Assembly (NCBI GenBank): GCA_013359235.1
Contig: JABWCE010000003.1
Location: 1 to 64,000 of the forward strand
Direction: 5' to 3'
DNA: 64,000 nt
Source of the DNA: Bacteroidota bacterium
Lineage (GTDB): Bacteria > Bacteroidota > Bacteroidia > NS11-12g > UBA9320
Shown: positions 1-64,000 of the stretch, in pieces
How positions within the stretch are numbered: position 1 is the first letter of the stretch
How the letters are laid out: each line of letters starts with the position of its first letter
The notes under the pieces: model-generated
Told to the model about the DNA's origin: nothing
Seen by the model: the letters and a program-made list of their open reading frames with translations, nothing else
Databases searched by the model: none
Program-made: the position numbers and the translations under genes

Positions 1-283
1 GTTCCATTGTTTTGATAATTTCTTTGGATGTAAATTTTTTAAAATCCCTCAATACTTCCGATAAGTTATTTGGTTCATTAACCTTACATATCAAATGAAT
101 ATGACTGCTCATAATTATATAGGAAAACACTTCTAAATTTTTAGCTTTAATACAATAATTTAAAGAATCAACAATTACCATTGAATAATCTTTCCTTGTA
201 AACAAATCAATACAATCAACCACGGTCAAAGTTAAAAAATAAATATCATGTTGGTTCAATATTGTATAACGGTCACCACTCAT
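1..283 (-). CDS. REP-associated tyrosine transposase (Y1/IS200-like), C-terminus beyond window
   Basis: Open frame of 94 codons from ATG at 283 that runs off the left edge. The protein begins MSGDRYTILN and has the fold signature of the Y1 HUH transposase superfamily: an early strand region (residues 13-25), then IIMSSHIHLI at about 57-65, where HIH is the metal-binding HUH motif, followed by a helix LRDFKKFTSKEI (about 79-90). The catalytic tyrosine would lie further on, outside the window. Members of this REP-associated group are usually single-copy and sit beside short palindromes that they are thought to process. Two palindromes lie immediately upstream (331-343 and 351-379), which favours a REP-associated transposase over a classical IS200 element. 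The family call is confident; whether the gene is intact cannot be seen. Confidence 0.85.
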   Translation of the reverse strand, partial: MSGDRYTILNQHDIYFLTLTVVDCIDLFTRKDYSMVIVDSLNYCIKAKNLEVFSYIIMSSHIHLICKVNEPNNLSEVLRDFKKFTSKEIIKTME

Positions 284-330
284 AAATTTTTAATACATTG
301 GTTCAATATTAGAGATTATTATTGTATATA

Positions 331-343
331 GCGTTGCAAACGC
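331..343. repeat. Short palindrome sharing the GTTGCAAACG core
   Basis: GCGTTGCAAACGC is a near-perfect 13-nt palindrome 48 bases upstream of the transposase start. Its centre GTTGCAAACG is the same as the loop and inner stem of the larger palindrome at 47486-47514, and nearly that of 351-379. It is probably part of the REP-like end structure of the element. Confidence 0.55.
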
Positions 344-350
344 ATATTTC

Positions 351-379
351 ACTAATCCTCGTAGCAAACGAGGACTAGT
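351..379. repeat. REP-like palindrome next to the transposase
   Basis: An 11-base left arm (ACTAATCCTCG) and an 11-base right arm (CGAGGACTAGT) pair at 10 of 11 positions around a 7-base loop TAGCAAA. A second copy with the same arm length, loop length and core sequence occurs 47 kb away at 47486-47514. The position just upstream of a REP-associated transposase and the recurrence at an unrelated intergenic site both fit a REP sequence. Confidence 0.75.
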
Positions 380-491
380 TGGTCTCGGTTTGGCAAAAAT
401 TCTATCACCACTACAATGAATTATATAAATATTGGATGAAAAGTTCTTTCATGAGTTTTGTTGTAAAACGATGACTCTAAATTATTAAAGT

Positions 492-2765
492 TTAAAAATC
501 TACTCCTTCAATTGGGTCGGGTTCATCATTTTCAGCATTGGCATCATATCCATAACCTTCATAATTACTGCAATCCAATTCAATTGTAAATTCAATATCG
601 GGCTTTTTAAAATCTGATTTGCTGATTGGAAGTGAACGGTCGTTATAAATATTTTTCATATAATAAGCAAAAACAGGCATAGCCATGTGTCCTCCCTGTC
701 CAAGTGCTGTGCTGCGAAAATGTACCTGACGGTCTTCGCATCCTACCCATCCTCCCGAAACCAAATCAGGTGTTATACCAATAAACCAACCGTCTGAATT
801 GTTTTGGGTTGTTCCTGTTTTTCCGGCAATAGGTATTTCAAATGGAATTCCATAAGTACTCCTCATTCTCGATGCAGTTCCACCTGGCAAAGTTGTAAGT
901 TCCATCATTTTACATAGTGCATACGCAGTTTGTTTTCTCATCACTTCATTTCGTCTTGGGGCAAATTCTTCAAGTACATTTCCGTATTTGTCTTCAATTC
1001 TTGTAATAAATATTGGTTCTATCCATTCTCCTTCGTTTGCAAACGTAGAATAGGCTCCTACCATTTCAAAAACTGACAAATCCATAGAACCAAGACAAAT
1101 AGAGGGATAAGGTTTTATTTTTGAAGAATCTACTCCCATTTTGCCTACTAAAGTTCTAACTGAATAAGGTGATTTTTCGCCCAATTTTTGCATTAAATGT
1201 GCCGTTACTGTATTTATTGACAATTTTAAACCCTGATATAGATTTACATGTGTACTTTTTAATTTTTGTGAATTTTTTGGAGTCCAATATCCGCCTTCGG
1301 GTAGTTTGAAAGTAACGGGTGCTGTTGGCGCTACATAACATGGCGAAAGATCATTATCAACTGCAAGGGCATATACAAATGGCTTGAATGTAGAACCCAC
1401 TTGCCTGTTTGCTCCTGAATTTACATGATCGTATTGAAAATTTTTAAAGTTTATGCCTCCTACCCATGCTTTTATTTCGCCAGTATGCGGATCCATGCTC
1501 ATAAACCCGCAATGCAACAATGATTTATAGTATTTTAACGAATCTATTGTACTCATCACGGTATCTACTTCGCCATGCCATGTAAAAATAGTTTTAGCTT
1601 CTTTTTTATTAAGCCAGTACATAATTGAATCTTTGTTGCCATCGTATTTTTTGTTCAGATAATAATATTTTTCGGTTTTTTTAATGTTTTTCATTAAGTA
1701 ATTGGGGTCTTCTTTCCAGCTTTCTTTTTCAAGCCTCCAAGGGTTTTGCCCTTTCCACTCATTAAAAAATTCATTTTGTAATTGTTTCATTTGTTTTGAA
1801 ACAGCTTTTTCGGCATACAATTGCATTTTTGAGTTTATAGTTGTGTAAATTTTAAGACCATCTCTGTAAATATTTAAGTTACGGGCTTTGCACCATCCTG
1901 CAAGATATTCTTTCAAATAATCTCTAAAATAAGGGGCAATACCTTCGTTTTGGTTTTGTACGGTAATATTGAGTTTTAGGGGTTTTTCTTTCAATTCATC
2001 ATATTCGTTTACTGTAATAAATTTGTATTTATACATTTGAAATAATACTACATTTCTGCGTTTTACCGACCTTTCGGGATTTCTAACCGGGTTGTACAAT
2101 GTACTTCCCTTTAACATTCCTACAAGTAAAGCTGCTTCTTCGGGCTTTAGGTCGGCAGGAGCTTTACCAAAAAAAGTTTTTGATGCTGTTTTTATACCAA
2201 ACGAATTACCTCCAAATGGAACTGTATTAAAATACAATGAAATTATTTCTTCTTTTGTGTATTGTCTTTCAAGCTCTACGGCAATTATCATTTCTTTTAA
2301 CTTTTGCAGAATTCGGGTTAAAAGAAATGAACTTCGGTTGTGAAATAAATTTTTTGCAAGTTGCTGTGTAATGGTGCTTGCACCGCCATCTTTGCCTAAA
2401 TAAACAACTGCTCTCGACAATGCTTTTATATCAATTCCCGAATGTTTATAAAATCTTATATCTTCGGTAGCTATAAGTGCATTTACAAGTGACGGCGCTA
2501 AATCTTTAAAATCACAATTTGCTCTATTTTCATAATAGTATTTACCCATCAATACTTTATCGGATGTGTAAACTTCTGAGGCGAGATTTGACTTGGGATT
2601 TTCTAGTTCTTCGATATCTGGCATTTTGCCCAAAAGCCCAATTCTTACCAATATCATAAAACCTATAAAAACCAATAATCCCATAAAAAAATATACCCAA
2701 AGTTTATTTGAAATTCGCTTGTAGTTTGAAGGATTTGAAATTGTTTTTTTTAATTCTTTAAACAT
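492..2765 (-). CDS. Penicillin-binding protein 1A-type bifunctional transglycosylase/transpeptidase
   Basis: Class A PBP of 757 residues that polymerises lipid II and cross-links peptidoglycan at the outer face of the cytoplasmic membrane. A short cytoplasmic N-terminus is followed by one membrane anchor (about 24-46). The GT51 transglycosylase domain follows, with its EDIRFYKHSGID and GGASTITQQLAKN motifs (roughly 100-140). The transpeptidase domain shows SxxK as STFK (serine near 457), SxN as SINT and KTG as KTGTTQ (near 647), so both activities look intact. The tail is acidic (NAENDEPDPIEGVDF). The gene lies just downstream of gldD on the minus strand, 46 bases away, and may be the end of the ssb-gldE-gldD transcript. 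The exact paralogue (PbpA, MrcA) is not assigned. Confidence 0.93.
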   Translation of the reverse strand: MFKELKKTISNPSNYKRISNKLWVYFFMGLLVFIGFMILVRIGLLGKMPDIEELENPKSNLASEVYTSDKVLMGKYYYENRANCDFKDLAPSLVNALIATEDIRFYKHSGIDIKALSRAVVYLGKDGGASTITQQLAKNLFHNRSSFLLTRILQKLKEMIIAVELERQYTKEEIISLYFNTVPFGGNSFGIKTASKTFFGKAPADLKPEEAALLVGMLKGSTLYNPVRNPERSVKRRNVVLFQMYKYKFITVNEYDELKEKPLKLNITVQNQNEGIAPYFRDYLKEYLAGWCKARNLNIYRDGLKIYTTINSKMQLYAEKAVSKQMKQLQNEFFNEWKGQNPWRLEKESWKEDPNYLMKNIKKTEKYYYLNKKYDGNKDSIMYWLNKKEAKTIFTWHGEVDTVMSTIDSLKYYKSLLHCGFMSMDPHTGEIKAWVGGINFKNFQYDHVNSGANRQVGSTFKPFVYALAVDNDLSPCYVAPTAPVTFKLPEGGYWTPKNSQKLKSTHVNLYQGLKLSINTVTAHLMQKLGEKSPYSVRTLVGKMGVDSSKIKPYPSICLGSMDLSVFEMVGAYSTFANEGEWIEPIFITRIEDKYGNVLEEFAPRRNEVMRKQTAYALCKMMELTTLPGGTASRMRSTYGIPFEIPIAGKTGTTQNNSDGWFIGITPDLVSGGWVGCEDRQVHFRSTALGQGGHMAMPVFAYYMKNIYNDRSLPISKSDFKKPDIEFTIELDCSNYEGYGYDANAENDEPDPIEGVDF

Positions 2766-2811
2766 TTGTCAGTATGATTTACAAACCTACATTTTTTTAT
2801 ACAAACCTGAT

Positions 2812-3390
2812 TTATTTAAATCTGAAAGTTTTAATAATATGTCTAATATCTTTTTTTATAAAATCAATAACCGGAGCAACTGAATCTATGGTTGTGTAAT
2901 TATTAAAATACAATGCTCCTCTGAAAAATTTTGATTTATTATCACTCAAATAAAAATTACAAGAAGTAGCTGTTTCACCTTGAATTTCGTATAAGATTCC
3001 TGTATTTCCACTACTGTCTTTTATTTCTGTTTCGGGTATGTCAGTAGCTTTGATTGTATGTTTATATACAAGGTTTCGGGTATCGTTTATCAATGAGTCA
3101 AATTGTGAATTTGAATTGAAAGTTTTATAGCTAAAATAAAGTGTAGCATCAAAAAGTGTAAAATTCAAATTATACCAAAAAGCTGAGCTTGTATCAACAA
3201 CCATAATTGTGTATTTTGGTTTTTCAAATGAATATGGAACTCCGCTTATTTCCCATTTTTCGTATTCGTGTTCAGGAAATTTTATAAAAGGATAGCCATG
3301 CTGTTTGGGAAGGTTGGGCTCGTTACACGATGCTGCTATTATTGCTAAAATAAAAAGTGAAAGAATAAGTTTATTCATCATTTTGTTCAT
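2812..3390 (-). CDS. gldD: Gliding motility lipoprotein GldD
   Basis: A 192-residue lipoprotein with a signal peptide ending in the lipobox AASC (Cys22). The mature start contains YPFIKFPEHEY, a segment I recognise as typical of GldD. GldD is needed for gliding and for assembly of the type IX secretion machinery in Flavobacterium johnsoniae; its biochemical role is unknown. The start overlaps the end of gldE by 20 bases, and ssb-gldE-gldD is the order known from gliding Bacteroidota. Length is normal for the family. The identification rests on both sequence and synteny. Confidence 0.92.
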   Translation of the reverse strand: MNKMMNKLILSLFILAIIAASCNEPNLPKQHGYPFIKFPEHEYEKWEISGVPYSFEKPKYTIMVVDTSSAFWYNLNFTLFDATLYFSYKTFNSNSQFDSLINDTRNLVYKHTIKATDIPETEIKDSSGNTGILYEIQGETATSCNFYLSDNKSKFFRGALYFNNYTTIDSVAPVIDFIKKDIRHIIKTFRFK

Positions 3391-4738
3391 TATTTATAAC
3401 AACTTTGATTTTAGAAATTTTACGTTTATCAGCATTTTCAACAGAAAACAAAAATTTGCCATATACAGCCTTGTCGCCCTGCGAGGGAATATTTTGGGTA
3501 AATTCCATCATCAATCCGGCAATTGTATCGGCATCAGCTTTTATTTCATCAAAATATCCGGGTTCTGTTTCGGTAATTTTCAAAAAATCTCCAATTTGTG
3601 TTTTACCTTCAAAAATATAAGTGTTTTCATCAATCTTTTTATATTCATTTTCATCATCGTCAAATTCGTCTTTTATTTCACCAAAAATTTCTTCTAAAAT
3701 ATCTTCAAGGGTAACAATACCAAGTGTGCCGCCATATTCGTCGGCTACAACTGCCATGTGTATTTTTTTTGTTTTAAATTCATTTAACAGATCATCAATT
3801 TTTTTAAATTCAGGAATTATAAATGGAGGTCTTATCAAGGTTTTCCATTCGTTTTTTTTGTTGTTGTTATTCAGCAAAGGCAGTATGTCTTTTATGTATA
3901 AAATACCCAATATACTATCGAAATTTTCTTCATAAACCGGTATTCTCGAATATCCGCATTCGTTTATCAATTTCAATAAATCATCAAAACTCGTATTTAT
4001 ATCAATTGCAATAACATCAAGCCTTGAACGCATAATTTGCTTAACGCTAATATTACCAAAATTAACCAAACTTTTCAATATGTTTTTTTCTTCATTCAGT
4101 TCATTATCCGATGTAATTTCTATTGCATGGTTCAATTCTTCAAGCGAAACATCTTGCTGCTTTTTCTCAAAATATTTATCAATAAAATTAGTACTTGACA
4201 TCAAAAACCAAATAAATGGTTTTAATAAAATTTGAGAGTAATATAATGGTATAGCCATAATGTTTACGACTTTAAGGGCGTTTTGGGTAGCATATATTTT
4301 GGGTATAATTTCGCTTATAAGTACTATCACAAATGTAATAACCAATACTTCTAATATAAAACCAATTAAAGGGTATTGGGTAAAATTAAAAATAATTGAG
4401 ATGAGTAACGATGAACTTATTACAACAAAAATATTGGTAAAATTATTAATAAGCAGAATACTTGCAAGTAGTTTTTTGCCGGCTGTTTCTTCGTCGGGTT
4501 CATTTAATAGTTTTATTGCAAATTTTGAAGATTTAATGTCATTTTCTTTCAATTCTTCAATATTTCCGGGTGTTAATGAAAAAAAAGCATTTTCGGCCGC
4601 TGATGTAATTGTTGAAATAAATAACATTACTAATATGAAAAACATCAGTAATATTATTAATCCCATATCAGAGGCAACGCCAGAATTGATTAACTGTAAG
4701 AAAATGTATAATGTATAGGTTTTCGGCTCAGATTCCAA
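3371..4738 (-). CDS. gldE: Gliding motility-associated protein GldE (CorC/HlyC-type CBS membrane protein)
   Basis: A 455-residue membrane protein of the CNNM/CorC type: an N-terminal DUF21 region with several membrane segments (about 25-175), then two CBS domains (about 215-340, including RIPVYEENFDSILGILYIKD and the ADEYGGTLGIVTLEDILEE stretch), then a CorC/HlyC transporter-associated domain at the C-terminus. Family members elsewhere are linked to magnesium or cobalt efflux. In gliding Bacteroidota this gene is gldE, which is partly redundant with or supports GldD. The start is TTG at 4738, 27 bases downstream of ssb; a later in-frame ATG would remove the residues before the first membrane segment. 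The end overlaps gldD, consistent with translational coupling. Confidence 0.92.
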   Translation of the reverse strand: MESEPKTYTLYIFLQLINSGVASDMGLIILLMFFILVMLFISTITSAAENAFFSLTPGNIEELKENDIKSSKFAIKLLNEPDEETAGKKLLASILLINNFTNIFVVISSSLLISIIFNFTQYPLIGFILEVLVITFVIVLISEIIPKIYATQNALKVVNIMAIPLYYSQILLKPFIWFLMSSTNFIDKYFEKKQQDVSLEELNHAIEITSDNELNEEKNILKSLVNFGNISVKQIMRSRLDVIAIDINTSFDDLLKLINECGYSRIPVYEENFDSILGILYIKDILPLLNNNNKKNEWKTLIRPPFIIPEFKKIDDLLNEFKTKKIHMAVVADEYGGTLGIVTLEDILEEIFGEIKDEFDDDENEYKKIDENTYIFEGKTQIGDFLKITETEPGYFDEIKADADTIAGLMMEFTQNIPSQGDKAVYGKFLFSVENADKRKISKIKVVINNEQNDE

Positions 4739-4765
4739 CTTTAAAATCGTATTTTAATTAAATTT

Positions 4766-5206
4766 TTATGGCAAATCATCATCAAATATTTCTTCAGAAA
4801 ACGATTCGTTAAACGGACCTTGTGATTCATGATTATCTTTTTTATCTGTGTTTGCACTTTCATTTTCAAATTTATTTTTTTCTCTGTTCAAAATTGTAAG
4901 ATTAATTCCTCTGATTTTTTTTTGGTTACGGCTTACACCTTCCTTATCTATCCAATGGTCTGTTCTAATTTTTCCTTCAAGATATATTGTAAAGCCTTTT
5001 TTCAAATATTTTTCGGCTATTCGGGCTAAATTATCCCAAAGTTCAATGTTGTGCCATTCAGTTTGTTTAATTTTTGTACCTTTTTTATCGGTATAAATTT
5101 CGTTGGTTGCCAGTGTAAAAGTTGAAACTACTCTGTTTTTGTCAAGGTAACGCACCTCAGGATCTTTACCAAGATTACCTAAAAGAATTACTTTATTTAC
5201 AGACAT
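4766..5206 (-). CDS. ssb: Single-stranded DNA-binding protein
   Basis: A 146-residue SSB that coats single-stranded DNA during replication and repair. The OB fold (residues 1-105) starts with VNKVILLGNLGKDPEVR and contains the expected TEWHNIELWDNLA and YLKKGFTIYLEGKI segments. A flexible polar linker leads to the acidic tip EEIFDDDLP. The tip ends at Pro: the terminal Phe of the usual DDDIPF/DDLPF peptide is absent, because the stop codon follows CCA directly. It is the first gene of ssb-gldE-gldD, an arrangement known in gliding Bacteroidota. Confidence 0.95.
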   Translation of the reverse strand: MSVNKVILLGNLGKDPEVRYLDKNRVVSTFTLATNEIYTDKKGTKIKQTEWHNIELWDNLARIAEKYLKKGFTIYLEGKIRTDHWIDKEGVSRNQKKIRGINLTILNREKNKFENESANTDKKDNHESQGPFNESFSEEIFDDDLP

Positions 5207-5322
5207 AATTTTCTATTTTAAAAATTTAAAACAAAACCCAAAAAACAAACAATAGCTTTAAAACAAATACAAACTTCAAAGATATAATTTTTTTTATATT
5301 TTGATATTTAAGAAATCAATTG

Positions 5323-7248
5323 TTAATTAACTATAAGTTTTCTTACAATTTTTTTTTCGGAATTAGCAAGTTTTATAAAATATAAACCTGATGAAATATT
5401 TAAGTTTTTAATTTCGATATCTTGTTCTTTCTCAGAATTAATATAGCGATGATATACTAAATTTCCGATTGCATCAAAAATTTCTAACTTATATTGTCCT
5501 GTTAAACCTGAAGTAACAATTGTAAAATTTCCATTTGAAGGATTAGGAACAATTAACATTTCATTTTCAGTATTTATAGGCTCTTGCGGTTGTTTTCCTC
5601 TGGCAAGGCTGTCAATTATAAAGGCATAATAAATTCTATACCCAAAATCAGTTCCGAAGTTTTTTAAAACATTCGTACCTGTAGCCCTTCTAAATCTTAA
5701 ATATCCGCTACCTTGACCTGAATTTGCCCAAAAACTCAATCCATCAGTGCCTTCGTCAATTAATTCTAATGTATAACACCCGGCTTTCATATTTTTTAAA
5801 GTATCTCTATATACTTTATTGGCTGCTAAATTATCCCTTAAAAGTATTACACTATCTTGCGAATTGCGAATTACATAATGATTTTCATTTGGGTAGTTGT
5901 TTGTTTTAAATTCAACGTACATTTTATCTTTATATACATCTGGCAATTTGAATGGTGACGACATTGAATTGTTTTCAGAATATCCATCCATAGTTCCATT
6001 GCTTTTTATTATTGAACAATGAAAAACATTGGTACCGTCGCCCCTGTAAAATCCGGCATCGTATATAGGCAATAGTATTGTTTGGGTTTGTAAAAATCCA
6101 AGTTTGCCTGTCCATTTATATTTCATTTTATATCCTCCAGAAACATTGTATTCTATGTCTAAAGATGAAATAGTATCAGTTGAATTATTTCTTATTATAA
6201 TTTTTGGTTCTTCGCAAGTAGGGCTAAATTTATTATTAATTTGAGCAATGCTTGGCGAAATGATATCGTATATTTCGGCATCATTAGAGTGGCTGGGTTT
6301 TGCATATTGTATTAAATGGTGGGCCATTACATAATTGCCATTTCCCATACCGGCATTATTAGCAGGTACCGGTGTTATACCATAATCTATTGTAATACTG
6401 TCATTGATTTTATATTTTGTTATATCAAATTCAGTATCTTTTACCCTGTCGCCTGGGCACCAGCCTTCTCGTGAATAAGGCCAGGTACCGCCTTGAGGAA
6501 AAACCGGATTATCAGCACAATCAAGCGTTTGCCAAATATGCCATTCTTTTATTAAATTATTACCCGAATATAGCGAATGTGTATTGTCTTTCCATTCGCA
6601 ACAATGAGGGTAATTACCATCATTACTGTTGTGACCATGTCCGGTAATTCTGCTTCTGTATTTCAATCTGTTTGCTGATGTTTCAACTTTAATTGCTTTG
6701 GAAAAAAGCCGCTTGTTTGATGACAAATCATTGTATGAATAAGACATTGCTCCTTTGTCCCAAATCTGATTAATCTTAATAACTTCGGCGGGAGGAGTAC
6801 CTTTAAAAAATACAAATTTTAAATCTAACAACTCCTGAGTATTTCCTGCCGATAGTTTTACCGAGTCGCGGAGTAAATTTTGATAATCAGTTACGTCATA
6901 TACCCATTTAAAACCATTTGGACCAAGACTTAAATTTATACCGTAAGGTGTAATATACCTTCCTATTTCATACACATTTCCATCTTTTGCAGTTACCAAA
7001 GTATAAGTTAAATAATCCCATTCGCCACAAGGATACTTATTATCGTATTTAGATACTTTGGGGTAACATTTCAAAGTATAAAGCATCAAAACTTTCCGAT
7101 ATTTTTCATTTATTGAAGGAAACTTAAAAATACCGCTTCGCTTTGTTGAATCGCTAAAAACAAAGGTTTGAACTGTATCTGATTGTGCATCAACATTGAA
7201 ATTTGAAAATGCAAAAATCAATAAAAGAAATAAGTAATTTTTTTTCAT
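5323..7248 (-). CDS. Secreted PNGase F-like protein with T9SS sorting domain
   Basis: About 641 residues from ATG at 7248 (an upstream TTG at 7257 is less likely). The signal peptide ends near VDAQ (22). The next 300 residues resemble the two jelly-roll domains of Flavobacterium-type peptide-N-glycosidase F: YPCGEWDYLTY in the N-terminal domain, and TGHGHNSN with NPVFPQGGTW followed by GWCPGD in the C-terminal domain. PNGase F removes N-glycans from asparagine. I have not confirmed the catalytic Asp/Glu residues, so activity is inferred. The C-terminus (about 570-641) is a type A T9SS sorting domain (VPNPSNGNF, ISSGLYFIKLA, KIVRKLIVN), so the protein should be exported across the outer membrane. 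It lies between ssb and HU, on its own transcript on the minus strand. Confidence 0.8.
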   Translation of the reverse strand: MKKNYLFLLLIFAFSNFNVDAQSDTVQTFVFSDSTKRSGIFKFPSINEKYRKVLMLYTLKCYPKVSKYDNKYPCGEWDYLTYTLVTAKDGNVYEIGRYITPYGINLSLGPNGFKWVYDVTDYQNLLRDSVKLSAGNTQELLDLKFVFFKGTPPAEVIKINQIWDKGAMSYSYNDLSSNKRLFSKAIKVETSANRLKYRSRITGHGHNSNDGNYPHCCEWKDNTHSLYSGNNLIKEWHIWQTLDCADNPVFPQGGTWPYSREGWCPGDRVKDTEFDITKYKINDSITIDYGITPVPANNAGMGNGNYVMAHHLIQYAKPSHSNDAEIYDIISPSIAQINNKFSPTCEEPKIIIRNNSTDTISSLDIEYNVSGGYKMKYKWTGKLGFLQTQTILLPIYDAGFYRGDGTNVFHCSIIKSNGTMDGYSENNSMSSPFKLPDVYKDKMYVEFKTNNYPNENHYVIRNSQDSVILLRDNLAANKVYRDTLKNMKAGCYTLELIDEGTDGLSFWANSGQGSGYLRFRRATGTNVLKNFGTDFGYRIYYAFIIDSLARGKQPQEPINTENEMLIVPNPSNGNFTIVTSGLTGQYKLEIFDAIGNLVYHRYINSEKEQDIEIKNLNISSGLYFIKLANSEKKIVRKLIVN

Positions 7249-7461
7249 CAAAACCAAATCAGGTCGTGATATTAGGCAAAATTATTTAGAAGTTTTACAA
7301 AAATTATCCAAATTATCGAAATGATTAGATTAATTGTGAATATTTTATATTTTGATATGTATAGTTTAAATAAAAAATGCAAAAACCAAATAAAATCTAT
7401 TAAAAATGTTTAAAAATAATTTTAAAAATTAGTGATAAAATCTTGTTTTATAGCATTTTTT

Positions 7462-7469
7462 TATATTTG
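7462..7469 (+). promoter_or_regulatory. Promoter -7 element of the HU operon
   Basis: TATATTTG matches the Bacteroidota -7 consensus TAnnTTTG, 31 bases before the HU start codon. A CTTG at 7442-7445 may be the -33 element, although the spacing of 16 is shorter than usual. Confidence 0.5.
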
Positions 7470-7499
7470 TTTGCAAACCTATTTAAATATTGAAAGTAT

Positions 7500-7805
7500 A
7501 TGACAAAAGCAGACGTGATTAACGAAATTTCAGAAAAAACAGGAATCGAAAAGATTGCTGTACAAGAAACAGTAGAAAGTTTCTTTAAAGTTGTAAAAAA
7601 CGCAATGAACGAAGGCGAAAATGTTTATTTTAGAGGATTTGGAAGTTTTATTCTAAAAAAACGTGCTAAAAAAGTTGCAAGAAACATTTCTAAAAACACA
7701 CAGATTACAATTCCGGAACATTTTATCCCAAAATTTAAACCGGCTAAAATTTTCATGGAAAAAATCAAGAAAAGCGAAAAAGTTAAAAAACTTAGTGCTA
7801 AGTAA
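7500..7805 (+). CDS. HU/IHF-family DNA-binding protein
   Basis: A 101-residue nucleoid protein. The N-terminal helical dimerisation region (MTKADVINEISEKTGI) is followed by the RGFGSFILKKRAKK strand segment and the DNA-binding arm (ARNISKNTQITIPEHFIPKFKPAK). The arm region is the form common in Bacteroidota HU proteins. The C-terminus carries an extra lysine-rich tail. It heads a plus-strand run of closely spaced genes (HU, TPR protein, small basic protein, RNase G, OmpA-like lipoprotein, RlmH). HU next to RNase G and ssb is a conserved arrangement in the phylum. Confidence 0.93.
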   Translation: MTKADVINEISEKTGIEKIAVQETVESFFKVVKNAMNEGENVYFRGFGSFILKKRAKKVARNISKNTQITIPEHFIPKFKPAKIFMEKIKKSEKVKKLSAK

Positions 7806-7831
7806 AACTTAAAGCTTTTTTAAAAATCCAA

Positions 7832-8551
7832 TTGACACAGTACAATAACAATCTCAAACTTTTATTAATTACAGGGGTTGTTGTTGTACTGTTATTTTTA
7901 TTAACATATACCGGTTTGAATAAACCGACAGCACTTATTTCCACAACCAACGTAGAAAACCAATCAAAATTTGATGTATTTGATTTTTTGAAAAAATCAT
8001 CACAAAGCGATACTTTGATAATTTCGATGTTAGAAAAATTAGAAAAAGATTCTACAAATTCTCAATTAATCGAAAAACTTATACAATCATCAAAAGAAAA
8101 AAATATAGAAACCGTAAATGCTTTTGTATTATTTTTAAAAGGCAAATCTACCTCAAATATTGAAACACTACAGCAATCTGCCGATAAATTTCTAAACCTT
8201 TCAACCCAAGATTCTAATATTGCATCACAGCTATTTTACAGCAATTATGGCAAAAAAGCTTGTGATTTAATTTTGAAAATACAAACAAAAAATTTAGCTG
8301 CTTTAACTCGCAAAGCTTCGTTTTTAATATATATTGATAATGAAACTATGGGCGGAGTGCAATTGCTAAAAGAGGTAGAAAAAATAGATTCAAATTATAT
8401 TGAAGCCCAACATTTATTGATGCTTTTGGCAATACAAAGCCAACAATTTGAAAAAGCTGAAAAACGATTGAAAAAATTAATATCTTTGCAGCCCGAAAAT
8501 TCTTTTTATAAAGAATTACTTATTAAAATAGAAACTCAACAATTAAAGTAA
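7832..8551 (+). CDS. Membrane-anchored TPR-like protein of unknown function
   Basis: A 239-residue protein that starts with TTG at 7832, 26 bases after HU. One hydrophobic segment (about 9-27, LLLITGVVVVLLFLLTY) anchors it, with the rest probably periplasmic. Residues 170-235 form TPR-like helical pairs (ALTRKASFLIYIDNETMGGVQLLKEVEK, then IEAQHLLMLLAIQSQ and KAEKRLKKLISLQPEN). A gene of this kind sits between HU and RNase G in many Bacteroidota, but I know of no defined function. The call is structural only. Confidence 0.75.
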   Translation: MTQYNNNLKLLLITGVVVVLLFLLTYTGLNKPTALISTTNVENQSKFDVFDFLKKSSQSDTLIISMLEKLEKDSTNSQLIEKLIQSSKEKNIETVNAFVLFLKGKSTSNIETLQQSADKFLNLSTQDSNIASQLFYSNYGKKACDLILKIQTKNLAALTRKASFLIYIDNETMGGVQLLKEVEKIDSNYIEAQHLLMLLAIQSQQFEKAEKRLKKLISLQPENSFYKELLIKIETQQLK

Positions 8552-8563
8552 AAATATAAAAAT

Positions 8564-8653
8564 ATGCCAAGCGGAAAAAAGAGAAAACGCCACAAAATTT
8601 CGACCCACAAACGCAAAAAACGTTTAAGAAAAAATCGTCATAAAAAGAAATAA
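8564..8653 (+). CDS. 29-residue basic ribosome-associated protein (AURKAIP1/COX24-type)
   Basis: A small frame of 29 codons, MPSGKKRKRHKIS then THKRKKRLRKNRHKKK, ending in TAA at 8653. About two thirds of the residues are Lys, Arg or His. It belongs to the tiny very basic proteins annotated with the AURKAIP1/COX24 domain, which includes mitochondrial mS38 and the mycobacterial bS22-type protein of the small ribosomal subunit. An almost identical protein is encoded directly before RNase G in other Bacteroidota. It is 12 bases after the TPR gene and 13 bases before the RNase G start. The ribosomal role is inferred from family membership. Confidence 0.85.
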   Translation: MPSGKKRKRHKISTHKRKKRLRKNRHKKK

Positions 8654-8666
8654 TTTTTTAAAATAA

Positions 8667-10217
8667 GTGGCAAACGATCTATACATAGAGGTTACGCCGC
8701 AGGATGAAAAAATTGCTTTTTTACAAGACAAACGCCTTACAGAATTTTATCAGGAAAAGAAAGGTAAAAATATTGTAGTAGGTGATATTTATGTCGGTTC
8801 GGTCAAAAAAATTTTAAACGGAAATAATGCAGCTTTTATTGATATAGGCATTGATAAAGACGCATTTACACATTACTCGGATTTAGGACCCAACATCAAA
8901 AGTTTCCTAAAAATTGCGAGGGTAGGTTTATCGGGCGGTTTAAGCCAATCTGGCTTAAAAAAACTGAAAATGGAACCCGAAACCTTAAAAACCGGTAATG
9001 TATCTGAAGTACTTAAAAAGAATCAACAGATTCTGGTACAAATTTTAAAAGAACCAATTTCATCCAAGGGACCAAGAGTTACAGCCGAAATAACGGTTGC
9101 AGGTACATATTGTATCCTTATACCATTTCAAAACTCGGTAAACATTTCTAAAAAAATTATTGAAAGAACCGAGAGAAACAGACTAAAACATTTAATCACT
9201 CAAAATCTTCCCGAAAACTTTGGAATAGTAGTCAGAACAGCAGCTCAGGGAGTAAGCGATGAGTTTATTTTGAGCGATATAAATTATCTGATTACACGTT
9301 GGGACGAAATGATTAGTAAACTGAAAACAGCAAAAAAGGGTGATAAAGTTTTGGGAGAACCTTCATATACAGTTTCGGTTGTAAGAGATTATTTGGGAAT
9401 AGGAATAAATTCAATAACTACAAACGATTCGGACACATTTAAGCAATTAGGCAAATTTATTGAAAGCACAAAATCAAATGCAGTAAACAACTTAAAACAT
9501 TATAAAGGTCAAATCACACTTTTTGAACAGTTTGGCATAAATCGTCAATTAAAAACAAGTTTTGGTAAAACAGTTTCATTCAGCAATGGCTCATATTTAG
9601 TAATAGAACATACCGAAGCACTACATGTTATTGATGTAAACAGTGGTTCGGGCTACAACAAGCAAAATTCACAGGAAGAAAATGCCTTGCAGGTAAATCT
9701 TGAAGCTGCAAAAGAAATAGCTCGGCAAGTAAGGCTTAGAGATATGGGTGGCATTATTGTTATTGATTTTATTGATACAAAAGACAACAATAATAAAAAG
9801 AAAATACACAAAGCACTGATAGATGCTATGCAAGATGATAGAGCAAGTCATTCAGTATTGCCAATGAGCAAATTTTGCATTATACAACTCACAAGAGAAA
9901 GAGTAAGACCTGAAACAAATATTGAAACTGAAGAAAATTGCCCTATGTGCAAAGGTTCAGGGATGGTAAGTTCTTCACAAAATATAGAAAACGACATAGA
10001 AACCAGTGTAAAATATCTTGCAAAAAATCTTAATTTCAAGAGAATTAAAATAGTTACACACCCATTTCTTGCTGCATATTTTAAGCAAGGACTATTTTCG
10101 AGAAAGTTTAAGTGGAAATTATTGTACAATATTGGGGTAAAAATTGTTTCAGACACATCATTACATTACGGCGAATTTCATATTTTTGACGAAAATGATG
10201 AAGAAATTAAAATTTAA
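8667..10217 (+). CDS. rng: Ribonuclease G (Rne/Rng family)
   Basis: A 516-residue endoribonuclease that starts with GTG at 8667. An S1-like RNA-binding domain occupies about 36-130 (GDIYVGSVKKILNGNNAAFIDIG). The RNase H/DNase I-like catalytic core contains HVIDVNSGSGYN (catalytic Asp near 322) and GGIIVIDFID (Asp near 365), the two magnesium-binding aspartates of the family. CPMC at about 425-428 is the zinc-link motif. There is no RNase E-type scaffold extension, so the RNase G/CafA form is preferred. It matures rRNA 5' ends and degrades mRNA. The neighbouring tiny ribosomal protein and RlmH give this operon a ribosome-maturation theme. Confidence 0.95.
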   Translation: MANDLYIEVTPQDEKIAFLQDKRLTEFYQEKKGKNIVVGDIYVGSVKKILNGNNAAFIDIGIDKDAFTHYSDLGPNIKSFLKIARVGLSGGLSQSGLKKLKMEPETLKTGNVSEVLKKNQQILVQILKEPISSKGPRVTAEITVAGTYCILIPFQNSVNISKKIIERTERNRLKHLITQNLPENFGIVVRTAAQGVSDEFILSDINYLITRWDEMISKLKTAKKGDKVLGEPSYTVSVVRDYLGIGINSITTNDSDTFKQLGKFIESTKSNAVNNLKHYKGQITLFEQFGINRQLKTSFGKTVSFSNGSYLVIEHTEALHVIDVNSGSGYNKQNSQEENALQVNLEAAKEIARQVRLRDMGGIIVIDFIDTKDNNNKKKIHKALIDAMQDDRASHSVLPMSKFCIIQLTRERVRPETNIETEENCPMCKGSGMVSSSQNIENDIETSVKYLAKNLNFKRIKIVTHPFLAAYFKQGLFSRKFKWKLLYNIGVKIVSDTSLHYGEFHIFDENDEEIKI

Positions 10218-10220
10218 AAA

Positions 10221-11219
10221 ATGAAAATTAAAACAACTATTGCAATATTAATTTGTACATTTCTATTAAGTTCATGCGTTTCTCAAAAAAAATTTGATTC
10301 ACTCAAACAAGATTTTAATAAATTATCAATCGAAAAATCAAATTGCGACTCATTAAACCTATTGACTTTAGCCAAAAGTAAAGAACTACAAAAAGAAATT
10401 GAAAAACTTAATAATGATTTAAACAAATCGAAATTTGAACTTGAAGAAAAAAAAGCTGAATACGAACAATCAAAAAAATTATACGACCAACTTAAAGAAA
10501 TATATGAAACTAAGCTGGCTAATGAGGCATTGACAAAAGACGAATTAAAGAAAAGCCTTCGAGAACTCGAAGATAAACTTGTAAAAAAAGAATTAGAGTT
10601 AAACGAAAAAGAAGCCAATTTACTCAAAAAAGAACAAGAAGTAAAAAAACTAAGCGATGATTTAAATAAAATAGCCAATAATCTCAAAGAACGCGAAAAC
10701 AGGATAAAAGAACTTGAAGATTTAATTAAACAAAAAGACGAAAAAGTAAAAAACTTAAAAGAATCACTCGAAAATGAATTGTTAGGATATAAAGAAAGTG
10801 GGCTTTCGGTAAGTATAAAAAATGGCAAAGTATATGTTTCGGTAGAAGAAAAACTTCTATTTCAATCAGGCAAAACCGATGTTTCTGCTAATGGCAAAAA
10901 AGCACTGCTAAAAGTATGTCAAAGCATTAAAAATGTAAAAGATTTTGAAATAATGGTAGAAGGACATACAGATGATGTACCAATAAAAACAGCACGATAT
11001 GAAGACAATTGGGATTTAAGCGTTTTGAGGGCTACTTCGGTTATACGAATAATGATAAAAGAAGGAGAAATAGACCCTAAAAGTGTAATTCCGACAGGAC
11101 GAGGCAAATATTATCCTGCCGATATGGGCGATACAGCCGAATCTAAAGCTAAAAACAGAAGAATAGAAATTATACTTTCGCCCGATATTGAAAAAATATT
11201 AAATATCATCAAAAATTAA
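10221..11219 (+). CDS. OmpA-family lipoprotein with long coiled coil
   Basis: A 332-residue protein with a lipoprotein signal peptide ending in LLSSC (Cys19), then about 170 residues of charged heptad-like coiled coil (20-190), then an OmpA-type peptidoglycan-binding domain (about 205-325). The domain shows VEGHTDD, WDLSVLRA and NRRIEI, the usual signature including the Asp and Arg that hold diaminopimelate. The order suggests an outer-membrane-anchored spacer that reaches to the cell wall. It starts 3 bases after the RNase G stop and ends 3 bases before RlmH, so it is almost certainly co-transcribed with them. Confidence 0.88.
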   Translation: MKIKTTIAILICTFLLSSCVSQKKFDSLKQDFNKLSIEKSNCDSLNLLTLAKSKELQKEIEKLNNDLNKSKFELEEKKAEYEQSKKLYDQLKEIYETKLANEALTKDELKKSLRELEDKLVKKELELNEKEANLLKKEQEVKKLSDDLNKIANNLKERENRIKELEDLIKQKDEKVKNLKESLENELLGYKESGLSVSIKNGKVYVSVEEKLLFQSGKTDVSANGKKALLKVCQSIKNVKDFEIMVEGHTDDVPIKTARYEDNWDLSVLRATSVIRIMIKEGEIDPKSVIPTGRGKYYPADMGDTAESKAKNRRIEIILSPDIEKILNIIKN

Positions 11220-11222
11220 TTT

Positions 11223-11696
11223 TTGAAAATAAGTTTTATCACAGTTGGCAAAACAAATACCGAATGGCTAAAAACCGGAGTTTTAGAATATGTAAAAAGA
11301 ATTAATCATTATTTAAATTTTGAATACATTGAAATTTCGGATGTTAAAAATAGAAATAAACTATCAATAGAAAAATTAAAAAACACCGAGTTTCATGAAA
11401 TTTCAAAATTTATAACAAAAGATTCGTTTTTAATACTATTAGATGAACACGGCAAAGAATATTCATCAGAAACTTTTGCAGCATATATCGAAAAAAAATT
11501 GCTGAATAATATAAAACATTTAATATTTGTTGCAGGTGGCGCTTATGGTTTTGATGATAAACTTTACAATATATGTAATGACAAAGTTTCATTATCGCAA
11601 ATGACATTTTCGCACCAGATGGTAAGATTGTTTTTCGTTGAACAATTATACAGAGCATTTACAATAATCAAAAACGAAAAATACCATCATAAATAA
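11223..11696 (+). CDS. rlmH: 23S rRNA pseudouridine-1915 N3-methyltransferase RlmH
   Basis: A 157-residue SPOUT methyltransferase, full length for the family. The start is TTG at 11223, since KISFITVGKT matches the usual RlmH N-terminus. LLDEHGKEYSS and the knot motif FVAGGAYGFDDKLY bind S-adenosylmethionine, and the C-terminal LSQMTFSHQMVRLFFVEQLYRA is highly characteristic. It methylates the pseudouridine in helix 69 of 23S rRNA on assembled 70S ribosomes. It ends the tightly packed operon that began at HU. Confidence 0.95.
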   Translation: MKISFITVGKTNTEWLKTGVLEYVKRINHYLNFEYIEISDVKNRNKLSIEKLKNTEFHEISKFITKDSFLILLDEHGKEYSSETFAAYIEKKLLNNIKHLIFVAGGAYGFDDKLYNICNDKVSLSQMTFSHQMVRLFFVEQLYRAFTIIKNEKYHHK

Positions 11697-11731
11697 AAAA
11701 ATAAGTTGTTAATAAAATATGTATAAATATT

Positions 11732-11747
11732 TGGCAACAAAATTGCT
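11732..11747 (+). promoter_or_regulatory. Sigma-54-type promoter candidate
   Basis: TGGCAACAAAATTGCT carries GG at 11733-11734 and GC at 11745-11746, exactly 10 bases apart as required for the -24/-12 elements, and agrees well with the TGGCACGnnnnTTGCW consensus. The predicted transcription start, near 11758, lies upstream of both possible starts of the next small gene. Confidence 0.5.
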
Positions 11748-11812
11748 TTAAAAGCGTTATATTAATACGTTTGACAAATTTTATAAAAGAACACTATATT
11801 ATATTAGGTTAT

Positions 11813-12055
11813 ATGGCAAAAGTTATAGATGAAAAAGGAAAAGTAGGTCGTCCTTCTACCAAGCCGGTAGAAAAGAAAAAAGCCCACTATGTAAATGTTG
11901 TAGTTAAAAATCCACATTTAGGTACAATTAGCAATGTTTTAGTTAGTCGTGATTCAAAAAACGAAGCTTTGTTTTTATTAAAACGAAGTGCACAAGGTAG
12001 TGATTATCTAGGATATTGGGATGGGAAACAATATGTTAAAGAGAATTTAAATTAA
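11813..12055 (+). CDS. Small conserved-looking protein of unknown function
   Basis: An 80-residue protein from ATG at 11813 (MAKVIDEKGKVGRPS). An in-frame TTG at 11771 would add 14 residues, but those are hydrophobic, unlike the rest, and lie almost at the predicted transcription start. The lysine-rich N-terminal part (GRPSTKPVEKKK) leads to a compact region with HYVNVVVKNPHLG and YLGYWDGKQYV. No known domain is recognised. It is a monocistronic unit between RlmH and a clear terminator, with a sigma-54-like promoter in front, so expression may be condition-dependent. Confidence 0.7.
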   Translation: MAKVIDEKGKVGRPSTKPVEKKKAHYVNVVVKNPHLGTISNVLVSRDSKNEALFLLKRSAQGSDYLGYWDGKQYVKENLN

Positions 12056-12065
12056 AAATTAATAG

Positions 12066-12089
12066 AAAGCACCTAATGGTGCTTTTTTT
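12066..12089 (+). terminator. Rho-independent terminator
   Basis: The 8-bp stem AAAGCACC/GGTGCTTT with loop TAAT is followed by a T run, 10 bases after the stop of the small gene. It lies between convergent genes. Confidence 0.85.
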
Positions 12090-12102
12090 ATAATAAATAA
12101 TT

Positions 12103-12915
12103 TCAAAATTCAATTGAAATTTTATATCCTGCGTGACTTCTTACATTAAAAACATTAGAGTTTTCAAATATTAAATATTGACCTTTAATTCCCGTTAAAA
12201 CACTATCAAATTCACTGACATTATCAAGTTTTATACTGTTAATCTTTTCGGGATATTTTAAAACTGGGTATTTTATAAATGTTTGTGGTAAAAAAATATT
12301 TGTATAAACCATTAAATCATCTGATAAAAAATTTAAAACATTTGTTTTTTCATTTTCCAAATCAATATAATCCGGCTCGCCTTTAAGCATTTTTTGCCAA
12401 TTTGTTTTATCTTTTAAATACTTTTTTAAATTTACCTCAATCAATCCTGCAGCTTGTCTATATGGAGTTTCGGCAATTACCAATGCTTGCGATGCTCCTT
12501 GGTCTATCCACCTTGTTGGAACTTGCGAAACTCTTGTTACACCAACTTTTATATCTCCAGTATTACTCAAATATACATAATGCGGTTTCAAATGATGTTC
12601 CATTTCCCAGTTATAATCTCTAAGTGCAATTCCCTCATGAATTCGGCTAAGTTCAGGATTTATAATACTTGGAGATGCTTGTGGTGAGCTTATAAAAGCA
12701 TCGTAACTCATCCCTTCGCCATAAGATTTTTTAATTTTTTTACCGGTAATCACACAATTAATTTCATTTTGAAATGATATTTTGATTTTGTTTCCTATAA
12801 TTTCATTTAACGGCAACAAATGTTTTTCTTCTAAAACATCAAACAATGGCAATGAATAATTTACAACTTCACTAAGTTGTGATTTCATCTTTCTAATATT
12901 TCCACTTAATTTCAT
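12103..12915 (-). CDS. DUF2797 family protein lacking most of its usual cysteines
   Basis: A 270-residue protein recognised from the DUF2797 core: EGIALRDYNWEMEHHL, HYVYLSNTGDIKVGVTR and QVPTRWIDQGASQAL, with QAAGLIEVNLKKYL and KTNWQKML after it. The central part resembles a GIY-YIG-like fold. Family members normally have a Cys-rich N-terminal section (CxxCG, then CYxCF, then C-x-RPELC). Here that section reads CVITGKK, MSYDAF and IINPELS, so all but the first cysteine are replaced and a zinc site looks lost. Function is unknown in the family. It stands alone, convergent with the small gene at 11813-12055. Confidence 0.82.
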   Translation of the reverse strand: MKLSGNIRKMKSQLSEVVNYSLPLFDVLEEKHLLPLNEIIGNKIKISFQNEINCVITGKKIKKSYGEGMSYDAFISSPQASPSIINPELSRIHEGIALRDYNWEMEHHLKPHYVYLSNTGDIKVGVTRVSQVPTRWIDQGASQALVIAETPYRQAAGLIEVNLKKYLKDKTNWQKMLKGEPDYIDLENEKTNVLNFLSDDLMVYTNIFLPQTFIKYPVLKYPEKINSIKLDNVSEFDSVLTGIKGQYLIFENSNVFNVRSHAGYKISIEF

Positions 12916-13101
12916 TAAACAATTTTTATTTTATAAAATTATGTCAAATTTTTTATATTTTTCAAAACTATAAATGTTAAATGCAATTTGTAATTTCAAT
13001 TTTTTATAAATTTTTAATTTTATCTAAATATTTTGTTATTAACATTTTAAAAATACAATTTAGAAATAATATAAATTATATTTTGTTTTAAAAAACTTCT
13101 T

Positions 13102-13129
13102 TTTGTAAAGATATACTCTCTTATATTTG
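13102..13129 (+). promoter_or_regulatory. Promoter of the alternative complex III operon
   Basis: TTTG at 13102-13105 and TATATTTG at 13122-13129 match the Bacteroidota -33 and -7 elements, 28 bases upstream of the actA start. The spacing of 16 is a little short. Confidence 0.5.
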
Positions 13130-13157
13130 CACTCTTTAAAACACAGGTTGAACATAT

Positions 13158-14114
13158 ATGTTTAAAAATTTTAAAAGCAGCAGAAATATTGCAACAATAG
13201 CTTCAATATTTGCTACAACTGCTGTACTAAGGGCGCAGGCAACGGAAACTGCAACTCAAAATCCGAACTTATTTTATACAGACAACACATTTTTGATACT
13301 TTTGTTTTTATGTCTATTATTTCTAATAATAGCTTATTTTCTGTATAGAGTAAAATCTCATCTTGATAATATAATTTACGAAAAAACAACAGGGCAAAGC
13401 AAGCCAACCTATTACCAAAAATCATTAAGGCCTTGGTTGCAAACTCTCAATCCTACTATTACTGCACTTACCATCGCAACTATTTTGGGGTTGATTACCT
13501 TTGTAAAAGCTTACCAATTTGGAATGAATGAAGTTGGAGTTCAACAAGGTTATTCGCCAGTACAACCAATTAATTACTCTCATAAAATTCATGCAGGGAA
13601 ACTTCAAATAGATTGTAAATATTGCCACTCAACTGCCGAATACAGCAAACAAGCAAGTATACCATCGGCAAATACCTGCATGAATTGCCACAAATTTGTA
13701 AACTTACGCGACAGATATAATGGAAACGTATCGCCTGAAATTGACAAAATTTATAAAGCTATAGGTTGGGATCCTGAAAATAATGAATATATTAAAGATT
13801 ACAAACAAAAACCAATTGAGTGGGTAAGAATTCACAATCTTCCTGACCTATCGTATTTCAATCATTCTCAGCATGTAAAAGTTGGAAAGGTTGAGTGTCA
13901 AACTTGCCATGGACCAATTCAGGAGATGGATAAAGTATATCAATTTTCTACACTTCAAATGGACTGGTGTATTAATTGCCACAGACAAAAGAGCGTTGAT
14001 GTAGAAAACAACAAATACTATGAAGACCTACACAAGAGATTGAAAAAAGAAGGTAAAACTGTTTATACCGTTGAGCAAAACGGAGGAACAGAATGTTCAA
14101 AATGTCATTACTAA
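13158..14114 (+). CDS. actA: Alternative complex III subunit ActA, pentaheme cytochrome c
   Basis: A 318-residue subunit of the quinol:electron-acceptor oxidoreductase that replaces the bc1 complex in many Bacteroidota. An N-terminal signal or membrane segment, a second hydrophobic stretch (about 45-65) and a third (about 100-120) precede a periplasmic domain. Five CxxCH heme sites are visible at about 153, 174, 247, 271 and 313 (CKYCH, CMNCH, CQTCH, CINCH, CSKCH), the number expected for ActA. The heme chain passes electrons from the complex to a c-type cytochrome or directly to an oxidase. It is the first gene of a six-gene operon and lies 17 bases before actB. Confidence 0.93.
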   Translation: MFKNFKSSRNIATIASIFATTAVLRAQATETATQNPNLFYTDNTFLILLFLCLLFLIIAYFLYRVKSHLDNIIYEKTTGQSKPTYYQKSLRPWLQTLNPTITALTIATILGLITFVKAYQFGMNEVGVQQGYSPVQPINYSHKIHAGKLQIDCKYCHSTAEYSKQASIPSANTCMNCHKFVNLRDRYNGNVSPEIDKIYKAIGWDPENNEYIKDYKQKPIEWVRIHNLPDLSYFNHSQHVKVGKVECQTCHGPIQEMDKVYQFSTLQMDWCINCHRQKSVDVENNKYYEDLHKRLKKEGKTVYTVEQNGGTECSKCHY

Positions 14115-14131
14115 AATATTAAAGCTATCAG

Positions 14132-17100
14132 ATGGAAAATAAAAATAAATACTGGAAAGGGATAGAAGAAGCAGAACTACACTCAGATTTTATAAAATCA
14201 AAGGGCAACGAATTCAGTGAAGCATTACCTGTTGAGGAAATGCTTTCTACAATTGATTCTGATTTATCATCAAACCGTAGAGATTTTCTTAAATTTTTTG
14301 GATTTAGTGTTTCGGCTGTTGCACTTGCAGCATGTAATAAAGCACCTGTGAAATTTGCAATTCCTTATGTTGAAAAACCACAAAATGTTACACCTGGTAA
14401 TCCAAATTATTATGCATCAACTTGTGCAAGCTGTACAAGTGGTTGTGGCATGATTGTTAAAACACGCGAAGGAAGACCAATTAAACTTGATGGAAGCAAC
14501 GAATCTGCAATATCTGCAGGAGCACTTTGTGCCGTTGGTCAAGCAGGTATTTTAACAATGTATGATATAAACAGGCTTGCAAATCCATTAGAAAATGGCG
14601 ATGAACAAACAGATTGGGCAAAAATTGATAAAAAAATTTCATCAAAATTAGCATCAATAGCTGCAACTTTTGGAGGCATCAGAATAGTTACACCTACAAA
14701 CAACAGTCCCTCATTTGCTAATGCTGTAAATATTTTTAAGCAAAAATACCCTACTACAGAAGTTATAACTTACGATTCGATTTCTTATTCAGGAATTTTG
14801 CTTGCAAACGAAAAATCTTTTGGCAAAAGAGTTATTCCAAATTATAATTTTGATAAAGCTGATGTAATAGTTTCATTTGGAGCAGATTTTTTAGGAACTT
14901 GGATTTCGCCTGTTGAGTACACAAAAAAATGGACTAAAAATAGAAACCCGAAAAACGGTACGATGTCGAGGCATTACCAGTTTGAATCTATTCTTACATT
15001 AACCGGTTCAAATGCTGATATTAGAATTCCAATGAAAGAATCTAAGGAAGGCATTTATATAATTTCACTATATAACGAAATTGCAAAACTTGCCGGTGTG
15101 GCACAACTTGCAGTAACACAAAATGCAGAACTTGCAGGAAATGCAATTAAAAATTCTGCAAAAGATTTATTTGCCGCAAAAGGAAAATCAATTGTTGTAT
15201 CAAAATCAAACAATCCCGAAATACAAACAATTGTAAACGGAATAAACATGATGTTGGGAAATTATGGTACAACTATTGATATAGATAATTTTTCAAATCA
15301 ATCAAAATTTGTAGAAGCAGATTTTGAAAAATTTGTATCAGAACTAAGCTCAGGTACAGTAAAAGGCGTAATTTTTGTAAATTCAAACCCGGTTTATTCT
15401 TATCACAACTCTTCAAAACTTACTGAAGGATTGAAAAATGCAGAACTTGTAATTTCAACTTCAATAACAAAAGACGAAACCGGAAGTTTAGCCGGATTTG
15501 TTTGTCCCGACAACCATTTTCTTGAAAGTTGGGGAGATGCAGAACCAAAAAACGGATTAATATCATTTACACAACCAACTATTTCACCCGTATTTAATAC
15601 TCGTCAAGTTATTGAATCTCTACTTACATGGGCGGGTGCAATGCCAGAAAATGCAAAAGCATACAATTTCGTAAAATCAACTTGGTCATCGTTAGGAGAT
15701 GATGTATGGAACAAATCAATACACGATGGAGTATTGATCAAGCCTGACCTTCCTGCAACAGTTCCTTCATTTGTTGCAAACCTTGCTGATAGTGCAAATA
15801 AAATAATATTTTCATTGCCCAAAGGCGATGAAACAGAATTAATACTTTACCAAAAAGTGGGACTTAGAGATGGTTCAATGGCTAATAATCCATGGGTTCA
15901 TGAACTTCCAGACCCAATTTCGAAAGTTTGTTATGACAATTATCTTTCAATATCAAAAGCCGATGCAGAAAAAAATGGTTTCGAACAAAATGATGTTGTA
16001 AATTTATCGGTAAATGGAATTTTGATAAATGAAATTCCTGTATTAGTTCAACCAGGACAAGCAAAAGGAACTTATGCAATAGCATTAGGATACGGAAGAA
16101 CACAAACAGGCAAAGTTGGAAAAAATTTAGGTAAAAATGCGTATCCATTAGTAAGAACAGAAAATGGATATTATTCTTATAACTTTTGCGGACTAATTAC
16201 ATTTGAAAAAACAAGAAAAAAATACTCTCTTGCACAAACACAAACTCATCATACAATAGAAGGCAGAGATTACATTCGCGAAGCAAGTTTAAATCAATAT
16301 AAAAAGAACCCATCTGTAAAAAATGATGAAAAACTAAATTTAATTTCTCTTTGGGAAGGATTTGATTATACAAAGGGACATAAATGGGGAATGGCTATAG
16401 ACCTCAACAAATGCACAGGATGCGGTTCGTGTGTTGTGAGTTGTCATATTGAAAACAATGTACCTGTTGTAGGCAGAGATGAAGTTTTACTCAGACGTGA
16501 AATGCACTGGATGCGTATTGACAGATATTACAGTTTTAATGATGATGGAACGGCTCTTACAAAAGAAAAACAAATTGATAAGGCAGATGCTTCAGTTTAT
16601 GAAAATGTTTCTGTAGTAAATGCTCCAATGATGTGTCAACATTGTGACCACGCCCCTTGCGAAACTGTATGTCCTGTATTGGCTACCACTCATGCAAGCG
16701 AAGGAATAAACCAAATGACATATAATAGGTGTATAGGTACAAAATATTGTGCTAATAACTGTCCATACAAGGTTCGCCGTTTCAATTGGTTTAAATTTAA
16801 TGATAACGACAAATTTGATTTTCATTTCAATAATGAATTAGGCAAAATGGTTATAAATCCTGATGTAACAGTTCGTCATAGAGGTGTAATGGAAAAATGC
16901 AGTTTATGTGTTCAAAGAATACAAGCTGGAAAATTGACAGCCAAGAGAGAAAATCGCAAATTGGTTGATGGCGAAATACAAACTGCTTGCTCTGCCGCAT
17001 GTCCGTCAAACGCAATAGTATTTGGAGATAAAAACGACCCTAATAGCGAAATTTCAAAACTTTTCAAAGATGAAAGATCATATCACATGCTTGAAGAAGT

Positions 17101-17161
17101 AGGTATTAGACCTGCAATGATGTATATGACAAAAATTAGAAATACAGATACAACAATTTAA
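14132..17161 (+). CDS. actB: Alternative complex III subunit ActB, molybdopterin-oxidoreductase-like/ferredoxin fusion
   Basis: A 1009-residue protein. A Tat-type signal (RRDFLKFFG at 49-57) runs into a lipobox-like ALAAC (Cys68). Residues 90-740 form the molybdopterin-oxidoreductase-like domain, and 750-1000 the four-cluster ferredoxin-like domain: CTGCGSCVVSC (from Cys761), MCQHCDHAPCETVCPV, CIGTKYCANNCPY, CSLC. The N-terminal domain carries Cys98, Cys101, Cys105 and Cys133 in C-x2-C-x3-C-x27-C spacing, which is the iron-sulfur motif of true Mo/W enzymes. The complex transfers electrons from quinol (ActC) through these clusters to ActA. It is followed after 15 bases by actC. Confidence 0.93.
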   Translation: MENKNKYWKGIEEAELHSDFIKSKGNEFSEALPVEEMLSTIDSDLSSNRRDFLKFFGFSVSAVALAACNKAPVKFAIPYVEKPQNVTPGNPNYYASTCASCTSGCGMIVKTREGRPIKLDGSNESAISAGALCAVGQAGILTMYDINRLANPLENGDEQTDWAKIDKKISSKLASIAATFGGIRIVTPTNNSPSFANAVNIFKQKYPTTEVITYDSISYSGILLANEKSFGKRVIPNYNFDKADVIVSFGADFLGTWISPVEYTKKWTKNRNPKNGTMSRHYQFESILTLTGSNADIRIPMKESKEGIYIISLYNEIAKLAGVAQLAVTQNAELAGNAIKNSAKDLFAAKGKSIVVSKSNNPEIQTIVNGINMMLGNYGTTIDIDNFSNQSKFVEADFEKFVSELSSGTVKGVIFVNSNPVYSYHNSSKLTEGLKNAELVISTSITKDETGSLAGFVCPDNHFLESWGDAEPKNGLISFTQPTISPVFNTRQVIESLLTWAGAMPENAKAYNFVKSTWSSLGDDVWNKSIHDGVLIKPDLPATVPSFVANLADSANKIIFSLPKGDETELILYQKVGLRDGSMANNPWVHELPDPISKVCYDNYLSISKADAEKNGFEQNDVVNLSVNGILINEIPVLVQPGQAKGTYAIALGYGRTQTGKVGKNLGKNAYPLVRTENGYYSYNFCGLITFEKTRKKYSLAQTQTHHTIEGRDYIREASLNQYKKNPSVKNDEKLNLISLWEGFDYTKGHKWGMAIDLNKCTGCGSCVVSCHIENNVPVVGRDEVLLRREMHWMRIDRYYSFNDDGTALTKEKQIDKADASVYENVSVVNAPMMCQHCDHAPCETVCPVLATTHASEGINQMTYNRCIGTKYCANNCPYKVRRFNWFKFNDNDKFDFHFNNELGKMVINPDVTVRHRGVMEKCSLCVQRIQAGKLTAKRENRKLVDGEIQTACSAACPSNAIVFGDKNDPNSEISKLFKDERSYHMLEEVGIRPAMMYMTKIRNTDTTI

Positions 17162-17176
17162 TAATATAATTAATAA

Positions 17177-18532
17177 ATGTCAGTTATAGATTCAGTAATA
17201 AGACAGCCTCTGGTTCATGGTGATAAAACCTATCATGATGTTACAACAGATATATGTCGTCCGTTAGAAAACAAGCCTACCAAACTTTGGTGGATAGGGT
17301 TTGTACTTTCATTTCTTTTTTTCATATTGCTTGTTGTTACTTTAACGATAACAACCGCAGTAGGTATAGGGGTTTGGCATATTAACAAAACTATAATGTG
17401 GGGTTGGGATATTACCAACTTCGTGTTTTGGATAGGTATTGGACATGCCGGAACTTTAATTTCGGCCATTTTGCTTCTTTTCCGTCAAAAATGGAGGATG
17501 TCAATTAACCGATCAGCCGAGGCTATGACAATATTTGCTGTATTATGTGCAGCTATTTTCCCATTTTTTCACATGGGAAGAATTTGGGTTGGAATCTACT
17601 GGGTATTCCCTATTCCAAATGCATTTGGCTCACTATGGGTAAATTTTAACTCGCCCCTACTTTGGGATGTTTTCGCAATTTCAACATACTTTTCGGTATC
17701 TTTAATATTCTGGTATCTTGGATTAATTCCTGATATTGCTACTGTAAGAGATAGAACAAAATCAAAAATAAGAAAATACTGGTATAATTTCTTTTCAATG
17801 GGTTGGACAGGTTCTGCCAGAACATGGTCAAGATACGAAATTGCATCATTGATACTTGCTGGTATTTCTACCCCACTTGTTTTATCGGTTCACTCAGTAG
17901 TATCTATGGATTTTGCCACTTCTATTTTACCAGGTTGGCATACTACCATTTTCCCGCCGTACTTTGTTGCAGGTGCTATCTTTTCAGGATTTGGAATGGT
18001 ATTAACTCTTTTGCTCATAGCACGAAAAGTATTAAACTATCAAGAATATATAACAATTAATCACCTTGAAGCTATGGCTAAAATACTAATGCTTACAGGC
18101 ACACTTGTAGGATTAGCATACATTACAGAATTTTTTATAGCATGGTATTCAGGTGTTGAATACGAACAATACGCATTTTTAAACAGAGCTTTTGGACCAT
18201 ATTGGTGGGCATATTGGACAATGATGAGTTGTAACCTTATCGCCCCTCAAGTTTTCTGGTTTAAATGGGCAAGAACTACACCTTGGTTCTTATTTATGTT
18301 ATCAATTATTGTAAACGTAGGTATGTGGTTCGAAAGATTTGTAATTATCGTTACATCACTACATCGCGATTATTTAACATCATCATGGGCAATGTATTCA
18401 CCTTCTTGGGTTGAGATATGTATATTCTTCGGAACATTTGGATTATTCTTTACATGTTTCTTCCTCTTTTGCAGGTTTTTGCCAATTATTAATATGTCAG
18501 AAGTTAAAAGTATAATTAAAAACAGAGAATAA
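17177..18532 (+). CDS. actC: Alternative complex III subunit ActC, NrfD-like quinol-binding membrane protein
   Basis: A 451-residue integral membrane protein of the NrfD/PsrC family with about ten transmembrane segments. The family features [17 protein letters not shown] and [11 protein letters not shown] are seen, the latter around the quinol site next to the ActB ferredoxin domain. In alternative complex III, ActC docks ActB and oxidises menaquinol at the periplasmic side, with a possible proton path through the four-helix bundle. The stop codon is one base before the actD start, so the pair is translationally linked. Length is typical. Confidence 0.93.
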
Positions 18533-18533
18533 T

Positions 18534-19106
18534 ATGTTTTGCTTTAGTAAGTCAATAGATAAAAGAAATTTAATTTACGGAGTTTTTGATGACGAAAACA
18601 AACTCATAAATACAGTTGAAACAGTAAGAGAAAAGGGCATAGAGATTTTTGATTGTTTTACCCCATTTCCTGTACACCATCTCGATACAGCTATGGGTAT
18701 TAGTCGTTCAAAGCTTTCAGTTGCTGCATTTATTTGTGGTGCAACAGGTTTTGGCCTTGGTTTGCTCCTTCAATTTTATATGATGGTTTTTGATTGGCCC
18801 ATGAATATAGGCGGCAAACCTACATCTTTCAGAATGTTGCCAAGTATGGTACCTGTGGTTTTTGAATGCACAATTCTTTGCACTGCATTTGGTCTTGCAA
18901 TTTTATTTTTTATAAGAAATAAAATGGGACATGGTGTTGTGCCCGATATTCTTGATTTAAGACAAACAGACGACAAATTGCTTATAGCTTTTGATTCTGA
19001 TAAATTAACGAAATATAATATAGAAGAATTAAATACAATTCTTAAAGAAAAAGGAGCACTTGAAATAAATAAATATTCAGGTAAATACGCAGTAAAAAAT
19101 AAATAA
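18534..19106 (+). CDS. actD: Alternative complex III subunit ActD (DUF3341)
   Basis: A 190-residue protein of the DUF3341 family. A soluble ferredoxin-like region (LIYGVFDDENKLINTVETVREKG, and CFTPFPVHHLDTAMG near 40-55) precedes two transmembrane helices (about 62-82 and 105-127). It is a structural subunit that contacts ActC and ActF. It carries no cofactor motifs. It lies 1 base after actC and 10 bases before actE. Confidence 0.92.
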   Translation: MFCFSKSIDKRNLIYGVFDDENKLINTVETVREKGIEIFDCFTPFPVHHLDTAMGISRSKLSVAAFICGATGFGLGLLLQFYMMVFDWPMNIGGKPTSFRMLPSMVPVVFECTILCTAFGLAILFFIRNKMGHGVVPDILDLRQTDDKLLIAFDSDKLTKYNIEELNTILKEKGALEINKYSGKYAVKNK

Positions 19107-19116
19107 TATAGGAAAA

Positions 19117-19755
19117 ATGCTCAACTTAAAAAATATATTTTACACTTGTGTTGCTGCCACAGCACTTTATTCATGTACAAGTAAAGGTGATAATCCGGGT
19201 ATTGAATATGCACCCGATATGTATGTTTCAAAAGCCTATGAACCTTTTTCGCAAGAAAAGCACATGGATTTGAATCCAAATGGAATGACCATGAGATTAC
19301 CCGTAGCAGGTACTATTGCCAGAGGACAACTAGATTATATTTTTAATTATCCAAATACACCGGAAGGTTATGAAGCATCTGCTGCTGCAGTAAATCCAGT
19401 TTCAAAAACTGAGGAAAACCTTATGGAAGGTGAAAAATTGTATAATATCTATTGTTCATTATGCCATGGAAAAACCGGTGGAAACGATGGCTCTGTTATT
19501 ACAGTTGGAAATTTTGCTCGTCCTTCATTTGCAAATTATCAAGACCCATATATACAAAATTTGCCTGAAGGAAAAATTTTCTTTGTAATAACTAATGGAA
19601 AAAACATGATGGGAGCACATGGACACATGCTTACGCCACATCAGAGATGGCAGGTGGTTAATTATGTAAAAAAACTTAGTTTAGGTGATAATTTCAAAAC
19701 CCAAAACGAAAATAACACAATTGCAAACACTGATTCTACAACAATAAATAATTAA
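19117..19755 (+). CDS. actE: Alternative complex III subunit ActE, monoheme cytochrome c lipoprotein
   Basis: A 212-residue lipoprotein with lipobox LYSC (Cys20) and one heme site CSLCH at about 113-117 in a class I cytochrome c domain. The Met-rich segment GKNMMGAHGHMLTPHQRW probably supplies the axial Met. The pre-heme part contains the ActE features YAPDMYVSKAYEPF and MRLPVAGTIARG. ActE takes electrons from ActA and can hand them to the terminal oxidase. The tail after the cytochrome fold is a short Asn/Thr-rich extension. Confidence 0.92.
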   Translation: MLNLKNIFYTCVAATALYSCTSKGDNPGIEYAPDMYVSKAYEPFSQEKHMDLNPNGMTMRLPVAGTIARGQLDYIFNYPNTPEGYEASAAAVNPVSKTEENLMEGEKLYNIYCSLCHGKTGGNDGSVITVGNFARPSFANYQDPYIQNLPEGKIFFVITNGKNMMGAHGHMLTPHQRWQVVNYVKKLSLGDNFKTQNENNTIANTDSTTINN

Positions 19756-19760
19756 GAAAA

Positions 19761-21083
19761 ATGGGACATAATCATCATATAGATATAAAACAAGAAAAAT
19801 TTGAATTTACATCAAAGTCAAAAATGATTAGCATAGTTCTTTTGGCTGTTGGATTAATTCTTTCGGTTATAGGTGTTATACAAATAAAAAACCATGATAC
19901 TTCTTCATCTCACAAACACCAGACAGAAGTTACTACTGCAAACACTGCAGAACATGCATCAGCTACCGAAGAACATGGTAAATCATGGACTTTGCGTTTT
20001 TGGGCAAATTTATTGATTAACAGCTATTATTTCTTACTTTTTGGAATTGGAGGTTTGTTTTTTGTAGCATTAAATTATATTGCAAATGCAGGTTGGGCAA
20101 CAATGATAAAAAGAATTGCCGAAGCTATGAGCTCATATATACCGATAGGGTTTATTATACTTATGATAACTCTTATATTTGGTGGTAAAGAATTATATCA
20201 CTGGATACATTACGAACACTTAGGATTAAAAGAAGGAATGGAAGGATATGACAAAATACTTGATGGTAAAAGTGGATTTTTAAATACAAAATTTCTATTT
20301 TTCGGTGTTCCTTTTATATTTTTTATTTGGTACATTTTCCGCACCCTTCTCAGAAGGCTTTCAATAAAGGAAGACGAACAAGGCGGTTTAACATTTTTTA
20401 ATAAATCAGTTAAATTATCAGCCGGGTTTATGGTGTTGTTTCTTTTCTCATTTTCAATTTTCGCATGGATTGTAATGATGAGTATTGATGCACACTGGTA
20501 TAGTACAATTTATTCAGTTTACAATTGGGGGATATTGTTTGTTACTTCAATAACCATTATTAGCTTTTTTATTCTTTATCTTAAATCAAAAGGATATATG
20601 GAATTAGTTTCTTCCGAAATTTTGCATGACCTTGGAAAATTTATGTTCGCATTCTGTATTTTTTGGGCTTATATATGGGTAGCTCAATTTTTACTTATTT
20701 GGTACGCCAATATTCACGAGGAAATTGTATATTATAATATCCGTTTGCATGGATATTTCAGACCTTTGTTTTTTATCAACCTTTTCATCAATTTCTTTAT
20801 TCCATTTTTAATTTTGATGACTAAAAATGCTAAACGCAATCCAAAAACATTATTATTAGCAGGTACTTGTATTTTAGTTGGGCACTGGTTAGACTTATAC
20901 ATTATGGTAATGCCAGGAACTATGGGCGAATCATCAGGAATTGGGTTACTTGAAATTGGTATGCCAATAGCTTTTGCAGGTTTGTTTATTTACATTGTTA
21001 AAAACAGCCTATCAAAAGCTAATCTTTATCCTGAAAAACATCCTTATATTGTTGAATCGGCAACTTATGATGTTGGAGTTTAA
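19761..21083 (+). CDS. actF: Alternative complex III subunit ActF, NrfD-like membrane protein
   Basis: A 440-residue membrane protein with about ten transmembrane segments, distantly related to ActC. A His-rich cytoplasmic start (MGHNHH) precedes a first helix at about 25-43, then a polar stretch and the conserved SWTLRFWANLLINSYYF region. The segments FAFCIFWAYIWVAQFLLIWYAN (interrupted here only by residue choice) and GHWLDLYIMVMP are typical of quinol:cytochrome c oxidoreductase subunit 2. It ends the operon: a strong terminator follows 30 bases later, and no cytochrome oxidase genes come after it. Confidence 0.92.
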   Translation: MGHNHHIDIKQEKFEFTSKSKMISIVLLAVGLILSVIGVIQIKNHDTSSSHKHQTEVTTANTAEHASATEEHGKSWTLRFWANLLINSYYFLLFGIGGLFFVALNYIANAGWATMIKRIAEAMSSYIPIGFIILMITLIFGGKELYHWIHYEHLGLKEGMEGYDKILDGKSGFLNTKFLFFGVPFIFFIWYIFRTLLRRLSIKEDEQGGLTFFNKSVKLSAGFMVLFLFSFSIFAWIVMMSIDAHWYSTIYSVYNWGILFVTSITIISFFILYLKSKGYMELVSSEILHDLGKFMFAFCIFWAYIWVAQFLLIWYANIHEEIVYYNIRLHGYFRPLFFINLFINFFIPFLILMTKNAKRNPKTLLLAGTCILVGHWLDLYIMVMPGTMGESSGIGLLEIGMPIAFAGLFIYIVKNSLSKANLYPEKHPYIVESATYDVGV

Positions 21084-21112
21084 TTAATTTAATTGTTTCA
21101 TAAAATTTTATT

Positions 21113-21143
21113 AAAGGCAAAATTTAGTTTTGCCTTTTTTTTT
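21113..21143 (+). terminator. Rho-independent terminator of the act operon
   Basis: The 10-bp stem AAAGGCAAAA/TTTTGCCTTT with loop TTTAG is followed by a long T run, 30 bases after the actF stop. It lies upstream of the chosen start of the next gene and so argues against any earlier start for it. Confidence 0.9.
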
Positions 21144-21222
21144 AAAAAAATTTTTAACTTTAATTTTAAATGATTTTTTTGAGCTAAAGGCTTTAATTTG
21201 CAACAAATTTGAAAAAACAAAA

Positions 21223-21975
21223 ATGTTAAGGCATCTTAAAATCGCAATTTTTGTATTAGTTATTTCTGTAATAGTAAGCTGTAATGATGATGACCCAAAG
21301 CCTTTTAAACAAACAGTAAACTTAATAATAACCCATAAATGGAAAGACAGCGCACTTAAATTGAACAAAGAAAATTACTGGGATCGCAGCTTTAGAATAG
21401 ATACAATTTCTGTTAATAATATAATTTATCATATCAATAATCTAAGATTAAAAACCACCGACAGCCTAATTGTTGATGCACATTCGCAATATTATATGGT
21501 TGATTTATTGCAAAATAAAACATTTCCGCAAGATATTGCATTTGAAACGCCTCTTGAAGGTGTGAAATATTACATTTGCAGCATTGAATTTACAATTGGA
21601 ATTGAAGATTCTATTACAAATTTAAAAAATACTCTTTCTACTCTTTTTCCCAATCCAATGTATTCTGACAGTATTAAAGGATATATAAATTTCAATTTTG
21701 AAGGATATTCGAATAAAATTAATTCAATAAAATACAAAGTAGGAGGTTATGTAAATCCCTATAAAAACTCAAGACGTATTAAACTTACTTTAAATAAACC
21801 ATTTTTGCTAAACAGATATAATACTTTATCATTAAAAGCAGATATTTTTAAACTTTTTAAATCGAAAAATCAGATAGATATTGAAACTCTTAATTATGTT
21901 GAAAAACCTGATAACGACAGCAAAAAACTTGCTGAAAACATTGCAACTATATTTAGTGTAGAATCATTTAAATAA
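21223..21975 (+). CDS. MbnP-like lipoprotein
   Basis: About 250 residues from ATG at 21223; an earlier in-frame start at 21130 would lie inside the terminator. The signal peptide ends in lipobox VIVSC (Cys20). The mature part resembles the MbnP family (formerly an uncharacterised domain beside MbnH/MauG di-heme proteins): a first strand VNLIITHKWKDSALKLNKENYW, then DTISVNNIIYHINNLRLKTTD, and QYYMVDL. MbnP proteins bind copper in methanotrophs and are often next to cytochrome c peroxidase genes. None is visible here, although the act operon is directly upstream. The family call is moderate. Confidence 0.65.
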   Translation: MLRHLKIAIFVLVISVIVSCNDDDPKPFKQTVNLIITHKWKDSALKLNKENYWDRSFRIDTISVNNIIYHINNLRLKTTDSLIVDAHSQYYMVDLLQNKTFPQDIAFETPLEGVKYYICSIEFTIGIEDSITNLKNTLSTLFPNPMYSDSIKGYINFNFEGYSNKINSIKYKVGGYVNPYKNSRRIKLTLNKPFLLNRYNTLSLKADIFKLFKSKNQIDIETLNYVEKPDNDSKKLAENIATIFSVESFK

Positions 21976-22008
21976 AATTTCATTTCAATTTTATAATTTT
22001 TTGCAAAC

Positions 22009-22016
22009 TAAATTTG
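22009..22016 (+). promoter_or_regulatory. Promoter -7 element upstream of chorismate mutase
   Basis: TAAATTTG matches TAnnTTTG, 29 bases before the TTG start of the chorismate mutase-like gene. Confidence 0.5.
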
Positions 22017-22044
22017 CAATTAAAATATTTATATAGGTAAAACA

Positions 22045-22299
22045 TTGGAAAAAAGCAGGAAAAAGCTATTAAAAATTGATAAAAAGATAATTCAGCTACT
22101 TGGCGATAGGATGAAAATTTCGCAGGAAATTGGCAACTATAAAAAGCAGAATAAAATAGAACACAAACAGACCAAATACTGGAAAGAAACTGAAATTATT
22201 AGAAATAACTGGGCAACAGAGCAAAACGTTGAACAAAATTTTATCAAAAAACTTTTTAATGCAATAAGAAGAGAATCGCTTAGAATACAGAAAAAATGA
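22045..22299 (+). CDS. Chorismate mutase type II-like protein
   Basis: An 84-residue all-helical protein with the AroQ pattern: a long first helix with KKLLKIDKKIIQLLGDRMKISQEIGNYKK, then KQTKYWKETEIIRNNW, and a last helix FIKKLFNAIRRESLRIQ. It would convert chorismate to prephenate in Phe/Tyr synthesis. The start is TTG at 22045. Its stop overlaps the next start by 4 bases (ATGA), so it is co-translated with the U32 gene. A free-standing monofunctional mutase is possible. Equally, it may be a mutase-fold protein with another role: the basic residues for substrate binding cannot be confirmed by eye. Confidence 0.75.
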   Translation: MEKSRKKLLKIDKKIIQLLGDRMKISQEIGNYKKQNKIEHKQTKYWKETEIIRNNWATEQNVEQNFIKKLFNAIRRESLRIQKK

Positions 22300-23531
22300 A
22301 GATGAAAATGGAAATAATGTCGCCAGCCGGTTCTTATGAATCGCTAATGGCTGCAATACAAGCAGGGGCAGACTCAATATATTTTGGTGTAGAACAGCTA
22401 AATATGCGAACACGTTCTAGCAACAACTTTACAATTGAAGATTTGCATAAAATAGCTGCCCTTTGCCATGAAAACAAAGTAAAAAGTTATTTAACTCTTA
22501 ACACAATAGTTTACGATCACGATATTTCATTGATGAAAGAAATTGTAAATGCCGTTAAGAAAAGTGGTGTTGATGCTATTATAGCCTCTGACCATGCTGT
22601 GATGAACTATGCAAAAAAAACAGGTGTAAAAGTTCATATTTCAACTCAAGCAAATATTACAAATATTGATACTGTAGAATTTTACTCACAATATGCCGAT
22701 GTTATGGTATTAGCCAGAGAATTAACTCTTTTGCAGGCTTCGGCAATAGTTTCGTCAATAAAAAAACATAAAATAAAAGGTCCAAGTGGCAACTTGGTAA
22801 AAATTGAGATTTTTGCTCATGGTGCATTGTGTATGGCTGTTTCAGGAAAATGTTATTTAAGCCTACATTCAAATAATGCCTCGGCAAACAGAGGTGCATG
22901 TATTCAAAACTGTAGAAAAAGCTATATTGTAACAGATAAAGAAGATGGAGTAGAACTTGAAATAGATAATGAATACATTATGTCTGCAAAAGATCTTTGC
23001 ACTATTGATTTTCTTGATAAAATAAAAGAAACAGGAATAAATATTCTAAAAATAGAAGGGCGTGGAAGAAGTGCCGAATACGTTTATACAGTTACAAAAT
23101 GTTACAGAGAAGCCGTTGATTCGTTTGAAAATAATACTTACACTAAAGAAAATATTGAAACTTGGAAAAATAGGTTAGCTACAGTTTACAACAGAGGTTT
23201 TTGGGATGGGTATTATCTGGGCAAAAAACTTGGTGAATGGAGCAATAATTATGGTTCGCAAGCTACCAAACGCAAGGTTTATGTAGGCAAAGGCGTGAAA
23301 TATTTTGAAGAGGCAGGAGTTGCACAATTTGTTTTAGAATCGCAAAGTTTGAACAAGGGTGACGAAATTTTAATTACAGGTCCTACAACAGGAATTATAC
23401 AAACATCAATTGAAGAGATGAGGATAGAAAATACTATTGCCGAAAAAGCTATAAAGGGTGATAACATTACTTTAAAATTAAAAGACAAAATAAGACCCTC
23501 AGATAAGTTGTATAAAGTTATTCAATCATAA
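22296..23531 (+). CDS. Peptidase U32 family protein, TrhP/YegQ-like tRNA hydroxylation factor
   Basis: A 411-residue protein of the U32 family. The TIM-barrel part begins MEIMSPAGSYESLMAAIQAGAD and continues with DSIYFGVEQLNMR. The four-cysteine region (GALCMAVSGKCYLS, then RGACIQNCRKSY) is the iron-sulfur site of the TrhP/RlhA group. TrhP makes 5-hydroxyuridine at the wobble position of tRNAs, using prephenate-derived substrate in Escherichia coli. Here the upstream gene is a chorismate mutase-like protein and the downstream one a ferredoxin, both of which fit that chemistry. The protein is not a protease in the tested members. The TrhP assignment versus another U32 subgroup is inference. 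Confidence 0.85.
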   Translation: MKMKMEIMSPAGSYESLMAAIQAGADSIYFGVEQLNMRTRSSNNFTIEDLHKIAALCHENKVKSYLTLNTIVYDHDISLMKEIVNAVKKSGVDAIIASDHAVMNYAKKTGVKVHISTQANITNIDTVEFYSQYADVMVLARELTLLQASAIVSSIKKHKIKGPSGNLVKIEIFAHGALCMAVSGKCYLSLHSNNASANRGACIQNCRKSYIVTDKEDGVELEIDNEYIMSAKDLCTIDFLDKIKETGINILKIEGRGRSAEYVYTVTKCYREAVDSFENNTYTKENIETWKNRLATVYNRGFWDGYYLGKKLGEWSNNYGSQATKRKVYVGKGVKYFEEAGVAQFVLESQSLNKGDEILITGPTTGIIQTSIEEMRIENTIAEKAIKGDNITLKLKDKIRPSDKLYKVIQS

Positions 23532-23534
23532 AAA

Positions 23535-23762
23535 ATGATTAGGATTATTTTTCAACGTGAAAAATGTATAGGTTGTAATGCTTGTACCGAAGCAGCCCGA
23601 TACAGATGGCGACTTTCACGAAAGGATGGAAAAAGCATTTTGTTGGACAGTATTAAAAAGAGAAATTTTTATATTTCGATAATTGGCGATGATGAATGGG
23701 ACGCTAATAAAATTGCTGCTGAAAGTTGCCCAGTAAAAATAATAAAACTTGAAAAAATTTGA
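23535..23762 (+). CDS. Small single-cluster ferredoxin
   Basis: A 75-residue protein with Cys11, Cys14, Cys17 (CIGCNAC) and Cys65 (ESCPVKI), enough for one [4Fe-4S] cluster. The usual second cluster motif is absent and the middle is a strand-rich spacer (KSILLDSIKKRNFYISII). It starts 3 bases after the U32 gene, so it is most likely its redox partner, giving electrons to the U32 iron-sulfur protein. Confidence 0.85.
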   Translation: MIRIIFQREKCIGCNACTEAARYRWRLSRKDGKSILLDSIKKRNFYISIIGDDEWDANKIAAESCPVKIIKLEKI

Positions 23763-23820
23763 TTTTTTTTGATTAGATTTTAAAAACTTATTATTGCAAA
23801 ATTTTAAAATTTTTCAACTA

Positions 23821-24696
23821 ATGAAAGCATATATATTTCCCGGTCAAGGGGCACAATTTACAGGAATGGGCAAGGACCTTTTCGAAAACAATTCAAAAGC
23901 AAAAGAATTATTTATAAAAGCCGATGAAATACTTGGTTTTTCTATTTCAAAAGTAATGTTTGAAGGAAATGACGAAGAACTAAAAGCTACAAAAATTACA
24001 CAACCCGCTGTATTTCTACATTCAGTAATAAAAGCTATGTGTATTGAAAACTTTAACCCTAGCATGGTTGCAGGACATTCACTTGGCGAATTTTCGGCTC
24101 TTGTGGCAAACAAATGTCTTTCTTATGAAGATGGATTAAAATTAGTTTCAAAAAGAGCAAATGCAATGCAAAAAGCATGTGAGCAAAACCCTTCAACTAT
24201 GGCTGCAATACTTGGACTGGACGATGAAATAGTTGAAAAAATTTGCAATTCTATAACTGATGAAATTGTGGTTGCAGCAAACTACAATTGTCCAGGTCAA
24301 ATTGTTATTTCAGGTAGTATAAATGGTGTAAATATTGCCTGCGAAAAATTAAAAGAAGCAGGTGCAAAAAGAGCTTTACCTCTTTCTGTTGGCGGAGCTT
24401 TTCATTCACCACTAATGGAACCGGCAAAAGTAGAACTTGAAGAAGCTATAGCATCTACAATTTTCAATGCCCCAATATGTCCGGTTTATCAAAACATTTC
24501 GGCAAAACCATATATAAAGCCTGAAGAAATAAAGCAAAACCTCATTTTACAACTTACTGCACCGGTAAGATGGACACAAAGCATAAATAATATGATAGCA
24601 GATGGAGCAACATTATTTACCGAAGTAGGACCAGGAAATGTTTTACAGGGCTTAGTAAAAAAAATAAATCGTGAAACAGAAACTGCATCAGCTTAA
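23821..24696 (+). CDS. fabD: Malonyl-CoA:ACP transacylase
   Basis: A 291-residue enzyme from ATG at 23821 (MKAYIFPGQGAQ); the upstream TTG at 23794 adds residues that families do not have. The nucleophile is Ser87 in GHSLGE. The substrate-binding region shows ITQPAVFLHSV, and the catalytic His is in GGAFHSPLM. It loads malonyl groups onto acyl carrier protein for fatty acid elongation. It is separate from acpP-fabF, which lie at 57143-58636. Confidence 0.95.
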   Translation: MKAYIFPGQGAQFTGMGKDLFENNSKAKELFIKADEILGFSISKVMFEGNDEELKATKITQPAVFLHSVIKAMCIENFNPSMVAGHSLGEFSALVANKCLSYEDGLKLVSKRANAMQKACEQNPSTMAAILGLDDEIVEKICNSITDEIVVAANYNCPGQIVISGSINGVNIACEKLKEAGAKRALPLSVGGAFHSPLMEPAKVELEEAIASTIFNAPICPVYQNISAKPYIKPEEIKQNLILQLTAPVRWTQSINNMIADGATLFTEVGPGNVLQGLVKKINRETETASA

Positions 24697-24771
24697 TATG
24701 TTTAAATTGTATAAAAGTTTCAAAGATTGTCATATATCAAATTTTTTTTTCATTAAAAAAATAATATAAAA

Positions 24772-24779
24772 TATCTTTG
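24772..24779 (+). promoter_or_regulatory. Promoter -7 element of tRNA-Leu
   Basis: TATCTTTG fits TAnnTTTG, ending 13 bases before the mature tRNA 5' end, a normal distance for a tRNA promoter in this phylum. Confidence 0.55.
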
Positions 24780-24792
24780 CAAAAAAATTTCA

Positions 24793-24874
24793 GCCCGGTT
24801 GATGAAATTGGTAGACATGCCATCTTGAGGGGGTGGTGGCTTAGGCTGTAGCAGTTCGAATCTGCTACCGGGCA
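24793..24874 (+). tRNA. tRNA-Leu (GAG)
   Basis: An 82-base cloverleaf with acceptor arms GCCCGGT and ACCGGGC plus discriminator A. The D arm is ATTGGTAGACAT, the anticodon stem CCATC/GGTGG with loop TTGAGGG (anticodon GAG at 24827-24829). It has a long class II variable arm and the T arm AGCAG-TTCGAAT-CTGCT. CCA is not encoded. Confidence 0.95.
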
Positions 24875-24895
24875 CTTTAAAAAAAGCAAAAATAA

Positions 24896-26260
24896 TTATT
24901 TGCTCATTTCGGCAAAAAACTTGTAGAAATACGGAATAGTTTCTATCCCTTTATAAAAATTAAACAAGCCGTAATGTTCGTTTGGCGAATGAATTGCATC
25001 ACTATCTAAACCAAATCCCATAAGTACTGTTTTAATTCCAAGTTCTTTTTCGAAAAGTGCAACAATAGGAATACTACCCCCTCCAAAAGTTGGAATCGGG
25101 GCTTTGCCATAAGTAGTTTCAATAGCTTTTGATGCTGCTTTGAAAGCAATGGAATCGGTTGGAGTTACAGCGGCTTCGCCTCCATGATGTGGTTTAACCT
25201 TTACTTTTACACCTTTAGGTGCTATAGTAATAAAATAATCAGAAAATAGCTTGGTTATTTTTTCAGACTTTTGATTTGGTATCAAACGCATCGAAATTTT
25301 GGCATAAGCTTTTGATGGCAATACTGTTTTTGCTCCTTCACCAATATAACCTCCCCAAATTCCATTAAGTTCAAAAGTTGGTCTAATCCCTGTCCTTTCA
25401 AGTGTTGTGTACCCTTTTTCGCCCATTACTTCTTCTATGTCGAGGTCTTTTTTATAATTATCAAGATTAAAAGGTGCCGAATTCAATGCTTTTCTATCAG
25501 CATCACTATAAACATTAACATCATCATAAAAACCGGGAATTGTAATGTGTCTGTTTTCATCGTGCATAGATGCAATCATACTACACAAAATGTTAATTGG
25601 ATTGGCAACGGCACCACCATATACGCCCGAATGTAAATCTCTGTTTGGTCCTGTAACTTCTACTTCTACATAGCTTAAGCCACGCAAACCTACATCAATA
25701 GATGGAATATCATTTGCTATCATTCCTGTATCCGAAATAAGAATAACATCAGCTTTTAGCTTGTCGTTATGGCTTTTTACATAAATTTCAAGATTGGTAC
25801 TTCCTATTTCCTCCTCCCCTTCTATCATAAATTTTACATTGCAAGCCAATGTTCCTGTATGCATCATAGTTTCAAATGCTTTAATGTGCATATACATTTG
25901 CCCTTTGTCATCGCATGAACCTCTTGCATAAATTTTACCATCTCTAATTGTAGGCTCAAAAGCAGGTGTAGTCCAAAGTTCGTCAGGAACAGAAGGCTGT
26001 ACATCGTAATGACCGTAAACAAGTACAGTAGGTAATAATTTATCAATGATTTTTTCACCATAAACTATAGGATTGCCCGCTGTTTCTTCAAGTACAACAT
26101 TTTCTGCACCGGCTTCAATTAGTTTTGCCTTTACAAATTCTGCTGTTTTTCTCACATCTGCAGCAAAAGCTTTATCAGCACTAATGCTTGGAATTCTTAG
26201 CATTTCAAATAATTCGCTCAAAAATCTATCTTTGTTTTTATTAATATACTCTGTTTGCAT
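24896..26260 (-). CDS. M20 family dipeptidase
   Basis: A 454-residue cytosolic metallopeptidase of the ArgE/DapE/CPG2 clan. The metal site motifs are VYGHYDVQP, GSCDDKGQ and EGEEEIGS, with the catalytic Glu pair inside the last. The dimerisation (lid) domain lies between about 195 and 350 (DLHSGVYGGAVANP at its start). The C-terminal part carries FGGGSIPI and the final metal ligand in DAIHSPNEHYG. It probably cleaves dipeptides with broad specificity. It is monocistronic, between tRNA-Leu and a TPR protein terminator. Length and motifs are typical. Confidence 0.92.
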   Translation of the reverse strand: MQTEYINKNKDRFLSELFEMLRIPSISADKAFAADVRKTAEFVKAKLIEAGAENVVLEETAGNPIVYGEKIIDKLLPTVLVYGHYDVQPSVPDELWTTPAFEPTIRDGKIYARGSCDDKGQMYMHIKAFETMMHTGTLACNVKFMIEGEEEIGSTNLEIYVKSHNDKLKADVILISDTGMIANDIPSIDVGLRGLSYVEVEVTGPNRDLHSGVYGGAVANPINILCSMIASMHDENRHITIPGFYDDVNVYSDADRKALNSAPFNLDNYKKDLDIEEVMGEKGYTTLERTGIRPTFELNGIWGGYIGEGAKTVLPSKAYAKISMRLIPNQKSEKITKLFSDYFITIAPKGVKVKVKPHHGGEAAVTPTDSIAFKAASKAIETTYGKAPIPTFGGGSIPIVALFEKELGIKTVLMGFGLDSDAIHSPNEHYGLFNFYKGIETIPYFYKFFAEMSK

Positions 26261-26300
26261 TTTTTAAATATTTGCATACGAAATTACTATTTGAAAGTTC

Positions 26301-26331
26301 AAAAAAAAAGCAGGTAAAAAACTTTACCTGC
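26301..26331 (-). terminator. Rho-independent terminator of the TPR gene
   Basis: The stem GCAGGTAAA/TTTACCTGC (9 bp) with a 4-base loop is followed on the minus strand by nine U residues (A run 26301-26309). It lies 26 bases past the TPR gene stop. Confidence 0.9.
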
Positions 26332-26356
26332 CAATTTATATTTAAAATTTCTTTTT

Positions 26357-26866
26357 TTAATTACAATTAGAAGCTATAAACGAATCAGCCATTTTAAGCC
26401 CATATTTGCTTGCGTTGTGCATTGCTTCGCAAGCCTTATCAAATTTATGAAGGTAATAAAATGCAACTCCAATATTTACCCACGATTGGGCATAACTACT
26501 ATCTTTTTCCAAGGCTTTGTTGTACCATTCAATTGCTTCTTCGTATTTGCTATCTATTGCATATATCACGCCTAAATTATTGTAATAAATTGCTTTGGGA
26601 TTTATTTCAATACATTGTTTGTAATCTTTAATTGCTCCTTTTTTATCGTTTGTTTTTTCTTTTATCAAAGCTCTTTTAAACAGGTATTCTTCGGTTTCGG
26701 GTGATGTTTTCACTGCTTTATTTATAAAAATTAGTGCCGAATCGTATTTCTGGGCTTTGTATAGGTATGATGCTCTTTCAAACATTATTTTACCTATATC
26801 GCCTACTTGAGAATATCCAAAAGTAATGGTAAATAATGCTATAATTAATAAACTTATTTTTTTCAT
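26357..26866 (-). CDS. Exported TPR-repeat protein
   Basis: A 169-residue protein with a signal peptide ending near FGYSQ (20) and about four TPR units after it: ASYLYKAQKYDSALIFINKAV, EYLFKRALIKEKTNDKKGAIK, IYYNNLGVIYAIDSKYEEAI and AQSWVNIGVAFYYLHKFDKACE. TPR proteins of this kind serve as periplasmic or outer-membrane scaffolds. No partner is evident from the neighbours. It has its own terminators on both sides, so it is probably an independent unit. Confidence 0.85.
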   Translation of the reverse strand: MKKISLLIIALFTITFGYSQVGDIGKIMFERASYLYKAQKYDSALIFINKAVKTSPETEEYLFKRALIKEKTNDKKGAIKDYKQCIEINPKAIYYNNLGVIYAIDSKYEEAIEWYNKALEKDSSYAQSWVNIGVAFYYLHKFDKACEAMHNASKYGLKMADSFIASNCN

Positions 26867-26903
26867 TGCTGTATTTTCTTTTAATTTTTAATTTTCACAA
26901 TAA

Positions 26904-26929
26904 ACCCCGGTCGAGCCGGGGTTTTTTGT
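26904..26929 (-). terminator. GC-rich hairpin terminator between two exported-protein genes
   Basis: AAACCCCGG and CCGGGGTTT form a 9-bp stem with loop TCGAG. It follows the stop of the gene at 26951-27418. The U tract is better on the plus strand (TTTTTT) than on the minus strand (TTTATT), so it may act in both directions. Confidence 0.75.
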
Positions 26930-26950
26930 AAGTTCTTTTTTGTTAATTTT

Positions 26951-27418
26951 TTAATACAAATACCAGTTGTAGTATGAACTGTAAACTTCCATTTCAAAAG
27001 TCTGATAATTGCATGATTTGGAAATTGGTCCCCAAGTTGTTTTGCTTCCGTCATTAAATTCTGCCACTGCATAAAGCGAAGTGGTACCGTTAGAAATTTC
27101 AACTTGACCATTACCCCAAGGTGCTACATAGCCTTCAAGTTTTCCGTCAACGTAGCAATAGATATAATAGCTTGTGTGATTGTCAAACAATGCTTTACAT
27201 CCTGCTCCGCCTCTTGAATTTCTGTCAACTACTTTTGACTCTTGTCCGTCACCGTTTTTACGGCTCGAAACTGTAATGTTTGGATCCGCTCCTCTTGATT
27301 TTTCAAGCTTAGCTGCATCCCCGTTTCCTCCGTCTTTTGTGTTGTTTTGAGCAGAGGCTGTAAAACTCAGGCCACAAATTAATAGGCCGATTGCAAATAA
27401 CTGATTTAATTTTTTCAT
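26951..27418 (-). CDS. Small secreted protein of unknown function
   Basis: A 155-residue protein with a signal peptide ending near TASAQ (24). A polar linker rich in Gly, Asp, Asn and Lys (residues 25-70) leads to a compact strand-rich domain with three Cys, Tyr-rich segments (YYIYCYVDGKLEGYVAPWG) and a final MEVYSSYYNWYLY. No known family is recognised. The pattern (short exported domain, odd number of Cys) suggests a cell-surface or extracellular small domain. It lies upstream of the TPR gene on the same strand but is separated from it by a terminator. Confidence 0.75.
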   Translation of the reverse strand: MKKLNQLFAIGLLICGLSFTASAQNNTKDGGNGDAAKLEKSRGADPNITVSSRKNGDGQESKVVDRNSRGGAGCKALFDNHTSYYIYCYVDGKLEGYVAPWGNGQVEISNGTTSLYAVAEFNDGSKTTWGPISKSCNYQTFEMEVYSSYYNWYLY

Positions 27419-27568
27419 GATAATTTTTTAATGTTTTATTTTTAAATTACAGCAATATATATTTTTCAAAAGTAAAAGGTAAATATCATTTTACAAATTT
27501 TTTTTAATTTTTAATTTGATTGTGTTTTTATCTAAAACTTTCTTAAAAGTTACATATATTAATAATAT

Positions 27569-28483
27569 TTAAAAACCTCCAAAAACTATGCCAGCACAAA
27601 TAGTATTTACATCTGGTCCTTTATCTTTTTTGAATGTTGGCTCGGGAAAATAGCGAAAGTAGAAATTTATATCGCCCGAACCTAAATACATTGAATACCC
27701 TATACGCAATTCATCTAAATTATAATCACCTTTTACTTTAGTTTTTTGTTTTCCATTTTCTTCCCATTTTTTCTTTTGATGACTTCCAATTAAATACCCA
27801 AACTGCGGACCTACTGCTATTTTAAATACATCTTTTTTCTTTTTTGAGTTGCCAAATTTAAATTTTACAAGCACCGGAACTGTCAGGTATGTTGAAACTA
27901 ATTTGTTTTTCTTATAATTTATATTCTGATTTATTTCGTATTTTAATACTGCTGAATCTCTGAATAAATCTACATTGTTTTTAAAACGATAATTATTCCA
28001 ATCAACTCCTACACCGTAAATGAATGACAAACTTTTTGCAACTTTTATTTCTTGTTCAAAAATGCGAACATTAAACTCACAACCTTTACCATTTTCAAGA
28101 TCTAAATCTTTATAGTTTTCGGGCATATCAAGAGTTTTATTATATTCTAAGAAATTAAAACCCCAGTCAAAATTAAACCAATGAGATTTTACACGAGAAA
28201 CTGATTTTTCTTCTTTATGTTGTTTGTGTTTTTTCTCAAAGTTCTTAGGTTTTTCAGGTACTTTTTTATCGGGTATATGACCAATTTTTAATGTATCTTC
28301 ATTTATAATAATTTCGGTATTATCCTGGTTTTCTTTACTCTCTTTTGTGTCAATTGTGATTTTGATTTTTTTCCCGTTGATTATTACAGGTTTTTTTGAT
28401 TTTGATGAGTCTGTTTGAGCATTTGTTTGATTCAAAGCTATAAACAAAGCTAATAGTAATGTAATTGATTTTAAATATTTCAT
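27569..28483 (-). CDS. Outer-membrane beta-barrel protein (PorT-like)
   Basis: A 304-residue exported protein. The signal peptide ends near TNAQ (23). A charged Lys/Glu-rich stretch occupies 25-100. The second half has alternating strands typical of 8-10-strand outer-membrane barrels (SLSFIYGVGVDWNNYRF, LVSTYLTVPVLVKFKF, FKIAVGPQFGYLIGS, LRIGYSMYLGSGDINFYFRYF) and ends in the terminal aromatic VFGGF. It is the third gene of a sigma/anti-sigma/barrel unit and is probably co-transcribed, since only 8 bases separate it from the anti-sigma-like gene. The exact function is unknown. Confidence 0.78.
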   Translation of the reverse strand: MKYLKSITLLLALFIALNQTNAQTDSSKSKKPVIINGKKIKITIDTKESKENQDNTEIIINEDTLKIGHIPDKKVPEKPKNFEKKHKQHKEEKSVSRVKSHWFNFDWGFNFLEYNKTLDMPENYKDLDLENGKGCEFNVRIFEQEIKVAKSLSFIYGVGVDWNNYRFKNNVDLFRDSAVLKYEINQNINYKKNKLVSTYLTVPVLVKFKFGNSKKKKDVFKIAVGPQFGYLIGSHQKKKWEENGKQKTKVKGDYNLDELRIGYSMYLGSGDINFYFRYFPEPTFKKDKGPDVNTICAGIVFGGF

Positions 28484-28491
28484 ATATTGTT

Positions 28492-29289
28492 TTATTTTAT
28501 TTCTATTGTTGCGTTTGCATAAATTATATCACCTTTTAAAGTAATATCAATCGAAGGTTTGTAATTTTTAACTTTGGGTATAATTTTAATCTTTAAATTG
28601 GGCAAATCATCCCATACTCTCTTTATTTTATAAGTGTTTGATATTAATATATCGTACTTGCTTTTATTTTTTAATTTATACTTTTCAATATTCATAAAAT
28701 CGGTTTCTTTAATTTCTAAATCGTAAATTGTACTATAATTAATTTTTTCAATGTTTTGTTTTTTTACTATAATTATATCATAATTTGGTTTGAAAATATT
28801 AATTGAATCAAAGTTTGTAATTTCATTTGTATTTTTATCTTTAATTATAGGTTTTTGGCGGCTTTTAGTTGTTGAAGAGATATTGAATTTATCTGTTTTT
28901 TTACTTAAAAATTCTTTACTTTTTTCAATATTTTTATAATGCTCTATTTTAGATTTTACATCAGTTTTAATTGAAATTTTTCGGGTTTCGGGTTTATTGA
29001 ATTTTAATAAAATAATTGCAAGCAATAACAGTGAAGCCGCAATTGATGAGACAATATAAAAATTAAAAAACTTTATATTACCTGTGGATTTAATCAATTT
29101 ATCTTTATTGTCGAATATTAAATTTTCATCAACTTCTAAAACAGTTAATTTCATAAGTTCCCATTCTTTTTTCAAAAATTCATCATTATTTATTTGATTT
29201 AAAAGTTCACTTTTTTGAGGTTCACCAATATTTCCCTCAACCAAATCAAACATTATCATTTCAAAATTTTCTTTGTTAATTTCAATCAT
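28492..29289 (-). CDS. Anti-sigma-factor-like membrane protein
   Basis: A 265-residue protein. The N-terminal 60 residues (MIMFDLVEGNIGEPQKSELLNQI, then DEFLKKEWELMK) resemble the cytoplasmic sigma-binding helices of Bacteroidota anti-sigma factors. There is no HxxxCxxC zinc motif. One transmembrane segment follows (about 76-97, IVSSIAASLLLLAIILL), then a Lys-rich periplasmic part. The stop of the upstream sigma gene overlaps this start by 4 bases. It presumably holds the sigma factor inactive until an envelope signal. This is inference from position and architecture. Confidence 0.75.
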   Translation of the reverse strand: MIEINKENFEMIMFDLVEGNIGEPQKSELLNQINNDEFLKKEWELMKLTVLEVDENLIFDNKDKLIKSTGNIKFFNFYIVSSIAASLLLLAIILLKFNKPETRKISIKTDVKSKIEHYKNIEKSKEFLSKKTDKFNISSTTKSRQKPIIKDKNTNEITNFDSINIFKPNYDIIIVKKQNIEKINYSTIYDLEIKETDFMNIEKYKLKNKSKYDILISNTYKIKRVWDDLPNLKIKIIPKVKNYKPSIDITLKGDIIYANATIEIK

Positions 29290-29774
29290 AATAAAGTATT
29301 TATACTTCCAATTTTTTCTTTTATAAACTGTCTTGCTCTGAAAATATTGATTTTCACCTGAGCTTCTGTCATTCCAGTAATTTCGCTAATTGCTTTATAA
29401 TCGTAACCTTCGTAATCTCTAAGCATTAACACGCTTTTTTGTTTTTCGGGAAGTTTGTTCACTATTTTTTCTATTGCAGTTTTAATTCCCGAATATTCTG
29501 TAATTGATGCACTCATAACATTTTCATGGTAATCTTCAATATTACTGATTCTTTTTGAGGCTCTAATTACATCAATCATATTGCGGTATGCTATCGTAAA
29601 TATGTAACTTTTTGCTTTTTCAAAATTTACTTCTTCTCTTTTAACCCAAAGCTTTTCGAAGGTGTTTTGAACAATATTTTGTGCTTCGTCACTATTTCTT
29701 AAATTTTTCATTATAAATCTGTACACTCCGTCAGCATATTGTTTAACACAAATGTTGTATTGCGATGGGGTCAT
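29286..29774 (-). CDS. ECF-type RNA polymerase sigma factor
   Basis: A 162-residue sigma-70 family protein with only regions 2 and 4. Region 2 shows RFIMKNLRNSDEAQNIVQN and TFEKLWVKR; region 4 shows LPEKQKSVLMLRDYEGYDY and KAISEITGMTEAQVKINIFRAR. It starts at ATG 29774. It overlaps the anti-sigma gene by 4 bases, the usual coupled arrangement. Targets cannot be deduced, but the downstream barrel gene is likely self-regulated. Confidence 0.93.
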   Translation of the reverse strand: MTPSQYNICVKQYADGVYRFIMKNLRNSDEAQNIVQNTFEKLWVKREEVNFEKAKSYIFTIAYRNMIDVIRASKRISNIEDYHENVMSASITEYSGIKTAIEKIVNKLPEKQKSVLMLRDYEGYDYKAISEITGMTEAQVKINIFRARQFIKEKIGSINTLL

Positions 29775-29932
29775 TTAACAACAGTATTACTTTGAAAAGA
29801 GCGTTAAGTTACAATTTATTACTTTTTTTTACATTATAATTTGCCAAACACATGAAAATCAAAGCATTTATTTTAAATTTTTAAAAAATATTTTTTTATT
29901 AAATATTAATTGATAAAAGTTCAATAAAATAC

Positions 29933-29940
29933 TATTTTTG
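29933..29940 (+). promoter_or_regulatory. Promoter -7 element of tRNA-Lys
   Basis: TATTTTTG matches TAnnTTTG. A TTG at 29910-29912 lies 20 bases upstream, a fitting -33 element. The mature tRNA starts 20 bases after the -7 element. Confidence 0.6.
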
Positions 29941-29960
29941 CACCACTTTTTTAAAAAAAA

Positions 29961-30036
29961 GATTCCGTAGCTCAGTTGGTAGAGCATTACACTTTTAATG
30001 TAGTGGTCCTGGGTTCGAGTCCCAGCGGGATCACCA
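29961..30036 (+). tRNA. tRNA-Lys (UUU)
   Basis: A 76-base cloverleaf with acceptor arms GATTCCG/CGGGATC (one T-G pair), D arm GCTCAGTTGGTAGAGC, anticodon stem TTACA/TGTAG with loop CTTTTAA (anticodon TTT at 29994-29996), T arm CTGGG-TTCGAGT-CCCAG, and an encoded CCA end. Confidence 0.97.
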
Positions 30037-30048
30037 AATAAAATAAAG

Positions 30049-30073
30049 CCCTCTGTTTTCCAGAGGGTTTTTT
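30049..30073 (+). terminator. Terminator after tRNA-Lys
   Basis: Stem CCCTCTG/CAGAGGG with loop TTTTC is followed by six T residues, 12 bases past the tRNA 3' end. Confidence 0.9.
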
Positions 30074-30130
30074 ATTTCTTTTCTTTTTATCAATTATAAT
30101 TTTGCTTTGTATTTTTAAAATTAAAATAAA

Positions 30131-30583
30131 TTGAAAGCTGTATTACAACGAGTAAGATATTGCAATGTTAAAATCAATGACAAAGTTGAATGTGAAATTG
30201 GTACAGGAATGCTTGTTTTGTTGGGAATTGAAAATGGCGATAATTGTGATGAATTGGAATGGTTATGCCAAAAAATTGCCAAAATCAGAATATTTAGTGA
30301 TGCTGATGGTAAAATGAACCTTGATATAAATAGCGTTGGTGGTGAAATTTTATTGGTTAGTCAATTTACCCTTCATGCAAGTACTGTTAAAGGAAATCGT
30401 CCTTCATTTATGTTAGCAGCAAAGCCCGAAGATGCAAAATTATTGTATTTAAAATGTGCAGAAAGATTAAATGAATTAGTTGAAAAGCCTCTAAAAAAAG
30501 GAGTTTTTGGTGCAGATATGCAAATTGAACTCTGTAATGATGGACCTGTAACTATTGTAATTGATTCTCGAAATAGATTGTAG
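30131..30583 (+). CDS. dtd: D-aminoacyl-tRNA deacylase
   Basis: A 150-residue enzyme that removes D-amino acids (and glycine from tRNA-Ala) from misacylated tRNAs. The start is TTG at 30131, since KAVLQRVRYCNVKI matches the family N-terminus. The active-site motif SQFTLHAST and the Gly-cisPro segment NDGPVTIVID are present, as are GVFGADM and GNRPSF. Length is normal. It converges with the T9SS gene at 30587, only 3 bases away. Confidence 0.95.
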   Translation: MKAVLQRVRYCNVKINDKVECEIGTGMLVLLGIENGDNCDELEWLCQKIAKIRIFSDADGKMNLDINSVGGEILLVSQFTLHASTVKGNRPSFMLAAKPEDAKLLYLKCAERLNELVEKPLKKGVFGADMQIELCNDGPVTIVIDSRNRL

Positions 30584-30586
30584 AAA

Positions 30587-33103
30587 TCAATTTGAATTTA
30601 TCAAAATTTTATAAGGTTTCAAATAGTTTAAACTAATAAAATATACACCTGGTTTTAAATATTCTAAGTTTACAAAATGAAAATTACCAATATTTTTGTT
30701 GTAAATTAACTTTCCTGAAATGTCTGAAATCATCAGAGTATTGGTTTCATTTTGAGAATTGATGTACAATGAGCCGTTATACATTAAAATTTTGTTTGTA
30801 TAATCTTCAGAATTATATTTTAAAATAGGTGAAAAACTAAAATTGCCGTTAAAATCATTTTGTTTAATTCTATAAAATTTGTTTGATTTTTCTGCATCAA
30901 ATAATATGTAATCGTATTTTAAAATAATATTGCTATTGCCATTATCAGACTTGGAGTTAATAGTTTTTATACTCTCAAAATTTATACTGTCTAATGAAAA
31001 CTGAATTTCATAATTCAAGCAATTTGTTTCTGTTGCTGTACTCCATTCAATTAATTTTTCAAATTCATTTAATTTTTTAACTCTGAAATTGATAAAAGAT
31101 ACAGGTAATGGGTTTTGATTATTTGGCGAACCAAAAGTAAATTCGCTCCAACTTGAAATATTATTTGATGTAACCGAGCCCGAACTTGAAGAGCCAGACG
31201 AAGAAGTATTTCCTTCGCTTTCCCAATTGCCAGATTTATAATGAGCTACAACTAGATGAGATGAAGCGAGATTACTTATTCCACTTTCTGTACTGTTCCA
31301 ATACAAAGTTACATTTGCGGTTTGGCTACCATTGGGTGAAATTTCCCAATATTCAACACTACTTACCTTGCCTCCGGTAAGGCTTGAACCCAAATTACTT
31401 TGATTAGCTGGAGAGGTTTTAAAATATTCAACAGTAAAATAATCTGATGAAGAACCTGAATTTGAAGTAATACCAACAGGATTGTAATTTCCGCTCTTAC
31501 CAATTTTGAATATAAAATCTGAATTGCCTATTTTTCGCAAAGGTCCATTTACATAAGATGATGACGAACCTCCAGAAATTGTTGCTGATGCTGCCAATAT
31601 CAAATTATTTGTATTTGAACTTGTAATTAAGCCATTTGTTAAAGTCAATGTATTATTAACTGTTGTTGCAGAATTTAAAGTAATCCCATTAGTATTATTT
31701 ATTGTCAAATTGTTCAATACACTTGAAGTGCTTGGAATTTCATTGCCTGTGTTTATGGCAGAATTACTTTGATTATATGTAATATTTACAGTAGTACCAA
31801 ATGTAGGTGCGGAATTTAAAGAACCATTTGTTCTAATAATTTCGGCTGAATTTCCTAAGGTCAGATTAGAACCATTATAAAAAGTACCATCTATTAAATA
31901 CAAAATTCCAATTATAGTTCTAGAAAATCCAAGTGAAACGCCAGATGAATTATTAATTTTTATATTTTGAAAGTCAGAATGCCATTCTGTTGATGTGGCA
32001 GATTGTGATGAGGATCCTTGATAAATTAAAGTTGTATTTGAAGAACTTACACTAAAATTCCCACCGGAACCAATTAATAAAGTTCCCGCTTTTATTGTCA
32101 AGGTACCATCACTTGTAATGCTTGTATTTTCACCACTTAAAGTTGTTTTATTACCACTACCTGATAATATAATATTTTTGTAATTCAAAAACTTTGTAGC
32201 TCCACTATATGTTGATTTTATAAAATTTTGATTTCCGCTTTTGCCATATTCTACAATACCATTGCTGCCAATACTAATATTTGTACATTGCACATGGGGA
32301 CTTGTTCCTGTAACTTTCAAAGTTCCATTTAAATAAAATGTACCACAAATATCACTTGAAGTTCTTTGAATTATGGAGTTTGAAGCACCCGTGCCTGAAT
32401 CAATTAATGTCGCCCCATATTCTATCGTTACGTCACCTTGCCCGGATGTTCCATTATCAGCAGAAATACTATTTGTGCCAATATCTAAAGTTCCTGAAGT
32501 AATTGTCCAATTTGAAGCTTTTAGATTTGTTTGCAATGCAGCAGTTTCACCATTATTTAAAGCAAAGTCAATATCAAAAAGCGAAGAAGAACCATTGCCA
32601 GAAGCCCATTCACCAGTATTTGTTACATTTCTCGAAGTACCTACAATTTTAAGTTTACCTCCACTTGATTTTGAAATTGGTGTTGAAGGAATAGTAGTAC
32701 TATAAGAAATGCTTAAATCTGCGTTAGAACCATTTGTTATATCTACAACACCATAATAACAACATAATTTGCCATACAAATTTAAGGTATATGTTTGAAG
32801 TTCTATTAATGCATCACCACCTGTAGTTGGACTTGTTGTACCTGTACTTAAATATATATTTTTACAATTTGCGGTGCCAGTCAATGTTATTGTGTGACCT
32901 GCTTGTAAATAAACATCATTTGATGAACCAGGAGCATTTGAAGCTGTAGTCCATTGTGAACCATCCCAAATTTGCCAATGCGAAGCAGTACTCCATGTAA
33001 CATTTGTTTGGGCTGAACGATAATCTCCTACCGTTGCAGAGATTACATAACTGTTAATAACTAAAATGTTATTAATAAAGATTAAAGCTAATAATCTTTT
33101 CAT
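30587..33103 (-). CDS. Large secreted protein with T9SS sorting domain
   Basis: About 838 residues from ATG at 33103 (an upstream in-frame start at 33115 is less likely). The signal peptide (1-23) is followed by a beta-helix-like region of 600 residues rich in Ser, Thr, Asn and Gly. It opens with the pattern WSTASHWQIWDGSQWTTA, NAPGSSNDVYLQAGHTITL, a start shared by many Bacteroidota surface adhesins. Short repeated motifs such as NLTINNTNGITLNS support parallel beta-strands. A fibronectin-like stretch (VSFINFRVKKLNEFEKLIEW, STATETNCLNYEI) precedes the T9SS type A tail (KPGVYFISLNY). Probably an adhesin or cell-surface fibre; no catalytic motif is seen. Confidence 0.85.
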   Translation of the reverse strand: MKRLLALIFINNILVINSYVISATVGDYRSAQTNVTWSTASHWQIWDGSQWTTASNAPGSSNDVYLQAGHTITLTGTANCKNIYLSTGTTSPTTGGDALIELQTYTLNLYGKLCCYYGVVDITNGSNADLSISYSTTIPSTPISKSSGGKLKIVGTSRNVTNTGEWASGNGSSSLFDIDFALNNGETAALQTNLKASNWTITSGTLDIGTNSISADNGTSGQGDVTIEYGATLIDSGTGASNSIIQRTSSDICGTFYLNGTLKVTGTSPHVQCTNISIGSNGIVEYGKSGNQNFIKSTYSGATKFLNYKNIILSGSGNKTTLSGENTSITSDGTLTIKAGTLLIGSGGNFSVSSSNTTLIYQGSSSQSATSTEWHSDFQNIKINNSSGVSLGFSRTIIGILYLIDGTFYNGSNLTLGNSAEIIRTNGSLNSAPTFGTTVNITYNQSNSAINTGNEIPSTSSVLNNLTINNTNGITLNSATTVNNTLTLTNGLITSSNTNNLILAASATISGGSSSSYVNGPLRKIGNSDFIFKIGKSGNYNPVGITSNSGSSSDYFTVEYFKTSPANQSNLGSSLTGGKVSSVEYWEISPNGSQTANVTLYWNSTESGISNLASSHLVVAHYKSGNWESEGNTSSSGSSSSGSVTSNNISSWSEFTFGSPNNQNPLPVSFINFRVKKLNEFEKLIEWSTATETNCLNYEIQFSLDSINFESIKTINSKSDNGNSNIILKYDYILFDAEKSNKFYRIKQNDFNGNFSFSPILKYNSEDYTNKILMYNGSLYINSQNETNTLMISDISGKLIYNKNIGNFHFVNLEYLKPGVYFISLNYLKPYKILINSN

Positions 33104-33308
33104 AAGCAAAAACACAAATCAAATAATATTTTCTTATTATACAATAATTTTACATAAAATATTTTTTAGATTATTATCTATTTTTGATACTTTATTCCCA
33201 TTATTAGACTTCAAATTCATTCAAATAGAATCAAAATTTTTGAAAGTGAAATTTTATACATCTGTTTCTCTGCATATTAAAGAATTTTTTTAAAAAAAAT
33301 TAAAACAA

Positions 33309-33324
33309 TGGCACAACTATTGAA
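33309..33324 (+). promoter_or_regulatory. Sigma-54-like promoter candidate
   Basis: TGGCACAACTATTGAA has TGGCAC and TTG at the right -24/-12 distance (GG at 33310-33311 and GA at 33322-33323 with 10 bases between). Only the final C of the TTGC element differs. It is 37 bases before the start of the T9SS gene at 33361. Confidence 0.45.
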
Positions 33325-33360
33325 AGTAGAAAAAACAAATAAAATAAAAAAAAATACACA

Positions 33361-34596
33361 ATGAAAAATTTAGCTTTAATCGTTTTTACAATTCTTAATT
33401 TCACATCTATCGCTCAAATTAAATTAAAATATTCAGGTTCATACTCGGTAAGTGGTACACCGGGTCAAGTTGGCGCTATTTATACTTGGAATAATGTAGG
33501 TAGCGAAAACGGAGTTACAATCAAATCAAAAATTGAAATTCTATCAATAACCGGAGGTGCTGCGCTTGAAGAAATAGATAATGCATACGATGGTTCTTCA
33601 AGAGCTTGGCAACCAATTATAAACGGTTCACAATACAATGGAGGTTTTTGGGGAATTGAATTTAAAATTAGTTTTTATAATGCTTCAAACAACAATCCAT
33701 TGACAATAAGTTCATTTAAAGCAAATGGAATAGACATAGACGGAGATGGAGACAAAGTGAGAGAATATAACAGATTTGATGCCCCATCGAATTATACACT
33801 CGAAAGCAATACATATTTAAGTACTTCAAGCAATAATGGTAATTTTACTTTTACATCGCCCAAAACAGTTGTTAATGGAATAGATATTACACAAACTCGT
33901 TATGCTGTAAGTTGTCTATACGAAAACAAACAATATATTTCAGTAAAACTTGGAGGAGGCTGCTTTGGTGGCAATTGCTCTACTTTTGAAGGCACAAGAC
34001 TTCATTCTGTAAACTTTTATGATGTTGTAGTTTTCAACAATGCACAGGTACTGCCTGTAACTTTACTATATTTTAAAACAATAAATAACGACAAAAAATC
34101 AGTAACTATGAAATGGGCTACAAGTGCAGAAATAAATAACGACTTTTTCACTATTGAAAAATCAACAAACGGAAAAAATTGGGTGGAAGTAGCTAGAATT
34201 CCTGGTGCTGGCAATAGCTCTCAAATCATTAATTATTCATATACTGACAATAATCCATTAAGCGGAACATCGTACTATAGACTAAAGCAAACAGATTATA
34301 ATGGTGAATATGAATATTTCCAATCAAAAGCTGTTGTTTTGGATGCAAAAGGAAAATTGAACCTTGAAGTTTTCCCTAATCCAGCAAAAGAAAACACAAC
34401 TGTAAAACTTACAACTTTATCAGCAAGTAAAATTGTAGTAAAAGTTTTGAATATAAACGGTCAAGAGGTATTAAGTGCAACCGAACTTGACGGAAATTCA
34501 TTAGAAATTCAAACTTCATTGTTTCCAAAAGGCCTATATATAGTTGAGATAACACAAGATGAAAACGTTCTTCGCAAAAAACTAATAGTTGAATAA
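33361..34596 (+). CDS. Secreted protein with T9SS type A sorting domain
   Basis: A 411-residue protein with a signal peptide ending near TSIAQ (19). The first 220 residues form an unrecognised beta-rich domain (QIKLKYSGSYSV, IKSKIEILSITGG, DIDGDGDKVREYNRF) with a disulfide-like GGGCFGGNCSTF. The next part is the common KSVTMKWATSAEINND, FFTIEKSTNGKNW repeat-like beta-sandwich. The last 80 residues are a type A sorting domain (VFPNPAKENTTV, FPKGLYIVEI, VLRKKLIVE). It is exported by the type IX system. The function of the N-terminal domain is unknown. A sigma-54-like promoter lies in front. Confidence 0.85.
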   Translation: MKNLALIVFTILNFTSIAQIKLKYSGSYSVSGTPGQVGAIYTWNNVGSENGVTIKSKIEILSITGGAALEEIDNAYDGSSRAWQPIINGSQYNGGFWGIEFKISFYNASNNNPLTISSFKANGIDIDGDGDKVREYNRFDAPSNYTLESNTYLSTSSNNGNFTFTSPKTVVNGIDITQTRYAVSCLYENKQYISVKLGGGCFGGNCSTFEGTRLHSVNFYDVVVFNNAQVLPVTLLYFKTINNDKKSVTMKWATSAEINNDFFTIEKSTNGKNWVEVARIPGAGNSSQIINYSYTDNNPLSGTSYYRLKQTDYNGEYEYFQSKAVVLDAKGKLNLEVFPNPAKENTTVKLTTLSASKIVVKVLNINGQEVLSATELDGNSLEIQTSLFPKGLYIVEITQDENVLRKKLIVE

Positions 34597-34629
34597 TACA
34601 ATATAAAATTCTAATGCTTATAAAATTAA

Positions 34630-34655
34630 AAAGGCTGAGTGTACACTCAGCCTTT
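34630..34655. terminator. Bidirectional palindromic terminator
   Basis: AAAGGCTGAGTG and CACTCAGCCTTT form a perfect 12-bp stem around a TA centre, between convergent genes. The minus-strand side continues with TTTTTAATTTT, so it best serves the lipoprotein gene at 34703-35272. Confidence 0.85.
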
Positions 34656-34702
34656 AGTAGTTTAGCATTTATCAATAGAAAATTAAAAAATAGGTCTCAA
34701 TT

Positions 34703-35272
34703 TTAATATTTTAAATACCCTTCTAAATCAACAGTAAACTTACCTTCAAATAAATAATTAACTACATCGCAGGTGAAACTTCCTTGTGCGTTTGAATACT
34801 TGCCGGTACCTCCATTGAAATAGAATTTTGCCTCGCCACTCACAACTCCATTATCAATAAAATATAGTTCATAAGGATCATTTGACAAGTAAATTAAATC
34901 TCCGTTAGGCATTTTAAAAGTTGTTTCTTGACCTCCCAAAATGTTAACTCCAATCCAATTGTAGCTTTCATCTAAAATAGCTCCGTAACAACCAACCGTA
35001 GTTGAAGTTACTTTTCCTAAATGAGAAACTTTACCAGATCCAGTATAATTGCCGGTAGAAGTGTATCCCTCGCCACAGCTATTGCTTGCTGCCGAAGAAT
35101 AATTGTATGTAAGAATACCTTTAATTTCTTTGTAATTCTTACATCCTTTTTTGTAAAACAATTCAGAAGAATTGCCTTCATTATCATTGTTTAATGATAC
35201 TTGCTCGTCAGTTCTGCTACATGAAGCAAAGAACAGAGCTGCTAATAAAACTAATAGTAATTTGTTTTTCAT
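34703..35272 (-). CDS. Orphan lipoprotein of unknown function
   Basis: A 189-residue lipoprotein with lipobox FFASC (Cys18). The mature protein is strand-rich and contains GEGYTSTGNYTGSGKVSHLGKV, PNGDLIYLSNDPYELYF and NGGTGKYSNAQGSFT. The last motif resembles the GGTGxFxxAxGS turn of allene-oxide-cyclase/dirigent-like small barrels, but this is only a pattern likeness. Four Cys in the mature region may form disulfides. No neighbour suggests a role: it lies between T9SS cargo genes and is flanked by a terminator. Confidence 0.75.
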   Translation of the reverse strand: MKNKLLLVLLAALFFASCSRTDEQVSLNNDNEGNSSELFYKKGCKNYKEIKGILTYNYSSAASNSCGEGYTSTGNYTGSGKVSHLGKVTSTTVGCYGAILDESYNWIGVNILGGQETTFKMPNGDLIYLSNDPYELYFIDNGVVSGEAKFYFNGGTGKYSNAQGSFTCDVVNYLFEGKFTVDLEGYLKY

Positions 35273-35450
35273 GATACTTTTTGTTTTTACGATATCAAAT
35301 TTAATGTTTAAATATTTTTGCTTTGAATCCTAATAACTCACCATTTAAAAAACATGTCTATTATTTTGTAATAAATAAAAATTCAAATTAAAATAAAACC
35401 AGCAGCATCAATGTATTACATTGCAATTTTCAACTTTTAAATTCAGATAA

Positions 35451-35476
35451 GTTAAATGTATATTAATACACTTAAC
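35451..35476. repeat. Inverted repeat in the gap after the SBBP-repeat gene
   Basis: GTTAAATGTAT and ATACACTTAAC pair at 10 of 11 positions around ATTA. It is 48 bases past the stop of the minus-strand gene at 35524. No U tract follows on either strand, so it is either a weak terminator or an operator-like site. Nothing else is seen in the 251-base gap 35273-35523. Confidence 0.35.
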
Positions 35477-35523
35477 CAAAAGAATTCAACACTTTTTAAA
35501 ATTTTTAAGAATCACCCAAAAAG

Positions 35524-38304
35524 TCAGATTTTTATAAAATGACTTCTTATTGTTGCATTATTTGAGTTAATTTCAATAAAATAAATTCCTTTTGGAAAAT
35601 CACTTACATCAAGTTTGAAATTTTTAAGGGATATATTTTTCAATTGATAAATATTTTTTGAAATACTATTGTAAATTTTCAAACTACCCGATTCCCAATT
35701 GCCCGAAATTTCTATGTTTAATTCATCAAAAACAGGATTGGGTATGATTTTTATTAATTCAGAATTAATTTTTCTAACTGCATCAAAATCTAATAAAATA
35801 CATTCTGAAGTATCTACGCATATATCTTTTGTAACTTTTACTGCGTATTTTCCGGTGTTTTTTATAAGTATATCTTTGTAAACTTCACCGGCAATTGGTG
35901 TAAAATTTTTATTACAATCGAGCCATTGATACTTTGCATCAGCTTGATTTGATGACAATATTCTTCCATCTATATTTACTGTATTATCAATATTTTTGAT
36001 TGTAAGATTTAAAATTACTGAACTGTCGCAACCTTGAGAATTTGGTATTGTAACATTGTATGTGCCGTTTTCTGTAAAAGTGTTTTTTCCAATTGTAAAA
36101 CTTTTGCAAGCAACTATATCTAATATACTTGAAGAATTTTTAATTTTTAAAATAAGAGTAATTGTACTATCGCAATTTGCTTTATTTTTCAATACTTGTT
36201 TGTAAGTTCCACTTTGGTTATATGTAATTGAGTTTAGTTTAAAAGTGTTACATGCTTCGGCTAATATTGTAGTATCTGTGCTTTTGTTTATGGTCAAGTC
36301 AAGATTAATTACACTGTCGCAATCGTTATAATTTTTAATAATTTGAGTATATGTCCCACTTTTAGTATATGTAGTAGTTTTAATTGAAAAACTATTACAA
36401 GCTGTAACTTTTATATTGCTGCTTGTACTTTTCTTTATTGTAAGTTTAAGAGTAATTGTACTATCGCAACCTAAATGGTTTTTTATAATTTGTTTGTATG
36501 TTCCACTGTTGTTATAAGTTGTGCCGTAAAATGTGTATTTATCACAAGCTATTGCGGTTAAACTACCCGATGATTCGCCAAAAGATAAATTCAGTACAAT
36601 AATACTATCACACCCTTTACTGTTTTTAATGGTTTGATAATATGTACCTGGCTGAGTATATGTTGTTCCGTTTAATGTATAACTTTTGCAAGCTACAACA
36701 TCAAGATTTGCAATGGTTGTAGTAAATATAGTGATATCTAAAATTAAAAGACTATCGCATCCTCTTTTTGTTGTAAGTTTTTGGTAATAAGTTCCGCTTG
36801 ATGTAAATGTTTCTCCATTTATAGTAATGCTGTAACAGTTACTTGCAGAAATATTGCCGGTAGATGTTGTACAAATTTCCATTTTTTGAATAAAGGCATC
36901 AGCATTCCCAATCGCAATTATGTTTGAAGAATCTTTATCAGGGTTAAAATCTGCTGTGTCAGAAAAATTTCCTGCGGTAAATACTGCTTTATCAAAACTT
37001 AAACAAATGGTATTGCCTATATCAGTATTTCTGCCACCAAAGCTTTTTGCCCATACAAAATTACCAGTAGAACTTAACTTAGATACATAAACATCTTCTT
37101 TGCCTTTTGATGTTTGAAAATATGAGGAATTTCCTGGATCAAAGTCAACTCTTGCTTCATAAAAACCAGTAGAATAAATATTAAAATTATCATCTATTTG
37201 TAGGCTGTTTCCCTTGTCATTTTCTGTGCCTCCTATTTGCTTTACCCATGAAAAAGCTCCACCTGAACTTAGTCTTGAAATGTAAATATCAGATTTCCCG
37301 TTTGAGTATAAGTATGCTGTTGCTTTAGAAGGATTAAAATCAGCAGTACCATTAAACCATCCGGTAGAATATATGTTTCCGTAAGCATCTAATTTTACCG
37401 ATTTACCTATTTCTTCGTTAGTTCCGCCAAATTGATAAGCAAAAATATAATTTCCTTTTGCATCATTTTTTGATATAAAGGCATCAGACGAACCAAACGA
37501 TGTAAGAAAATAAGATGTAGTACCTGTCCCGAAATTGCATTTATCTGTAAAATATCCAGTAATTATTACATTATCGTTTTTATCGCTTATGATTGAATAT
37601 GAAACATCATCGCCATTTCCTCCCATTGATTTTACCCAAATATAACTACCTCCTGTATCGCATCTGGCAATAAAAATATCATTTTTGCCTTTTGAAATTA
37701 GAATGCTTTTACTGCTTGTACCAATGGTAAAAAATAATGTATCTTGAAATGAACCTGTCCAGAAAACATTTCCATTTATGTTCAAAGTTACTCCATTGCC
37801 TGATTCATCGTAGTTTCCAACAAGGGTGTTTACCCAGTAAATTTTACCATAAGAATTAAATTTTGCAATAAAAGCATCATTTCCTCCTTTTGCATTCAAA
37901 ATTTTGGAACTTGTATCAGGGTCAAAATCTACATTAGAATTGAAAGTACCTGTAATATAAAAATTCCCAAAAGAATCAGATACTATTGAATTGCACTTGT
38001 CATCACCTTTTCCGCCAATTGATTTTGCCCATACAAAGTCGCCCTTTTTATCAAGTTTTAAAATAAAAATATCATTTTCTCCATTTGAACTCAAAAAGAA
38101 TGTGTCTGTGCCGGGATTAAAATCTAATTTACCGTAAAAAGTACCTGTAATGTATGAATTACCGTATTTATCAACTGTATTTGAATATGCAATTTCATCT
38201 TTCGAAGTGCCTAATGGTTTTGCCCAATCAAAAAATACATTTTGAGCAAATAAACTACTATATTCTACTAAAATTAAAAGAAGGCAGATTATAAGTTTCT
38301 TCAT
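35524..38304 (-). CDS. SBBP-repeat beta-propeller protein with Cys-pair repeats and T9SS tail
   Basis: A 926-residue protein with a signal peptide ending near SLFAQ (21). Residues about 25-480 hold seven repeats of some 65 residues, each with a W-A/V-K-x-x-G-G start, a GN-x-YxTG-x-F middle and an FI-x-K/R end, so a seven-bladed propeller is likely. Residues about 480-775 hold six repeats of about 48 residues with the pattern AC-x-S/T, then TY-x-x-SGTY-x-Q, then GCDS-x-I-x-L-x-L-x-I, each with two Cys. A type A sorting domain ends the protein (IIPNPVFDELNI, FPKGIYFIEI). Probably a cell-surface binding or structural protein. Confidence 0.88.
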   Translation of the reverse strand: MKKLIICLLLILVEYSSLFAQNVFFDWAKPLGTSKDEIAYSNTVDKYGNSYITGTFYGKLDFNPGTDTFFLSSNGENDIFILKLDKKGDFVWAKSIGGKGDDKCNSIVSDSFGNFYITGTFNSNVDFDPDTSSKILNAKGGNDAFIAKFNSYGKIYWVNTLVGNYDESGNGVTLNINGNVFWTGSFQDTLFFTIGTSSKSILISKGKNDIFIARCDTGGSYIWVKSMGGNGDDVSYSIISDKNDNVIITGYFTDKCNFGTGTTSYFLTSFGSSDAFISKNDAKGNYIFAYQFGGTNEEIGKSVKLDAYGNIYSTGWFNGTADFNPSKATAYLYSNGKSDIYISRLSSGGAFSWVKQIGGTENDKGNSLQIDDNFNIYSTGFYEARVDFDPGNSSYFQTSKGKEDVYVSKLSSTGNFVWAKSFGGRNTDIGNTICLSFDKAVFTAGNFSDTADFNPDKDSSNIIAIGNADAFIQKMEICTTSTGNISASNCYSITINGETFTSSGTYYQKLTTKRGCDSLLILDITIFTTTIANLDVVACKSYTLNGTTYTQPGTYYQTIKNSKGCDSIIVLNLSFGESSGSLTAIACDKYTFYGTTYNNSGTYKQIIKNHLGCDSTITLKLTIKKSTSSNIKVTACNSFSIKTTTYTKSGTYTQIIKNYNDCDSVINLDLTINKSTDTTILAEACNTFKLNSITYNQSGTYKQVLKNKANCDSTITLILKIKNSSSILDIVACKSFTIGKNTFTENGTYNVTIPNSQGCDSSVILNLTIKNIDNTVNIDGRILSSNQADAKYQWLDCNKNFTPIAGEVYKDILIKNTGKYAVKVTKDICVDTSECILLDFDAVRKINSELIKIIPNPVFDELNIEISGNWESGSLKIYNSISKNIYQLKNISLKNFKLDVSDFPKGIYFIEINSNNATIRSHFIKI

Positions 38305-38396
38305 TTTATATAAATTTAAATAACAAAATTATAATATAATTTGTTATTTTTCAAAGTAATATATAAAAATATTTTTTTATTTAAACTTATAAATTT

Positions 38397-41300
38397 TTAA
38401 AACAATTTTTTAATAGCCTTACTTGATTTTTCTTTTAGTTTAGCAGAAATTATTATCATTGCTGGCACTAAAATAAGTGTAAGAAAGGTTGAAAATCCAA
38501 GACCGAAAATCATAGTCCAACTCAAAGGACCCCAAAAAGCAACACTATCACCTCCAAAAAATATATGAGGATTTAACTCTGTAAACATTTTTACAAAATC
38601 AATATTCATACCCACTGCCAAAGGTACTAAGCCAAGAATGGTAGCCGATGCTGTAAGTAGAACGGGAGTCATTCTTATTCTTCCTGCTTCAATAACAGCT
38701 TCTTTCAATTGCCAGCCTTGTGCAATAAGATGGTCTGTAAATTCTACTAATAAAATGCCATTTCTTACAACAATTCCGGCAAGTGCCACTATACCTACCC
38801 CAGTCATTACTATCGAAAAATCCATTCCAAAAATTGCATTTCCAAGAAATACACCTATGATGCTAAATATAATTTCGGTGAGTATTATTACAGGGCGACT
38901 TATAGAGTTGAACTGTATTACTAATATAAGTATAATTAAACCAATTGATGACAATAAAGCACCAGCTAAAAACTCGCCGGTTTCTATTTGCTCTTCTTGT
39001 TCGCCTCCCATTTTTATGGTTACATTGTCGGGTTTGGGAAAAGATGCTACGGCTTCGCTTACAATTGCTACAACTTTATTGGCATTATAATCACTCAAAA
39101 CATTAGAAGATATTGTAACTAACCGCTTTTGATTTTTGCGTTTTATACCTCCATAAGTGTTGCTGTAATGTATATTTGCAACAGAGCTAAGTGGTATTTG
39201 TCTCACCATACCTCCCATGTTCATATCTCTATACGAAATTTTAAGGTTCAATAATTGGTTTATATTAGTTCGTTGGTCAACACTGTACCTGAGTTGTATT
39301 GGGTATTCGTCATTGTTATCTTTAAACTTTGATATTTCTTTACCATAAACTGCTGTTCTTATTTCTGAACCAATTTGACCTGTGCTTATTCCTTCGCGAT
39401 TGGCTCTTTCGCGGTCTATTTCTATTACAATTTCTGGTTTGTTATTTACCAAATCTGACTTCAATTCTTCAACACCTTCAATATTTATACTGTCAAGGTA
39501 ATGTTTAAGGTTATTGCTGGTTTGAATTAATTCATTAAAATCTTCACCTGCTATTTCAATACTTATTGGTTTGGCTGTAGGTGGTCCGTTGTTTTCTTTA
39601 CTTACTGTAATAGCTGCACCCGGAATACCCCTTACTGCTTCTCTAATTTTCTCAAGGTATTTTTGTGTTGAAACTCCATTTCTTTTGCTATATTCAACAA
39701 AAGAAACCGAAACTTTGCTTTTATTGCTTGCTACGCTCCTATCGTTTTCCTGTGGGTCTGATGCACCAAGGGCTACATTCGAAATTACAGATTCAACTAT
39801 CGGATTGTTTTTGCCTAAAACTTTATAAATTCTATTTTCTACTTCTTTAGTTATTTCGTCAGTATATTTTTGATCAGTACCTACCGGCAGCGTAATGTAT
39901 GTATAAACGAAGTGAGGCTCAGAGCTTGGGAAAAATACAACATTTGGTTTGGTAACAATTAATAAAAATATTGAAAAAATAAATAAACCGAGTGTTCCAA
40001 ACAATAATTTTACAGGTCTTTTGCCATAAATGCACCATTGCAATATTTTAGCATATCCATTTTGAATTGAGGGCCAAGTTTTGTTTTGAAATTTCTCTAT
40101 AACATTTGTAAGTAAATATTTATTAATTAAAAACAATAGAAGCATTGTAATTATAAAATTTCCACCTCCAAAATTGCCTGTAATATATAATATCAAAGCA
40201 ATGCAACTAAATATTATCGAAATCATTTTAGTACCCTTTCTGCTTTTTTTCTTCACCTCAACATCATCAGGGTTTTGATGAGGTTTCATAAATTGTACTG
40301 CAAATACAGGATTAATAATATAAGCCACCAATAGCGAAGCAAGTAATGTAATAATTAATGTAACGGGCAAAAAGTACATAAACTTACCAATTATTCCCTG
40401 CCAAAAAGCCAATGGCACAAAAGGTGCGAGGGTTGTCAAAGTACCCGAAAGTACCGGTATAAAAACTTCGCCAGTTGCTTTTTTTGCTGCTACTTTTATA
40501 GGTACTTTTCCATTGTCAAATATTCTGTGTGTGTTTTCTATAACTACAATAGCATCGTCAACTACAATACCAAGTGCCAGCAGAAACGAAAACAATACAA
40601 TCATATTAAGACTGAAACCTAATGAAGGGAATACCAAAAATGCAATAAATGTAGATAGAGGTACCGAAAGAGCTACAAAAATTGCATTTGTAGTACCCAT
40701 AAAAAACATTAGAATTAAAGTTACCAAAATAAACCCTATAACAATTGTATTGATTAAATCGTGAAGTGTATGTCGGGTATCGGTACTTTGGTCGCCGGTT
40801 AAAACAATATTCAGGTCTTTTGGAAAGCTTGCGTTTTTCAGGTCATCAATTATTGCACGGCATTTGTCGCTGGCTTCAATTAAATTTTCGCCCGAACGCT
40901 TAATAACATTTAGAGTAATTACATTTTTATTGTTCAATCTTGCAAAACTTTCTTGTTCTTTATACGAATCTTTTATTGTTGCAATATCTCTAAGGTACAC
41001 CGTTGAGCCGGTCATTCCTCTTACAACAATGTTTTTAATTTGCTCAATATTTTTAAACTCGCCTGATACGCTTAACGAACGTTGCATATTGTCCATTTTT
41101 ACGTTACCGCCAGCTATTCTAAGATTTTCATAAGCTATTGCACTTTCAATATCTCTGAGTGTTATGTTTGAAAGTTCCATTTTATACATATCAACATCAA
41201 TTTGTATTTCGCGGTCTAATGCTCCAACTATATCAACTCTTGTTATTTCTGGCAATGCCTCAATTTTTTCTTCGGCTTGCTCGGCATATTTTTTAAGCTG

Positions 41301-41783
41301 GTTTAAATCGTAATTACCTGAAATATTAATATACAAAATTGGCAATTCGCTTATGTCAAATTCCATAACTGTAGGCTCTTTTGGCAAATCAGATGGCAAA
41401 TCGGCTCTTGCTTTGTCCACCGCATCTTTTACTTTTCTTTTTGCTTCGGCTACATCAGTTTTTGTGTTAAATTCAACAGTAATCATCGAAAAATCCTGCA
41501 CCGAGTTGCTTGTTAGCTTTTTTACCCCGGTAATACCTTTAAGTTGGTTTTCTAAGGGTGTTGTTATTAGATTTTCAATATCAGCGGGAGCAGAACCCGG
41601 ATAAATTGTATTTACCATTATTGTTGGAATTACAATATCAGGAAATTTTTCTTTTGGCAGGCTAATGTACGATATAATACCTGCTACAGTAAGAAATATT
41701 GTTATTACAAAAATACTTACTTTATTATCTATTGCCCAGCTACTTCCCCAAAATTCTTTTGAATTAGATTCTGAATTTTTCAT
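38397..41783 (-). CDS. RND efflux permease (AcrB/HAE1-type)
   Basis: A 1128-residue inner-membrane pump with the RND layout of twelve transmembrane segments and two large periplasmic loops. The proton-relay aspartates are in GIVVDDAIVVIENTHR (near residues 408-409). The start shows VTIFLTVAGIISYISLPKEKFPDI, and PSAPADIE-type porter motifs follow as YPGSAPADIENLITTPLE. Between the two halves (about 505-575) there is an additional hydrophobic stretch with two predicted membrane spans (MISIIFSCIALILYI and FIITMLLLFLINKYL), making it about 90 residues longer than AcrB. It is the last gene of the TetR-TolC-adaptor-pump unit. The substrate is unknown. Confidence 0.93.
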   Translation of the reverse strand: MKNSESNSKEFWGSSWAIDNKVSIFVITIFLTVAGIISYISLPKEKFPDIVIPTIMVNTIYPGSAPADIENLITTPLENQLKGITGVKKLTSNSVQDFSMITVEFNTKTDVAEAKRKVKDAVDKARADLPSDLPKEPTVMEFDISELPILYINISGNYDLNQLKKYAEQAEEKIEALPEITRVDIVGALDREIQIDVDMYKMELSNITLRDIESAIAYENLRIAGGNVKMDNMQRSLSVSGEFKNIEQIKNIVVRGMTGSTVYLRDIATIKDSYKEQESFARLNNKNVITLNVIKRSGENLIEASDKCRAIIDDLKNASFPKDLNIVLTGDQSTDTRHTLHDLINTIVIGFILVTLILMFFMGTTNAIFVALSVPLSTFIAFLVFPSLGFSLNMIVLFSFLLALGIVVDDAIVVIENTHRIFDNGKVPIKVAAKKATGEVFIPVLSGTLTTLAPFVPLAFWQGIIGKFMYFLPVTLIITLLASLLVAYIINPVFAVQFMKPHQNPDDVEVKKKSRKGTKMISIIFSCIALILYITGNFGGGNFIITMLLLFLINKYLLTNVIEKFQNKTWPSIQNGYAKILQWCIYGKRPVKLLFGTLGLFIFSIFLLIVTKPNVVFFPSSEPHFVYTYITLPVGTDQKYTDEITKEVENRIYKVLGKNNPIVESVISNVALGASDPQENDRSVASNKSKVSVSFVEYSKRNGVSTQKYLEKIREAVRGIPGAAITVSKENNGPPTAKPISIEIAGEDFNELIQTSNNLKHYLDSINIEGVEELKSDLVNNKPEIVIEIDRERANREGISTGQIGSEIRTAVYGKEISKFKDNNDEYPIQLRYSVDQRTNINQLLNLKISYRDMNMGGMVRQIPLSSVANIHYSNTYGGIKRKNQKRLVTISSNVLSDYNANKVVAIVSEAVASFPKPDNVTIKMGGEQEEQIETGEFLAGALLSSIGLIILILVIQFNSISRPVIILTEIIFSIIGVFLGNAIFGMDFSIVMTGVGIVALAGIVVRNGILLVEFTDHLIAQGWQLKEAVIEAGRIRMTPVLLTASATILGLVPLAVGMNIDFVKMFTELNPHIFFGGDSVAFWGPLSWTMIFGLGFSTFLTLILVPAMIIISAKLKEKSSKAIKKLF

Positions 41784-41816
41784 TTTTTTACATTTTTTTT
41801 AAATGGTTTCTCTAAA

Positions 41817-42956
41817 TCAGAATTTTATTTCTGTGCCGTTTTCCAAATCCTGATATCCTATTGTGATTAGCTTATCTCCCGCTGCCAAACCATCTGTAAT
41901 TTCGGTTATTCCATTATATGTTGCACCGGTTTTTACTTTTCGCAAAATTGCTTTGTATTTATTGTCATTAGTTTTTTCGGCAATAATTACAAAATTTTCT
42001 TCGCCCAGTGTTCTTATAGTACCCACCGGTACCGAAATACTATTAGGATTTGAATAATCAATAATTTTAATTTTTACCATCATATTGGGTCTGTATTCAC
42101 CATTAGTTTCAATAGGAATTTCAATTTTAAACGACCTGTTTATAGGGTCAATTACACTCGAAATAAAGTTTATATAGCCCGTTGTTTCTTTATTGATATC
42201 GGGAAAAGAAATCACAACTTTATTGCCTTTTTTTACTTTTCCTGAAAATGATTCTGCAATATCTGCCTTTACTTTTAAGTTTATAGAATTTACAACTCTA
42301 AAGCAAGGAACTCCAGGTGCAACGGTTTGTCCTGTTTTAACATAAATATCATCAATTATTCCATTAATCGGTGATTTTATTCGGGTCATTCCTATTTGCT
42401 GATTCATTGTTGCAAGCCGTTTTTGAAGGCTTTCATAATTGTTTTTTGCAGTTAAATATTGAATTTCTGTTCCTATTTTTTGTTCCCATAAGCTTTTTTG
42501 TTTTTCGTAAACTGTTTTGGCAAAATCAATTTGTTGTTTAAGTTCATTCAGTGCAACTGTTGATACAGTATTATCTATTTCTCCAAGAGTTTGGCCTATG
42601 GTAACCGATTGTCCGTTTTGCACAAATATTTTTAATAAAGTACCGGCTGCTTCCGGGCTGACAACAGTATTTTGCTCAGCATCTATTTTACCAATAATTT
42701 CAATGTAATTCGTAAAATTTCCATATTCTAAAGATTTTATTGTTACAAGTTTAGCTTTTGAATTTTGCTTTGCCGACGTGTCAAGCAGCGAAATTTTATT
42801 TTCAAGCTTTGCTATTTTTTCATTCAATTGTTGACGTTTTGTTTTCAAATCGTTCAATTCTGATTTTAATTTATCAAGTTGGTTCCCACTTTTGCCGCAT
42901 GATGCTGCCAGTAAGATTAAAACTGCAAAAAATGTAATTTTATTAATTGTTTTCAT
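41817..42956 (-). CDS. RND periplasmic adaptor (membrane fusion) lipoprotein
   Basis: A 379-residue protein with lipobox LAASC (Cys20). A short N-terminal coiled coil (24-60, LKSELNDLKTKRQQLNEKI) precedes the two lipoyl halves, VVSPEAAGTLLKIFVQNGQ and IKSPINGIIDDIYVKTGQTV, with a helical hairpin between them. Then come the beta-barrel and membrane-proximal domains. It joins the permease to the TolC-type channel. The upstream coiled coil before the lipoyl domain is an addition to the basic layout. It lies 33 bases after the TolC gene. Confidence 0.92.
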   Translation of the reverse strand: MKTINKITFFAVLILLAASCGKSGNQLDKLKSELNDLKTKRQQLNEKIAKLENKISLLDTSAKQNSKAKLVTIKSLEYGNFTNYIEIIGKIDAEQNTVVSPEAAGTLLKIFVQNGQSVTIGQTLGEIDNTVSTVALNELKQQIDFAKTVYEKQKSLWEQKIGTEIQYLTAKNNYESLQKRLATMNQQIGMTRIKSPINGIIDDIYVKTGQTVAPGVPCFRVVNSINLKVKADIAESFSGKVKKGNKVVISFPDINKETTGYINFISSVIDPINRSFKIEIPIETNGEYRPNMMVKIKIIDYSNPNSISVPVGTIRTLGEENFVIIAEKTNDNKYKAILRKVKTGATYNGITEITDGLAAGDKLITIGYQDLENGTEIKF

Positions 42957-42989
42957 CTAAATATGTTGTTTAAATTATTATGTTATTTA

Positions 42990-44300
42990 TTATAAATTTC
43001 CGTAAGCTTTTTTAAGTTCAATTTCGGCATTCAAGAGGTCGTAGATAGCATTTAGATAATTTGTTTGCGAAGTTTTTACTTCTTGTTGTGCATTTGTAAT
43101 TTCGAGGTTTGAACCTACACCTTCTTTCAGTTTTTTTGAAGCTATTTCGAGTATTTCATTTGCCAAATCAAGGTTTTTCTTTTGTATTTCAATAGTTTTT
43201 ACGCTTCGCAAATATTTTGTTTTTGCCTGGTTTGCTTCAAAAGTTGATGCATTCTCAAACATTTTAATATTATTGAGAGTTTGCTCCATAGTAATTACTC
43301 TTTTGCTATGCTGAGCTCTATTTGCAAGACCAGAAAATATAGGTATCCCGATTTTAAAACCCCAGAATGAATTTGGTATCCAGTTATTAAATTCAAACTC
43401 ATCGCTAAGTTTGTTTTGCTGATAAGTACTGAAAAAAACGAGGTTTGGGAAATAAATCATTTCATATCTTTTTTTATCAATTTTATTCAAATCGAGTTGT
43501 GCATTTAGCAATTTGTATTCAACTCGGTTTTTGGGGTCAAATTTTCCTTCGGTTTCTATAAGAGATTTTGAATAAATATTTTCAAGATTATCAGTCAAAA
43601 ACACTGAAGTTTCTACGGGCATTCCCATATTAAATTTCAAAAGTTGTTCTGTAATTTTTTCTTGCTCTGTAAGGTTTTCAAGTTGTACTTTAAGGTTTGA
43701 AAGAGATAAATTTAATCTATCAACATCTATTTTTTCGGCAAATCCATTTTTATAATAATTTTCTGTTTGAAAGAGTATTTCTTCAAGTGTTTTTACATTT
43801 TGCTTTATTAATTCGATATTTTCTTTGGTTATCAATACCAAATAATACGATTTTATAACATTTGCTGTTATATCAATTTTGCTTTGGTTAGTTTGATGTT
43901 TTGTGATTTCAACAAATGCTTTAGAAGCTTTTAAGCCCAGAAAATAACTTGCATCAAGTGCCAGCCATGTAGCATTTATTGATACAGTGGTTGAATAATC
44001 AGTACCAATGCTAATTGGTTTATTTTTCCCTGTAACAAAATCAGGAAATGCAAAAACCTGTTTTTTCACATTATTCATAAACTGGATATTTCCACTCACT
44101 TGTGGTATTCCATATGCTGTAGTTTCGTCAACCTGAGCTTTTGCATATTTTTCGCCAAGTACTTTGTTTTTTATATCGGGATGATTGCTCAAAGCATAGT
44201 TTACTGCATCCTGAAGCGACAAATTTTGAGTTTGTCCATTGCCTGCAATGTATAAAAGCAAAAAGATTGGTAAAATGAGATATTTAAGATATTGTATCAT
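42990..44300 (-). CDS. TolC-family outer membrane efflux protein
   Basis: A 436-residue protein with a signal peptide ending near GNGQ (23). It has the two tandem outer membrane efflux protein repeats, starting with LSLQDAVNYALSNHPDIKNK and ending with LKEGVGSNLEITNAQQEVK and INAI-type helices near the C-terminus. It forms the exit duct of the tripartite pump encoded downstream. It is 19 bases after the TetR gene, so regulator and pump share a transcript. Confidence 0.92.
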   Translation of the reverse strand: MIQYLKYLILPIFLLLYIAGNGQTQNLSLQDAVNYALSNHPDIKNKVLGEKYAKAQVDETTAYGIPQVSGNIQFMNNVKKQVFAFPDFVTGKNKPISIGTDYSTTVSINATWLALDASYFLGLKASKAFVEITKHQTNQSKIDITANVIKSYYLVLITKENIELIKQNVKTLEEILFQTENYYKNGFAEKIDVDRLNLSLSNLKVQLENLTEQEKITEQLLKFNMGMPVETSVFLTDNLENIYSKSLIETEGKFDPKNRVEYKLLNAQLDLNKIDKKRYEMIYFPNLVFFSTYQQNKLSDEFEFNNWIPNSFWGFKIGIPIFSGLANRAQHSKRVITMEQTLNNIKMFENASTFEANQAKTKYLRSVKTIEIQKKNLDLANEILEIASKKLKEGVGSNLEITNAQQEVKTSQTNYLNAIYDLLNAEIELKKAYGNL

Positions 44301-44319
44301 ATTTTTTTGTAATTATTGT

Positions 44320-44907
44320 TCAATTTTTATTAAAAATTTTAAAACCTTTATCGGTACAAATTGCATTAAAATGGTATTTTATTATTTCATTGTAAATTGT
44401 ACTAAAATCATATTCTTGCTCTCCAAATCTTTCATGATCTGTAATTAGATTCATCATTGTAATATAAATTCTAGATAAAATTTCGGTATTTATATCGGTT
44501 CTATAAAACCCTTGTTCAATCCCATTTTGAAGGTTTATCTTAACTCTGTTATAAACAAAACTATTTATAAAATCATTGAACATTTGCCATGCTTCGGGAT
44601 GATATTTTTGCATGTCATAAAATACCGAGCTGTTAATGCCCTTCATTTGCTGCGATACTTCACGTGTTAAAATCAACATTTCTTCTACCGGGTTTTTAGC
44701 AACTTTATCAAGCAAATTGCATTTTTCTTCATTACAACTTAAAACAGAACTAAAAGTTTTTTTCACTAAATCATTTTTGTCTGTCACGTATTGATAAATA
44801 GTTTTTTTGCTCATGCCAAGTTCACGTGCTATATCGTCCATACTAAGACTTTTAATGCCATAGCGACGAAACAATTTTTCACAACCTTCTATAATTTTCT
44901 CTAACAT
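44320..44907 (-). CDS. TetR/AcrR-family transcriptional regulator
   Basis: About 195 residues from ATG at 44907 (MLEKIIEGCEKLFRRYG); an in-frame ATG at 44949 adds 14 unlike residues. The helix-turn-helix is SMDDIARELGMSKKTIYQYV. The C-terminal ligand domain has no identifiable specificity. It is the first gene of the RND efflux operon and probably represses it and itself. A regulator co-transcribed with its pump is common for this class. Confidence 0.92.
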   Translation of the reverse strand: MLEKIIEGCEKLFRRYGIKSLSMDDIARELGMSKKTIYQYVTDKNDLVKKTFSSVLSCNEEKCNLLDKVAKNPVEEMLILTREVSQQMKGINSSVFYDMQKYHPEAWQMFNDFINSFVYNRVKINLQNGIEQGFYRTDINTEILSRIYITMMNLITDHERFGEQEYDFSTIYNEIIKYHFNAICTDKGFKIFNKN

Positions 44908-45062
44908 TTTATCGGGTTCAAAATTAAAATAGGTAAACTTAGGAAACAAATTGTATTGCTTTTCGTTTCCTGTGTTTTCGATTAATAGACTTTTTTTTCT
45001 GTTAAAGATTATTTTTTAACTTTTCTTTTATTTAATTAAAATCATTAGTTTTTTTGCTGTTG

Positions 45063-46163
45063 ATGACTCACGAAAAATTGAATTTTTCTTTAATTAAGCA
45101 CAATGAACTCAAATTGTTTTTAGTTTCGGTTTTCAAAAAAATAGGTTGCAGTACAAACCACTCAACACTTGCAGCCGATGTACTGCTAACAGCCGACTTG
45201 CGGGGAATTGATTCGCATGGGGCAGCAAGGCTAAAAGGTTATATAGCACTCTGGGAAAAAGGGAGAATAAATACAAAACCAAAATTTAAAATAATAAGGG
45301 AAAAAAACACTACAACTACCTTAGATGCTGATAGTGCTTTGGGATTGGTTTCAGCACCAAAAGCAATGGAAATTTCGATTGAAAAGGCTGAAAAATACGG
45401 TTCGGGCTGGGTTTCGGTTTGTAATTCAAATCATTTTGGCATAGCTGCTTATCACGCTATGAAAGCTATAGAAAAAAACATGATAGGCTATTCTGTTACC
45501 AATGCCAGCCCGCTTGTAGCACCTGCATTTTCAAGAGAGAGGATGTTGGGCACAAATCCAATTTGCTATGCAATACCCGCAGGAAAATATCCACCTATTG
45601 TAATAGACATGGCTACCTCTGCCGCTGCAAACGGAAAACTTGAAATTGCACAAAGAAAAAAATTACAAATAACACAAGGTTGGGTACAAACAGCCGATGG
45701 AAATACATCAACAGACCCTGACGAACTTAAAAATGGCGGCTCATTGCTTCCACTTGGAAGTAATGAAAATCTGGGCTTTCACAAAGGTTATGCCTTAGGC
45801 TCAATGGTTGATATTTTTTCGGGAGTTCTTTCGGGTGCCAATTTTGGACCATGGGTTCCGCCTTTTGTAAGTTTTATTGATGTTTTACCGAATTTGCCGG
45901 GTAAAGGAATTGGGCATTTTGTAGGTGCTTGGCAAATAGATGGTTTTAGAGAAATTGAAGAGTACAATATAAATATTGAGAAATGGATTGAAAGATTTAA
46001 AAAATCTGAACCAATTGACAAAAATGTTAAGGTTTTGATACCTGGCGAACCTGAACATTATTGCTATAAAGACAGAATTGAAAACGGCATTCCAATTATA
46101 GAAAATGTAATAACCGACCTGAAACAAATTGCAGAAAAATTCAAACTACATCATCCTTTTTAA
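45063..46163 (+). CDS. Malate/L-lactate dehydrogenase family (Ldh2) oxidoreductase
   Basis: About 366 residues from ATG at 45063 (an upstream TTG at 45054 is possible). It is the LDH2/MDH2 fold, unrelated to classical lactate dehydrogenase. The substrate Arg/His region is LRGIDSHGAARLKGY, the catalytic His is in SNHFGIAAYHAM, and the NAD-binding stretch shows MLGTNPICYAIP and DMATSAAANGK. It reduces a 2-oxoacid (malate, lactate, ureidoglycolate or a sulfonate analogue); the substrate is not deducible. It is followed by a small membrane protein gene and ung. Confidence 0.92.
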   Translation: MTHEKLNFSLIKHNELKLFLVSVFKKIGCSTNHSTLAADVLLTADLRGIDSHGAARLKGYIALWEKGRINTKPKFKIIREKNTTTTLDADSALGLVSAPKAMEISIEKAEKYGSGWVSVCNSNHFGIAAYHAMKAIEKNMIGYSVTNASPLVAPAFSRERMLGTNPICYAIPAGKYPPIVIDMATSAAANGKLEIAQRKKLQITQGWVQTADGNTSTDPDELKNGGSLLPLGSNENLGFHKGYALGSMVDIFSGVLSGANFGPWVPPFVSFIDVLPNLPGKGIGHFVGAWQIDGFREIEEYNINIEKWIERFKKSEPIDKNVKVLIPGEPEHYCYKDRIENGIPIIENVITDLKQIAEKFKLHHPF

Positions 46164-46166
46164 GAT

Positions 46167-46310
46167 ATGAATATAAAAAAATCGCAGATTTTAAAACTAC
46201 TTGTATTAGTAATTTTTGTTTTAATTATATTTCTCACCTTGTGGTTTGGTTATTTAAAAATAGTAAAGAAAAACAGTTTTAAACCTTCAGAATTTCACAA
46301 TGTCAAATAA
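46167..46310 (+). CDS. Small single-span membrane protein
   Basis: A 47-residue frame from ATG at 46167, 3 bases after the dehydrogenase stop, overlapping the ung start by 11 bases. After MNIKKSQILK comes a strongly hydrophobic stretch (LLVLVIFVLIIFLTLWFGY, about 11-29), then a basic polar tail (KIVKKNSFKPSEFHNVK). The positive-inside pattern and the tight spacing on both sides support a real gene. No family is recognised. Confidence 0.55.
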   Translation: MNIKKSQILKLLVLVIFVLIIFLTLWFGYLKIVKKNSFKPSEFHNVK

Positions 46311-46977
46311 TATTAAGCTCGACGAAAGTTGGTTGAATTACTTAGCCACTGAATTTGAAAAACCGTATTTTTCAGATATAAAAGCTACATTGATAAACGA
46401 AAAAAAAGCAGGCATTGTGCATTTCCCGCCATCATCATTAATTTTTGCAGCATTAAATCATACCCCATTTCACAAAGTAAAGGTTGTAATTATCGGACAA
46501 GACCCCTATCATGGCTTGGGTCAGGCAAATGGTTTGTGTTTTTCAGTAAACGATGGAATAGCAATCCCCCCTTCACTTGTAAATATTTACAAAGAATTGA
46601 AAAGTGATTTAAATATTGATATTCCGCAAAGCGGCAACCTTATACACTGGGCAAAAAGTGGAGTATTACTTTTAAATGCTATACTTACAGTGAGGGCAAA
46701 CCAGCCTGCATCACACAAAAATATAGGATGGGAAAATTTTACTGATAAAATAATTGAAACTATTAGTGAAAAAAAACAAAATATAGTATTTATGCTTTGG
46801 GGAAATTTTGCAAAAAGCAAAAAAAAACTAATTAATACATCAAAACATTTAATTCTTGAAACGGCACACCCATCACCATTTTCGGTTAATTACGGATTTT
46901 TTGGTTGTTCACATTTTTCAAAAGCAAACGACTATCTAAAAAAAAATAATATTGAGCCTGTAAATTGGGCTTTATAG
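46300..46977 (+). CDS. ung: Uracil-DNA glycosylase (family 1)
   Basis: A 225-residue base-excision repair enzyme that removes uracil from DNA. The water-activating loop is GQDPYHG (Asp68), with GLCFSV after it, and the DNA-intercalation loop is AHPSPFSVNYGFFG, where the catalytic His is present. Length matches the family. The start codon overlaps the end of the small membrane protein gene. It is followed after 88 bases by the DUF3127 gene. Confidence 0.96.
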   Translation: MSNNIKLDESWLNYLATEFEKPYFSDIKATLINEKKAGIVHFPPSSLIFAALNHTPFHKVKVVIIGQDPYHGLGQANGLCFSVNDGIAIPPSLVNIYKELKSDLNIDIPQSGNLIHWAKSGVLLLNAILTVRANQPASHKNIGWENFTDKIIETISEKKQNIVFMLWGNFAKSKKKLINTSKHLILETAHPSPFSVNYGFFGCSHFSKANDYLKKNNIEPVNWAL

Positions 46978-47065
46978 AGTTTATTTTAAAAAAAATCAAA
47001 AACTTATATACCCAAATTATTAACATTATTGGTAAACGTAAAAAGGCTTATTAATTTTGTCAGAT

Positions 47066-47440
47066 ATGGAAATTCAAGGTAGATTAATTACAAAATTACC
47101 CGAACAATCAGGTACAAGTGCAAAAGGAGAATGGAAAAAACAAGATGCCGTAATAGAAACACTTGAGCAATATCCCAAAAAAGTTTGTATAACTTTTTGG
47201 AGTGATAAGGTAGATGAGCTAAAAAAAGTTAATGACGGAGAAACAATCAAAGTGTATTTTGATATTGAATCACGCGAATACCAAGGCAAATGGTACACAA
47301 ACATCAAAGCATGGAAATTTGAACTTAGCGAAAAAAGCAATTTGCAAAATAACAACTCAGAACCTATAACCCAACCTGTAGCTGAAGAATTTGAAAATTT
47401 AAACAATTCTGATAACAGCATTGATGATTTGCCGTTTTAA
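47066..47440 (+). CDS. DUF3127 OB-fold-like protein with SSB-type C-terminal tip
   Basis: About 124 residues from ATG at 47066 (MEIQGRLITKLPEQSGTS); the TTG at 47057 adds three residues. The body matches DUF3127, a small single-domain family of Bacteroidota, with KGEWKKQDAVIETLEQYPKK, KVCITFWSDKVDEL and YTNIKAWKFEL. The pattern resembles an OB fold. The linker is polar and Asn-rich, and the protein ends in NSIDDLPF, which is the conserved partner-binding tip of single-stranded DNA-binding proteins. A role in DNA metabolism is therefore suggested by architecture and by the adjacent ung, but is not shown. Confidence 0.85.
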   Translation: MEIQGRLITKLPEQSGTSAKGEWKKQDAVIETLEQYPKKVCITFWSDKVDELKKVNDGETIKVYFDIESREYQGKWYTNIKAWKFELSEKSNLQNNNSEPITQPVAEEFENLNNSDNSIDDLPF

Positions 47441-47485
47441 AAGAGAAAAAAAATATTTATTGAACTTAAAATTATAAATAAGCCA

Positions 47486-47514
47486 ACTTATCCTCGTTGC
47501 AAACGAGGATAAGT
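47486..47514. repeat. REP-like palindrome, remote copy of 351-379
   Basis: Perfect 11-bp arms ACTTATCCTCG and CGAGGATAAGT around the loop TTGCAAA. It shares arm length, loop length and the CCTCGTnGCAAACGAGG core with the palindrome beside the transposase at 351-379. Between the copies, the fourth pair changes from A-T to T-A, a compensatory change. It lies 46 bases past the DUF3127 gene stop. Confidence 0.75.
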
Positions 47515-47570
47515 GATGGGGTTAATTAAGGAACTCCAGTTTGAAATCACTGTATTAAAGAAAAAACACA

Positions 47571-47691
47571 TTTGAACAGGGTTTGAACGTGAATACTCTC
47601 TCTTTTATACCCCTTAGTACCTCTTGTTCAACTACCGTTCAAGTAAATGAACCACGTATGAACCTATTTGTAACCTATTGGACATTTCGTT
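47571..47691. repeat. 11-bp-phased array of TGAAC/GTTCA half-sites
   Basis: TTTGAAC occurs at 47571 and 47582, GTTCAA at 47626 and 47637, TGAACC at 47648 and 47659, and AACCTATT at 47661 and 47672. All four pairs are exactly 11 bases apart, and the start points of the first three share one 11-base register (the gap 47582-47626 is 44). The order is two forward, two reverse, two forward half-sites. It is located 80-200 bases upstream of the promoter of the T9SS gene. Confidence 0.6.
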
Positions 47692-47772
47692 TTGCTTTTA
47701 TTTTCTGCAAAAAAATTTATCTCCCTTATAATTAGGATTTTCGCACAAAATTATTTATTTTAGTTTATACAT

Positions 47773-47805
47773 TTTGTTTTTCCCCACTTAACTATATTAT
47801 TTTTG
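47773..47805 (+). promoter_or_regulatory. Promoter of the islet T9SS gene
   Basis: TTTG at 47773-47776 and TATTTTTG at 47798-47805 are separated by 21 bases, matching the Bacteroidota -33/-7 pattern. The -7 element covers the first possible TTG start at 47803, so translation must start at the later ATG 47851. Confidence 0.65.
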
Positions 47806-47850
47806 TTTATCATTTTTAAAAAAATCATAAATTTAATTAGTTCTTTAAAT

Positions 47851-49338
47851 ATGAAAACAAATACCAAATCTTTGGGCTTCTTGGCGATAGCTGCCAAACC
47901 AAAACTGTTAGCTACTGTGAATAGCTGCAGAAGCAGAAGGAGTTTTTCTTTACTGCCTATCACATTGGCAGTATTGTTTTTCTTAAAAAGTACAGATGTG
48001 AACTCTCAATCCGGTAGCTCTGACACAAGCATTCCAATGCTTCGTCAGTTTGAAGTAAAATCAGCTGCTTTTGACAAGATGTTCAATAGCAACCTGCTTA
48101 TTTTTACATACACTAGAGATGTGACAGTTTTAAATGGTGTGAACCTAACTCCTGGTGTTAGGGTTTTATTTATGGACAAAAAAACTGGTCAGGTTATGCC
48201 TGCTCCAAAAGCTTTAACAAATGCTAAACATGTTTATATGTATGAAGGTAAACTCTTCTACAAATTAGACAGCACTAGTATTTATAGCTACGACCTTAAA
48301 AATGGCAGTATCAAGCTTTTACTTGCTACAAAAAGCCAAATTATAGGATTTTGGAACATGAGCAACGACCGTATTTTGGTTAACGTCCGAAACGGTGGAG
48401 TTGTAACCATGCCTTTATCCTTAACATCTAGAGCCACATCTCGTCTTGCAATTTATAATTACGAGACAGGTGAAACTATAGATATTTCAAACGAACCAAA
48501 TATTTACCAAGCATTTAGTGTTGGTGAAAAAATTGTGTTCTTTGAATCAGGTTACTGGTTTAATAAACCAGGTGTGTCATTTCGTGCAAACGTTTATGAT
48601 CCCGCAAATGACAAGGTTTACTCTAGAACCGACTTTAATGCCATAGGTTTGAATATCCCAACCTCCGACTCAACATTTATCCTTTGGTACGATCCTGTAC
48701 AAGGTGGTGGACGGAGAATGGCTGTGGTTAATGTTAACCAAGATTTAAACGGAACAACCTTTAACAGGGAAGATCGTTTAACAATGAGTGGTTTCTGGGC
48801 TCCTCCTATTGCTGGTAAGGATGGCGATATTGACCCCGCCTCTCCAAGTCCTTATTTCATGAATAATGAAATGGTTACTGGTGGTAATTGGTGGATTCAA
48901 AATCTAAAAACCAACGAGGTTAACAACAGACCCTATGACGAAGTTTGGGCAATGAACCTATCAACTTTTACTACTTCTTTTGTTGGTAAGTATCGCGACT
49001 ATGTTCGTGATTGGCCAATAACTGAAGGTTATGTAATTGATGGCAGGTTTGTTTCACCTGGTACTAATTGGTTTTACACAACTAAACTTTATGGCGAAAC
49101 TGGTGCAGTAAAAAACACCAAAATAGCCGGAGTCAGTGTTTACCCAAACCCTGCAGTTGGTTACACAACTGTTGATGTGCCTGAAAATGCCGATGTTGAA
49201 GTTTACTCTGTGACTGGTCAGTTGGCCTTTTCACAGAAGGTCTTCAACAGCGCACAAATACCTGTTAATTCAGGTATCAATATAGTAAAAATCAGTACTG
49301 GTAACCTAACCCAAACACTTAAAGTGATTGGGTACTAA
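47851..49338 (+). CDS. Secreted beta-propeller-like protein with T9SS tail, GC-richer than neighbours
   Basis: A 495-residue protein from ATG at 47851; the upstream TTG at 47803 falls in the promoter. The signal peptide is unusually long: about 30 charged or mixed residues (KTNTKSLGFLAIAAKPKLL, with RSRR) before the core SLLPITLAVLFFL and a cut near VNSQ (about 56). The next 370 residues show repeated four-strand units of a propeller (VYMYEGKLFYKLD, IYSYDLKNGSIKLL, LAIYNYETGETI, ANVYDPANDKVY). The type A sorting domain is at the end (VYPNPAVGYTTV, QTLKVIGY). Codons are richer in G/C than in neighbours, which suggests recent transfer. Function unknown. Confidence 0.82.
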   Translation: MKTNTKSLGFLAIAAKPKLLATVNSCRSRRSFSLLPITLAVLFFLKSTDVNSQSGSSDTSIPMLRQFEVKSAAFDKMFNSNLLIFTYTRDVTVLNGVNLTPGVRVLFMDKKTGQVMPAPKALTNAKHVYMYEGKLFYKLDSTSIYSYDLKNGSIKLLLATKSQIIGFWNMSNDRILVNVRNGGVVTMPLSLTSRATSRLAIYNYETGETIDISNEPNIYQAFSVGEKIVFFESGYWFNKPGVSFRANVYDPANDKVYSRTDFNAIGLNIPTSDSTFILWYDPVQGGGRRMAVVNVNQDLNGTTFNREDRLTMSGFWAPPIAGKDGDIDPASPSPYFMNNEMVTGGNWWIQNLKTNEVNNRPYDEVWAMNLSTFTTSFVGKYRDYVRDWPITEGYVIDGRFVSPGTNWFYTTKLYGETGAVKNTKIAGVSVYPNPAVGYTTVDVPENADVEVYSVTGQLAFSQKVFNSAQIPVNSGINIVKISTGNLTQTLKVIGY

Positions 49339-49344
49339 AATATT

Positions 49345-49373
49345 AGTCCCGAACGTATGTGAGGGGCTTTTTT
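49345..49373 (+). terminator. Probable terminator of the islet gene
   Basis: AGTCCC pairs with GGGGCT (one G-T pair) across a 12-base loop, followed by TTTTT, 7 bases past the stop. Confidence 0.5.
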
Positions 49374-49520
49374 ATACTGTCACGTCCTAAAAAAAGTTTA
49401 CAGTTTTTTAATGATAATCCTGATAAAAATTTACAATTCATAATTAATCCTGAATTGGGTTCACAAATGAATTTTTTCTTTTAAATTAAGTTATTTAACT
49501 TTCATTTTTTTGGTCCATTT

Positions 49521-49540
49521 TTTACACTTTTTTGTGTAAA
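49521..49540. repeat. Short hairpin between the islet gene and clpX
   Basis: TTTACAC and GTGTAAA form a 7-bp stem around TTTTTT. It is in the 282-base gap 49339-49620, which otherwise has no gene. This may be a clpX terminator on the minus strand, 80 bases past its stop. Confidence 0.35.
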
Positions 49541-49620
49541 CATATTTTATGACTATACAGTTTCAAAATAGCAATTGGATGGCAAAATATCACCAAAACT
49601 ATAAATAGCTAAAAAATTTT

Positions 49621-50829
49621 TTATGCAGCTTGTTCAAAGAATTTTGATACTTTTTTCAGAGCAAATTCAATTTTTATTTCAATTTGTTTGTTGTGAGTAG
49701 ATGGGGCTTCGTACATTGCATCCATAAAAATAGCTTCGCAAATGCTTCTTAATCCACGAGCACCAAGTTTGCAATCGTAGGCTGTATTTACTATTAAATC
49801 TATTAACTCGTCAGATATTACAAGTTTCTTTTTTTCAAGTTCAAATATTTTTATATACTGCTTTATTAAAGCATTTTTAGGTTCAACAAGTATTCTTTTA
49901 AGCGTAGGTTTATCAAGTGGTTGTAAAGTAGTAATCACAGGCAATCGCCCTATTATTTCGGGAATAAGACCATATTTACGCAAATCTTCTGCCGAAACAT
50001 TTTCGAGCAGGTTTTCGCTTTTTATTTTTTGATTTTTGGCTTTAAAACCTAAAGAATTTTTATTCAATCGCCTTTCAATAATCTTACTTATTCCCTCAAA
50101 AGCCCCGCCGCAAATGAACAATATATTCGAAGTATCAACTGCAATGTACTTTTGTTCGGGATGTTTTCTTCCACCCATAGGAGGGACATTTGTAATTGTG
50201 CCTTCCAATAATTTTAGTAAAGCTTGCTGCACACCCTCGCCCGAAACATCGCGTGTTATTGATGGATTGTCTGACTTACGCGAAATTTTATCAATTTCAT
50301 CAATGTAAATTATACCTCTCTGTGCTTCTTTTACATTGTAATCGGCAGCTTGCAAAAGCCTTGTAATAATGCTTTCAACATCTTCGCCCACATAGCCTGC
50401 TTCAGTAAGAACGGTAGCATCGGCAATGCAAAAAGGCACGTCAAGAATTTTTGCAAGTGTTTTGGCAAGTAATGTTTTACCTGTTCCGGTTTCGCCTATT
50501 AAAATAATATTGCTTTTCTCTAGTTCTACCTCATCATCTTTCTCATAAAGCAATCGTTTATAATGGTTGTAAACTGCAACCGATAATGCTTTTTTTGCAT
50601 CATTTTGACCAATTACCCATTTATCAAGATGTTCTTTTATTTCTTTAGGTAATAGTGTTTTTAAATTTTTGTTTTTAATTTTTTTGTCATTTGTTGAATT
50701 TTGGTTTTCTTCAACAATTGTTACAGCTTGCCTCACACAGTCATCACAAATATTGCTACCAACGCCTGATATTAAAATACCAACCTGATTTTTGGGTCGT
50801 CCGCAAAATGAGCATGAAAGTTTTTCCAT
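49621..50829 (-). CDS. clpX: ATP-dependent Clp protease ATP-binding subunit ClpX
   Basis: A 402-residue AAA+ unfoldase. The N-terminal zinc-binding domain has two CxxC pairs (CSFCGRP and CDDC). Walker A is [12 protein letters not shown], the pore loop is [10 protein letters not shown], Walker B is [10 protein letters not shown]. The ClpP-contact region and sensor 2 (ARGLRSICE) are also present. It unfolds tagged proteins and feeds them to ClpP. It lies 8 bases after clpP, in the tig-clpP-clpX order known from many bacteria. Confidence 0.96.
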
Positions 50830-50837
50830 AGTTAAAA

Positions 50838-51503
50838 TTATACAACTTTTTTTACCAGCACTTCATCAACTATTCCGTATTCTTTAGCTTCCTGCGATGT
50901 AAGCCAATAATCGCGATCGGCATCTTTTTCAATTTTTTTGTATGGTTGCCCTGTGTGTGTTACCAAAATATCATAAAGTTCTTTTTTTAATTTTTGAATT
51001 TCTTTAACAGTAATTTCCATATCAGAAGCCTGACCTTGTGCTCCGCCCAATGGCTGGTGTATCATTACTCTTGAATGTTTCAAGGCTGTGCGTTTGCCTT
51101 TTGCCCCTGCTGCCATCAGCACAGCAGCCATACTTGCTGCAATTCCGGTACAAATTGTACTTATATCGCTTGTTATATATTGCATGGTGTCGTATATACC
51201 AAGTCCGGCATAAACAGAGCCTCCGGGTGAATTAATATATATTTGAATATCACGTCCGGGATTAGTTGAATCTAAAAACAACAATTGCCCGATTACAATA
51301 TTTGCAACCTGGTCATCAATACCGGTACCGAGAAAGATGATTCTATCCATCATCAATCTCGAAAAAATATCCATTTGCGAAACACGCATTTCTCTTTCTT
51401 CAAGAATGTATGGCGTCATGTTTTCAATATAATGGTCAACAAGACTGCTACTAATACCTAAATGTTTTACGGCATATTTTCTGAATTCATTTCCGTTGTT
51501 CAT
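50838..51503 (-). CDS. clpP: ATP-dependent Clp protease proteolytic subunit ClpP
   Basis: A 221-residue serine protease subunit that forms the double heptameric barrel. The catalytic residues are Ser124 ([10 protein letters not shown]) and His149 (HSRVMIHQP), with an Asp near 198 (KDADRDYWL). It starts at ATG 51503, 12 bases after tig, and is followed by clpX. Confidence 0.96.
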
Positions 51504-51515
51504 GATTTTATTATT

Positions 51516-52895
51516 TTAATGATTATGATGATGGTTATGTTGTTTTATAATTTCATAAAAGCCTTCAACAGTGGTTTTTTCTTCTTCAATTGTAACAATA
51601 TTTTTTAAATGATTGATTACAGCACGTTGAAAAGCAATTTCGCCAACTTTATCCATAAATCTTTTATCTTTTTTTTGTTTTTCGGCAAACTCTTTTACCC
51701 ATTCAAAATCAGGGTTTGGAATTCCGTAATTTCTCAACAAATTAGCCGAATAACCAAGTGCTGTTTGATTTATTTCCTCATCGCTTACTTCTATTGAAAA
51801 CAAATTTATCGCCTTTTCCTGAATAAGTTGATATCTTAATCCATTTGATTCTACTTCATATTTTTTTTCAGTATTTTCAGGGGTATAAACATTAGGATGA
51901 GCAGATGAAAGCCATTTTTTCAAAAATTCATCAGGCAATTCAAATGAATGTTTTTCCATTATCAAATGCTCAATTTCATGTTCAAAATGGTTTTCGCTTT
52001 CGTATTTGTAATACGTTTCTACATTTTCTTTAACTTTTGTTCTGAATGTATTTTCGTCAGTAACTACACCTTCACCATATACTTTATCAAATAATTCCTG
52101 ATTGATTTCGGAAGGAGAAAATTTCTGTATATTTTTTATTTCAGCTTCAAATTCAGAGTTGAGGTCGTTTACTCCTTCTTTAGGCAAGCCAGTAACAGAA
52201 CTAATAATTGCTTCATTATTGTTCAACATTTTTTTAAGGTTTACAATTATTTTATCGCCGGTTTTTACACCAGCAAACAATTTTCTTATTTCATCATCTT
52301 TTACCAGTTCAGGAATTACAGTTGTTTCTTTATTGCTTACTCCCCCATCAACAGGTTTGTGGTCTGCATCAAGTTCGGTTAAAGATATAAGAATACTATC
52401 AGTTTCGGCTTCGCTTATTTCTACTTTTTCTAAAATCCCATATCTTTTGCATAGGTTATTTATTTCGTCTTCAATATCTTTTTCAGCTATTTCAATAACA
52501 TATTTTTTTACAACATCCTTATCGCTTATGTTAAAATCAAAATCAGGAGCAAGCCCAAGGTCAAATGCAAATTTAAAATCTTCAGTTGTTTCAATATTTA
52601 TTTCAGATTTTTCGTCAATCAAAAGCGGCTGCCCAAGTATATCAATTTTATTTTCTTTTAGGTAATTATATAGGTTCTCAGTTGCTAATTTATTTATTTC
52701 TTCAGCTAAAACTGGTTTGCCGTAAAGTTTTTTTAACATCCCAATTGGAGCAGTTCCAGGTCTAAAACCGGGTATATTAGCCTTTTTGCGATAATTTTTC
52801 AATTGTTCATCAACTTTAGTTTCATAATCTTCTTTCCCAAGACTCACAGTAAGCACTGCATTAAGTTCATCTTTTTTATCGTATGTTATGTTCAT
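51516..52895 (-). CDS. tig: Trigger factor chaperone with His-rich tail
   Basis: A 459-residue ribosome-associated chaperone. The N-terminal ribosome-binding domain has KANIPGFRPGTAPIGMLKKLYG, which includes the signature loop. The middle (about 150-250) is divergent and not clearly an FKBP-type prolyl isomerase, as is usual in Bacteroidota. The C-terminal helical arms follow. The last residues are IIKQHNHHHNH, a cluster of His that could bind metal. It is the first of tig-clpP-clpX and lies 78 bases after the NicO-like gene on the same strand. Confidence 0.93.
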   Translation of the reverse strand: MNITYDKKDELNAVLTVSLGKEDYETKVDEQLKNYRKKANIPGFRPGTAPIGMLKKLYGKPVLAEEINKLATENLYNYLKENKIDILGQPLLIDEKSEINIETTEDFKFAFDLGLAPDFDFNISDKDVVKKYVIEIAEKDIEDEINNLCKRYGILEKVEISEAETDSILISLTELDADHKPVDGGVSNKETTVIPELVKDDEIRKLFAGVKTGDKIIVNLKKMLNNNEAIISSVTGLPKEGVNDLNSEFEAEIKNIQKFSPSEINQELFDKVYGEGVVTDENTFRTKVKENVETYYKYESENHFEHEIEHLIMEKHSFELPDEFLKKWLSSAHPNVYTPENTEKKYEVESNGLRYQLIQEKAINLFSIEVSDEEINQTALGYSANLLRNYGIPNPDFEWVKEFAEKQKKDKRFMDKVGEIAFQRAVINHLKNIVTIEEEKTTVEGFYEIIKQHNHHHNH

Positions 52896-52973
52896 TTTTT
52901 AATATTGCAAAATTAGTTTTAATCAAAAGGCTTACCAAACGTATTAAAAATTCAATTTGTAATTTTCTTCATG

Positions 52974-53585
52974 TCAGAATTTCAAAAAATACGTCATAAT
53001 GCCAAGCAAAATAAGTATCATACCTGCTATTTTTTTCTCATTGTGTTCAAGAAAATGAAAATTTAATTTTTCAATTGTTTTTTTTCCAGATAAAGCCAAA
53101 ATTGTTATTCCACATACTGTAACAATCAAATAAATCAAAGAAACAAACAAAATGCCTTGCCACCCAAAAGTACCTGCTGCAAAATACAATGTTTCAACCT
53201 CCAGACATGGTGAAAAAAACATTGTCAAAGCCATTGAAAACATTATTTTTTCGAAAGAATGATTTTTTATTTTTTTATTTTCGATATGATGATGTTCCTG
53301 TCCAAAACTTATATAGATAATTCCAAACAAAATAAGTAATAACGGTGCAAACCACGATGTAAATTCACTCATTCGTTTTGCAGCTTCCATACCTATCAAG
53401 CCTATAAGAACACCAAGAATAATAGTACTAAGTGTATGGGCAAAACTTACAACAAATGAAATTTGAAAGGTTTGTTTTTTTGACCACTTTTCGCTTCTTG
53501 CCAATAGAGCCAAACTTAGCCAGTGATGAGGTATTAGAGCATGAACCGCACTTAAAATAAAACTAAAAAAAATAAGCTGAAGCAT
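52974..53585 (-). CDS. NicO/RcnA-like membrane protein, putative metal transporter
   Basis: A 203-residue protein with six predicted membrane segments. HALIPHHW in the first segment and SFAHTLSTIILGVLIG in the third match the HALxPxH and HTxS patterns of nickel/cobalt efflux proteins of the NicO group. A His-rich cytoplasmic or periplasmic loop (GQEHHHIENKK) separates the two halves. FSPCLEVETLYFAAG is the conserved second-half motif. It is expected to move Ni, Co or a related metal. It starts 7 bases after the START-like gene and is followed by tig. Confidence 0.72.
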   Translation of the reverse strand: MLQLIFFSFILSAVHALIPHHWLSLALLARSEKWSKKQTFQISFVVSFAHTLSTIILGVLIGLIGMEAAKRMSEFTSWFAPLLLILFGIIYISFGQEHHHIENKKIKNHSFEKIMFSMALTMFFSPCLEVETLYFAAGTFGWQGILFVSLIYLIVTVCGITILALSGKKTIEKLNFHFLEHNEKKIAGMILILLGIMTYFLKF

Positions 53586-53592
53586 CAGAAAA

Positions 53593-53997
53593 CTATGCTC
53601 CTATTTGGTTTTTGAGATTATGAACTTGATTTTCCCATATCATTACCATCTCTTCAAAATCTTCTTCATCAGCATAGTCGTAAACAATCAAAGCCAAATC
53701 GTCTGTAATTTCATCTTTATGGATAATGAATTCGAGAAATTCATTTGAATAATCATTGTCGAGCCATTTAAATTTTACATGCTTTTTGTTGATATTTTTT
53801 ACAAGTTCAGCATCTCTTTGCTCTCCATCATCCCATTTAAAAGTGTATTTGCTGCCGTGAACTGTTACATCATCAGCAAACCATTCAGTTAAACCAGAAG
53901 GTGATGAAATGTAATTATATAAAGCATTGACAGAACAGTGCATCGGAAATTCCAATTCTATTTTTTGTCTCTTATCGTTTATTTTAGAACTTTGCAT
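53593..53997 (-). CDS. START-like (SRPBCC/AHSA1-related) domain protein
   Basis: A 134-residue single-domain protein. It has the Bacteroidota START-like pattern YISSPSGLTEWFADDVTVHGSK and then TFKWDDGEQRDAELV, VKFKWLDND and DLALIVYDYADEEDFEEM. The fold is a helix-grip with a hydrophobic cavity. The ligand is unknown. It is the first gene of the run that goes on to the NicO-like gene and tig. Confidence 0.85.
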   Translation of the reverse strand: MQSSKINDKRQKIELEFPMHCSVNALYNYISSPSGLTEWFADDVTVHGSKYTFKWDDGEQRDAELVKNINKKHVKFKWLDNDYSNEFLEFIIHKDEITDDLALIVYDYADEEDFEEMVMIWENQVHNLKNQIGA

Positions 53998-54051
53998 TTT
54001 AAAATTTTATTTTTTTTTTAAATTTAAAAAAGTTTGCAAATATATTAATTT

Positions 54052-54678
54052 ATGCTGAAAATCAAAAGACCAGACAAAACTTTGTTTAAAGGACTAAAGC
54101 TTACATTAGCTTTTTGGATTATTATACTTGTTGTACTTTTTGTTTTTACATTGTTTTTTTTTAAAGGTTATTTGAATGTTTTTTTCAGCGAAAATTATTC
54201 AGAGAATTTTGGAACTTTTTTCAAGTTTTTAACTTTTTTTGGCGAGGAATGGATTCTAATTCCTATTTGTTTTATTATTTCTGTTTATTTTAAAGATAAA
54301 ATATTTGCATTAAGAGCAGCTTTGGCTTTTATTATCAATACCTTAATAACATCAATTTCAAAATATTTAGTTTTTGATAGCGTACGCCCTTCATTATATT
54401 TATCAAAATACAATTTGATTTATACCCAAGGAGTTGAATTGCATAAATACAATAGTTTTCCGTCAGGGCATACATCATCGGCATTTGTAGTAGCCTTTAT
54501 TTTGTCTTTCTATTTTAAAAATGAAACTAAAGGTTTGTTTTTTGTTTCTATGGCTTTTTTAGTTGCTTTAAGCAGAATTTATCTTCAGCAGCATTTTGCA
54601 GAAGATATAATTGCAGGTTCTATTATAGGTTTTTTTTCGGCAGTTTTGGCTAATTCAATTTTAATTGTTAAAAAATGA
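54052..54678 (+). CDS. PAP2-family membrane phosphatase
   Basis: A 208-residue protein with about five or six membrane segments. The three phosphatase motifs are KYLVFDSVRP (K-x6-RP), PSGHTSS and SRIYLQQHFAED (SR-x5-H-x3-D), with the active histidines in the second and third. Such enzymes dephosphorylate undecaprenyl diphosphate or phosphatidyl phosphates. The next gene, an undecaprenyl-phosphate-linked sugar transferase, overlaps by 4 bases, so a role in the lipid carrier or lipid A pathway is likely. Confidence 0.92.
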   Translation: MLKIKRPDKTLFKGLKLTLAFWIIILVVLFVFTLFFFKGYLNVFFSENYSENFGTFFKFLTFFGEEWILIPICFIISVYFKDKIFALRAALAFIINTLITSISKYLVFDSVRPSLYLSKYNLIYTQGVELHKYNSFPSGHTSSAFVVAFILSFYFKNETKGLFFVSMAFLVALSRIYLQQHFAEDIIAGSIIGFFSAVLANSILIVKK

Positions 54679-56372
54679 AAATGATTAAATCTCCATATTT
54701 CATTATTACAATTTTATCATCAATATTATTTGTACCTTTTTTGGGTAGTGTGCACCTTTTTGATTGGGACGAAATAAATTTTGCTGAAGCAGCAAGAGAA
54801 ATGATTATTACAGGAAATTATAAAAATATCACAATAAATTTTGAGCCTTTCTGGGAAAAACCTCCTTTGTTTATTTGGTTTCAGGTGATATGTATGAAAA
54901 TATTCGGAATTAATGAATTTGCAGCCCGTTTGCCAAATGCCGTTTGCGGAATTGTAACTTTTAATCTTATTTATTTTATTGGTAAAAAACTATTCAATCA
55001 AAAGTTGGCTATTTGGTGGATATTGTTATATGCAGGGTCGTTTACTCCACATTTCTATTTCAAAAGCGGAATAATTGATCCATGGTACAATTTGTTTATA
55101 TTTTTATCAATATTTCAGCTATTTGAGGCATCAGAAAATGAAAAGAAAAGAAGGTTAAATTTTATGTTTTGCGGTATATTTCTTGGTTTGGCTTTACTTA
55201 CAAAAGGTCCTGTGGCAATTTTAATTTCAGGTTTGTGTGGTTTTGTATTTCTAATAAGTAACAAATTCAAAATGTATTTTGATATAAAAGATTTACTTAT
55301 TTTATTGCTTTTCACAGCTATATTACCCTTATTTTGGTTTTTGCCCGATTGGCTTAAAGGCGATTTTTGGTTCACTTCAGAATTTTTAAAATATCAAATA
55401 GAATTATTCCAAAAACCTGTTGCATCTCATGGGCAGCCATGGTTTTATCATCCTTTGGTTTTGGTACTTGGCTGTTTCCCGGCAATTATAATTTCAATGC
55501 CTTATTTATTAAGAAGAAAAGAAAACATTTCATTTTTAACATGGATGCAAATACTCTTTTGGGTAACACTTGTGATTTTTTCAATTGTAACTACCAAAAT
55601 AGTACATTACTCATCTCTTTGCTATTTGCCTGCTACTTTTATTGGAGCATATTTTTTAAGTAAAAATATTAAATTTTATTTATGGCAAAATTTTTTGATA
55701 TTGCTTGTTGGATTGTTTTACAGCGTAGCATTTGCATTTGTTTTTTTTATAGGCTTTAGCACTACATTCAAAGAAAAAATTATATCACTGATAAATGATG
55801 AATTTGTTGTGCAAAATATATTAGCTCCTACTCAATGGAAGGGATATGAAATAGCTTTTGCTTTCATTTTTTTAATTATTACTTTGGGAGGTTTTGCTAC
55901 CAATTTGAAAAAACCCAACAATAAAGCAATAAAAATATGGCTTATTTCACAAACAGTTTTTATTTTTTTAATTCTAATATTTATGTTACCAAAAATCGAA
56001 AATCATGTTCAGGGAAGTATAATTAGTTTTTATAAAACACTCAAAGGAAGAGATGTTTATGTTGAAACAATAGGTTTTAAAAGCTATGCACACTATTTTT
56101 ACACTGCAAGACATAAGCCAGCTAATGATGATTATTTACAAAATGAAATTAAAAGATATTGCATAAGAAATAATTGGGATAAAACTATAAAACTCAATGA
56201 AAATATACGCAATAAAATTAATGGTTTTAAGCAAACGCTCCTATTTTCACAAACTGTTAATAAACCCGTTTACTTTGTTTGCAAAATCGGCAATAATGAA
56301 TATTTAGATACTGCAAAACAATTTAAACTCGTGTTTAACCAAGGAGGTTATAGGGTTTATGAAAAAAAATGA
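54675..56372 (+). CDS. ArnT/PMT-like GT-C glycosyltransferase
   Basis: A 565-residue integral membrane glycosyltransferase of the ArnT/PMT group (GT-C fold). The first periplasmic loop carries DWDEINFAEAAREMI with the conserved acidic residues, then FEPFWEKPPLFIWFQ. About twelve membrane helices follow, with a soluble C-terminal part (DVYVETIGFKSYAHYF). It moves a sugar from a polyprenyl phosphate to an acceptor such as lipid A or a protein. It is co-translated with the PAP2 gene. The acceptor is not known. Confidence 0.9.
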   Translation: MKMIKSPYFIITILSSILFVPFLGSVHLFDWDEINFAEAAREMIITGNYKNITINFEPFWEKPPLFIWFQVICMKIFGINEFAARLPNAVCGIVTFNLIYFIGKKLFNQKLAIWWILLYAGSFTPHFYFKSGIIDPWYNLFIFLSIFQLFEASENEKKRRLNFMFCGIFLGLALLTKGPVAILISGLCGFVFLISNKFKMYFDIKDLLILLLFTAILPLFWFLPDWLKGDFWFTSEFLKYQIELFQKPVASHGQPWFYHPLVLVLGCFPAIIISMPYLLRRKENISFLTWMQILFWVTLVIFSIVTTKIVHYSSLCYLPATFIGAYFLSKNIKFYLWQNFLILLVGLFYSVAFAFVFFIGFSTTFKEKIISLINDEFVVQNILAPTQWKGYEIAFAFIFLIITLGGFATNLKKPNNKAIKIWLISQTVFIFLILIFMLPKIENHVQGSIISFYKTLKGRDVYVETIGFKSYAHYFYTARHKPANDDYLQNEIKRYCIRNNWDKTIKLNENIRNKINGFKQTLLFSQTVNKPVYFVCKIGNNEYLDTAKQFKLVFNQGGYRVYEKK

Positions 56373-56379
56373 TTTTTAT

Positions 56380-57138
56380 TTACGACAATTTAAAATCCCA
56401 AATGTTTAATTGAAGTATTGAAATTGCTTTTTCTGATGCCATTTGTTCGGCTTTCTTTTTGGTAATGTTTGTTGCTTCAACCAAAAGTTCTTCATCAATA
56501 AACAAACCTACTCTAAAATACTTTAAATTTTTATCAGAATATTCCTCAATCAGTTTAAAATCTATTACTTTTCGGTTTTTTTGCCCCCATTGCAGCAAAA
56601 TACTCTTGTAATTTTCATAAAGCGAATCAAGTTTTTCTATATCAATAAATGGTTTAATTAGTTTTTTTATAACAAATTTCCTGGCTTTATCATATCCATA
56701 ATCAAGATATATAGCTCCAATAAAAGCTTCGAGAGCATTACCGGCAATTCCGTAGAGATTTATATTTTTGGGATTTTTTAACGATTCGCTTAAAACAAGA
56801 AGTTTTTCAAAGCCAAGTTTTGATGCTATTGAAGAAAGTTGTTCACGGCTTACAATTTTTGAACGCATTTCGGTAAGATATCCCTCTCCTTTGCCCGAAA
56901 ATTTTCTAAAAACAAATTCGGCTACAACAAGGTCTATTACAGCATCGCCTAAAAATTCTAGTCTTTCATTACTTAGTTTATCAGAATCTTTTTTATTTAT
57001 AGCTGAGTTGTGAACAAAAGCCTGACGGTATAATCCTAAATTTTTTGGGAAATAACCTGTATATTTCTTTATTAGTAGAGCAAAAATTCTGTCCTTTTTT
57101 CGTCTGAATAAAAGCAATATCAGCCCCTTGCGGCTCAA
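56380..57138 (-). CDS. rnc: Ribonuclease III
   Basis: A 252-residue double-strand-specific endoribonuclease. The catalytic signature is ERLEFLGDAVIDLV, with the second acidic set in NALEAFIGAIYLD. A C-terminal double-stranded RNA-binding domain follows (about 175-245). The start is TTG at 57138, 4 bases after fabF, and residues 1-20 (SRKGLILLLFRRKKD) are an N-terminal extension. The order acpP-fabF-rnc is the common arrangement in Bacteroidota. Confidence 0.94.
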   Translation of the reverse strand: MSRKGLILLLFRRKKDRIFALLIKKYTGYFPKNLGLYRQAFVHNSAINKKDSDKLSNERLEFLGDAVIDLVVAEFVFRKFSGKGEGYLTEMRSKIVSREQLSSIASKLGFEKLLVLSESLKNPKNINLYGIAGNALEAFIGAIYLDYGYDKARKFVIKKLIKPFIDIEKLDSLYENYKSILLQWGQKNRKVIDFKLIEEYSDKNLKYFRVGLFIDEELLVEATNITKKKAEQMASEKAISILQLNIWDFKLS

Positions 57139-57142
57139 AATC

Positions 57143-58384
57143 TCACAAGTATTTTTTAAATATCATAGAAACATTGTGGCCTCCAAAACCAAATGTATTA
57201 CTTAATGCAACATTTATAGTTCGTTTTTGGGCTTTGTTAAAGGTAAAGTTTAGTTTATTATCAATTTCAGGGTCGTCTGTAAAGTGATTTATAGTTGGAG
57301 GAACAATATCATTTTTTACAGCAAGAAGTGAAGCAATTGCTTCTACCCCGCCGGCTCCACCAAGTAAATGTCCTGTCATAGACTTTGTAGAACTTATGTT
57401 TAATTTATATGCATGTTCGCCAAAAACTTTTTTAATAGCAATAGTTTCGGCAATATCGCCAAGTGGTGTACTTGTTCCATGAACATTTATATAATCAATA
57501 TTTTCGGGTTTTAATCCTGCATCATTCAAAGCATTGTTCATAACATTTATAACTCCAATACCTTCGGGGTGTGGAGCAGATATATGATAAGCATCAGCAG
57601 AAAGACCACCTCCGGCAATTTCGGCATAAATTTTTGCTCCTCTTGCCAAAGCATGGTCAAGGGTTTCAAGAACTAAGCAGGCTCCACCTTCGCCTAACAC
57701 AAATCCATCTCGGTCTTTATCGAAAGGACGTGAAGCTGTTGAAAAATCGTCATTTCGTTCGCTAAGTGCTTTCATCGAATTAAACCCACCCATTGCAGCC
57801 TCGTTTACACTTGCTTCAGAACCTCCTGTAACAATAACATCGGCAATTCCATTCTTCAAATAAAGATAGGCATCAAAAAGTGCATTATTGCTTGATGCAC
57901 AAGCTGAAGTAGTTGTAAAATTAGGACCTCTGAAGCCATATTTTATTGAAATATGTCCGCCGGCAATGTCCGAAATCATCATTGGAATAAAAAACGGACT
58001 AAATCTGGGAGTGCCATCACCTTTGGCAAAATCAAAACATTCTTTGAAAAAAGTTATCAAACCGCCTATGCCCGAACCCCATATAACTCCTGTGCGGTCG
58101 AGGTTGCAATTTCCTTCAAGTCCTGCATCTTTAATAGCCTCATCAGCACTAACAATTGCATAATGAGCATAAGGATCCATCCTACGAGCTTCTTTTCGGT
58201 CAATAAAATTTGTTACATCAAAGTTTTTTACTTCGCAGGCAAATTTTGTTTTGAACTTTTCAGCATCAAACCGAGTTATGAGGTTGGCACCACTTACTCC
58301 ATTACACAATGATTCCCAATATTCGGAAACATTATTTCCGATAGGAGTTATGGCACCAATACCTGTAACTACAACTCTTTTCAA
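57143..58384 (-). CDS. fabF: 3-oxoacyl-[ACP] synthase II
   Basis: A 413-residue condensing enzyme. The active Cys162 is in TTSACASS, and the two active His are in VHGTSTPLGD and SMTGHLLGGAG. It elongates acyl-ACP with malonyl-ACP, including the temperature-sensitive step to cis-vaccenate in other bacteria. It lies 15 bases after acpP and is followed directly by rnc. Confidence 0.96.
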   Translation of the reverse strand: MKRVVVTGIGAITPIGNNVSEYWESLCNGVSGANLITRFDAEKFKTKFACEVKNFDVTNFIDRKEARRMDPYAHYAIVSADEAIKDAGLEGNCNLDRTGVIWGSGIGGLITFFKECFDFAKGDGTPRFSPFFIPMMISDIAGGHISIKYGFRGPNFTTTSACASSNNALFDAYLYLKNGIADVIVTGGSEASVNEAAMGGFNSMKALSERNDDFSTASRPFDKDRDGFVLGEGGACLVLETLDHALARGAKIYAEIAGGGLSADAYHISAPHPEGIGVINVMNNALNDAGLKPENIDYINVHGTSTPLGDIAETIAIKKVFGEHAYKLNISSTKSMTGHLLGGAGGVEAIASLLAVKNDIVPPTINHFTDDPEIDNKLNFTFNKAQKRTINVALSNTFGFGGHNVSMIFKKYL

Positions 58385-58399
58385 GTTTTTTTTAAATAA

Positions 58400-58636
58400 T
58401 TACTTTGCGTTTGCTGTAATGTAATCAATAGCTTGACCAACTGTACCGATTTTTTCGGCTTGATCATCGGGAATTGCAATGTTGAACTCTTTTTCGAACT
58501 CCATGATTAACTCTACTGTGTCCAAAGAATCTGCGCCAAGATCATTAGTAAAACTTGCTTCGGGTGTAATTTCTGACTCTTCTACGCCAAGTTTATCAAC
58601 TATAATGGCTTTAACTCGTGATGAAATTTCTGACAT
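58400..58636 (-). CDS. acpP: Acyl carrier protein
   Basis: A 78-residue ACP that carries growing acyl chains on a phosphopantetheine attached at Ser37 ([13 protein letters not shown]). It is acidic and helical, with normal length. It is the first gene of acpP-fabF-rnc, and the gap to the divergent GAPDH gene (196 bases) holds both promoters. Confidence 0.97.
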
Positions 58637-58795
58637 TTTATTTTTTAATTTATTTGCTGCAAAGATTAATTTTTCAAATTAAATAATCAATATAAAATTT
58701 TAAAAGTAGAAAAAATTTTGTTTTTCATTTTAAACCATATAGAGTAAAATTACATTTAATACCACTTTATAATTTAATTTTTTATCATTTTTAAA

Positions 58796-58803
58796 TAAAT
58801 TTG
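58796..58803 (+). promoter_or_regulatory. Promoter -7 element of the GAPDH gene
   Basis: TAAATTTG matches TAnnTTTG, 29 bases before the GAPDH start. Confidence 0.5.
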
Positions 58804-58832
58804 CAGCCTTATTTATTTTCACAAAACATATA

Positions 58833-60308
58833 ATGAATTCGGATATTTTAAAAACTAAAAAAGAAGCTTACGACAAAGAACTTCAATCGTGGATTGACAA
58901 AGAAAAAGCAAGTGCAAGGCTTATTAATGCTGTAAATAAACTTATTTATGACAAATCTGTAGAGCTTATTTTTTTCAGAAATACTCTGATAGATATAAGT
59001 ACATCAGAAGTGCAGAAATTGCATAAATATGCAAAAGATATAATAGAAAAAAATATTGACATATATAATACAGCTAATATTGCCGAAGAAATTTTAAAAA
59101 TTGAGGACTTGTATCCTTCAAAAATTGATATTGGCAGGCTAAGTTTTGAATGGGCAAACGAAACCAACAACAAAAGCGATTTAGGCGTTTTTCTTAAGGA
59201 AAAGTTAAAACATTGCATTGGAAATAATTTATCGCAAATTGAACCAAGAGATGTGGTTTTATACGGTTTTGGAAGGATTGGAAGATTGTTGGCTAGAGAA
59301 CTTATAAGAATATCAGGCAAAGGGCAACTGTTAAAACTTAAAGCAATAGTAACACGCCCCGGAAGTGGAAATGATATAAACAAAAGAGCATCGCTTATGA
59401 AAATGGACTCGGTTCATGGAGAGTTCAAAGGGTCAATATCTGTTGATGCCGAAAATCAATCATTAATAATAAACGGGCAAACAATAAAAATGATTGAAGC
59501 ATCAAAACCTGATACAATTGATTATGAATCTTACGGCATTTCTAATGCTGTACTTATTGATAATACCGGAGTTTACAGAGATAGAGATTCGCTATCGCTG
59601 CACCTGAAATCAAAAGGTATAGCAAAAGTAATGCTCACTGCTCCTGGCAAAGGTGATTTGCCAAATATAGTTTATGGTGTAAACCATGAACAACAAGATT
59701 TGGTAAATGAAAATATTTTTTCGGCAGCATCGTGTACTACAAATGCAATTGTACCGGTTTTAAAAGTGGTTGAAGATAGTTTTGGTATAGAAAAAGGGCA
59801 TATAGAAACAGTACATGCTTACACAAACGACCAAAATTTGTTAGACAACATGCACAAAAAATCTCGTAGAGGGCGTTCGGCGGCTATAAATATGGTAATA
59901 ACCGAAACCGGTGCTGCGTCTGCTGTTTCTAAAGTTATACCCCAACTAAAAAATAAACTTACTGCTAATGCTGTTAGAGTTCCTATTCCAAACGGTTCGC
60001 TTGCAATAATGAATTTGACAATTAAAAAAGAAACAAGCGTTGACGAAATAAATTCAACTATTAAAAAAGCCGCACTCGAAGGACCGCTTGTTAGCCAAAT
60101 TAAATTTTCTATTGATAAAGAACTTGTTTCGAGTGATATAATTGGAAATCCTTGTCCGGCAGTGTTTGACAGTATGGCTACAATAGTATCGCCTGATCAA
60201 AAAAATATTGTACTTTATGTTTGGTACGATAATGAATTTGGTTACACAAAACAAGTAATTAGGCTTGCAAAACACGTTTCATGTGTTAGAAGATTTGTAT
60301 ATTTTTAG
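58833..60308 (+). CDS. Glyceraldehyde-3-phosphate dehydrogenase, long form
   Basis: A 491-residue enzyme, about 150 longer than the usual GAPDH. The NAD-binding start GFGRIGRLLAREL begins near residue 145, so residues 1-135 are an N-terminal helical extension (KEAYDKELQSWIDKEKASARL, with EEILKIEDLYPSKIDIGRL). The catalytic Cys301 is in AASCTTNAIVP and its His partner in HAYTNDQNLLD. It converts glyceraldehyde 3-phosphate to 1,3-bisphosphoglycerate. Extended GAPDHs of this length exist in other Bacteroidota and some Gammaproteobacteria. Whether it works in glycolysis or gluconeogenesis cannot be seen. It stands alone, convergent with ruvC. Confidence 0.93.
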   Translation: MNSDILKTKKEAYDKELQSWIDKEKASARLINAVNKLIYDKSVELIFFRNTLIDISTSEVQKLHKYAKDIIEKNIDIYNTANIAEEILKIEDLYPSKIDIGRLSFEWANETNNKSDLGVFLKEKLKHCIGNNLSQIEPRDVVLYGFGRIGRLLARELIRISGKGQLLKLKAIVTRPGSGNDINKRASLMKMDSVHGEFKGSISVDAENQSLIINGQTIKMIEASKPDTIDYESYGISNAVLIDNTGVYRDRDSLSLHLKSKGIAKVMLTAPGKGDLPNIVYGVNHEQQDLVNENIFSAASCTTNAIVPVLKVVEDSFGIEKGHIETVHAYTNDQNLLDNMHKKSRRGRSAAINMVITETGAASAVSKVIPQLKNKLTANAVRVPIPNGSLAIMNLTIKKETSVDEINSTIKKAALEGPLVSQIKFSIDKELVSSDIIGNPCPAVFDSMATIVSPDQKNIVLYVWYDNEFGYTKQVIRLAKHVSCVRRFVYF

Positions 60309-60319
60309 TTTAAAGAATT

Positions 60320-60901
60320 TTATTTTTTAATTCTCGATTCGTTTTCTTTTACAAAAGTATTCCAATCATTGTATTTGGGTGAAAAATCTTTGTCACCATT
60401 TGCAGCTTTAAAGCAATGACAGAGTGCAACCGCTACTGCATCGGTTGCATCAAGATATTTTGGAAGTTCGCTGAATTTAAGCAATGATTTTAGCATACCT
60501 GCAACTTGCTCTTTGCTTGCGTTTCCATTTCCTGTTATTGATTGTTTTACTTTTTTGGGGCTATACTCAAAAATAGGTAAACCGCGATGTAATGCTGCTG
60601 CCATTGCTACTCCTTGTGCTCTGCCGAGTTTTAGCATTGATTGTACATTTTTTCCAAAAAATGGTTCTTCAAGAGCTACCTCATCAGGCTTATACATATC
60701 TATTATAGAAAGGCTTCTTTCATGAATTTTGCTAAGTTTCAAAGCATGATTATCTAATCCTTTAAGATTTATAATACCAAGTGTAATCATTTCAAAGTTT
60801 TTGCCAGTTATGCCTATTACACCATAGCCCATAATTTGTGTGCCGGGGTCAAATCCCAATACTATTTTATCAAACTCTTTATCAAAAACAGAATCATTCA
60901 T
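60320..60901 (-). CDS. ruvC: Crossover junction endodeoxyribonuclease RuvC
   Basis: A 193-residue Holliday junction resolvase of the RNase H fold. The acidic site is spread over GFDPGTQIMGYGV (Asp18), ALEEPFFGKNVQS (Glu in the first EE) and DATDAVAVALCH (two Asp near the C-terminal side). It cuts four-way junctions together with RuvAB. An extra basic C-terminal tail (NDWNTFVKENESRIKK) is present. It is a single gene, convergent with GAPDH and divergent from the flippase-like gene. Confidence 0.95.
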   Translation of the reverse strand: MNDSVFDKEFDKIVLGFDPGTQIMGYGVIGITGKNFEMITLGIINLKGLDNHALKLSKIHERSLSIIDMYKPDEVALEEPFFGKNVQSMLKLGRAQGVAMAAALHRGLPIFEYSPKKVKQSITGNGNASKEQVAGMLKSLLKFSELPKYLDATDAVAVALCHCFKAANGDKDFSPKYNDWNTFVKENESRIKK

Positions 60902-60992
60902 GTTTTATGCAAACTTAGTTTATTTTAATTTTTGTTTTTATAATTTATCTGTTTACATTTTGGTTATTATTTTATGTTTTTAAAAGATAATA

Positions 60993-61967
60993 TTGCCCAG
61001 TATTATAAAGGCAAATAAACATATTATATTTTGGGCTGTAAAAATTCTTATTGCTATGCTTTGTTTCTTTTTTTTATTTAAGAAATTAAAGAAAATAAAC
61101 TTAACAGAATTTGACGAATTAATTTTTTCAAGCCTTTATAACTCGTGGCATTTGTTGGTTTTGGTAATGCTATTGTTTTTTATAAACTGGGGTATTGAAG
61201 CTTATAAATGGAAATTTATTATCAGAAAAACTCAAAAAATCTCATTTTTAAAAAGCTTTGCTGCTGTTTTGGGTGGTGTGGCTGTTAGCTCATTTACTCC
61301 AAATCGCACAGGCGAATTTGCCGGTAGAATGTTGTTTTTAAAAAACAAACTAATTCCTGAAATTATAACATTGACAATTTTTGGAAGCATTTCGCAATTG
61401 TTTATTACGTTTTTGGCAGGTTTGCCAGGTTTTTACATTTTTTTGTCAACTACAAATTATATAAGTTTTATAAATTTCAAAAATTTTTTAATCCTTTTTT
61501 TATTTTTTGCAGTAGTTGTCATTTTATTTTTTCTTTTTAATCTAAATAAAATAAAGGGTTTGAGTAAAAAGTTAATAATCCGAAACAACATTTTAACTCA
61601 AATTACACATGCTTTTGCATTACTTAATTTAAAAGATATTTGCATATTATTATCCCTTTCATTTTTTCGTTATTTAGTTTTTTTGCTACAATTTGCAATT
61701 CTGCTGCAATATTTCAAAATCAACCTTGAATTTAACCAAGTTTTATTGATTTTGCCTGCAATATTTTTATTTCAAACTGTTATACCAAGTTTTTTGCTTT
61801 CAGAAATTGGGATAAGAATGAGCATAGCAATTACTTTATTAGCACCACTTGGTTTTGCCCATAAAAATATTATAGCTTCGAGTACATTGCTTTGGATAAT
61901 AAATATTATGATTGCAGCAATTGCAGGAGCTTTAGCAATTTTGTTTTATAAAACTTCAAAAAAATGA
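60993..61967 (+). CDS. Flippase-like (AglD2/UPF0104) membrane protein
   Basis: A 324-residue membrane protein with about eight spans, starting with TTG at 60993. The pattern SFAAVLGGVAVSSFTPNR, TGEFAGRMLFL is the signature of the lysylphosphatidylglycerol synthetase/AglD2-type membrane family, and a long C-terminal group of helices follows. The role of single-domain members is not well defined; lipid or lipid-linked sugar movement is proposed. It overlaps the downstream glycosyltransferase by 4 bases. Confidence 0.85.
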   Translation: MPSIIKANKHIIFWAVKILIAMLCFFFLFKKLKKINLTEFDELIFSSLYNSWHLLVLVMLLFFINWGIEAYKWKFIIRKTQKISFLKSFAAVLGGVAVSSFTPNRTGEFAGRMLFLKNKLIPEIITLTIFGSISQLFITFLAGLPGFYIFLSTTNYISFINFKNFLILFLFFAVVVILFFLFNLNKIKGLSKKLIIRNNILTQITHAFALLNLKDICILLSLSFFRYLVFLLQFAILLQYFKINLEFNQVLLILPAIFLFQTVIPSFLLSEIGIRMSIAITLLAPLGFAHKNIIASSTLLWIINIMIAAIAGALAILFYKTSKK

Positions 61968-63073
61968 TTTATTTTGTTTTTGCAGTTATTTTAATTTATC
62001 TGGCGTATGTAATTTCATGGATTTGGGGTTGGAAAAACACGTGTGTTACCCAAATTGCCGAATTAAATTTAAAAGTTTCATTAATAATTCCATGCCGAAA
62101 CGAAGAACAAAATATTTCTACACTTTTGAAAAGTATTGATAAACAGAATTACAATTTTTTAAACCTCGAAGTTATAATAATAAACGACCATTCGGTTGAT
62201 AAAACATTAGAAACAATTGCAAATGCAAAATTAGAAAATTTTAAGCCTTTAATCCTCAATTTAAACACAAACGAAAAAGGCAAAAAAGCTGCAATTACAA
62301 AGGGAATAAGCAATTCGGCAAATGAAATAATTGTTTGTACAGATTCTGATTGTGTTTTGGGTGAAAATTTTCTTAAAACAATAATTTCTGCATTTGCTGA
62401 TGAAAATATAAAACTTGTGTGCGGACCTGTAATTTTTAATCAATCAAAAGGCATTATAAATAAATATCTGAAACTTGATTTAATAAGCATGATTACTATA
62501 GGTGCTGCTACCATTAAAACCGGCACTCCAACTATGTGCAATGGGGCTAATATTGCATACAGAAAATCGGTATTTAATGATGTAAAAGGCTTTGAAGGCA
62601 ACGAAAATAAGATGAGTGGCGATGATGAGTTTTTGCTTCAAAAGGTATTTATTAAATATTCAAAAGGTATAAAATTTGTAAAAAACAAAGATGCAATTGT
62701 AAAAACCAATGCTCCAAAAAGTTTAAATGAATTTTTAAATCAAAGAATACGATGGGCAAGCAAAGCGGGGCATTACAAGGCATTTTCATCAAAAATTCTA
62801 CCATTTTTTATTTTCATTTTAAATTGTTTGATGCTTTATACCATGATAAATTTTACTTTTTTTTCAGACTTGAAAAATTTTTTAATTCTTTGGGGTTCAA
62901 AAATCGTGATTGATACTTGTTTTTTGGGGTTTACACTTGGTTTTTTTAATGCTCGTAAATTAATGGTAATAGCTATTCCTGCTATGTTTTTGCATGTTTT
63001 TTATATATTTTTTATTGGAATATTATCATTAAGCAGAAAGTACGAATGGAAAGGCAGAACGGTTAATTCTTAA
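61964..63073 (+). CDS. Family 2 glycosyltransferase
   Basis: A 369-residue protein with one N-terminal span (about 1-20), a GT-A domain, and two or three C-terminal spans. The domain opens with SLIIPCRNEEQNISTLLKSI and shows EVIIINDHSVDKT, CTDSDCVLG (the metal DxD), SGDDEFLLQKVF and the acceptor motif QRIRWASKAGHYK (Q-x-x-RW). The QxxRW type acts processively or adds sugars at the membrane, as in cellulose or ceramide glucosyl transferases. Co-translation with the flippase-like gene suggests one pathway for an envelope glycolipid. Confidence 0.92.
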   Translation: MIYFVFAVILIYLAYVISWIWGWKNTCVTQIAELNLKVSLIIPCRNEEQNISTLLKSIDKQNYNFLNLEVIIINDHSVDKTLETIANAKLENFKPLILNLNTNEKGKKAAITKGISNSANEIIVCTDSDCVLGENFLKTIISAFADENIKLVCGPVIFNQSKGIINKYLKLDLISMITIGAATIKTGTPTMCNGANIAYRKSVFNDVKGFEGNENKMSGDDEFLLQKVFIKYSKGIKFVKNKDAIVKTNAPKSLNEFLNQRIRWASKAGHYKAFSSKILPFFIFILNCLMLYTMINFTFFSDLKNFLILWGSKIVIDTCFLGFTLGFFNARKLMVIAIPAMFLHVFYIFFIGILSLSRKYEWKGRTVNS

Positions 63074-63132
63074 TAAAGTAATAAAAAAAACTGAAATTTT
63101 CAAAAAATTAAATAAAACTAATTCTTAAAGTT

Positions 63133-64000
63133 TCAGGCAAGTTCAACAATTGAAATACCATCACCGCCAAAATCTATATGTTCGCTTTCAATTTGTTTAA
63201 CATGACGAATTTTTTTAAGATTTTCTCTAATCAGTTTTCTCAAAATTCCATCGCCTTTTCCATGCAGTATCCATATTTTATCAATGTTTAACATCAATGC
63301 CTTATCAACGGCATCAATTGCAGCTTTTACAGCATCATCGGCTTTCATACCTCTTAAATCTAATCTTGGATTGAATTGTTTTACTTCATTTTGAAAGTTA
63401 TAACCTTTCACTTTAAAAGCTGGGTTGATAATTTTTGGGTTTATTACATCTTCAATCATGTTGTATGGTATTTTTGATTTTATAAGCCCTGTTTCTACCA
63501 AAAGGTTATCTTTTCCTTTTTTTAATACTAAACCTGGCACGCTGTATCCCTTGATTTTTATAGTAGTACCCTCTTTTATCATATCAAAATCATAGGAATT
63601 TATAGGTTTAGTATTTTCTGTCATTTTCAGTTCTTTTTGAACTTCATTTATTTTTTTGCGAAGTTTAGATGTTGTTTCTTTATTGGCTGAGGTTCTTTTA
63701 ATCTCACTTATAGTATTTTCAATGAGTTTGCGTGAGTTGTTCACTATATCTTCTGCTTGAATTTTTGCTTGGTTAATAATAGAATTTTTTTGGTTTTTTA
63801 TTTTTTCTTTGAGTTCATTATAATCGTTTATCAGTTTTGTAAGAATTTTATCTTTTTCTTCAATAGTTTTCAATTTGTCGTTTGAAATTTTAAGCATTTG
63901 CTCATGTTCGGCAAGTATTTCATCAATTCTTTGATGTGTTTTTCCGGCTTTCGTTTTTGCTTTTTCAATAATTTCATTACTTAATCCTGTTTTTTTTGCA
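63133..64000 (-). CDS. mutS2: MutS2 family endonuclease, C-terminal part (start beyond window)
   Basis: The visible 288 residues run in frame from the window edge; an internal ATG at 63897 is not the start. The first part (AKKTGLSNEIIEKAKTKAG) is the typical end of the ATPase domain. A long coiled coil rich in Lys and Glu follows, then a small beta domain (GTTIKIKGYSVPGLVLKKGKDN), then the Smr nuclease domain with LDLRGMKADDAVKAAID and ILHGKGDGILRKLIRE. The Smr domain nicks DNA or cuts mRNA in ribosome rescue in other bacteria. Convergent with the GT2 gene. Confidence 0.92.
   Translation of the reverse strand, partial: AKKTGLSNEIIEKAKTKAGKTHQRIDEILAEHEQMLKISNDKLKTIEEKDKILTKLINDYNELKEKIKNQKNSIINQAKIQAEDIVNNSRKLIENTISEIKRTSANKETTSKLRKKINEVQKELKMTENTKPINSYDFDMIKEGTTIKIKGYSVPGLVLKKGKDNLLVETGLIKSKIPYNMIEDVINPKIINPAFKVKGYNFQNEVKQFNPRLDLRGMKADDAVKAAIDAVDKALMLNIDKIWILHGKGDGILRKLIRENLKKIRHVKQIESEHIDFGGDGISIVELA

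Follow-up and report, generated by a model that had tools for sequence, protein, structure and literature searches.

Between the genes for a DUF3127 protein and ClpX, a Bacteroidota genome carries a lone gene for a T9SS cargo protein. A preliminary description had read the surrounding 2.2 kb as a recent acquisition of a surface protein together with its own regulatory region. The locus therefore raises the question of where this gene came from, and whether it stands as a unit of its own.

The host genome is a draft of 2.65 Mb in 44 contigs. The window, by which we mean the whole 64-kb stretch of DNA analysed, lies on a contig of 180 kb (C28). The background for codon usage and GC consisted of 502 ORFs (>=200 aa) from 851 kb, a third of the host genome. 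For comparison we used 58 relatives including six congeners, 108 genomes of the order, and samples of 395 genomes each of the class and the phylum. The features of the locus are listed in Table 1.

Table 1. Features between and including DUF3127 and clpX (positions in the window)
Feature	Position	Strand	Remarks
DUF3127 gene	47057..47440	+	PF11325, E = 1.4e-33; start alternatively ATG 47066
REP-like hairpin, ACTTATCCTCGTT-GCA-AACGAGGATAAGT	47486..47514		Perfect 13-nt arms; fold z = -6.0
TGAAC/GTTCA half-site array, candidate operator	47573..47685		11-bp steps
Predicted Bacteroidota sigma-A-type promoter, TTTG-N21-TATTTTTG	47773..47805	+	Consensus; transcription start ~47810
Orphan T9SS cargo gene, 495 aa	47851..49338	+	ORF; GTG 47917 as alternative start
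T9SS type-A C-terminal sorting domain, residues ~424-495	49120..49335	+	TIGR04183
Probable terminator of the cargo gene, hairpin AGTCCC...GGGGCT then TTTTTT	49345..49373	+	-10.8 kcal/mol; z = -1.7
MITE-like element or decayed IS end pair, 182 bp	49378..49559		TIR pair
clpX	49621..50829	-	Left end of conserved clpX-clpP-tig block

The cargo protein combines a T9SS sorting domain with an orphan body

The cargo protein consists of a signal peptide, a body of about 370 aa and, at the C terminus, a T9SS sorting domain of type A (CTD), which is the layout of T9SS type-A proteins (Por_Secre_tail, PF18962/TIGR04183) with their variable bodies. TIGR04183 matched residues 430-493, within the last 66 residues and at the extreme C terminus as in other T9SS cargo (38.2 bits, cut-off 23, E = 1e-9), and Pfam Por_Secre_tail scored 24.8 bits, slightly below the family cut-off. 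The domain has the VYPNPA motif and, matched by eye, the mid-domain glycine (VTGQL) and the last-strand lysine (TLKVIGY), both described as conserved features of CTDs in Porphyromonas (PMC11285876).

At the N terminus, a basic n-region (CRSRRS) and the hydrophobic core FSLLPITLAVLFFL (hydropathy 2.62) predict a Sec signal peptide, as T9SS cargo should have. Its n-region had been called unusually long, and this is borne out: the core begins at residue 34, the latest among the sampled CTD proteins, of which those with a clear core have a next-longest core start index of 19 and mostly 0-7. This difference from type-A kin holds if the ATG is the start; use of the in-frame GTG (codon 23) would make the n-region normal. 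CTDs were found in 22 of the 502 sampled ORFs, a rough count, as the profile was contaminated by reverse-strand seeds. Judged from these sequences, they imply that the host probably has a T9SS, and since 21 of them are ORFs other than the cargo gene, the host would be expected to export such cargo.

The second difference from type-A kin lies in the body, which had no match in Pfam, NCBIfam, PHROGs or PDB. No homologue of it was found in the 58 relatives, congeners included, or in the samples of class and phylum, and no credible one in the 108 genomes of the order. Exact-peptide scans of genome contigs and viral contigs likewise gave no relative, nor did plasmids and phages when searched by tblastn. 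Weak matches in G037, G022, G049 and G816 (E = 0.006-0.01) were dismissed, the first being DPP-IV-like and the rest short and low-scoring. As the collections searched yielded no homologue, we file the cargo gene as lineage-specific and only infer its acquisition. Single-sequence AlphaFold2 of the protein reached a pLDDT of only 36 and 39. A beta-rich module for adhesion or binding is the probable fold of the body. Perhaps it is a propeller, a guess that came from blade-like hydrophobic patterns; internal repeats in the manner of propeller blades were unsupported (71 of 200 shuffles were equally good).

Third positions and codon usage set the gene apart

The gene had been described as visibly richer in G and C than its neighbours, with 28-32 G/C in sampled 60-base lines compared to 12 in ung. 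The line in ung is real, but ruler-aligned lines of the cargo gene peak at 27, and counts of 28-34 occur in just about 10% of free registers. Overall GC is 38.6%, compared to 32.2 +/- 3.1% in the 502 ORFs (97.6th percentile). Plain GC alone would mislead, since several neighbours are similar (45054-46163, 37.3%; clpP, 37.4%; fabF, 37.8%). The compositional signal is borne by third positions and codon usage. GC3 is 32.7% compared to 23.7 +/- 3.4% (98.8th percentile) and is raised along the entire gene, and codon usage ranks fifth most atypical of the 502 ORFs (0.8th percentile of codon typicality), as expected of an acquired gene. The proposed compositional islet of 2.2 kb shrinks to the gene itself: the upstream region (27% GC; array part 34.5%) and the space to its right (25%) have ordinary intergenic GC for this genome.

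Atypical codons are no proof of foreign origin, because two other host CTD genes (L103:11188-12717 and L107:9904-11886) are comparably atypical, ranking among the 12 most codon-atypical of the 502 ORFs. Both are candidates for sharing the history of the cargo gene. CTD genes also vary more in codon typicality than other genes (sd 0.067 vs 0.043). We regard the codon signal as supportive of acquisition, but not as decisive. These observations favor the main rival explanation, according to which the cargo gene is a resident that evolved too fast to be traced or arose by recent domain shuffling onto an existing CTD, with codons atypical for another reason and the rearrangement described below incidental. 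The CTD points the same way: its best matches are CTDs of congeners (38-44%), which would be expected of a resident gene and counts against acquisition. Exchange of CTDs between species is reported to be poor (PMC11285876), and a distant donor is therefore less likely unless the CTD was adapted. Residency is at odds, however, with a body that is untraceable in every congener, including the nearest (G001), and with GC3 elevated over the full length of the gene. We consider it a tentative explanation that deserves to be kept.

Translational selection for very high expression, as opposed to origin, could also produce atypical codons. C-ending codons for N, Y and D are indeed up in both the cargo gene and ribosomal genes, but those for F and I are up in the cargo gene and barely move in the ribosomal genes. 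The deviation is uncorrelated with that of the ribosomal set (r = -0.10), the ribosomal-type index lies at the 14th percentile, and GC3 of ribosomal genes is mostly about 0.21, well below the cargo gene. We rejected this explanation, which is mostly refuted and very improbable, as the codon shift differs from ribosomal-protein preference.

Elsewhere in the sample, contig C11 carries the most codon-atypical ORF (L116:4315-5226, G000:C11; GC3 0.45) and another at 7051-7731; this region is possibly mobile or foreign DNA.

A phased array and a predicted promoter precede the gene

The array upstream of the cargo gene contains six strong half-sites (47573, 47584, 47626, 47637, 47648 and 47659) and two weaker ones (47669 and 47679). 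It had been reported from inspection and proved to be statistically nonrandom: none of 5000 dinucleotide shuffles contained as many 11-bp in-phase pairs, and none of 1000 did so when any 5-mer at a spacing of 10-12 bp was counted. Within about 0.9 Mb of host and about 0.3 Mb of sister DNA the cluster is unique, and in viral contigs the pattern gave one match, near chance expectation. Rfam yielded no credible match and Tandem Repeats Finder no repeat.

About 90 bp downstream of the array and 45 bp before the ATG lies the predicted promoter (TTTG-N21-TAttTTTG). Its -7 box agrees with the sigma-A consensus TAnnTTTG of Flavobacterium psychrophilum (PMC9723704). As the consensus is common by chance (six found over 64 kb, 4.3 expected), its position and not its presence is the argument. 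The ATG is preceded by an A at -3, which is favorable in Bacteroidota (PMC6847099). Together with the probable terminator, promoter and array make the claim of an own regulatory region plausible by anatomy, while composition lends it no support.

The palindrome on the far side of the array, earlier called REP-like, was confirmed. It has about three relatives in the genome (C9:21949, C33:162075 and window ~356). Short, intergenic and with related genomic copies, it resembles REP/RAYT palindromes; it is unlike them in numbering only about four copies, and a RAYT gene was not found in the searched third of the genome. In another genus of the family, an ORF resembling a RAYT-type tyrosine transposase was seen by eye near clpX (L093:7439-7957, G007).

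The gene occupies a junction of two conserved blocks

The cargo gene is the sole gene between DUF3127 and clpX. The ung-DUF3127 block and the clpX-clpP-tig block are each conserved in all six congeners and adjacent in none of them. Every congener has a DUF3127 orthologue, with unrelated genes in the place of clpX, and a clpX orthologue, each beside different genes than in the window. In five congeners clpX is followed by a CTD cargo gene of about 1040 aa and then by the gap gene, with udk (a kinase gene) between clpX and cargo gene in G003, G004 and G006 and one further gene after the cargo gene in G003. In G001, clpX and DUF3127 lie on separate contigs, each beside yet other genes. Its flanks are two separate conserved blocks that no congener joins, so the islet sits in a rearrangement junction. 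The cargo gene occupies exactly this junction, which is peculiar to the host among the genomes seen. The comparison with sister genomes that the preliminary description had proposed thus found gene and junction both absent in all six congeners; as expected of an acquired gene, the absence extends to the rest of the sister genomes.

In the window the gap gene lies at 58833, on the opposite side of the clpX block from the cargo gene. As five congeners have it past their clpX-side cargo gene, the clpX block is inverted relative to gap in the window. Within 49621-60308, this inversion covers the block from clpX to fabF (57143-58384) when compared with congeners that have both on one contig, which puts a second breakpoint at about 58385-58832.

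The CTD cargo gene 3' of clpX in five congeners, different as it is, marks a spot frequented by cargo and thereby speaks for residency. We also tried our gene as a relic of that clpX-side cargo and rejected this, as blastp gave only a 25-residue CTD stretch (E = 0.22), which is a point against residency as well.

An IS3-derived remnant borders the gene on the right

The space between the cargo gene and clpX had been taken as a gap without genes. It is not empty, as a decayed inverted-repeat element lies inside it, with TIRs TGTCACGTCCTAAAAAAAGTTTACA (49378-49402) and TGTAAACATATTTTATGACTATACA (49535-49559), the right one decayed. The same TIRs, TGTC[AT]CGTCCTAAAA.A.GTTTACA, enclose ISs of about 1.4 kb in two more distant relatives, G020 and G037. 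In the G020 copy an OrfA carries HTH_Tnp_1 and an OrfB an rve integrase core, which is how IS3-family elements are laid out. The element thereby shares its ends with an autonomous IS, as a derived MITE would. It is unlike IS3-family ISs in its length, the missing transposase, the decay of its right TIR and the flanks (TAC on the left, GTT on the right), in which no target-site duplication was seen. No second IS copy was found left of the cargo gene.

Partial copies of varying extent occur at eight other places in the host genome; the best share 80-85% identity across some 80-145 bp, and the one 97% match covers 34 bp. Three of the nine places adjoin CTD genes, and one of these three overlaps the start of the cargo ORF. 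In G001 the repeat was matched 17 times; among these matches are a 208-bp pair and a 1.4-kb pair with a broken transposase.

Some copies stand out by their context. At L126:1480-3028 (G000:C24 ~82319-82463), a copy overlaps the 5' end of a different T9SS cargo ORF, whose ATG and first ~20 codons (MYCKLISGLSLKYCKLLSGRNS...) it seems to provide. At L131 (G000:C8:27433-27492), both TIRs of the IS are fused into a palindrome of ~58 bp between two sorting-domain-like genes. In G001, a broken 1.4-kb copy lies directly 3' of gap (L137, G001:C51:8778-10179), and in other congeners gap flanks the synteny break on the clpX side.

An assembly artefact, that is a chimeric contig or a foreign piece binned in, might be suspected in a draft of 44 contigs with repeats on both sides of the junction, but it is the least probable explanation of all, as the genome is reported 100% complete with 0.04% contamination, the other copies of the element are insufficient for a misjoin, the junction lies 47 kb within its contig and both flanks resemble the same congener most, G001.

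Origin and proposed working of the cargo unit

A gain of the cargo gene within the host lineage is well supported. Its foreign origin, which we infer, would be the better of two readings, with a fast-evolving resident as the main rival. Absence from sisters, atypical codons and the IS remnant fit such a gain. The preliminary description is partly confirmed in what it observed, and its reading as an acquisition is partly supported. Against a foreign origin stands that the collections searched gave no donor, nor any homologue in a plausible donor with a discordant gene tree. The proposed recency cannot be dated against the nearest genome, G001, which belongs to another species (84% identity in clpX).

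We propose, with a probability of roughly 0.55, that the locus is a lineage-specific, self-contained cargo unit, gained after the split from the nearest sequenced congener at a junction with an IS3-derived remnant. What we observed is an orphan body with a sorting domain, encoded with atypical codons by a gene that the sisters lack, together with broken synteny, TIRs of IS type and a nonrandom array, and this explanation accounts for it best. Horizontal acquisition of one cargo gene would be its probable origin, and recombination at dispersed IS remnants may have brought the ung-DUF3127 block and the clpX block together on either side of it. A regulator could bind the helically phased TGAAC/GTTCA sites and control the sigma-A promoter, from which transcription would run through the cargo gene to the terminator. 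The protein would then leave the cytoplasm by its signal peptide via Sec. Its CTD would take it across the outer membrane by way of the T9SS and would be cut off on release or anchoring of the body.

Implications for surface repertoires in Bacteroidota

T9SS cargo units of a single gene and genome change of this kind are already known; the body is an orphan without known relatives. It may represent a new fold or family, at present out of reach as relatives are wanting. The locus offers a concrete case of a secreted repertoire changing by single genes, here an orphan cargo gene with its own predicted promoter and terminator. Should the link with IS remnants extend to cargo genes in general, it would point to a way in which surfaces diversify in Bacteroidota. 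It is a long shot that T9SS cargo genes land or recombine at miniature IS3-derived elements and that an undescribed regulator of the array arrives with the imported cargo. Were this true, junctions that carry such elements would be the places where the genus exchanges its surface repertoire one gene at a time.

Follow-up and report, generated by a model that had tools for sequence, protein, structure and literature searches.

Introduction

Tandem sites of the Pho-box type consist of 7-base direct repeats separated by a 4-base gap, which gives them an 11-base period, and the operators of PhoB/OmpR-type regulators share this format with the intergenic array described here. The array differs from such operators in having half-sites in both orientations, in ending 94 bases short of the nearest promoter-like site and in having no second site in its genome.

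A further point of comparison is provided by site-specific recombination. As summarised in a section of a published study, Bacteroidetes integrases with an arm-binding domain have been placed in the IntCTnDOT subgroup, and the CTnDOT enzyme binds subterminal arm sites (PMC8138268). The arm sites of this subgroup (CTnDOT, NBU1 and related elements) resemble the array in being short half-sites about one helical turn apart and arranged in more than one block, whereas the locus of the array has no integrase gene, no core site and no element ends. Intergenic tandem repeats are also known from another Bacteroidota genome, that of Porphyromonas gingivalis, as the BrickBuilt MITE, which part of its description presents as 23-base units in 1 to about 23 copies, with a leader, a tail and predicted long stem-loops (PMC4596501). 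Set against that part of the description, the array has 11-base phased half-sites and no unusual fold.

Anatomy of the array

Positions 47571-47691 of the window (the whole stretch of 64,000 nucleotides that was analysed) hold an intergenic stretch of about 110 bases with seven copies of a half-site placed one helical turn apart (Table 1). Read 5' to 3', the array opens with a direct pair, which a 37-base spacer separates from an inverted pair; a direct triple closes it. The sequence-only reading had reported four repeat pairs at a spacing of exactly 11 bases, and this was borne out for all four, which were located by direct reading and by script: TTTGAAC (starts 47571/47582), GTTCAA (47626/47637), TGAACC (47648/47659) and AACCTATT (47661/47672), the copies of the latter overlapping the direct triple. 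The seventh, weaker half-site is GTAACC at 47670. It had also been proposed that the first three pairs lie in one 11-base register. Their starts do agree modulo 11, so that the claim is correct as arithmetic, but the outcome varies with the trimming of each string, as different motif letters are compared. Measured by the shared core TGAAC (47573/47584 and 47648/47659), the blocks differ in register by 9 modulo 11. An inverted repeat spans the spacer, with 17-base arms that are 37 bases apart and 76% complementary, and the G+C content of the array (0.37) stands against 0.29 and 0.18 in its flanks.

Table 1. Positions, within the window, of the array's parts and of neighbouring features.
Feature	Position	Strand	Basis
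DUF3127 protein gene, upstream neighbour	47066..47440	+	ORF, Pfam
Palindrome, perfect over 13 bases, with a loop of 3 bases; resembles a minus-strand terminator	47486..47514	.	Recurrence at dispersed places in the genus
Direct pair TTTGAAC-N4-TTTGAAC, half-sites 1 and 2	47571..47588	+	Reading, script, pattern search
Spacer of 37 bases, repeat-free, between direct and inverted pairs	47589..47625	.	Reading
Half-sites 3 and 4, inverted pair GTTCAA-N5-GTTCAA (minus strand reads TTGAAC)	47626..47642	-	Reading, script, pattern search
Direct triple TGAACC-N5-TGAACC-N5-GTAACC, half-sites 5 to 7	47648..47679	+	Reading, script
Promoter-like site TTTG-N21-TAnnTTTG, upstream of the candidate cargo gene	47773..47805	+	Computed match to consensus
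Gene of a 495-aa secreted protein, downstream neighbour	47851..49338	+	C-terminal sorting domain PF18962

The phasing was evaluated with a score that sums exact runs of at least 6 bases at spacing 11 over a 121-base segment. The array segment scores 28, and the next-best segment of the 64-kb window, scanned in 121-base segments with a step of 5 and at spacings 5-30, reaches 22 at spacing 18 near 15100. Neither 3,000 dinucleotide shuffles of the segment (0/3,000) nor 40,000 first-order Markov segments taken at any spacing from 8 to 30 (maximum 25) attained 28, and identity at shift 11 is 0.45 where 0.27 is expected. As the shuffled and Markov segments never reach this score, and the flanks have no comparable peak of identity at shift 11, the 11-base spacing can be regarded as real. 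The array is not among the repeats listed by Tandem Repeats Finder at a minimum score of 30, and the genome has no general excess of 11-base repeats, the array being one of two non-coding cases in 460 kb. Elsewhere in the window, a period-18 repeat at 15061-15240 is the second-strongest short-period signal.

A hairpin or terminator in RNA was considered at the array and rejected, the predicted folds of the two strands being no stabler than those of shuffles (z -0.26 and -0.07), and a search of Rfam returned no match near its cut-off there. Because the half-sites are intergenic, helically phased and present in both directions, a multi-site protein-binding array would be their natural reading.

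Genomic context

The array had been described as lying upstream of a T9SS gene. This stands in so far as the downstream gene encodes a cargo-like protein and fails for the secretion machinery: the product is a candidate T9SS cargo, and not a part of the secretion machine, because its sole Pfam match is the C-terminal sorting domain, at 24.8 bits and thus below the cut-off of 27. Matches to this protein in 39 relatives cover its C-terminal part only, from query residue 344 onward, and residues 31-400 have no relative in 394 other Bacteroidia genomes. The gene is an orphan, with 370 residues lacking a relative and a G+C content of 0.386 against 0.31 for the window. Over the window as a whole, the + strand has three matches to the Bacteroidota-type promoter consensus, TTTG-N21-TAnnTTTG, and the last half-site lies 94 bases upstream of the nearest of them.

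Conservation of the array at the same place in related genomes was sought and dismissed, as the gene order of relatives differs and, of 58 clpX and DUF3127 loci, only that of the window itself matched the interval 47450-49610. On this comparison the interval is unique to its genome; the gene order is broken on both sides of it with respect to relatives, in which the DUF3127 gene and the candidate cargo gene are not neighbours. Plasmid and phage records gave only short, weak matches to the DNA of the region.

The palindrome listed in Table 1 is a neighbour of the array, 57 bases upstream of it, which does not imply membership in it. Palindromes around TCCTCGTTTGCAACGAGGA recur between genes across the genus, in the manner of a REP-like element or a shared terminator (window 47486-47514; G000:C33:162075-162116; G000:C9:21949-21976; three places in G002:C110; G004:C2; G006:C7), and some of them are followed by a second palindrome ending GCAACGCAAA.

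Tandem repeats upstream of arm-type integrases

A profile search with PF13102 in 108 genomes of the order gave matches in 68, and 97 loci were used. The integrase gene was unparsed in 30 of these, which were dropped. Among the 67 loci counted, a repeated 7-mer was found at spacing 11 in 25, at spacing 10 in 15 and at spacing 12 in 10, compared with 0, 0 and 3 of 19 Xer-type controls. In a second, non-redundant count, 34 of 95 loci were unparsed and dropped, and the remaining 61 were reduced to 50 by removing 11 near-duplicates. Tandem 7-mers at 10, 11 or 12 bases within -200..+30 of the integrase were present in 31 of these 50 (18, 14 and 6 at spacings 11, 10 and 12), where shuffles predict about 0.8 loci per spacing, and the 13 Xer-type controls included none at 10 or 11 and two at 12. 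These repeats are putative arm sites, which the adjacent integrase would bind.

Within the genus, six of the eight arm-type integrases that were read have exact repeats of at least 7 bases at spacing 11 near the gene, and one integrase (L197) has no such tandem repeat near it. Across the arm-type integrases with this spacing the motifs vary. The eighth, which is the only arm-type integrase encoded in the array's own genome, is accompanied by repeats unlike those of the array, TTGTAC at spacing 12. One contig of the genus, reached by searching with a looser pattern, carries an arm-type integrase (L030:1760-2980), directly before whose start codon stand two copies of ATATGTAAACC at spacing 11; half-sites GTAAAC, TTTGAACC and TGTAAACC, again at spacing 11, lie beyond an apparent tRNA 3' end. 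On this contig (G002:C103), the two arm-site-like blocks flank the apparent tRNA 3' end, as would element ends meeting at a tRNA gene. Further afield, three Bacteroidales integrases have pairs of GTTAAACC or TGTAAACC at spacing 12. Eight phage and plasmid stretches were fetched, one of which, with its integrase almost at the end of the record (L355), lies outside the count. Bacteroides phage BT-TP2, which has an annotated integrase, carries tandem pairs in two blocks that lie no more than about 230 bases upstream of the integrase, and a spacing-12 pair close to the integrase start was found in three of the six other records.

The combination of a direct and an inverted pair was searched separately, as a 6-mer repeated at 10-12 bases whose reverse complement, likewise repeated at 10-12, comes no more than 90 bases later. 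Of the 95 integrase loci, two have this layout (L139 and L189, in both cases at most about 200 bases before the integrase). It is absent from 396 kb of the array's own genome outside the window and from 400 kb of two relatives, and among the 58 clpX and DUF3127 loci it is present in the window's own only. Within the window, the search returned the array and, besides it, a single AT-rich case at 40437. At a control spacing of 14-16, each 400-kb sample yielded one locus and the integrase loci yielded none; the absolute numbers in this comparison are low (two integrase loci).

A proposed orphan cluster of arm-type sites

We favour, tentatively and at somewhat less than an even chance, the explanation that the half-sites of the array are orphaned arm-type sites of a tyrosine recombinase (integrase): the integrative element to which they belonged would have departed, leaving this remnant of its attachment region behind. 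It is favoured because, in the nearest bacteria, clusters of this kind are demonstrably located just before arm-type integrase genes. As long as an element is intact, several integrase molecules would use their N-terminal arm-binding domains to occupy half-sites one helical turn apart, and these integrase-bound half-sites, near the crossover site, would tie the DNA into the recombination complex. The array would once have been bound by an arm-type integrase, whose gene would since have been lost.

Consistent with this explanation, the array consists of tandem half-sites of about 7 bases at a spacing within 10-12, and these resemble half-sites found beside integrases, namely at the L030 element end and at the three Bacteroidales integrases. 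The uniqueness of the interval 47450-49610, with gene order disrupted on either side of it, likewise speaks for this explanation, whereas the different repeats of the genome's one arm-type integrase speak against it. Against it, most integrase loci have all copies in the same direction, the layout with an inverted pair being as rare as 2 in 95. No integrase gene or fragment was found on the contig of the array, all four PF00589 matches of the genome lying on other contigs, as do the two PF13102 matches listed out of three. A duplicated core site or a second element end was not found in the genome, where the region recurs only as the palindrome and an AT-rich leader; very short repeats could be missed by this comparison. 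A scan of viral contigs for the right half of the array returned nothing; for its last triple there was a single viral-contig match, located within a long coding frame.

Competing explanations

The sequence-only reading had proposed a multi-site operator. The phased cluster of half-sites in both directions agrees with this proposal, but its assignment to the T9SS gene is unsupported. That a single regulator, OmpR/PhoB-like or other, would control the candidate cargo gene or another neighbour through the array appears unlikely, even though the array precedes a gene with a promoter-like site and includes the 7-base direct repeats with a 4-base gap of Pho-box-like tandem sites. That format applies to 47571-47588, the GTTCAA and TGAACC pairs being matches of 6 to 7 bases. 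Tandems at 10-12 bases are also typical of the DNA upstream of arm-type integrases in these bacteria, an alternative that the sequence-only reading did not raise. The distance from the half-sites down to the likely transcription start would moreover be roughly 130-240 bases, which is long for the OmpR/PhoB class, and the candidate cargo gene has no relatives, in the 394 other genomes, in which conservation could be compared. The expectation that the regulator would have further targets was contradicted, TTGAAC-N5-TTGAAC having two matches in the genome, both in the array. As the paired motif is confined to the array there is no sign of a regulon, although regulators with a single target are still compatible with this result. 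A looser triple pattern, allowing up to two mismatches, has seven matches in the genome against three for a reversed control, and all except the array itself carry two mismatches. That short words of AT-rich DNA have fallen into this pattern by chance is highly improbable. It is true that the strings were picked after the sequence had been seen and that single TTGAAC-N5-TTGAAC pairs are common, at least one being present in 210 of 395 genomes sampled evenly from the class; yet none of the 40,000 Markov segments reaches the score of the array, which is also the best of the window over spacings 5-30.

Arrays with the same half-site exist elsewhere, and the array could belong, as the only member in its genome, to a loosely defined family of intergenic TTGAAC/GTTCAA arrays with 11-base units, maintained or spread as a repeat or MITE-like element and with no role in recombination, a possibility that we consider somewhat unlikely. 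TTGAAC-N5-TTGAAC occurs 57 times in Prevotellamassilia timonensis An873 (reversed control 0), 21 times in Chitinophaga sp. CF118 (control 3), 13 and 6 times in two Bacteroidetes MAGs (control 0 in each) and three times in Pedobacter cryoconitis (control 1). Since these five genomes were picked by pattern match, their scattered arrays show existence and not frequency. Wherever arrays in the five genomes are mixed, TTGAAC comes first and GTTCAA second (11/11), as in the window, and the arrays of P. timonensis and Chitinophaga share with the window's array the half-site, the spacing and a mostly intergenic position, generally flanked by genes that are unrelated in kind. In P. timonensis, three places carry identical copies of the unit TTGAACAGGGTTTGAAC, and the dispersed palindrome near the window's array is in keeping with a repeat family. 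By contrast, those arrays are present in many copies with regular units, whereas that of the window is single and degenerate, its units being less alike than those of P. timonensis; none was found in 396 kb of its own genome sampled beyond the window, where a family of this kind would have several copies per genome. In addition, the phase between the two orientations differs among genomes, and only 4 of the 395 class genomes have six or more matches, the control maximum being 4. It is very unlikely that the half-sites are iterons that an integrated plasmid or phage left behind as former binding sites of its replication initiator. Similar 11-base TTGAAC arrays do lie within phage genes, with a DUF1376 match in two of the three examined, one of them below the cut-off, but there is no known initiator gene near the array, the array is not within a gene, and the likeness in layout may be convergence.

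Some features of these other arrays are recorded here in their own right. Many-site intergenic 11-base TTGAAC arrays are present in P. timonensis An873 (G488), Chitinophaga sp. CF118 (G489), G410 and G492/G354, and no integrase was seen beside the scattered arrays in the loci read. Several of the Chitinophaga arrays have a common flank, GTGAGTCTAT, as a mobile repeat would. Among the GTDB species genomes, the whole TTGAAC layout was found in 16 stretches, where our own estimate of the expectation is about one. Viral contigs gave 11 stretches at spacing 11, of which eight look like one phage family, against controls of four at spacing 10, three at spacing 12 and two for an anagram motif. In three viral contigs (L243:2389-3132, L237:3187-4050 and L242:5716-6492), 11-base TTGAAC/GTTCAA arrays are located inside phage replication-type genes, where what may be origin iterons inside an initiator gene encode an 11-residue peptide repeat.

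Implications

In the literature covered, consisting of titles and the openings of abstracts, with most subscription papers outside its scope, we found no description of an array of this type and none of 11-bp arm sites in Bacteroidetes. The array could represent an undescribed class of intergenic arrays in Bacteroidota, in which phased TTGAAC half-sites converge on a spacer and would be bound by one conserved protein, the window holding a solitary member; this we regard as rather doubtful. The TTGAAC half-site format may be common to the arm sites of integrases and to phage replication iterons.

For this order of Bacteroidota, a practical rule emerges: most parsed arm-type integrase genes (31/50) have tandem repeats at 10-12 bases just upstream. 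If the array is indeed an orphan cluster of arm-type sites, such arrays would be footprints of departed mobile elements that are missed by gene-based searches, and their spacing would offer a simple way to find them.
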